22,199 nucleotides of DNA, from the IMG/VR virus record IMGVR_UViG_3300001851_000217, positions 1 to 22,199 of that record. The stretch is one strand, 5' to 3'. Shown one piece after another: positions 1 through 22,199 of this stretch. A program made the position numbers and the translations under genes. The stretch's first letter is position 1. Every line of letters starts with the position of its first letter. The notes beneath the pieces were generated by a model. The model had not been told where the DNA came from and ran no database searches. It saw only the letters and a list, made by a program, of their open reading frames with translations. Origin of the DNA: a virus.

Positions 1-534
1 TTGGATATTGCTAAGGTAATATACACTCATGATACACTATCAGACCTTGCAAAAGTAACAAAGATTCAGAGTATTAATCTAGATGTAGCAAAAGTAGTAT
101 ACACTCAGACAGTGAATACTAACCTAGCAAAGGTAGTATACACTCAAACAGTCAACTTGGATATTGCTAAGGTAGTACAGACACATAAAGCAGATGCTCA
201 CTTCAAAGATACTGATCCAAATGTACCTCATAACAACTTAGTAAACTCATTCTTAAAGAGATTAGGTAAGACTAGAACACACACAACCGATCTAAAGATA
301 AAAGACTTTGATCCAAATGTACCTCATGAGCACACTACTAACTCTGTATTAAAGGTATACATAAAGACCAAACACTTGGAAGTAAAGGTATCAGATAAGG
401 ATAAGAATGTTAAGAGTGGAAGAAAGAGTATAGAAGTAAAGACCAGACCTACACAGAGAGTAGTGAAAACTCCAAAGAAAGGATCTGATGTGAAAACCAC
501 TAACAAACAAAAACGAGTAAAAACAGACTGGTAG
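1..534 (+). CDS. Repeat-containing lysine-rich protein, 5'-truncated (putative virion/fibre protein)
   Basis: The frame is open at the window edge, so the apparent TTG start is probably internal and only the C-terminal part (177 residues) is present. Residues 3-67 hold five 13-residue units of the form [ILV]AKVVYTQTVNxx. A second, longer repeat follows, in which the phrase DPNVPH occurs twice (about residues 72 and 102), each followed by a serine/leucine/lysine-rich stretch. The last 60 residues are very rich in K, T and V with no recognisable domain. Short valine/threonine repeats often form elongated beta structures in fibre or appendage proteins. With a glycosyltransferase and a baseplate-like domain downstream, a virion surface role is plausible but inferred. 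I do not recognise a family. Confidence 0.6.
   Translation: MDIAKVIYTHDTLSDLAKVTKIQSINLDVAKVVYTQTVNTNLAKVVYTQTVNLDIAKVVQTHKADAHFKDTDPNVPHNNLVNSFLKRLGKTRTHTTDLKIKDFDPNVPHEHTTNSVLKVYIKTKHLEVKVSDKDKNVKSGRKSIEVKTRPTQRVVKTPKKGSDVKTTNKQKRVKTDW
7..201 (+). repeat. Five tandem 39-bp coding repeats
   Basis: Five consecutive 39-bp units encode 13-residue repeats inside the first gene. Units three and four are nearly identical at nucleotide level (85-120 and 124-159). The 18 bases at 1-18 recur exactly at 157-174. Period 39 keeps the reading frame, so unit gain or loss would change protein length without a frameshift. Confidence 0.85.
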
Positions 535-540
535 AAAGAC

Positions 541-548
541 TTATATTA
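541..548 (+). promoter_or_regulatory. TATA box for the glycosyltransferase gene
   Basis: TTATATTA is centred about 26 nt upstream of the ATG at 570, the archaeal TATA spacing expected for a leaderless transcript. No Shine-Dalgarno sequence is visible before the ATG. Confidence 0.55.
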
Positions 549-569
549 TGATGACATGAATAAAAGGTC

Positions 570-1481
570 ATGTCTGAAGAGGGAAGTTTTAAACAAGCAC
601 CATATTTTGATTTAAATGAAAGAGTATACTTAGAAGTCATATATGGTAATCCTGACAGAAAGTTCTCAAAAAGACAATTAGAAGAAGAAATGCAAAGATT
701 TGCAGATGAATGGTATGTACCACCAGACAAGATGAAACTATGTGTAGCTCACTGTATATATAATGAGGAGAGAATGTTGGAAAAATGCTTGGAAAATGAT
801 TTACTGATAAATGACTTGGATATTATACATATCTTAGATGGTGCTTGGGAACACTTTGATGGTGAAGCAAGTAGCACAGATAGAACAAAAGAGATAATAG
901 ATAAATTCATTGAAAAGACCAAGAATTTAGGAATAACAATAATCTATGAAACACATCCAGAGAATAAAAAATGGGCTAGTGAATCTGAGAAACGTAATTA
1001 CCAACTTGAGAGATTAAAAGAAATATGTGGTGATGTGCCATCATATGCTATAGTTAAAGATGCCGATGAATTCTTCCATTTTACTACTGGTGTTAAAATG
1101 CTATGGTTGAAAAAGTCTTTATTAGAACTCATGAATACCGAAAATGATTTAGGTATGATGAAAGTACATGCATATTACTCTCATTCTGAAATGCACTCAC
1201 CAAGACTATTTCCTCTAAACAAAGGTTATCATTATTATACTGAGAAAAGTATGTGTGTTCATGATGAAAATTGTGACATGGTATGTGATTATAATCCAAC
1301 CATACACAAAGTTAAGACTGATAAAGTATTTATGATGCAACCAATGGTTCTTATAAATCATTTACATCTAAGAGATGATGAAAGAAAGCATAAAAAGTTG
1401 GAACATGTAGAATTCTTAGAATCTCAACTAGAGACAACATCTCCATGTAAGTATATAAAGAATAAGAATGATCAAGTATAA
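570..1481 (+). CDS. Family 2-type (GT-A fold) glycosyltransferase
   Basis: Probable nucleotide-sugar-dependent glycosyltransferase. After about 55 residues, a Rossmann-like half begins with KLCVAHCIYNEERML (NEE at 65-67), then an ILDGAW strand with D90, STDRT at 102-106, KRN at 140-142, and DADEF at 164-168 serving as the DxD-like metal/sugar-nucleotide motif. The C-terminal NHLHLRDDERK (263-273) fits the H/R-containing segment of GT2-like enzymes. There is no membrane segment, so it is likely cytosolic. The length (303) suits a stand-alone GT-A enzyme. It lies between a repeat protein and a BppU-like protein, so modification of virion proteins is possible; modified DNA bases or host glycans are alternatives. 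The acceptor cannot be read from sequence. Confidence 0.75.
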   Translation: MSEEGSFKQAPYFDLNERVYLEVIYGNPDRKFSKRQLEEEMQRFADEWYVPPDKMKLCVAHCIYNEERMLEKCLENDLLINDLDIIHILDGAWEHFDGEASSTDRTKEIIDKFIEKTKNLGITIIYETHPENKKWASESEKRNYQLERLKEICGDVPSYAIVKDADEFFHFTTGVKMLWLKKSLLELMNTENDLGMMKVHAYYSHSEMHSPRLFPLNKGYHYYTEKSMCVHDENCDMVCDYNPTIHKVKTDKVFMMQPMVLINHLHLRDDERKHKKLEHVEFLESQLETTSPCKYIKNKNDQV

Positions 1482-1629
1482 ACTAGAAGACTATACAAAA
1501 TCAGATATTCCTATAATCCAAATGGAATTACTCACTAGTATTGCCAATGAATTAGCAGAAATGAATCGACTAAGACGAATGGAATTACAATTACAATATG
1601 GGGCTGGTACTACTGATGAAGCCAAGTAA
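1468..1629 (+). CDS. Small helical protein (53 aa) overlapping the glycosyltransferase end
   Basis: ATG at 1468 opens a 53-residue frame ending TAA at 1627-1629, overlapping the glycosyltransferase gene by 14 nt. The product starts MIKYKLEDYTKSDIPII and continues as a probable amphipathic helix rich in E, L, M and R (around residues 18-43), then a short GAGTTDEAK tail. The overlap suggests translational coupling to the preceding gene. It fills most of a gap that otherwise looks empty and no start codon conflicts with it. I do not recognise a family; small helical proteins in virion arms can be chaperones or scaffold fragments, but that is speculation. Confidence 0.55.
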   Translation: MIKYKLEDYTKSDIPIIQMELLTSIANELAEMNRLRRMELQLQYGAGTTDEAK

Positions 1630-1636
1630 CGCTATC

Positions 1637-1647
1637 TTTAAAAATAA
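1637..1647 (+). promoter_or_regulatory. TATA box for the BppU-like gene
   Basis: TTTAAAAATAA is centred about 25 nt before the ATG at 1666, just after the stop of the 53-aa gene. This is consistent with a leaderless transcript. Confidence 0.5.
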
Positions 1648-1665
1648 TACTAACTTTTATAAGAC

Positions 1666-2019
1666 ATGAGTGTTAATCAGACTGGTAGAGCAATAGAATT
1701 CAGAATAAAATCTGGTTCAAGAGCCACACTATATATAAACATAAAGAACTATGATGGCACTACAAAGAACTTGAATGATACAACGCAGTTTGCAAGTGCT
1801 ATATGGAAGGTATGGAAACCAAATGGTGACTTGATAATAAACGGTAATGCTTTTTACGAAGATAGAACTTATGGTGAGATAGGATATACTTTAACATCTG
1901 AAGATACCGATATAGACAATGCTGGTATATGGGAAGGCGAGGTAGAGCTTTATGATGATGATGGTGAAATATCAGAGCAAAGTGATACTTTCAACTTCAT
2001 CATAGAGGAAAGTTATTAG
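1666..2019 (+). CDS. BppU N-terminal-like beta-sandwich protein (putative baseplate/tail component)
   Basis: A 117-residue protein with the pattern of the BppU N-terminal domain found in tailed-phage baseplate and fibre proteins. An opening strand (GRAIEFRIKSGSRATLYI) is followed by ASAIWKVWKPNGDLI, a turn with YEDRTYGEIGYTL, then GIWEGEVELYDDDGE and a closing strand, SDTFNFIIEE. The D-G turns and the G-x-W-E-x-E-x-x-L strand are the most diagnostic features. The whole protein is one domain, so it may be a structural adaptor rather than a receptor binder. It has its own promoter-like element. The assignment rests on pattern resemblance to the family as I know it, not on a profile search. Confidence 0.5.
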   Translation: MSVNQTGRAIEFRIKSGSRATLYINIKNYDGTTKNLNDTTQFASAIWKVWKPNGDLIINGNAFYEDRTYGEIGYTLTSEDTDIDNAGIWEGEVELYDDDGEISEQSDTFNFIIEESY

Positions 2020-2026
2020 GGGGTGA
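2019..2026 (+). promoter_or_regulatory. Shine-Dalgarno site that decides the next start codon
   Basis: GGGGGTGA differs by one base from the full archaeal anti-SD complement GGAGGTGA. It ends 5 nt before TTG at 2032. The upstream in-frame GTG at 2023 lies inside this site, so TTG 2032 is the better start. Confidence 0.6.
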
Positions 2027-2031
2027 ATTTG

Positions 2032-2220
2032 TTGGGAGTATTCGATTTCTTAAAAGGAAAGGATTCTAAATCAGAAGAACTTGTAGGTGAATTCGGTGAA
2101 GGTGAATGCAACGCATGTGGTCATCCTTGGGTTACACATGATGTAAGAGACTGTTGCATAGCACAATCTGATGCAGATCCAAATGAAACTTGTGGATGCA
2201 CAAAGTTCGCAAATAATTAG
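2032..2220 (+). CDS. Small cysteine/histidine-rich zinc-binding protein (62 aa)
   Basis: A TTG start at 2032 is preferred because of the strong SD site just upstream. It gives MGVFDFLKGK, a typical amphipathic N-terminus of small soluble proteins; a GTG at 2023 would add three residues. Potential ligands are C26, C29, H31, H36, C41, C42, C54 and C56, enough for one or two zinc sites (CNACGHPW, then DCC, then CGC). The first 25 residues are charged and probably form a helix. It follows the BppU-like gene by 12 nt and is the clearest SD-driven start in the window, so it is probably translated from the upstream gene's transcript. Function unknown. Confidence 0.65.
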   Translation: MGVFDFLKGKDSKSEELVGEFGEGECNACGHPWVTHDVRDCCIAQSDADPNETCGCTKFANN

Positions 2221-2226
2221 AAAGCC

Positions 2227-2233
2227 TTATATG
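2227..2233 (+). promoter_or_regulatory. TATA box for the Cas4-like nuclease gene
   Basis: TTATATG is centred 26 nt before the GTG at 2256 and supports that GTG as a leaderless start. A small hairpin (GTGGG/CCCAC, 2233-2247) sits between the box and the start. Confidence 0.5.
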
Positions 2234-2255
2234 TGGGTATCCCCCACTACTTTTT

Positions 2256-3020
2256 GTGTTAAAGTTAGAAGATATTAGTAATGCAGTTTATTTTGAGTTT
2301 AGACGAGCTCAAATTGAAGCCATGAAAACAGAGAGGTTAGGTGTTATTCATGTTAGTGATATTATCAAACCATGTATGAGAAATGTAATCTATAAGAAAA
2401 CATTACCTGAAACTGGTATGAATACCGAAGATATGAGGTCACTGTATTTTGGTCAAGCAGTTCACTCTGCTTCAATGATTGCAAAACCAGAACACCATGA
2501 GATGTTTCTAGCATATGATTATGTAAGAGATAAGGCTTTAACAAAAGAAGAAGCCTTAAAGATACCACCAAATGACCCAAGACACCTAGATATTATCTAT
2601 GGAAGTATAGATGATTTATTAGAAATGGGTGGTAAATGGGTTATATGTGATAAGAAAACAACGGGTAGTATAGGCTATTTTCAAAAGGCTACAGCAAAAG
2701 CAAGTGAGTCACATGTAGACCAAATCAATAGGTATAGGGTATTACTTAAGAAATGTTATGGTATAGATGCAGACTATGGATGTGTAATTTATATTTCAAA
2801 TTCAATAGACAAAGAGTCCAGAGATAAACCTGTAGCACTCCCATTCAAACTAAGTCCTATAGAAGAGACTTTAGAAGATATGATAATAAAGGCTAGAGAG
2901 ATTAAAGACTCTTTAACAAATATGACTTTACCACCAAGAGTGAAGAACTATCTATGTGATGGTTTTTGTCCATACGCAACAATGTGTTTTGGTGATAATA
3001 GAGAAAAATGGAACGAGTAG
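2256..3020 (+). CDS. Cas4/RecB-type PD-(D/E)XK nuclease with Fe-S cluster
   Basis: A 254-residue nuclease of the Cas4/Dna2/AddB-like group. One cysteine precedes the nuclease core (C40 in SDIIKPCMRN). H70 lies in GQAVH, the conserved acidic residues are in GSIDDLL (D119/D120), and CDKKTT supplies the D-x-K motif (D132, K134). HVDQINRYRVLL gives the QxxxY motif (Q156, Y160). C234, C238 and C244 close a probable 4Fe-4S cluster with C40. Family members degrade or trim DNA ends in recombination and repair. No cas1 or cas2 is nearby and no CRISPR array is visible, so a role in viral replication, recombination or end processing before packaging is more likely than spacer acquisition. The GTG start is chosen from the promoter spacing. 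Confidence 0.85.
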   Translation: MLKLEDISNAVYFEFRRAQIEAMKTERLGVIHVSDIIKPCMRNVIYKKTLPETGMNTEDMRSLYFGQAVHSASMIAKPEHHEMFLAYDYVRDKALTKEEALKIPPNDPRHLDIIYGSIDDLLEMGGKWVICDKKTTGSIGYFQKATAKASESHVDQINRYRVLLKKCYGIDADYGCVIYISNSIDKESRDKPVALPFKLSPIEETLEDMIIKAREIKDSLTNMTLPPRVKNYLCDGFCPYATMCFGDNREKWNE

Positions 3021-3127
3021 ATTACGCATCACCAGAATGTTATAGTCACGAACATACTAAATGCCCCATAACTAGAAACGGATTTAAATGTACTTGTCTA
3101 TGCCATAAGATAATTGGTGCTGGATGA
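3008..3127 (+). CDS. 39-aa Cys/His miniprotein overlapping both neighbours
   Basis: ATG at 3008 lies inside the end of the nuclease gene, and the TGA at 3125-3127 overlaps the next gene's ATG at 3124 as ATGA. Translation coupling on both sides is therefore likely. The product has a dense potential metal-ligand set: C11, H14, H16, C19, C28, C30, C32 and H33, with the core CYSHEHTKCP and CTCLCHK. These could hold a zinc ion or two. No other domain is present. The overlap geometry and the cysteine pattern are the evidence that it is real. Function unknown. Confidence 0.6.
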   Translation: MERVDYASPECYSHEHTKCPITRNGFKCTCLCHKIIGAG

Positions 3128-3894
3128 AGATCTATTTTAACGCTAACAACAAAGCCCATTTGGAAGCGTTATCAGAATGTGGGGTTAGAAATGTTATGCT
3201 ATCATTTAGATATTCATATGCCAATATCACCAAGTTCAGAGACAAGTTTGATAGTATATTTGTGGTCGCAGGTGTAGGTACAGAAGCAGAACGATACCAT
3301 GATCTACTAAAGAAACATAGAGAGAACTATGACTTTGCTACACAGTTTGATGTTTTCTATGATATGGAGAATACTATAAAATGGTATAAAAAAGAAAGAG
3401 AGACTGGTATAGATTGGACTTTGCCTGTATTACAGGGTAACTATCTTAATCATCTATCAATGTTAAGACCTCAATCTGGGTCATATGTATGTCTGGGTGA
3501 AATCAAAGGTAAACTAGAGACCGAAGATCAAATGAGAAAACTACCTGCCAATCTTAAGTTTCATGGATTAGCAAAAGGTAAATATATTGGTAGGGGAAAC
3601 AAGTTTGAAAGTATAGATACGAGTGCATGGATCTCAGCGGCTATGTCAAAAAAGACAGAAGTATGGAATAATAACTCTACATCATCTATATTCTTTGGTG
3701 ATAAAGGAAAGGGTATGATTCCTATAGTAAGACATAACTGCGAAAAGTATAAAGAATACATGGAAAAGATCAAAATAAAAACCGATGATGTGATTAACAG
3801 TGAGTATTACACACTATTAAAACTACCATTTGCTGTATTATTTATGCCAATGTGTAAATCTTACAACATCTACGAAGAAAACTTTAAGTACTAG
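3124..3894 (+). CDS. tRNA-guanine transglycosylase/DpdA-like TIM-barrel protein (putative)
   Basis: A 256-residue protein resembling phage proteins of the TGT/DpdA group, which exchange guanine for a 7-deazaguanine base in tRNA or DNA. Matching elements are an N-terminal strand GVRNVMLSFRYS (20-31), PVLQGN at 101-106 (TGT-like PVxQG), LGEIKG at 124-129, KFHGLAKG at 145-152, and FESIDTSAWIS at 161-171. The last resembles the [SF]-[VI]-D-[ST]-x-[SA]-W segment of DpdA-like proteins and would place the likely catalytic aspartate at D165. The usual early LDSGAF stretch is altered to FVVAGVGTE, so activity is uncertain. It begins within the ATGA overlap of the zinc miniprotein. No preQ0/queuosine synthesis genes are in view; the host would have to supply the base. 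Confidence 0.5.
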   Translation: MKIYFNANNKAHLEALSECGVRNVMLSFRYSYANITKFRDKFDSIFVVAGVGTEAERYHDLLKKHRENYDFATQFDVFYDMENTIKWYKKERETGIDWTLPVLQGNYLNHLSMLRPQSGSYVCLGEIKGKLETEDQMRKLPANLKFHGLAKGKYIGRGNKFESIDTSAWISAAMSKKTEVWNNNSTSSIFFGDKGKGMIPIVRHNCEKYKEYMEKIKIKTDDVINSEYYTLLKLPFAVLFMPMCKSYNIYEENFKY

Positions 3895-3914
3895 AACAAA
3901 ATAATTGTTATATA

Positions 3915-4454
3915 ATGGATGATAAAGGAGAAATTTTCAAGATAAAATCAGTAGGTGGTAACTTTGTTGCTGAAGAAAACAAGAGAAAAACCATATCACC
4001 TTTTAATAGTGCCAAGCATTTTAAAGATGCCAACATACCAGCATTATGTGATCAATGTATCTATCGTAGTATAGAAGAGGGTGGTAATGGTAAATGTCCA
4101 AAGTACGAAAAGGGTGCAGTATGTGGAATCAGAACTGACTTTGTAAGTTTATTGAATAGTCTTGATACTAGAAACCCAGAAGATGTTAAAGACATGCTAG
4201 ATCTAATAGCCAAACTATCTATGGAGAACGTATTGATGGCATTGACTCAAGCTAAGTTTGATGGTAATGTACCAGATAGAAATACTAAATCTGAAATTAA
4301 TACTCTACTGAATGTGATAAAAGCAATCAACGATTTAAATAGTAAAATAGTAGTTACAGAGAAGACAGAGTTTGGTAAGACTGGTGATATATCTAGTATA
4401 TTTAGACAGATAAAAGCACAGAAAACGGTGTCAGATGCCTCGAACCTCGAATGA
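3915..4454 (+). CDS. Zinc-containing helical protein, candidate small terminase subunit
   Basis: It lies directly before TerL and overlaps it by 20 nt, the position usual for a small terminase (TerS). An N-terminal basic segment is followed by a probable zinc site with C45, C48, C61 and C70 (CDQC, CPKY, CGIR). Two long predicted helices follow (about 73-115 and 125-146: DVKDMLDLIAKLSMENVL, then NTLLNVIKAINDL), ending in a charged tail. TerS proteins recognise viral DNA and stimulate TerL; they are very diverse, so position and helical content are the main evidence. The ATG lies immediately after a TATA-like run, so the TATA spacing does not fit a leaderless start here; transcription from upstream is more likely. 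Confidence 0.45.
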   Translation: MDDKGEIFKIKSVGGNFVAEENKRKTISPFNSAKHFKDANIPALCDQCIYRSIEEGGNGKCPKYEKGAVCGIRTDFVSLLNSLDTRNPEDVKDMLDLIAKLSMENVLMALTQAKFDGNVPDRNTKSEINTLLNVIKAINDLNSKIVVTEKTEFGKTGDISSIFRQIKAQKTVSDASNLE

Positions 4455-5817
4455 GCAAATACAGGAACGCCTTGATTTCGTCAAGACCGTAACTGATTGT
4501 GCTCAATCACCTACTAAGTTTGCAGAGGTATTTCTAGATCACAAGGTATTTGATTACAATAGAAAATATCTAGATTGTAAAGATAGATTCATAGTATATA
4601 GATCAGGAAGACAGGTAGGTAAAACAGTATCAACTGCTATCAAAGCTATACATTTTGCCTTCTTTGCCCCTGTATTATTAGAAACTGTTAAGAATGAATG
4701 CACTATAGTTATAGCTGCACCTACACAAAATCAGGCTACGATTATGTTTGACAAGATAAGATCACTGATAATGGATAATGACTTTCTAAAAGGATATGTT
4801 ATACGTAACACACAAACTGCATTATGGATTTCATTTCTAGATGGTAATGGAGTATCTAAGATTATCACTAGGGCTACTGGTGAAACTGGTATAGGACTTA
4901 GAGGTTATTCACCACATGTTATTATTGCAGACGAGTGTTCTTTCATCAAGACTGACATATTAAAAGCATTCCTACCTTCTGGTATGGCTACACAAGCTAG
5001 AGTATGGTTAACATCTACACCTTTCTCAAAGGCTGGTTATTTCTATGAAGCATGTATGAATTCCAAACCAGCCAACCCAGATGGCTTATGGACACAGTTT
5101 CATGTCAAGTCTACTGATAACCCACTCATTCAAAAAGATCCATCATTCTTAGAAGAGATTAAAAGATTAACCAGAGAAGAATACATACAAGAGGTAGAGG
5201 GTGAGTTCCTAGATATTGGTGATGCGTTATTCCCTAACTCTATATTGATGGAAGCTATAGGTGACTATACACCAAAAGGTAGAGTTAGATACTTCATGGG
5301 TGTAGATGTTGCTAGAACTGGTAGAGATGAAACAGTATATACCATAGTATCAGTTGATGACAATGATGTAGTATCCGTTGAAGAAATTGAAAATGAATCA
5401 CAATCTAATGTAGTACAAGTGGCTGGTAGAGTAAAAGAGTTTATTGACAAGTATAAGATAGAGACAGTATTTGTTGATGAGACTGGATTGGGTGGTGGTC
5501 TAGTTGACTTGGCAAGATCACAAGGATCTCCAGTAAGGGGTGTTATGTTTACACTACAAGAAAAAGCCAAGATGTATGGTGATTTGAGAATGTTGTTTGA
5601 GAATCATAGAGTAAAGATTAAACAGATTAACAAGTTAATATATCAATTATCATATCTAAGAAGAGAATATACTGAAACGGGTATCATGAAGATTAGGTCT
5701 GATGAACATGATGATTACCCAGATAGTCTTGTATTAGCCTGTAAGGCTGTGGCTGGTGGAGATAGTTGGCATGTAATGGATATGTCTAAGAAACTCCAAA
5801 AGGCATTGTTTGGTTAA
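4435..5817 (+). CDS. Terminase large subunit (TerL), ATPase-nuclease packaging motor
   Basis: Complete 460-residue TerL, the motor that pumps DNA into the capsid and cuts it. ATPase half: Walker A SGRQVGKT (57-64), Walker B VIIADE (162-167) with the catalytic glutamate E167, and coupling motif STP (194-196). Nuclease half (RNase H fold): GVDVA with D291, VFVDETGLGGG with D348, and DDYPDS with D427/D430 as metal ligands. The length is normal and no key residue is missing. The start overlaps the candidate TerS. What follows is unusual: three low-complexity proteins, not a recognisable portal and protease. The portal gene is probably outside the window. Confidence 0.95.
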   Translation: MPRTSNEQIQERLDFVKTVTDCAQSPTKFAEVFLDHKVFDYNRKYLDCKDRFIVYRSGRQVGKTVSTAIKAIHFAFFAPVLLETVKNECTIVIAAPTQNQATIMFDKIRSLIMDNDFLKGYVIRNTQTALWISFLDGNGVSKIITRATGETGIGLRGYSPHVIIADECSFIKTDILKAFLPSGMATQARVWLTSTPFSKAGYFYEACMNSKPANPDGLWTQFHVKSTDNPLIQKDPSFLEEIKRLTREEYIQEVEGEFLDIGDALFPNSILMEAIGDYTPKGRVRYFMGVDVARTGRDETVYTIVSVDDNDVVSVEEIENESQSNVVQVAGRVKEFIDKYKIETVFVDETGLGGGLVDLARSQGSPVRGVMFTLQEKAKMYGDLRMLFENHRVKIKQINKLIYQLSYLRREYTETGIMKIRSDEHDDYPDSLVLACKAVAGGDSWHVMDMSKKLQKALFG

Positions 5818-5818
5818 A

Positions 5819-5826
5819 TTTAAATA
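5819..5826 (+). promoter_or_regulatory. TATA box for the post-terminase gene cluster
   Basis: TTTAAATA is centred about 25 nt before the ATG at 5848, directly after the TerL stop. A second TATA-like run touching the ATG (5842-5848) is too close to direct a leaderless start there. Confidence 0.5.
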
Positions 5827-5847
5827 CATTGGTTATATACCTTATAT

Positions 5848-6525
5848 ATGCCTACACAGGATGAGATAAAAGATAATCTTAAGAAATTAGTGTTATGGAA
5901 TAGGTATTTAAATGACCCAGACAGTGAGAAGGCAGACTCGAAAGAACAGAGTTTAGAGACTTTAACTGATGATAAATTAGAAGAAGTAACAAAGAAACCA
6001 GTAGAAAAGGCGTTATGGGAAACTTGGTTAGATAATAGACAATTACCACTATGGCATAAATTATTAAAAGGAAAGGTATGGCATGATGGAACTTTGACAC
6101 CAGAGAATCTAGCTCGTGCTTTTAATGTAGAATCTGGTAAAAAGAATGTAGATGCCATAGGATCATCACAAGTTAAAAATGATGAATTAGCACGGGCGGT
6201 AGATGCTGTTTCTGATACTTTAAGAAATGTTAAGGGTGGTAAAAGAACTAGTTCTGATAAGAACATTACTCATGGTAGTAAGGATAAACCTGTAGCTGAG
6301 ATCGCTGATGCAAAAATGCCATCTGGTATGAGAAAACTATTAGAAGGTGCTAAAATGAGACAGATTAAAAACAGTGCTAATGTAGAGAAAGTCAGTATGG
6401 GTGATCCATCAAAAGGCAATCAACATGAAAATACTGCCCAAAATACTAATGACGATATAATAGATGATGAACAAATTTATATAGGAAAACCATCAAAACA
6501 AGGTAAGGTAGACAAACATGATTAA
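5848..6525 (+). CDS. Charged low-complexity protein (225 aa), unknown
   Basis: The N-terminal 80 residues look folded and helical, with two tryptophan-containing segments (KLVLWNRYLND at 13-23; ALWETWLDNRQLPLWHKLL around 55-73). After about residue 85 it becomes K/D/N/S-rich and probably disordered. One motif, MPSGMRKLLEGAKMRQIK, sits around 157-174. It ends with KVDKHD, resembling RADKHV in the next protein. It starts a run of three long, charged, overlapping genes after TerL and has its own promoter. In tailed viruses such a position often holds portal, scaffold or internal virion proteins, but no such family is visible here. Confidence 0.6.
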   Translation: MPTQDEIKDNLKKLVLWNRYLNDPDSEKADSKEQSLETLTDDKLEEVTKKPVEKALWETWLDNRQLPLWHKLLKGKVWHDGTLTPENLARAFNVESGKKNVDAIGSSQVKNDELARAVDAVSDTLRNVKGGKRTSSDKNITHGSKDKPVAEIADAKMPSGMRKLLEGAKMRQIKNSANVEKVSMGDPSKGNQHENTAQNTNDDIIDDEQIYIGKPSKQGKVDKHD

Positions 6526-7516
6526 TGGTAGCGAATTAAACAAACTACAGAATACTAAAGTAGGAGATACTATAAATTACTATGTCAATGGCACACCTAT
6601 GAGTGGCGTGGTTACAGCCATGAGTGGTTCTTTTATAAATGTCGCTAAAGATAACATGGTTAGAACTATAAGAATTGATGATACATTCTTTGTTAAAGAT
6701 ATTATTATGAAAAACAAGTCATGGAATGAAATGACTATGGAAGAAAAAGGTGAAGCTCTAGTAAATGTCAGAGCATATTCACCACGATTCCTATCAAAGA
6801 CTTGGGAACAATTACCACAAGAATTAAAAGATGCACTTAAAGGTTCTGGATTTAGAAAAGAACTACCGATTAAGAAACCAAAGATAGAAGAACCAGTAGA
6901 AGGACAGGTAGAGAAAGGTGGTGGATATAGAACAGATCTACCTAGAGAGAAACCAAAGAAGATGATTATTGACGAACCAGAAATCTCAAAACCAGCAAAG
7001 AAAGCACATGACTTAAGTACCACTAGCGAGGATGATGACTCTAGTGATTTTCAATGGCACAAAGCAGACTCATCAGATAATCTAAAAACAAATCAAGGTA
7101 CATATGATTCTAAGGGTAAGCAAATTGATAATAAACCAGTAAGTCCTACAAAAGTAGGAAGGGCTGATAAACATGTAGCAACAAAATCTCACTCTTGTGA
7201 TGAAGTAGAAAAGTCTATAGAGAAGATGAATAAAGAATTTGCAAAGTTAAAGTCTGGTGTTGAACAAGGTGCTTATGGTAATGCAGGTGGTAGACCATTC
7301 GCAGGTGTCTCTACACAGATGGATATTGATGCTAGTGAAGATTATGAAGGTGCAACTCACAATGATTTTAAAGAACAATTTAAACATGAGAAACAAAAAC
7401 CAGAGACTACTATGGAAGGTCATAACAAGAAAAAGGATTCTTCAGTATCGACTGGTACAACTGGCGTATTCAATGCTACAAACTCAAGTGGTGAAAAGAA
7501 GGAGGAAGAGGAATGA
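6518..7516 (+). CDS. Charged protein with N-terminal SH3-like segment and GxGxR motifs
   Basis: It overlaps the previous gene by 8 nt. The first 60 residues alternate short strands (VGDTINYYVNGTPMSG, VVTAM, FINVA, RTIRID) like an SH3-like barrel, followed by a small helical unit at 66-108. The remainder is disordered, with K/E/D/S-rich text. Two copies of a motif G-[SG]-G-[FY]-R-[KT]-[ED]-L-P followed by KPK occur at 108-122 and 134-148; a third copy is in the next gene. It ends in a run of glutamates whose codons (ggaggaagagga) also provide a Shine-Dalgarno site for the next gene. Function unknown; likely soluble and possibly virion-associated. Confidence 0.6.
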   Translation: MINGSELNKLQNTKVGDTINYYVNGTPMSGVVTAMSGSFINVAKDNMVRTIRIDDTFFVKDIIMKNKSWNEMTMEEKGEALVNVRAYSPRFLSKTWEQLPQELKDALKGSGFRKELPIKKPKIEEPVEGQVEKGGGYRTDLPREKPKKMIIDEPEISKPAKKAHDLSTTSEDDDSSDFQWHKADSSDNLKTNQGTYDSKGKQIDNKPVSPTKVGRADKHVATKSHSCDEVEKSIEKMNKEFAKLKSGVEQGAYGNAGGRPFAGVSTQMDIDASEDYEGATHNDFKEQFKHEKQKPETTMEGHNKKKDSSVSTGTTGVFNATNSSGEKKEEEE

Positions 7517-8616
7517 ACGATCAATTTGATACGAGATCAAAGTTCGGAATAAGATACCTAAGCAAAGCAGAATCAGATAAACTACTTGAAACATTAAAAT
7601 CTAAAACTGGAAGACCAAGTGAAAGTACACCAGAAGATTTATTCAGAGATCGCCCAGATATATTAGGTGCAGATGCCGCGGCTACTAGACAATCTAGCCC
7701 AAAATATGATGACAAAAAAGTAACCGCTGCTCTAGAGGCTGGTAAGAAAAAAGATCAGGAAGACAAAGCAAGAGAACAATCAGCTAAAGTTAAACCACCA
7801 AAAGCTGAAGGTCATAAATACTTTATGGGATCTGAAGCATTAGGTAGTGGGGCACACTCAAGAGAAGTATCAGAAGATGTTTATAATAAAGTGCATCATC
7901 AAGGTTACAAACCAAAAATAATTGAAGGTGAAGATGGTAAAAGTGTTGTCACTGCACTGTCAGAAGCAGATCAGAAAGCCGAAGCAAATAAGAAAGGTGG
8001 TGCTAGAGGTGGTAAAAGAGTAGGTGCTGGTAGAAAGCCTAGTAAGAAATCATATGATGAAATGTATTACAATAATCTAATCATCAGTGGAGATGATTCA
8101 ATAACTGCAAAGTTAAAAGCAATCACACATGAGTTAAAATCTGATAAAAAAAAAGCTCTAATTGAAGGATTAAAATCTACAACATACGAATTAAAAGCTA
8201 TAGCAGAATCACTCAAAGGTGGAGGATGGAGAAAAGATTTAAGTCGTAAGAGAAAAAAGCCAAAAACCCATGTCACACCTACTCATGAGGATCATGTAGC
8301 AACTACTACTGATGACAATCGAGATAGTACGAATGCACCTAGTACAAATGAAACAGGAAAAGAAAAGAAGGGAACTGCAAATATGATGGGTAAAGAAGCT
8401 GGTGATGACTTTATGGAACAATTTTATGCAAGATTTGGTAGGAAACGAGAAGATAACCCTGCTGAGATAGATCAAAGTAAAACTGAAGAAGTAAAAGATA
8501 GAAAATATGACCCACCAGAAACAACAAATAAACCAGAGAAAGACAAAGAAAAGTTTCCAAATCCTAAAAAATATACCAGAGCAGATGGTAAATTCGATAA
8601 CAGATACCACGCATAA
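7513..8616 (+). CDS. Charged protein with GAGRKP motif and coiled-coil segment, unknown
   Basis: The ATG overlaps the previous stop as ATGA and is preceded by a GGAGGAAGAGGA Shine-Dalgarno run, so it is translationally coupled. The 367-residue product is mostly low complexity. Residues 162-176 (GGARGGKRVGAGRKP) form a basic glycine motif like that found near the N-terminus of some phage small terminases and DNA-binding proteins. Residues 195-236 are a leucine/lysine heptad-like helix. Residues 236-251 carry a third copy of the GGGWRKDL...KKPK motif seen twice in the preceding protein. The C-terminus is K/E/D-rich. Nucleic-acid contact through the basic motifs is plausible but unproven. Confidence 0.6.
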   Translation: MNDQFDTRSKFGIRYLSKAESDKLLETLKSKTGRPSESTPEDLFRDRPDILGADAAATRQSSPKYDDKKVTAALEAGKKKDQEDKAREQSAKVKPPKAEGHKYFMGSEALGSGAHSREVSEDVYNKVHHQGYKPKIIEGEDGKSVVTALSEADQKAEANKKGGARGGKRVGAGRKPSKKSYDEMYYNNLIISGDDSITAKLKAITHELKSDKKKALIEGLKSTTYELKAIAESLKGGGWRKDLSRKRKKPKTHVTPTHEDHVATTTDDNRDSTNAPSTNETGKEKKGTANMMGKEAGDDFMEQFYARFGRKREDNPAEIDQSKTEEVKDRKYDPPETTNKPEKDKEKFPNPKKYTRADGKFDNRYHA

Positions 8617-8627
8617 ACACATAACCC

Positions 8628-8635
8628 TTATATAA
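8628..8635 (+). promoter_or_regulatory. TATA box for the 41-aa zinc protein gene
   Basis: TTATATAA is centred about 25 nt before the ATG at 8657. This is one of the clearest leaderless-promoter matches in the window. Confidence 0.6.
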
Positions 8636-8656
8636 TCACTATATTAACTTATCTAT

Positions 8657-8782
8657 ATGCGAAAGGATGATACTTTCTATTGTATAGAATGTGGTGCTCA
8701 GTTACCTTGGCGTTATAAAGGAAGGCAAAAGATCTATTGTTCACAGACTTGTAGAAAGGATTATGCAAAAAAGCATAAATAG
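8657..8782 (+). CDS. 41-aa zinc-finger miniprotein
   Basis: ATG at 8657 to TAG at 8780-8782 encodes a protein with FYCIECG (C9, C12) and IYCSQTCRKDY (C28, C32), a C-x2-C/C-x3-C treble-clef-like zinc site as in small archaeal and phage zinc proteins. The C-terminus is lysine-rich (DYAKKHK), suggesting nucleic-acid contact. The promoter spacing supports the ATG. The following RNase H-like gene starts 20 nt downstream and its TATA-like box overlaps the end of this gene. Confidence 0.7.
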   Translation: MRKDDTFYCIECGAQLPWRYKGRQKIYCSQTCRKDYAKKHK

Positions 8783-8802
8783 TTCTACGCTATCCGAAAG
8801 TT

Positions 8803-9153
8803 GTGGTTAAGATTTATATAGATGGTGGTACAAGACACTCCAATATATGCATGGTTGATGGCACTCATGTCGCTGTAAAATATAGGGGTGGTAAGCCAAC
8901 CAATAATGAACTTGAATACCTAGCCCTAATGTATGCACTTGGTTATATTCGTGACAAGTACAAGTGTGCTGATGTAGAAATATGTTCAGATTCTATGCTT
9001 GTAGTAAAACAGATGAATGGTAAATGGAGAGTTACTACTGAATCACTTCTACCACTATGGGAAAAATGTCAATCAATGATGACTAATAAAATAAAAATAA
9101 GATGGATACCCAGAGAGTTTAACCTTGCTGGTCATGTGCTGGAGAAACCTTAA
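8803..9153 (+). CDS. RNase HI-like protein with an altered C-terminal catalytic motif
   Basis: A 116-residue RNase HI fold. IYIDGG supplies D7, TNNELEYLAL supplies E38, ICSDSMLVVKQMNGK supplies D63, and the last segment is RWIPREFNLAGHVLE. RNase HI removes RNA from RNA:DNA hybrids, useful for primer removal. In classical enzymes the last segment reads like PREENxxAD with a fourth acidic ligand; here AG-H replaces A-D, leaving E114 as the only nearby acid. It starts at GTG (8803), with CATAAATA at 8773-8780 about 26 nt upstream. Its 3' end overlaps the convergent RHH gene by 35 nt. Confidence 0.8.
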   Translation: MVKIYIDGGTRHSNICMVDGTHVAVKYRGGKPTNNELEYLALMYALGYIRDKYKCADVEICSDSMLVVKQMNGKWRVTTESLLPLWEKCQSMMTNKIKIRWIPREFNLAGHVLEKP

Positions 9154-9361
9154 CAGGGTAAGTTGGGTGTGCAGTAGAACCAGTATCATTACTGGTTGCT
9201 TTATAGTGATCTAATATTCTTTTAAAGATTACAGAATCACTTTCATACATATCACCGTTTCTAGTCTTCTTAACTAGTTTGGCTAATTTTCTAAACTCTT
9301 CCTTATCAGCCCAACTAATACTGATAGTTGTATGTGAGTTACCAATTTTACGCCTTGCCAT
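9119..9361 (-). CDS. Ribbon-helix-helix (CopG/Arc-like) DNA-binding protein
   Basis: An 80-residue protein with a short beta strand, HTTISISW (10-17), then a helix ADKEEFRKLAKLVKK and a second helix, ESDSVIFKRILDHYK (40-54). This is the order expected for a dimeric RHH transcription factor. The C-terminal 25 residues are polar and low complexity. It is the first leftward gene after the long rightward arm and is divergent from the gene at 9444. Both promoters fall within the 82-bp gap, so it may regulate itself and its neighbour. Confidence 0.65.
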   Translation of the reverse strand: MARRKIGNSHTTISISWADKEEFRKLAKLVKKTRNGDMYESDSVIFKRILDHYKATSNDTGSTAHPTYPVKVSPAHDQQG

Positions 9362-9378
9362 AAATACATTTCAAATTA

Positions 9379-9390
9379 CTTATATATAAA
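9379..9390 (-). promoter_or_regulatory. TATA box for the RHH gene at 9361
   Basis: On the minus strand TTTATATATAAG is centred about 24 nt upstream of the ATG at 9361, consistent with a leaderless transcript. Confidence 0.55.
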
Positions 9391-9414
9391 TGTTCTTCCA
9401 TTATAATAGATACG

Positions 9415-9423
9415 TTTATATAA
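9415..9423 (+). promoter_or_regulatory. TATA box for the CxC protein gene at 9444
   Basis: TTTATATAA is centred 25 nt upstream of the ATG at 9444. It lies about 25 bp from the oppositely directed TATA box. Confidence 0.6.
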
Positions 9424-9443
9424 CAAATATATGTATGTAAAAT

Positions 9444-9848
9444 ATGGGTATACAACTCAAAGCCAAATTTAATGGTACTTGTAATTGTGGAGAATCGTGG
9501 AAAGTAGGAGATGATATTTTCTATCAAAAATTCCCTAAAGCAATATGTGCTAATGAGACATGCTTCATAGAACAAGGTGGGGTTAAGGATACTCCTAGAA
9601 GAAAGGCATTTAATCCCACTGATCCAAGAAGCATAATCATTACCAATGTACCAGAAGTTAAAATCTCAAATGATACATCCATGATAGCAGACTTGTGGCG
9701 ACAATACTTTAGACAGGCACATGAACTGACTAAGGAAGTTTATCCACAAGAAGATGTTAACGCAGATAGATTCGGTATGATTAGGCAAACAATACTTAAT
9801 CAGTTAGTTAATCTTGCTGGTGTTATAGTCACAAGAGACAGAGAGTAA
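9444..9848 (+). CDS. 134-aa protein with N-terminal CxC...C zinc site
   Basis: The N-terminal 40 residues form a small beta-rich zinc site with C13 and C15 (CNCGESW) and C35 and C40 (AICANETCF), around VGDDIFYQKFP. The middle contains DPRSIIITNVPEV. The C-terminal half is helical (MIADLWRQYFRQAHELTKE; FGMIRQTILNQLVNLAGVIV). The ATG fits the leaderless promoter. The 3' end overlaps a convergent minus-strand miniprotein gene, and a T-rich terminator follows the stop. I do not recognise the family; a zinc knuckle plus a helical domain suggests a nucleic-acid or protein adaptor. Confidence 0.65.
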   Translation: MGIQLKAKFNGTCNCGESWKVGDDIFYQKFPKAICANETCFIEQGGVKDTPRRKAFNPTDPRSIIITNVPEVKISNDTSMIADLWRQYFRQAHELTKEVYPQEDVNADRFGMIRQTILNQLVNLAGVIVTRDRE

Positions 9849-9946
9849 TCCCTCTTTTTTATTTTACACGACTCACAGTAAACATATGATGTATGTTCGG
9901 TAGTACGAACTTCTTCTCCACACATTAAACAATGTATATTTTCCAC
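9800..9946 (-). CDS. 48-aa zinc-ribbon miniprotein
   Basis: Starts at GTG (9946) and ends at TGA (9800-9802). The product contains IHCLMCGEE (C6, C9) and VYCESCK (C24, C27), a two-knuckle zinc ribbon, followed by a basic KIKKRDY stretch. A minus-strand TATA box (TTTATATA, plus coordinates 9968-9975) is centred about 25 nt upstream of the GTG, which supports that start. It overlaps the convergent 134-aa gene by 49 nt; the cysteine pairs lie outside the overlap, so the zinc domain itself is not constrained by the other frame. Confidence 0.6.
   Translation of the reverse strand: MENIHCLMCGEEVRTTEHTSYVYCESCKIKKRDYSLSLVTITPARLTN
9849..9865 (+). terminator. T-rich transcription terminator
   Basis: Directly after the TAA of the 134-aa gene, the sequence reads TCCCTCTTTTTTATTTTAC. 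Archaeal transcription ends at U-rich tracts without a needed hairpin. A near-identical sequence follows the TAA at 13107. Confidence 0.5.
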
Positions 9947-9967
9947 AATAAAATCAAAATTAACTAG

Positions 9968-9975
9968 TATATAAA
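9968..9975 (-). promoter_or_regulatory. TATA box for the 48-aa zinc protein gene
   Basis: TTTATATA on the minus strand is centred 25-26 nt upstream of GTG 9946. It lies just after the stop of the DUF1599-like gene. Confidence 0.55.
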
Positions 9976-9980
9976 TCTTA

Positions 9981-10334
9981 CTATTTATCCAAGTCTAGAT
10001 TATACCAACCCATCTCATGTAGTATATCAACAAGTCCATATCCAGCCAAGTCAGCGAAAGTATCAAAAGTTCCTTCAGATCCCAGATCTACTTTATTTAC
10101 AAAGTGCTCACGGAGTCTACTGGTTTTATCATAAACTCTACAGAATATACCTAGCTGTCCCAAATCATTTATGTTCTTCTTACCATACTTATGATTCTTT
10201 GAAATGATTAACAGAGCCATGGCATCAGTTACTATCTTAACAGCATCTTGAAAGTTCTTTGGTTGTAAGTCATATGCACCAACTTTTTGTAAAGCAGTTT
10301 TAAAATCAGGACAATCTTCAATCATGTTTACCAT
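9981..10334 (-). CDS. DUF1599-like (nucleotide modification-associated domain 1) protein
   Basis: A 117-residue all-helical protein with the signature of the phage DUF1599/NMAD1 group. It has ALLIISKNHKYGKKN (KNHKYG 46-51), then GIFCRVYDKTSRLREHF with R66, D69-K70 and R73-L74, then SEGTFDTFADLAGYG with E87, D91 and DLAGYG (95-100). The family has been proposed to act in modified-nucleotide metabolism; its exact reaction is not known to me. The ATG at 10334 overlaps the end of the upstream 36-aa zinc gene; an internal ATG at 10325 is an alternative. Presence alongside the TGT/DpdA-like gene hints at base modification. Confidence 0.6.
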   Translation of the reverse strand: MVNMIEDCPDFKTALQKVGAYDLQPKNFQDAVKIVTDAMALLIISKNHKYGKKNINDLGQLGIFCRVYDKTSRLREHFVNKVDLGSEGTFDTFADLAGYGLVDILHEMGWYNLDLDK

Positions 10335-10438
10335 GTACTACCCTTATCAGAACAATCCATATGAGCCCCACAATTAGGACATATCAAATGACATGCATTA
10401 AGATTCTTCATCTCAAAGTCACACCTATCGCACTTCAT
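10328..10438 (-). CDS. 36-aa double-CxxC zinc miniprotein
   Basis: ATG at 10438 to TAA at 10328-10330. The product has KCDRCDFE (C3, C6), then C16 and ICPNCGAH (C20, C23) and C28, a zinc ribbon filling the protein. It starts 7 nt after the stop of the OB-like gene and overlaps the start of the DUF1599-like gene by 7 nt, so all three are likely one leftward operon read from the promoter near 10814. Confidence 0.65.
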   Translation of the reverse strand: MKCDRCDFEMKNLNACHLICPNCGAHMDCSDKGSTW

Positions 10439-10445
10439 AAAAAAA

Positions 10446-10787
10446 TTAAGAAGTAGTTTGCTTGGGTGCAAACATACTGAGAGCTAGCATTTTTCTGCCA
10501 GTCTTTTCGGCTTCTCTCTCAACTACCCAAACGTCTAATCCATCTGATGCATCCTTCTGGACACATTTTTCCACTACGTCATTCCAGTATTCAGATTTTG
10601 CTTGACCGATTATAGTCTTACCAAAGGAATGTCTCATTCCTTCAGTAGTCTTAATCTCTGCAATATCCGAACCCAATCCCTCAACGTATCTTACCTTAAA
10701 GTTCTGGACAGTTAGTTTGTCTCCAGCCTTAAGTGGTACAGATTTCTCATACGTTTTTCCAGTATCGAGTACTTCGGAAACGTTCAT
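10446..10787 (-). CDS. 113-aa beta-rich protein, possible OB-fold single-strand binder
   Basis: The first 25 residues are a linker (MNVSEVLDTGKTY). Alternating strands follow: DKLTVQNFKVRYVEG, DIAEIKTTEGMRHSF, then a helix SEYWNDVVEKCVQKD and strands DVWVVEREAEKTGRKMLAL. This order of strands with a helix and K/R/Y/F-rich edges is compatible with an OB fold, and a small SSB-like protein would fit a replication region. However, I see no diagnostic motif. It heads a three-gene leftward operon with a good TATA box. Confidence in the gene is high, in the fold low. Confidence 0.55.
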   Translation of the reverse strand: MNVSEVLDTGKTYEKSVPLKAGDKLTVQNFKVRYVEGLGSDIAEIKTTEGMRHSFGKTIIGQAKSEYWNDVVEKCVQKDASDGLDVWVVEREAEKTGRKMLALSMFAPKQTTS

Positions 10788-10810
10788 TAGTTATTGATAG
10801 TTAATCTAAA

Positions 10811-10818
10811 ATATAAAG
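10811..10818 (-). promoter_or_regulatory. TATA box for the OB-like/DUF1599 operon
   Basis: CTTTATAT on the minus strand is centred about 27 nt upstream of the ATG at 10787. It overlaps the region just below the 32-aa zinc gene's stop. Confidence 0.5.
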
Positions 10819-10819
10819 G

Positions 10820-10918
10820 TTATTGTTGGTAAACTAAACAATCAACACAGTAGATCTTACCTCGTGTTGGTTTTAATTCAACATTGGATTTAAAACATTT
10901 ATGACAGAGACCACGCAT
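10820..10918 (-). CDS. 32-aa zinc-ribbon miniprotein
   Basis: ATG at 10918 to TAA at 10820-10822. The product is essentially two knuckles, LCHKCFKS (C5, C8) and IYCVDCLV (C24, C27), joined by a basic loop ELKPTRGK. A minus-strand TATA box at 10939-10948 is centred 25 nt upstream. It has no room for any other domain, so it is probably a zinc-stabilised adaptor or nucleic-acid binder. Confidence 0.6.
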   Translation of the reverse strand: MRGLCHKCFKSNVELKPTRGKIYCVDCLVYQQ

Positions 10919-10924
10919 AGTTAC

Positions 10925-10948
10925 TTTTAAATAGTAGGATTTAATATA
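10925..10948. promoter_or_regulatory. Compact divergent promoter pair
   Basis: Plus-strand TTTTAAATA (10925-10933) is centred 26 nt before GTG 10955. Minus-strand TATATTAAAT (10939-10948) is centred about 25 nt before ATG 10918. Each TATA box lies inside the other transcript's initial promoter region, only about 15 bp apart, so initiation in one direction may exclude the other. Confidence 0.5.
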
Positions 10949-10954
10949 CTATTT

Positions 10955-11230
10955 GTGGAATGGGAAAGATTACCAAATGGTAAATGGAAACCTAAGAAGG
11001 TTTTTACAAAGTCATCTGATGGTAAGTTTGATTGGGATGATCCAAGATACATAGCCAAGATGAAGAAACAAATGCAAGAGACAGTAATATGGTGTGAGTT
11101 TTGTAAGGATTATTATAACTTACTAGCCCCATGCATACATCATTTACCAGATACATATGCCAATTTTAAAAAGAAAAAAGAGTATTATAGTAAGCCTGTA
11201 GAATACAAATCTGATGATACTTTAGATTAA
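10955..11230 (+). CDS. 91-aa basic protein with CxxC...CxHH zinc site
   Basis: A GTG start at 10955 is chosen from the TATA spacing. The N-terminus (MEWERLPNGKWKPKKVF) and DWDDPRYIAKMKKQM are basic and aromatic. WCEFCKDYY (C47, C50) and APCIHHLPD (C60, H62, H63) form a likely CCCH-type zinc site. The C-terminus is lysine/tyrosine-rich. It is convergent with the gene at 11241, separated by only 10 bp containing an A/T run. Family unknown. Confidence 0.6.
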   Translation: MEWERLPNGKWKPKKVFTKSSDGKFDWDDPRYIAKMKKQMQETVIWCEFCKDYYNLLAPCIHHLPDTYANFKKKKEYYSKPVEYKSDDTLD

Positions 11231-11236
11231 AAAAAA
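11229..11236 (-). terminator. Poly-T terminator of the leftward 93-aa gene
   Basis: Eight A on the plus strand give eight T on the minus strand, 4 nt past the TAA of the gene at 11241. This suits archaeal U-tract termination and keeps the convergent transcripts apart. Confidence 0.45.
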
Positions 11237-11240
11237 GAGT

Positions 11241-11522
11241 TTAGATGATCTCGAACTCATCGTTCCAACCAGCTCCTCGCCAAGTGGAATCGAAAGCTCT
11301 GACCTTCAATGTTGCCTTTCCTTTCAGGGATCTGTCTTTACGTTTCAGTAGAACTTCAACGTCATTATCCCCTGCTTCTGTTTGGAAAGCAATTACAGGA
11401 GAACCGTTTTGGTAGATGCCACCACTAATAAAATGTGCACCATCAACTCTAATTCGTAGAGTTGTTCCTTCTTTAGCTGCGTTTCCCTGTTTTGATGTAA
11501 TGAAACTTGCTGAGTATTTCAT
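11241..11522 (-). CDS. 93-aa beta-rich protein, unknown
   Basis: A single-gene leftward unit with its own promoter (CTTAAATAC, plus 11545-11553) and a poly-T terminator. The protein is a series of predicted strands: KYSASFITS, TTLRIRVDGAHFISGG, SPVIAFQTEAGDNDVEVLLKRKD, KGKATLKVRAFDSTWRG, ending WNDEFEII. There are no cysteines and no signal peptide. The alternating pattern and glycine turns suggest a small beta sandwich or barrel. Its isolated, well-delimited transcription unit and its higher G+C than neighbours (by eye) suggest separate expression, perhaps strong. Function unknown. Confidence 0.6.
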   Translation of the reverse strand: MKYSASFITSKQGNAAKEGTTLRIRVDGAHFISGGIYQNGSPVIAFQTEAGDNDVEVLLKRKDRSLKGKATLKVRAFDSTWRGAGWNDEFEII

Positions 11523-11530
11523 TGTTAAAT

Positions 11531-11539
11531 AAATATATA
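11531..11539 (+). promoter_or_regulatory. TATA box supporting the ATG at 11562
   Basis: AAATATATA is centred about 26 nt before ATG 11562. It is too close to the alternative GTG at 11553, and so favours the shorter product. Confidence 0.45.
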
Positions 11540-11561
11540 CTGGTGTATTTAAGTGTTTCTG

Positions 11562-11804
11562 ATGAATTGGTTATTCATATATGTGGTCATTACAGGGTTC
11601 GTATTTGGATGGACTTTGAACATGATACATACAGCTGACTTGGTATATAAAACAATACCAGAACATTTCCCTATAAAAAATATGTCCATGACAAAAAATT
11701 ATGAGGGCGTGAAAGATTGGGGTGGTAGTAGACTACCATGTATGACTAGTCTTTATTATCTGGATACTCATGTGCAAGTAGATCTTTTCAACTGTCAAGT
11801 TTAA
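11562..11804 (+). CDS. Small single-pass membrane protein (80 aa)
   Basis: Start placed at ATG 11562 rather than GTG 11553 because of the TATA spacing. Residues 3-20 (WLFIYVVITGFVFGWTLN) form one hydrophobic segment, a transmembrane helix or uncleaved signal anchor. The remaining 60 residues (with C60 and C78) would lie on one side of the membrane. Possible jobs include holin-like, entry or superinfection-exclusion functions, but nothing in the sequence separates these. It is followed 39 bp later by the phosphoesterase gene, which has its own promoter. Confidence 0.55.
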   Translation: MNWLFIYVVITGFVFGWTLNMIHTADLVYKTIPEHFPIKNMSMTKNYEGVKDWGGSRLPCMTSLYYLDTHVQVDLFNCQV

Positions 11805-11813
11805 AACAATAGG

Positions 11814-11822
11814 TTAATATAA
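11814..11822 (+). promoter_or_regulatory. TATA box for the phosphoesterase-wHTH pair
   Basis: TTAATATAA is centred 26 nt before ATG 11844, indicating a leaderless transcript starting at that codon. Confidence 0.55.
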
Positions 11823-11843
11823 TGGTCGCACCTACGACTATAC

Positions 11844-12644
11844 ATGTTCTGCATACGCAAAACAATAGAACTTCCGAAGAAAGATTCAGTCATACACCTA
11901 AGACCTTTAGGTGATATTCATTTGGGTAACTTGGGATGCGATGTAGACAAGTATATGAAGAACATCGAGTTCCTAAAAAAACACGATGATTATATTGTCA
12001 TTGGAATGGGAGATTACATTGACAATGTAATGGCATATGCTAATGGTGGTGTTGACAAACGTTGGAATCCAGAAACGATTGACAGACGTATGTTAACAAC
12101 CGAAGAACAAACAGAGACTTTCATAGAATCATGGAAGCCTATAGCCCATAAGACTCTAGGACTTCACGCTGGAAATCATGAATGGAAAACCATTAACCAG
12201 AAAAGATTCATCACAGATTTTTGTAAACCATTAGACCTACCTTATATGGGTAGACTTGCATACACAAGTTTAACATTTGAACACAAAGGCAAGGAAATCA
12301 GAAACTACCTCATACTATCAATGCATGGGGGATACTCTGGTATTCAAGCAGGTGGTGCTGTCAACAGAATGAAAGCAATCACTGGTGACTTTGACTGTGA
12401 CTTGGTACTGATGGGTCACAACCATGATACATGGGTAAGACCAATAGTAAGAACAGGTTATGACAGAAAACATAACGTACCTGTAGAGAAGAAAGTTCTC
12501 ATGGGTAATACAGGAACATTCCTAAGAGGATATGAAAAGGGCGTAGATAGTTATGTGGAAATCAATCCTAAAGAAGCGAAGAGGGTTGGCACAATCACAA
12601 TAACATTCGATCCATACAAAGGAGACTTGTTCGGTCATGACTAG
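11844..12644 (+). CDS. Calcineurin-like metallophosphoesterase
   Basis: A 266-residue binuclear metal phosphoesterase with all five motifs: GDIHLG (23-28), GDYID (56-60), GNHE (110-113), the HGG histidine (H161) and GHNHD (191-195). Family members hydrolyse phosphodiesters or phosphomonoesters, including Mre11-type nucleases; the motif spacing here is that of a compact single-domain enzyme without the Mre11 capping region. It may act on viral or host nucleic acid or nucleotides. The gene overlaps the downstream wHTH gene by 8 nt, indicating co-expression. The substrate cannot be inferred. It begins with a leaderless ATG. Confidence 0.85.
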   Translation: MFCIRKTIELPKKDSVIHLRPLGDIHLGNLGCDVDKYMKNIEFLKKHDDYIVIGMGDYIDNVMAYANGGVDKRWNPETIDRRMLTTEEQTETFIESWKPIAHKTLGLHAGNHEWKTINQKRFITDFCKPLDLPYMGRLAYTSLTFEHKGKEIRNYLILSMHGGYSGIQAGGAVNRMKAITGDFDCDLVLMGHNHDTWVRPIVRTGYDRKHNVPVEKKVLMGNTGTFLRGYEKGVDSYVEINPKEAKRVGTITITFDPYKGDLFGHD

Positions 12645-12909
12645 ATACAGTGGAAAACTTCTCAAAGCAGATAGTATCGAGGACTTGAAGGAGATTCATA
12701 GATTAGAGCCAAAGGATACTCTAAGATATAAGGCATACAGATATGTCAAAGACCATAAAAGACCTACGACTTTGAATGAAATACATAGGGCAATTAGCCC
12801 AAACTCAACACGTAGAGTCTTTGAAAGAATCTTATATGACTTGTCAAATGCTGATTATATATCTAGATATAAATGTCAATGTGGTTGCTCATACATTTAT
12901 ACACCTTAA
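12637..12909 (+). CDS. Winged-helix-like protein with C-terminal CxCxC tail
   Basis: A 90-residue protein. Residues 25-76 resemble a winged helix: a helix LRYKAYRYVKDHKRP, then TTLNEIHRAISPNSTRRVFERILYDL as the HTH and recognition helices, then DYISRY as the wing strand. The tail KCQCGCSYIYTP places C80, C82 and C84 two apart, an unusual cluster for zinc or another metal. It overlaps the phosphoesterase gene by 8 nt. It is probably a DNA-binding partner or regulator, and an eight-T terminator follows. Confidence 0.6.
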   Translation: MTRYSGKLLKADSIEDLKEIHRLEPKDTLRYKAYRYVKDHKRPTTLNEIHRAISPNSTRRVFERILYDLSNADYISRYKCQCGCSYIYTP

Positions 12910-12917
12910 TTTTTTTT
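12910..12917 (+). terminator. Eight-T terminator after the wHTH gene
   Basis: TTTTTTTT starts at the base after the TAA stop at 12907-12909, the form expected of archaeal intrinsic termination. Confidence 0.5.
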
Positions 12918-12957
12918 ACATTAATTTTAAATATGGGACTTGTTCTAGTAAAGTTCT

Positions 12958-13107
12958 ATGTTCATAAATATCTGCTGGAAAAAAGATAACAGCGTTATGA
13001 AATCACTCATGCCTATTGATAAGGCGAGTAAACTTGTACAGAAATTAGAGAGTCAAGGTATTAAAACTTGGTTTGAATTAGAAACTCCTACTCTGTTACA
13101 ACAATAA
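12958..13107 (+). CDS. 49-aa hypothetical protein
   Basis: ATG at 12958 to TAA at 13105-13107. A TATA-like TTTTAAATA (12925-12933) is centred 29 nt upstream, slightly far but acceptable. The product has a hydrophobic start (MFINICWKK) and a plausible helix MPIDKASKLVQKLESQGIKTWFEL, then TPTLLQQ. A terminator like that after 9848 follows the stop exactly, which supports a real transcription unit. An internal ATG (M14 or M18) could give a shorter form. No family recognised. Confidence 0.45.
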   Translation: MFINICWKKDNSVMKSLMPIDKASKLVQKLESQGIKTWFELETPTLLQQ

Positions 13108-13124
13108 TCCTCTTTTTATTTTTG
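13108..13124 (+). terminator. T-rich terminator, same type as at 9849
   Basis: After TAA the sequence reads TCCTCTTTTTATTTTTG, nearly the same as at 9849-9865 and in the same position relative to the stop codon. Confidence 0.5.
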
Positions 13125-13131
13125 AATTTAG

Positions 13132-13170
13132 CTATGCGTATAGTACGCAGTATGCGTAGTATGCGTATAT
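13132..13170. repeat. Array of four TRCGYA boxes at exact 9-bp spacing (putative RHH binding array)
   Basis: Hexamers TGCGTA, TACGCA, TGCGTA and TGCGTA start at 13135, 13144, 13153 and 13162. Each unit is 9 bp: TGCGTATAG, TACGCAGTA, TGCGTAGTA, TGCGTATAT. The second box is inverted, so boxes 1-2 and 2-3 each form a perfect 6-bp dyad around 3 bp. The first box lies within CTATGCGTATAG (13132-13143), identical to the reverse complement of 16576-16587 in the RHH-MCM-RadA promoter. The array lies in the 74-bp space between two convergent genes, after a terminator, so it is not an obvious promoter element. An origin iteron set or a centromere-like partition site is possible. Confidence 0.7.
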
Positions 13171-13181
13171 CAAAAACTCGC

Positions 13182-13283
13182 TTACATACTTTTATTATTC
13201 ATTCTCTGTGCAAGGCAAATCTGACTATGGCAAAATATGTGTTCATGAGATTCTAAAATCTTTCCACAAGATCTACAATTCAT
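13182..13283 (-). CDS. 33-aa zinc-finger miniprotein
   Basis: ATG at 13283 to TAA at 13182-13184. NCRSCGKI (C3, C6), H13, H15, and FCHSQICLAQR (C18, C23) give a compact zinc site. A minus-strand TATA box (TTATAAATAA, plus 13306-13315) is centred about 27 nt upstream. The gene lies directly downstream of RadA but appears to have its own start site. Confidence 0.6.
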   Translation of the reverse strand: MNCRSCGKILESHEHIFCHSQICLAQRMNNKSM

Positions 13284-13317
13284 TTATATCTGTGCTTTAA
13301 AATACTTATTTATAAAT

Positions 13318-14292
13318 TTATTCTTCTTCCAAGTCAGAGATACCTTTGGCATCTAGGATATATTCACCGTCTGCTTGTGGATATTCTGGACTATCTATCA
13401 TTCTTGCTATCCTTTTCTTACCCGATTTCTTAAAGTACATTCTATGAGTACTTGCATGACCTACAACGTTACCCCCAATAGGTTTTATTGGATCTCCAAA
13501 CATGGTAGATGGATCAGATTGTACTTGGTTAGTAAAGATAACCGTGCATTTGAAGTAATATGTTATGTTCTTTAGGTGAGTCATGAGCCTTTTTATCTGG
13601 TTTTGTCTGTCTGCAAGCGTGCCTCTACCCAAATACTCCTCCCTAAATTGCCCAATAGCACCGTCTACTATAACCAATCTAGGTTTAAAACTTAGCATAG
13701 TTTCTGATAGATTATTAACAGTGCCCATGAGTAACTCTGTATTAGGTGTGTAATAATACTTGATTCTAGAGAGCATTGGCTTTGCTTGTTCTTTATCTTC
13801 TACATATCCTCTTGCTTTAAGTATCTCAAAGATTCTACTTGGTCTAAATGTATCTTCACAATCAATCCATATCACATTCATATCCTGTCGTATGGCTTCT
13901 ACTGTAAGTGAGTTACAGAACTGAGTTTTACCACTACCGAACTCACCATATACCTCATAGGTAGCCTCTGGTTTTACACCACCACCCATAAGTCCGTCTA
14001 CTTCTTTACAACAAGTTGCAAGTGTTGGATAGTTCTCTTGATATTCCATAAGTTCTACTGTATCCATGTCGGACTTTCTTATTATATTATTATCCTCTAA
14101 AATTTTCTGTGCATTGAATGACCATTGGTCTGCCTTGTCTCTACCTACACCTGTAATCTCTGCAATCTCAGCAGAACCTCTTACACAAATATCAAGTATG
14201 GTCTTTACTCCAAACGCTACGAGTTTCTTTTCTGTAACAGAGCCTACACCATCTAACTGTGAAACATTTAAATTAATTTCTTCTTGACTCAC
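13318..14292 (-). CDS. radA: RadA/Rad51-type recombinase
   Basis: A 324-residue archaeal-type recombinase for homologous strand exchange. The N-terminal helix-hairpin-helix domain (about 10-65) contains LDGVGSVTEKKL and ITGVGRDKADQW. The ATPase core has Walker A GEFGSGKT (116-123), Walker B LVIVD (206-210), loop L1 REEYLGRGTLADRQ, and loop L2 between NQVQSDP and GGNVVGHASTHR. After Walker B the virus has G-A-I-G in place of the S-x-x-x seen in cellular RadA, a divergence typical of viral copies. GTG start; the GTGA overlap with the MCM stop implies coupled translation. It would serve viral replication, recombination and genome repair. Confidence 0.93.
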   Translation of the reverse strand: MSQEEINLNVSQLDGVGSVTEKKLVAFGVKTILDICVRGSAEIAEITGVGRDKADQWSFNAQKILEDNNIIRKSDMDTVELMEYQENYPTLATCCKEVDGLMGGGVKPEATYEVYGEFGSGKTQFCNSLTVEAIRQDMNVIWIDCEDTFRPSRIFEILKARGYVEDKEQAKPMLSRIKYYYTPNTELLMGTVNNLSETMLSFKPRLVIVDGAIGQFREEYLGRGTLADRQNQIKRLMTHLKNITYYFKCTVIFTNQVQSDPSTMFGDPIKPIGGNVVGHASTHRMYFKKSGKKRIARMIDSPEYPQADGEYILDAKGISDLEEE

Positions 14293-16238
14293 GCTTTTCT
14301 ATACGTGCCATCACTATTTAAACGTATCTGGTTGAATCTTTCCCAATTACCAAACATCTTCTTGGCTTCCATAGGTTCAAACCCATTCTCAATTAACTTC
14401 TTCATGAACTCTATTATATTCACGCTACCATTTTCATCTTCACACTCACTCCAGATTTTATCTGCAAGTTGTTGCTTAGTTTGTCTGGTAGTACCAGTAA
14501 GTATAGTCTGTCTATTACCAGAATTCATCGTGAGATTGAACGAGTTATACATAGATTCAATAAGTGATTTTACAGTCAACACATCATCCAATTCTACAAA
14601 GTCCTTCAATCGTAACTTGGCTAATGCATATGATAATCTAATCAAAGCCTCTAGCTGTCTTACACCTACTGGTAGTTCATCATTACTTGATACCGCTCTC
14701 ATCTGGTTATAGATTTTTATGATTTCGTTTTTCACATCATCATTTATTCTAGGTGATTGCTGTCTTGCCAAGTTCAATAGTTTCTTCAACAACTCTTCAG
14801 ATAAACTACATTCTTTTTTACCTGTACTTGTAGACTCAAATGAATCTATGATATGAGTAGCCTTCATCATGTCTTCAGTGACATTAACTGTGTCTCTTAT
14901 CAACCATATCAAATCGAACCTTGACAATAGTGGTACAGGTATATCTACATTATCTCTAAGTGTGCTATCTGGATCATATGCCCCATACTTCGGGTTAGCC
15001 GCGGCTAATATGGTAGTCTTTGTAGGTAAAGTTAATACTATACCAGCCTTGGCTACTGAAGCTGTCTGTTGTTCCATAGCCTCATGCATGGCACTCCTAT
15101 CATCCTTATTCATCTTATCAAATTCATCTATCATGGCAAAGCCATTGTTACATAAAGGTAATACCCCTGCCTGTGCAACAAATCTATCGTTAATTTTTAC
15201 AACGGCTATCGTAAGACCCGCTGCAGATGTACCTCTACCAGATGTATAGATAGACTTCTTGGTAATCTTCTTTGCATACTTTAATAATTCAGATTTTGCC
15301 ATTGATGGGTCACCAACTAGAAAGATATTTATATCTGAACGTTTGGTACTCTTAACACCACCAACAAGCTGTAACAATATGGATAGTTTTATGTCACTCA
15401 TTCCATATATGTTAGGGGCAAAACTATTAACCAGATTGTCAAGATATGTTTTCTCTTTTGCCATAGTCCTAAACTGACTCTCTTCTTGTTCTGTTGGCAT
15501 TACATCTTCCTCTTCTTCCAAGTTGTTTATTGATAGTACATCTATGTATACATCATTCTCATTAGTCTCAGAATTTATAATAGACCTAAAGATACCAGTC
15601 ACTCTTTTCTTTTGACCAACATAAGATGTACTTACATCACTACCATATACCTTACCTGTAAGAACAACTGGAGAACTATGTCTTGCTTTCTCTAATGGCT
15701 CTTGAAAGAATAAAGTCTGAACGTCATCAGTCTGTATTTGATTAGCACTGATAGACATTTTCGCTTTCTTACATGGTGGATTAGAACAGAATGCTATTGG
15801 TATTTTCTTTTCAAAGTTACACTTAACTTCTTCCTGACCAAAGCATGAAGGACATGTAGCCAAAGCCTTTTTAATATATGTTTTCGGTGAATCAGTTGCA
15901 GATATTATACAGTCAAATGTTATTACTGTATTCTCAAACTTTGAATTTATATCATGCATCTCTACTGGTGTTTTACCAATCAGTTTAATATCCAACTGAC
16001 CAAATACTTGGGGTATATTGAATGTGGTATATTGTTCTTCTAGCATACGGAATATTGCTGACTTTACTGCATCCTTAAATCCATCAGTATTCATTACAAA
16101 CAAGTCAACAAAATCAGGACTCTCAACATCTAATGTATATACACTATTTGGTTTTAATCCAGATACTATCTGTGCATGTTTACGCTGACATAATTTTTCA
16201 TATATTGCATCAACATATGCCGAGTCTGTGTATTCCAT
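14289..16238 (-). CDS. mcm: MCM replicative helicase
   Basis: A 649-residue archaeal MCM, a 3'-5' hexameric helicase for DNA replication. The N-terminal domain has a zinc site (C129, C132, C151, C156). The AAA+ core carries Walker A GDPSMAKS (309-316), Walker B FAMIDEFD (367-374), sensor 1 AAANP (412-416), the arginine finger in LLSRFDL (437-443) and a sensor 2-like GVRQLEALIR (R527). The C-terminus from about 580 resembles the usual winged helix. Length and motifs are complete, so it should be active. It begins 1 bp after the RHH gene and ends overlapping radA, in a compact replication operon. No primase or polymerase is present in this window. Confidence 0.95.
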   Translation of the reverse strand: MEYTDSAYVDAIYEKLCQRKHAQIVSGLKPNSVYTLDVESPDFVDLFVMNTDGFKDAVKSAIFRMLEEQYTTFNIPQVFGQLDIKLIGKTPVEMHDINSKFENTVITFDCIISATDSPKTYIKKALATCPSCFGQEEVKCNFEKKIPIAFCSNPPCKKAKMSISANQIQTDDVQTLFFQEPLEKARHSSPVVLTGKVYGSDVSTSYVGQKKRVTGIFRSIINSETNENDVYIDVLSINNLEEEEDVMPTEQEESQFRTMAKEKTYLDNLVNSFAPNIYGMSDIKLSILLQLVGGVKSTKRSDINIFLVGDPSMAKSELLKYAKKITKKSIYTSGRGTSAAGLTIAVVKINDRFVAQAGVLPLCNNGFAMIDEFDKMNKDDRSAMHEAMEQQTASVAKAGIVLTLPTKTTILAAANPKYGAYDPDSTLRDNVDIPVPLLSRFDLIWLIRDTVNVTEDMMKATHIIDSFESTSTGKKECSLSEELLKKLLNLARQQSPRINDDVKNEIIKIYNQMRAVSSNDELPVGVRQLEALIRLSYALAKLRLKDFVELDDVLTVKSLIESMYNSFNLTMNSGNRQTILTGTTRQTKQQLADKIWSECEDENGSVNIIEFMKKLIENGFEPMEAKKMFGNWERFNQIRLNSDGTYRKA

Positions 16239-16239
16239 T

Positions 16240-16569
16240 TTATAACCTCTTGTTTACCTCTATGTTGATAAGGTTACCTAGTTGTACTATTCTGGTGTGA
16301 ACTCGTTTGAAATTCTCAACATCTAATCCATGAATCTCTCTCTGCCAATCACCCATTGGTGCTAACAAATGAAGATAATTAGCCTCGACATTCTCATCAG
16401 TAACTAATCGTTTTCTATCACCATTATTTTTTCGGAGATATTCATTCATCGCATGAGCAACAAATGTACTAAACGATAGATTGTTTGGTCGCAGTTTGTC
16501 GAAATCTTCAAAAATCTTTCGTACATCACTGCTTATGTATAGATTAATTTTACCTTTGAATTTTGGCAT
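16240..16569 (-). CDS. Ribbon-helix-helix regulator, first gene of the mcm-radA operon
   Basis: A 109-residue protein. A short strand (KFKGKINLYISS, 3-14) is followed by a helix DVRKIFEDFDKL, a turn with NNLSFS, and a second helix STFVAHAMNEYLRKN (34-48), the RHH order. The C-terminal 60 residues form an extra helical part (NYLHLLAPMGDWQREIHG, then VHTRIVQLGNLINIEVNKRL), possibly for oligomerisation. It is separated from mcm by 1 bp, so they are co-transcribed. Its own promoter contains a near-palindrome between TATA box and ATG, which predicts autorepression. RHH proteins are common archaeal-virus regulators and also partition adaptors; which role applies is not decided by sequence. Confidence 0.7.
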   Translation of the reverse strand: MPKFKGKINLYISSDVRKIFEDFDKLRPNNLSFSTFVAHAMNEYLRKNNGDRKRLVTDENVEANYLHLLAPMGDWQREIHGLDVENFKRVHTRIVQLGNLINIEVNKRL

Positions 16570-16575
16570 GTAAGA

Positions 16576-16587
16576 CTATACGCATAG
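16576..16587. promoter_or_regulatory. Putative operator, near-palindrome CTATACGCATAG
   Basis: A 12-bp imperfect palindrome (CTAT-R-CG-Y-ATAG) starts 7 bp upstream of the RHH ATG (16569) and ends before the TATA box. An RHH dimer bound here would block initiation. The identical sequence in the opposite orientation is at 13132-13143. Confidence 0.6.
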
Positions 16588-16591
16588 TGGA

Positions 16592-16599
16592 TTATAAAG
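16592..16599 (-). promoter_or_regulatory. TATA box of the RHH-mcm-radA operon
   Basis: CTTTATAA on the minus strand is centred about 26 nt upstream of ATG 16569, squeezed between the HNH gene's stop (16601) and the operator. Confidence 0.55.
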
Positions 16600-16600
16600 G

Positions 16601-16918
16601 TTACTGAGAATCTTTGACCAGCTTAATTAACCTTTCGAGGTTTTCTGGTTTGAATCTCTTCAACATCTCAACAGACTGATGATGTTTTTTACATAATAGA
16701 GCAAATCTATTAGGATCGCTTTTGATTACAGGTAAAACATAAAGATTATATGACCAAGAATCTTTAAAGTCAGACCAGATTTTGTCACTATTTAAATACT
16801 TTTTATGATGGAATAGAAAATACTTGCCAAATTTTTTACCACATACATAACATTTACCATCAAACTGTGGCATGAATGCGACTTCCCTTTTAAGTTTGTC
16901 GATTATTTCCTTCTTCAT
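16601..16918 (-). CDS. HNH-type endonuclease-like protein
   Basis: A 105-residue protein with the ordering of a zinc-containing HNH fold: CYVCGKKF (C23, C26), LFHHKKY (H37, H38), N70 in SDPNRFALLC, and CKKHH (C76, H79, H80). The paired histidines and the N-x5-C-x2-H-H ending match the beta-beta-alpha-metal nuclease core with a structural zinc. It could be a free-standing (homing-like) endonuclease, a packaging-associated nuclease or a repair enzyme. The minus-strand TATA GTTTATTAAT (16941-16950) is centred about 27 nt upstream. Tailed phages often carry HNH beside packaging genes, but here it is beside the replication operon. Confidence 0.7.
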   Translation of the reverse strand: MKKEIIDKLKREVAFMPQFDGKCYVCGKKFGKYFLFHHKKYLNSDKIWSDFKDSWSYNLYVLPVIKSDPNRFALLCKKHHQSVEMLKRFKPENLERLIKLVKDSQ

Positions 16919-16966
16919 ATTTAAAAGTTACGGTTTAGAAATTAATAAACTTTTTATTAAAAAAAC

Positions 16967-16973
16967 TTATATT
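16967..16973 (+). promoter_or_regulatory. TATA box for the gene at 16996
   Basis: TTATATT is centred 26 nt upstream of ATG 16996. It is part of a 77-bp divergent promoter region shared with the HNH gene. Confidence 0.5.
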
Positions 16974-16995
16974 CCTACGTTTTGTAGATACAACT

Positions 16996-17391
16996 ATGGC
17001 AGAGATTATTGGTCATGGCGAGAGAGCAACCATTCAAATTCTTAAGTCTATTTATGGAGAGTCTGCTGAATATCTTACTCAGGTAAAATTCAAAGACCTA
17101 TTAAAAGGTGAATGGCTTGATACTGTTACAGAAAGACAGGAGAAAGAGACTTTAGATATAGTTGTAAAATTACCTGTAAAAACCATAGTAGTTAGAGTCC
17201 AAGATGAGCATCATAATGGTGATATTACTGCAAAAAGAGACTTGGTTCAAAGAAAAACCTTAGAATGGAATGACTGTGCTGTTGTTGATTTATGGTATCA
17301 TGATTGTCCTGAATTATGGAAGGATGAAGTAAACGAAACGAGTAAAGACGAAGTAATAACTGTGTTAAAATCCCTAGGTCTTTATCCGTAA
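16996..17391 (+). CDS. Small PD-(D/E)XK-like protein (131 aa), candidate nuclease
   Basis: An N-terminal helix (GERATIQILKSIYG) is followed by ETLDIVVKLP with D54, then IVVRVQDEHHNGD with D70/E71 and H72/H73, and TAKRDLVQRKTLEW with D82 and R86-K87, then strand CAVVDLWYHDCPELW. This resembles the small Vsr/DUF559-type restriction-like fold: acid, strand, [V/I]-x-x-D/E-x-H, D-x-x-R-x-x-x-L, strand. No fully canonical D-x(n)-E-x-K can be set with certainty, so catalytic activity is a hypothesis. It would fit a repair or restriction role. It converges on the gene at 17382 with 10 bp overlap. Confidence 0.5.
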   Translation: MAEIIGHGERATIQILKSIYGESAEYLTQVKFKDLLKGEWLDTVTERQEKETLDIVVKLPVKTIVVRVQDEHHNGDITAKRDLVQRKTLEWNDCAVVDLWYHDCPELWKDEVNETSKDEVITVLKSLGLYP

Positions 17392-17627
17392 AACTGATTG
17401 TTCTTTTGTGTCTCTTTTATACTTTCTGCTTCAAAAGTTTCTGTTAAAACTCTATGTTTTTCTTGTTGTAGTTTTTCTTTGACCATATAGAAAGCAATAT
17501 CAATTTCAATAAAATTCATACCGTCTTTTATACCATCATCTAAGGCTTTATCCAGATTTTCTGCTAATTTTTTAATTCTAGTCCAATCTGGGGTATATTC
17601 ACTCCAACTTTCAGTACTATCAGACAT
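17382..17627 (-). CDS. 81-aa helical protein, unknown
   Basis: A mostly helical, acidic-then-basic protein: TRIKKLAENLDKALDDGIKDG and IEIDIAFYMVKEKLQQEKHRVL read as two amphipathic helices. No cysteines or membrane segment. Minus-strand TATA CTATATATC (17647-17655) is centred about 24 nt upstream of ATG 17627, supporting the start. Family unknown; likely a dimeric helical adaptor. Confidence 0.6.
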   Translation of the reverse strand: MSDSTESWSEYTPDWTRIKKLAENLDKALDDGIKDGMNFIEIDIAFYMVKEKLQQEKHRVLTETFEAESIKETQKNNQFYG

Positions 17628-17646
17628 AATTTACGTAAACATCAAA

Positions 17647-17733
17647 GATATATAGACTTTTTGTTAAAAACTTCATTTCTGCGTTTTTTGGTGTACAGAT
17701 TTGTGCCTGAATAGAAGGGAAATCTTTATTATT
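17647..17733. promoter_or_regulatory. Divergent promoter region between 17627 and 17754
   Basis: The minus TATA box (CTATATATC, 17647-17655) serves the gene at 17627. The plus TATA-like TTTATTATT (17725-17733) is centred about 25 nt before ATG 17754. Nothing else coding is visible in this 126-bp gap. Confidence 0.45.
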
Positions 17734-17753
17734 AAAACCTTTCTACGTGCATT

Positions 17754-17981
17754 ATGGCGTACATATTATTCCGTGTAGGTGGAGAAGACAGAGGCGTGTT
17801 CTTTCCTTCAACTAAAAGAATAATTGTTTACTTAGATGGTCATGAATGTATAGAAGATATTTATAAGACTATACAACATGAAGTGATACATCTAGCAATA
17901 GATAACTTAGACGAAGAACTAGATGATGACCAAGAAGAGAAAGCTATATTCGCTATGGCATGGGCTGAGGAATCAATTTAA
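17754..17981 (+). CDS. Mini zinc-metallopeptidase-like protein (HExxH, 75 aa)
   Basis: A very short protein with HEVIH at 42-46 (IQHEVIHLAID), the HExxH zinc motif, followed by the acidic stretch EELDDDQEEKAIFAMAWAEE that could supply a third ligand (E61 or E62). The N-terminal half is beta-like (AYILFRVGG, RGVFFPSTKRIIVYLDG), as in minimal metallopeptidase cores. At 75 residues it is about the smallest form that could hold the active-site helix. It may be an active minimal protease or a zinc-binding scaffold. It converges on the zinc gene at 17973 with a 9-nt overlap. Confidence 0.6.
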   Translation: MAYILFRVGGEDRGVFFPSTKRIIVYLDGHECIEDIYKTIQHEVIHLAIDNLDEELDDDQEEKAIFAMAWAEESI

Positions 17982-18155
17982 TTTATAAATGATATACTTT
18001 ACTCTAACCAATCCATTACAACATTTACATCTATAACGACCTTGTTTTTTTTCTCGGAATAAATTTTCTTCAGAAATTCTTTTACTGCAACCCTGACAGT
18101 AATGAAATTTTTTTTCTGGTTTTTTTTCAAAAGTACTACAAACGCCTCTACACAT
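17973..18155 (-). CDS. 60-aa multi-cysteine zinc protein
   Basis: Seven cysteines: C2 and C6 (MCRGVC), C20 and C23 (YCQGC), and C43, C45 and C46 (YRCKCC), in a basic background (KKPEKKF, REKKQGRYR). The second and third groups form a zinc ribbon, and the MCRGVC start recalls small archaeal zinc proteins. Minus TATA CCTAAATATC (18175-18184) is centred about 25 nt upstream. It is probably a nucleic-acid-binding adaptor; the exact function is unknown. Confidence 0.65.
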   Translation of the reverse strand: MCRGVCSTFEKKPEKKFHYCQGCSKRISEENLFREKKQGRYRCKCCNGLVRVKYIIYKLN

Positions 18156-18187
18156 AGCTTTATATTCTGGGCGTGATATTTAGGTGT

Positions 18188-18412
18188 TTATATATTATTA
18201 AAGTCTTTGTATAATCCTGTGGAGAGCATGAACTCTTCTAACAAATCATCATTTAATTCTGTCACTTCAGCCTGTGTTAATTTTCTACATCTCATATTCA
18301 TAATCTTAGGTAGAATTAATTTTAATGACCCATCTGGTAGTTGACCAAGACTAGCCATTAAAGTAAGTATGGATTTATGTATTAGGTATTTTTCCCTATC
18401 ACTTAGAACCAT
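18188..18412 (-). CDS. 74-aa helical protein, last gene of the AAA/VWA operon
   Basis: Predicted helices DREKYLIHKSILTLMASLG, SLKLILPKIMNMRC and TQAEVTELNDDLLEEFML. The N-terminal 10 nt overlap the end of the zinc gene upstream, so it belongs to the leftward run that begins near 22164. No motif is recognised; its position next to the VWA gene suggests it may be an accessory of that machine. Confidence 0.55.
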   Translation of the reverse strand: MVLSDREKYLIHKSILTLMASLGQLPDGSLKLILPKIMNMRCRKLTQAEVTELNDDLLEEFMLSTGLYKDFNNI

Positions 18413-18669
18413 TTCTTACCCTCACAATCATAACAGATTCCCTGTGGTGCTTCTATCTTTGCTAGAAACCTTCCACACTTAGAACATTCAGCATGATCTG
18501 GTATTATGTTTTTACTTGTTTCCTTTACTATTTCACAAGAACGATAATACTTTTTCAAGTTATCAGTATCTCTTTTTTGTAGTTCTTCCTCTGTTGATAG
18601 TGAGGCTCTTATGAATATCTGTTTCTCAATACCCATAATCTTCTTTATTAGTTTGTTTTTCTCATTCAT
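18403..18669 (-). CDS. 88-aa helical protein with C-terminal zinc ribbon
   Basis: Helical first 60 residues (KNKLIKKIMGIEKQIFIRA; TEEELQKRDTDNLKKYY). They are followed by a zinc ribbon with ECSKCGRF (C62, C65) and ICYDCEGKKW (C79, C82). It overlaps the VWA gene by 4 nt (ATGA) and the next gene by 10 nt, implying coupled synthesis. It is probably an adaptor or substrate-recognition protein for the VWA partner, by context only. Confidence 0.6.
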   Translation of the reverse strand: MNEKNKLIKKIMGIEKQIFIRASLSTEEELQKRDTDNLKKYYRSCEIVKETSKNIIPDHAECSKCGRFLAKIEAPQGICYDCEGKKWF

Positions 18670-20387
18670 TGTAGTGCCCTCAATACATTAAACTTGAACT
18701 CTTTAATAACTCTTTCACTTGCATCATTGACATTACTACAATTTATAACCTTTTTGCCAAAGATTTGTTTCATGATTGTATATGGTGAAGTGTTTCTAGT
18801 TCTTGATGATGACCTATCTGATATTAACAAGCATACCATGTTGGGTGTCTTTCGTCTTGCATAAGCATAAGACTTCTTACACATCTTAATCATGTTTCCT
18901 ATTGGTATAAGAAACTGATTACTTCTATACTCTGGTATACCATCAGTTATCATTATCAATAACTTCTTTCTACCCTTCATCTTCATTAGTTTTTCTGAAG
19001 AATATTCTAATGCAAGATGAGTTGGTGTTAGTTTTGACCCACCGATAGTCGCTATCTTTTCTATATCTTTTATACTATCTATGTGTTGTATGCCAACTAT
19101 ACCGTTGCTATCTGATGACCAGACAACTGCACTAAGATTTATGTTATCTATATTTTCTATTGATTTGTATAGAGTCTTCACTAGTGCCCTCACATTATCT
19201 ATCTTATCTAAGAAGTCCATTGACCCACTAGCATCTATTGATAATAGTATTGATAGACCCTTATCTAATTTCTTTGAGACCATTGACTTAGTTCTATCTT
19301 TACCTTCTACCAAGTTCTCAATGTATGTTTCAACATTAACTTCCTCTCCTGTATAATCAATGTCATCTTTCCACTTCTCACTAACTTTTCTGAATAGTTT
19401 GTTAAGACCAAGAGCTAAATCATGATTGTATCTTATCTCAGTCTTTACTGCTTTTCTATCCACATATTTGAACTCTCTTCTTAACTGTGGTTTGATTATC
19501 TGTGCCATTCTCTCTTGTAGTTCTTCTATCTCATATGCCTGTTGTTGCTTATCATCTGAAAGTATCTCTTCAATACTACTACCACTAGCCATCATCTCTT
19601 TTATGTCTTCACCAAAGTCATCAGTCAGTTCCATCTCACTATCATCATGTTGTCTACCAGCATTTTGTATGTCTTGTCTAATATGTTCAGCTGTTCTCTC
19701 ATTACCGAATGTCTCTGGGATTATAGGCGTTTCGTTTATGAGTTCATAGTTTCTCTTAAACCATTCATCTAGTATGGGCTTTAGAATGACCATCATCTTT
19801 AATGCCCCCCACTTACTAGTGCCTTGCACATTCTTTATAACACTTGAAATTATTTCCTTATGTTCATTAGGAACTAGTTCAGGTCTTACGAATCTTTCTG
19901 CTAATAACCATTCAATAGGACTATCTGCATGTTGCATATCTTCACCAAGCTTTCGTCTTGTCGTGTTAAACTTCTTTATGTAATTTCGCCATAGATAATT
20001 AGCTACATAGTATTCTATTCTCTGGTCTTCTATCACATTAAAACATGAGAAGTAATAAGAGTATAGTCTCTTAACTAATGGCGTTGTCCCATCATTATAT
20101 TTGAATTCTTTTACCCATCTATTTAATAACTTCTTACATGCACTCATAGGTGTCTCACCTAGTATGTGTCCACACTCATGAGCTAACGCTGTATACTTGT
20201 CAATGTTTGGTATTGCTGGCGTAGCTATATTAATAGTAAAAATGTTGGGGGTTTCGATAGTATTCTTTACATAGTTTTCACCACTAAAGAATGTTATACC
20301 GACCTTACAATCCTTTAGATACTCTACAATATCTAGAACACTTCTCATCATTTCTTTATCTGAGAGTATTTCTCTATCTCGTGCCAT
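18666..20387 (-). CDS. CobT-like protein with metallopeptidase-like N-terminus and VWA domain
   Basis: A 573-residue protein with three parts. The N-terminal part has AHECGHILG (H70, E71, H74) and NVIEDQRIEYY (E120), the HExxH plus downstream E pattern of the peptidase-like half of CobT-like proteins. An acidic, helical linker runs through about 245-300. The C-terminal VWA domain has the MIDAS residues DASGS (D385, S387, S389), T454 in SKLTPTH and ITDGIPE (D482). VWA proteins of this type work with MoxR/CobS AAA+ ATPases to remodel or metallate a target. It directly follows the AAA+ gene (TAG then ATG, no gap). No CobN-like large chelatase subunit is present, so cobalamin synthesis is unlikely; the target may be a viral or host protein. 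Confidence 0.8.
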   Translation of the reverse strand: MARDREILSDKEMMRSVLDIVEYLKDCKVGITFFSGENYVKNTIETPNIFTINIATPAIPNIDKYTALAHECGHILGETPMSACKKLLNRWVKEFKYNDGTTPLVKRLYSYYFSCFNVIEDQRIEYYVANYLWRNYIKKFNTTRRKLGEDMQHADSPIEWLLAERFVRPELVPNEHKEIISSVIKNVQGTSKWGALKMMVILKPILDEWFKRNYELINETPIIPETFGNERTAEHIRQDIQNAGRQHDDSEMELTDDFGEDIKEMMASGSSIEEILSDDKQQQAYEIEELQERMAQIIKPQLRREFKYVDRKAVKTEIRYNHDLALGLNKLFRKVSEKWKDDIDYTGEEVNVETYIENLVEGKDRTKSMVSKKLDKGLSILLSIDASGSMDFLDKIDNVRALVKTLYKSIENIDNINLSAVVWSSDSNGIVGIQHIDSIKDIEKIATIGGSKLTPTHLALEYSSEKLMKMKGRKKLLIMITDGIPEYRSNQFLIPIGNMIKMCKKSYAYARRKTPNMVCLLISDRSSSRTRNTSPYTIMKQIFGKKVINCSNVNDASERVIKEFKFNVLRALQ

Positions 20388-21299
20388 CTAGATTTCAACT
20401 CCGAATATATCTACTATTCTAGATTTGACTAGTTCTCTTTCTTCTAGCTCTGCATATTTAACAAGGACAACTTGTTTCAATGCATACTTCAATACCTGTG
20501 GCTCTTCAAACTTTTTACTCTTAGAGAGTATTCGATAGTGCTCACAGAATTGGTCAATATCTCTAGGCGATAAGACATAATCTATATCACCCTTGACTCT
20601 CAATGCATTTGTCTCTTGTGCTAATTGTAGCAAAGGATTCTTCACAGATTCCTCTGGTATGCCTTCCCAAGATATGATTGTTTGTAGTTGCTTTGATGTT
20701 GGGTATGTGATTATATCACCTATGAATCTACTTCTCAAATCCTCTGTTAGAGAATTAACCCCTGCATATGTTAGTGGATTCATAGTTCCCACTATGGCTA
20801 ACTTACAACCCTCATTGAGCTTGTATAGTTTTCCATTGGCAAATACAGAACGCCTCTTATCTGTTGGTCTGTTCATTAACTTCATGACCTCATGCTCTGT
20901 TGCATTTAGTTCATCAAGATATAGAACACAGAAGCCAAAGTGATTTGCTATCTCATAGGCTAGTGGTAGTATACCTAGTTCAAAGAATGAGCCATTCTCA
21001 TTTATCTGAACTCTACCTATCAAGTCACCTTTGTTTGTTCCATTAGAACAACTGTATTCTAATAGAGCATATCCGTTTTTCCTACATATTGTATGCACCA
21101 TTAGGGTTTTGCCTGTCCCTTTATCACCTTCTATAATATATGGGATTGAAGCTTCTTTGATGTTCATCTCTAGAAGTTTCATCTCATCACCAACTTCTAT
21201 ATACTCACCCCAATTAACAAGGTTTCTTGGGTCGTACTGCTCGAAGTTTATAGTCTGTGTTGGGATTTCTATTCGTGTCTCTTTCATTTTCGATTTCAT
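20388..21299 (-). CDS. MoxR/CobS-like AAA+ ATPase
   Basis: A 303-residue AAA+ motor: Walker A GDKGTGKT (58-65), Walker B LYLDE (126-130), sensor 1 GTMNP (171-175) and an arginine-finger segment LRSRF (188-192). The order is that of the MoxR/CobS/NorQ/CbbQ branch, which partners with VWA proteins. The N-terminal TQTINFEQYDP precedes the ATPase core. The ATG at 21299 is chosen because it overlaps the upstream stop as TAATG; a longer TTG form from 21335 is possible but not needed. Together with the VWA protein it should form a ring-based remodelling machine. Confidence 0.85.
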   Translation of the reverse strand: MKSKMKETRIEIPTQTINFEQYDPRNLVNWGEYIEVGDEMKLLEMNIKEASIPYIIEGDKGTGKTLMVHTICRKNGYALLEYSCSNGTNKGDLIGRVQINENGSFFELGILPLAYEIANHFGFCVLYLDELNATEHEVMKLMNRPTDKRRSVFANGKLYKLNEGCKLAIVGTMNPLTYAGVNSLTEDLRSRFIGDIITYPTSKQLQTIISWEGIPEESVKNPLLQLAQETNALRVKGDIDYVLSPRDIDQFCEHYRILSKSKKFEEPQVLKYALKQVVLVKYAELEERELVKSRIVDIFGVEI

Positions 21300-21670
21300 T
21301 ATACATACACCTCTAATATAGTCGTTGCCCCACAAGCTTTAGAAGCACCATGAGAATTCTCAAAGGCGATTCTTATTTCACAACCCTCTAACTTAAATTC
21401 GTTAGTAAAGGTTATAAGACCTGTGGCTACATCTTGTACGCAGATAGGCATTCCTGTCTGCTTCAATGTTTTCTTATACCATATCCTATACTTAAGCGTT
21501 TTGGTTTGATTTAATGCCTTGACAACTTCATCTCTATTGTATGTCACTAGGTCGCTTATTATTTCTTTACGATAGTGTTCTCTTACAGCATCTATCATAG
21601 CTTCCTCGTGATTCTCTATACAATACTCAATGGCATCTTCTTTTGGCACATAGTCACAACTCAACATCAT
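21299..21670 (-). CDS. 123-aa protein upstream of the AAA+ gene, unknown
   Basis: The N-terminal half is helical (AIEYCIENHEEAMIDAVREH; RDEVVKALNQTKTLKYRIW). The C-terminal half is beta-rich (GMPICVQDVATGLITFTNEFKLEGCEIRIAF) with four cysteines not in CxxC pairs. It starts in an ATGA overlap with the zinc miniprotein and ends in a TAATG overlap with the AAA+ gene, which points to coordinated production. A role with the AAA/VWA machine is suggested only by this position. Confidence 0.6.
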   Translation of the reverse strand: MMLSCDYVPKEDAIEYCIENHEEAMIDAVREHYRKEIISDLVTYNRDEVVKALNQTKTLKYRIWYKKTLKQTGMPICVQDVATGLITFTNEFKLEGCEIRIAFENSHGASKACGATTILEVYV

Positions 21671-21777
21671 AGTCTTCTACCTCTCATGGCTTTCTGCCAT
21701 TCACATTCTGGGCATACATGAGTGTTGACAAACCTATGCTCAAACTTATCTTTGCATTTGAAACATCTACTTATCAT
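21667..21777 (-). CDS. 36-aa zinc-finger miniprotein
   Basis: ATG at 21777 to TGA at 21667-21669, overlapping the next gene as ATGA. RCFKCKDKF (C5, C8) and VCPECEWQK (C22, C25) make a zinc ribbon with a basic tail (KAMRGRRL). It is preceded by the 76-aa gene with a 2-bp gap. Confidence 0.65.
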   Translation of the reverse strand: MISRCFKCKDKFEHRFVNTHVCPECEWQKAMRGRRL

Positions 21778-21779
21778 AT

Positions 21780-22010
21780 CTATTGTTTCACCTTTTTAAT
21801 AGTTTCTACTCCTATCTCTTTGATAGTGTCGATTCCTATTTCTCCTTTCTTATCTGGGTGTGCATAGTCCATTATTTCCCATAGATTTTTACTATTGACT
21901 ATACGCCTAGCATCTCTTTTACCTTTTGCTTCTACTTTTAAAGTCATTGTGGATATTGATATACCCGTGACTTTTACTTCATATGTTTTGTTTGTTTTAT
22001 ATTGTGTCAT
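21780..22010 (-). CDS. 76-aa DpnD/PcfM-like protein (tentative)
   Basis: Begins TYEVKVTGISISTMTLKVEAKGKRDARRIV, a strand-strand-helix pattern with E-A-x(n)-A-R as in the small DpnD/PcfM-like domain, then a lysine/isoleucine tail (IDTIKEIGVETIKKVK). No catalytic motif. A TATA-like CCTTTATATTA (plus 22036-22046) lies about 30 nt upstream of ATG 22010, so it may begin a transcript that continues through the AAA/VWA genes. Confidence 0.5.
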   Translation of the reverse strand: MTQYKTNKTYEVKVTGISISTMTLKVEAKGKRDARRIVNSKNLWEIMDYAHPDKKGEIGIDTIKEIGVETIKKVKQ

Positions 22011-22035
22011 AGACCAAAATAAATTTGGTTTCGCC

Positions 22036-22046
22036 TAATATAAAGG
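22036..22046 (-). promoter_or_regulatory. TATA-like element at the head of the AAA/VWA run
   Basis: CCTTTATATTA on the minus strand is about 30 nt upstream of ATG 22010 and just after the stop of the zinc gene at 22051. Spacing is slightly longer than for other boxes. Confidence 0.4.
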
Positions 22047-22050
22047 CTCG

Positions 22051-22164
22051 TCAGTATGACTCTTTATCTTTGCAGTTTGGACATTCAAATTCGTCTCTGT
22101 CTAGAACCCAATAATAACAACCACAGTCGCCACATTCATATTTATACTCTGTGATTTGTTCCAT
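22051..22164 (-). CDS. Rubredoxin-like zinc-ribbon miniprotein, possibly 5'-extended
   Basis: ATG at 22164 to TGA at 22051-22053 gives 37 residues with YECGDCGCYYW (C11, C14, C16) and FECPNCKDK (C28, C31), the pattern of a rubredoxin or zinc-ribbon knuckle pair. The frame is also open upstream to the window edge with an acidic/basic segment (FEQEVRKSEE), so the true start may lie outside. No other domain is visible; it is probably the first gene of the leftward run. Confidence 0.55.
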   Translation of the reverse strand: MEQITEYKYECGDCGCYYWVLDRDEFECPNCKDKESY

Positions 22165-22199
22165 TTCTTCACTCTTTCTAACTTCTTGTTCGAAACAGC

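Follow-up and report, generated by a model that had tools for sequence, protein, structure and literature searches.

A phased box array as a putative target of the RHH protein encoded with MCM and RadA in tailed viruses probably infecting Marine Group I Thaumarchaeota

An array of four six-base boxes in this viral DNA is very likely bound by the RHH protein whose gene heads the viral RHH-mcm-radA operon. This reading comes from comparative sequence analysis, in which the array carries the same box as the RHH promoter operator, while the box and the recognition strand of the protein switch together among relatives. The region analyzed (the window, 22,199 nucleotides) encodes TerL, MCM and RadA, all identified by Pfam, and also contains a MoxR/CobS-like AAA ATPase (18666-21335, minus strand) adjoining a VWA-domain protein, a pair of the marthavirus type. 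The virus is probably marthavirus-like with a host among the Marine Group I Thaumarchaeota (ammonia-oxidising archaea), the host being assigned by inference. For comparison we gathered from IMG/VR about 70 distinct RHH genes located upstream of MCM or RadA. A scan of genome contigs gave MCM identities of 39% or less among the matches listed, with no provirus or host among them.

The array and the RHH operon

The features relevant to the analysis are as follows.

11844-12644, plus strand: metallophosphoesterase (mpp; Pfam Metallophos), marking the conserved order mpp-(sm49)-array on its upstream side
12958-13107, plus strand: sm49, a conserved small protein of 49 aa, lying next to the array in the window clade and next to RHH in some of the relatives
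13108-13181, no strand: intergenic gap of 74 bp containing the array, with convergent small genes on either side and a T-rich tract before the array on both strands
13133-13169, no strand: four 6-bp boxes (TGCGTA/TACGCA) arrayed in 9-bp phase with mixed orientation, the putative main cooperative RHH-binding site
13182-13283, minus strand: CxxC/HxxxC zinc-ribbon-like protein of 33 aa, convergent with the array (L005 counterpart 54.5% identical)
13318-14292, minus strand: RadA recombinase, 324 aa (Pfam Rad51, 3.1e-53)
14289-16238, minus strand: MCM replicative helicase, 649 aa (Pfam MCM, 4.9e-78)
16240-16569, minus strand: RHH protein, 109 aa, with N-terminal recognition strand KINLYIS, helices at 14-25 and 33-49, and a C-terminal helical domain
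16575-16588, minus strand: single near-palindromic operator of 14 bp, ACTAT(G/A)CG(T/C)ATAGT, located after the TATA-like box and before the RHH start codon; 13 bp of it match the first array box exactly
16590-16598, minus strand: TATA-like box TTTATAATC of the RHH-mcm-radA operon
16601-16918, minus strand: gene for an HNH-like protein, directly preceding RHH in the window clade

The boxes start at 13135 (TGCGTA), 13144 (TACGCA), 13153 (TGCGTA) and 13162 (TGCGTA), exactly 9 bp from start to start, and span 13135-13167, so that the positions and mixed orientation given in the original prediction are correct. First-order shuffling of the window, repeated 300 times, gave 9-bp box pairs at 0.003 per shuffle and never a triple. 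The predicted match of the first box to the RHH operator is present but is 13 bp long rather than 12, with CTATGCGTATAGT (13132-13144) being the exact reverse complement of 16575-16587 at the RHH promoter. The flanking genes do converge on the array, although the nearest of them, encoding 49 aa and 33 aa, are smaller than those noted at first. A terminator had also been placed ahead of the array; T-rich tracts precede it on each strand, but a stem-loop-plus-T scan found no intrinsic terminator, that is, no G+C-rich stem followed by a T run.

The window protein is predicted to have an RHH fold from its sequence pattern and a monomer model. The AF2 monomer places helices 14-25 and 33-49 behind an extended N-terminal stretch, with pLDDT of about 90 there, and the family conserves both a T-x-T-I-S strand motif and an S-x-S before helix B. 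Neither Pfam nor PHROG gave a match to the window protein, and no homologues were found in the phage collection; two other members of the family match VAPB_antitox (best 7.6e-4). Structural matches are weak (CopG in PDB at E=0.47), and Foldseek searches with the monomer returned no significant match, SegB being listed without significance. A second RHH-like protein (MARRKIGNSHTTISISWADK..) is encoded at 9119-9361 (minus strand), and relatives keep it at about 53-76% identity.

An operator in its own promoter is a hallmark of RHH regulators of the SvtR/AvtR type. In the window such an operator lies at 16575-16588 and has the same box as the array; it is found likewise in L004, L043, L044 and L046, and is degenerate in L005. 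RHH most likely represses its own operon through this single copy of the box. The operon edges are rearranged, since the HNH-like gene precedes RHH in the window clade but follows RadA in G012.

Co-variation of array, operator and RHH strand

The window and its relative L004 are 98.57% identical across 12 kb, and only five of 119 100-bp bins contain eight or more mismatches. Two of these five cover the RHH operator and the DNA-binding half of the protein, and one covers the array. The TATA-like box is kept in L004, and the replaced stretch begins directly after it and continues through helix B at 60-78% identity (50-column windows); the array is 73% identical. Operator and array of L004 both have TGTGTATA-type boxes, with TGTGTA in place of TGCGTA, and its RHH strand reads RMNIYISAD. 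An assembly chimera is unlikely because two separate matching joins would be required. The remaining two divergent bins, in a gene at 11241-11522 and at about 11700 (15 and 8 mismatches per 100 bp), lie beside an L004 insertion between convergent genes.

The array is retained at the syntenic place in L003, which has the same array as the window, and in L005, L004 (as TGTGTA), L044, L046 and L043. Loss of the array from close relatives that keep RHH, the outcome that was to count against the original prediction, is therefore not seen. L005 (MCM 74%) has counterparts of both sm49 and the 33-aa zinc-ribbon-like gene, and at the same place has four boxes at 9-bp spacing in a different orientation pattern, which favors a protein array over a fixed hairpin; its array is clear, yet the operator at its RHH promoter is degenerate. 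In L044 and L046 the RHH strand is GRKNIYMS and both operator and array are TGTGTATA, with a looser array spacing in which 27 bp is mixed with 6, 10 and 34 bp. L043 represents a third class, with FNSKTVTIS in the protein and TTAACTTA-type boxes in operator and array alike.

Because a generic 8-mer search of the whole locus for promoter words has too little power in AT-rich DNA, we used in its place an operator-by-array matrix, phase statistics and a Mantel test. The matrix is block-wise by box class, with 8-mer coverage of 24-51 within classes and 0-8 across them, the L005 operator excepted. In distant relatives a second, independent switch separates L093, L106 and L115 from L082, L085, L099, L101 and L138 at MCM identities of 85-91%, pairing ..SKITAIS with TTATATAA and ..KKTTTIS with TTAATTAA, in the operator and the upstream array. 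Across 44 genomes the array correlates with the strand when the rest of RHH is controlled for (partial Mantel r=0.46, p=0.0005, with phylogenetic non-independence only partly removed). Comparative sequence shows a shared change of array, operator and RHH strand.

The same pairing occurs in a distant virus. A blind IMG/VR scan for GTGTGTATAGTGTGTATA returned 59 stretches, of which, besides L004's own contig, one has a RadA (L321, 33% identical). The L321 array consists of four copies of TATACACAC and lies 57 bp before an RHH ORF starting MNRMNIYLTPD, so both the RMNIY strand and the box are those of L004. This RHH is a full-length homologue of the window family, and no other ORF in the 86 pattern-hit loci has an RMNIY-type motif, L005's own RHH excepted. 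The gene order around L321:13581-14282 is RadA, a 104-aa gene, array, RHH, DNA methyltransferase and MCM, the methyltransferase link joining two halves on separate fetched pieces that have no overlapping sequence. The RHH-array module therefore recurs beyond the window's virus group.

Not all similar repeats belong to this module. Of the 27 matches in a TRCGYA-array scan of IMG/VR, 25 are repeats without the query genes, and 9-bp array look-alikes in G010 and G012 are Tyr-rich coding repeats that were set aside. The first open ORF of the window (1-534) has repeats of the AKVVYTQTVN type. At 54-57 kb in G001 there are TGTGTATAC-like words that are not RHH sites, and VYT-coding repeats related to the AKVVYTQTVN type are their probable source.

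Position of the array and alternative explanations

Where enough upstream DNA is available, 34 loci show mpp ahead of RHH, MCM and RadA, in that order and in the same orientation. A significant 9-bp-phased array is present 155-35 bp before RHH in 23 of 44 non-redundant relatives, and the upstream lags peak at 9, 18 and 27; only this non-coding pattern is informative, because a coding control likewise shows peaks, at multiples of 3. The window clade keeps the order mpp-gp90-sm49-array, but the RHH operon is inverted, leaving the array beside sm49 and off any obvious promoter. One operator stays at the RHH promoter, and the array is about 3.4 kb away. That the array was kept and continued to co-evolve after its separation from the operon is the chief reason for proposing a function that goes beyond the RHH promoter.

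There is a distinct possibility that the array serves only transcription control, as a distal high-affinity nucleation, roadblock or titration site by which RHH controls its operon or halts convergent transcription, without a role in replication. SvtR and AvtR, which like the window protein are virus-encoded RHH proteins with an operator in their own promoter, bind distal sites from which they have been proposed to spread to promoters (PMC5569661), and most of the window's relatives have the array 45-120 bp ahead of the RHH start. The main argument for this explanation comes from G013 and G015 (RHH strand GIKSISIS), in which phased TTAGCTAAG arrays precede a late-gene promoter at a syntenic spot (about 43884 in G013 and about 39600 in G015). 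In the window clade, however, the array lies between two 3' ends and far from the RHH promoter, and the zinc-ribbon gene with the nearest promoter is swapped for another small ORF in L043, L044 and L046 while the array is retained. The window protein further differs from SvtR and AvtR in its extra C-terminal helical domain and its coupling to MCM and RadA. Co-diversification of a repressor with its sites is also seen for stoperators (PMC6550527), and in the Cluster A mycobacteriophages, as in these viruses, repressor and non-promoter sites form specificity classes; stoperators, however, are many dispersed single sites oriented with transcription, whereas here there is one phased array per genome, with a single cluster on each contig of the window clade. 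Phased TTAGCTAAG/TTAATTAA arrays distant from the RHH operon are seen in G013, G015 and G014 (about 47566 in G014).

The original prediction also offered a partition or centromere-like site, with RHH as the centromere-binding protein, and this we consider improbable. The parS boxes of plasmid pSM19035 double as operators of the plasmid's own genes, and they resemble the array in being contiguous, short and of mixed orientation, and in being bound by an RHH-type protein. Four or more contiguous boxes are needed by this RHH-ParB (PMC9499535), a number that the window array reaches with four boxes in 9-bp phase, although the plasmid phase is 7 bp. Archaeal SegB, which acts in chromosome segregation in the Sulfolobales, is also an RHH protein (PMC12284271) with palindromic sites at its own promoter, but these are scattered 13-bp palindromes rather than phased and clustered boxes, and the window has no SegA. 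More generally, a ParA-type ATPase (PF13614) was not detected in 13 contigs of the virus group while control genomes were positive, which argues against a ParABS-type centromere, and the window operon instead contains MCM and RadA.

A hairpin-type bidirectional terminator, in which inverted boxes fold in RNA to end both convergent transcripts and share their box with the RHH promoter incidentally, is very improbable: the location between convergent genes suits it and the window plus strand folds better than shuffles (z -3.5), but the fold is weak on one strand (z -1.4 for the window minus strand, -0.7 for the L005 plus strand), the T tracts come before the hairpin and not after it, structures and box orientations are rearranged among relatives, and co-variation with RHH is not predicted. 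A packaging site was also considered and rejected, as the array is not near terL and no evidence points to one.

A possible role in replicon control

We infer that RHH from the operon head binds the array cooperatively as its principal site, and that its dimers would use the N-terminal beta-strand to occupy one box after another at 9-bp intervals. Once assembled there, RHH may mark the spot for loading or licensing of the viral MCM, together with RadA. That the array is a replicon-control site is a tentative proposal, which we nonetheless take seriously; the best overall explanation, combining a cooperative RHH site, autorepression and replicon control, seems to us about evenly balanced between right and wrong. 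Origin recognition is the leading idea for the role of the array, and is possible. In 13 contigs of the virus group, some of them perhaps incomplete, neither Orc1/Cdc6 nor ParA nor PolB gave a match. With MCM as the sole replicative factor identified, the adjacent virus-specific DNA-binding protein is a natural candidate for marking the origin.

Iteron-type origins have a regular array of binding sites beside the gene of the binder, which also acts on its own promoter. The window array is similarly regular, close to the gene of its likely binder and near a replicative helicase, but the protein is RHH rather than a winged-helix initiator, the boxes are in mixed orientation and the origin role is putative. 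GC skew, proposed earlier as a check for an origin, showed no origin-type inflection at the array, and is a weak test for viruses. In G001, G004 and G006 its sign flips in the terminus-like direction at the array or close to it; in the window clade the change is from plus to minus, the pattern of a terminus by bacterial convention. Elsewhere it tracks gene direction, making the test uninformative.

A broader and more speculative proposal, which we think doubtful as it stands, is that in a large group of tailed viruses of Thaumarchaeota RHH takes the place of Orc1/Cdc6 as the origin-recognition factor. It would bind a single phased array, recruit the viral MCM and split the viruses into incompatibility-like classes of replicon specificity, between which the recognition strand would be swapped as one set with operator and array.

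Tailed viruses that presumably infect Marine Group I Thaumarchaeota occur widely, and we found no description of how their replication starts in the literature searched. The conserved RHH-MCM-RadA module and its one co-evolving array provide a defined and testable candidate for a control site. The natural swaps, between the window and L004 and in L321, are ready specificity controls and give the outline of a recognition code relating RHH strand to box.
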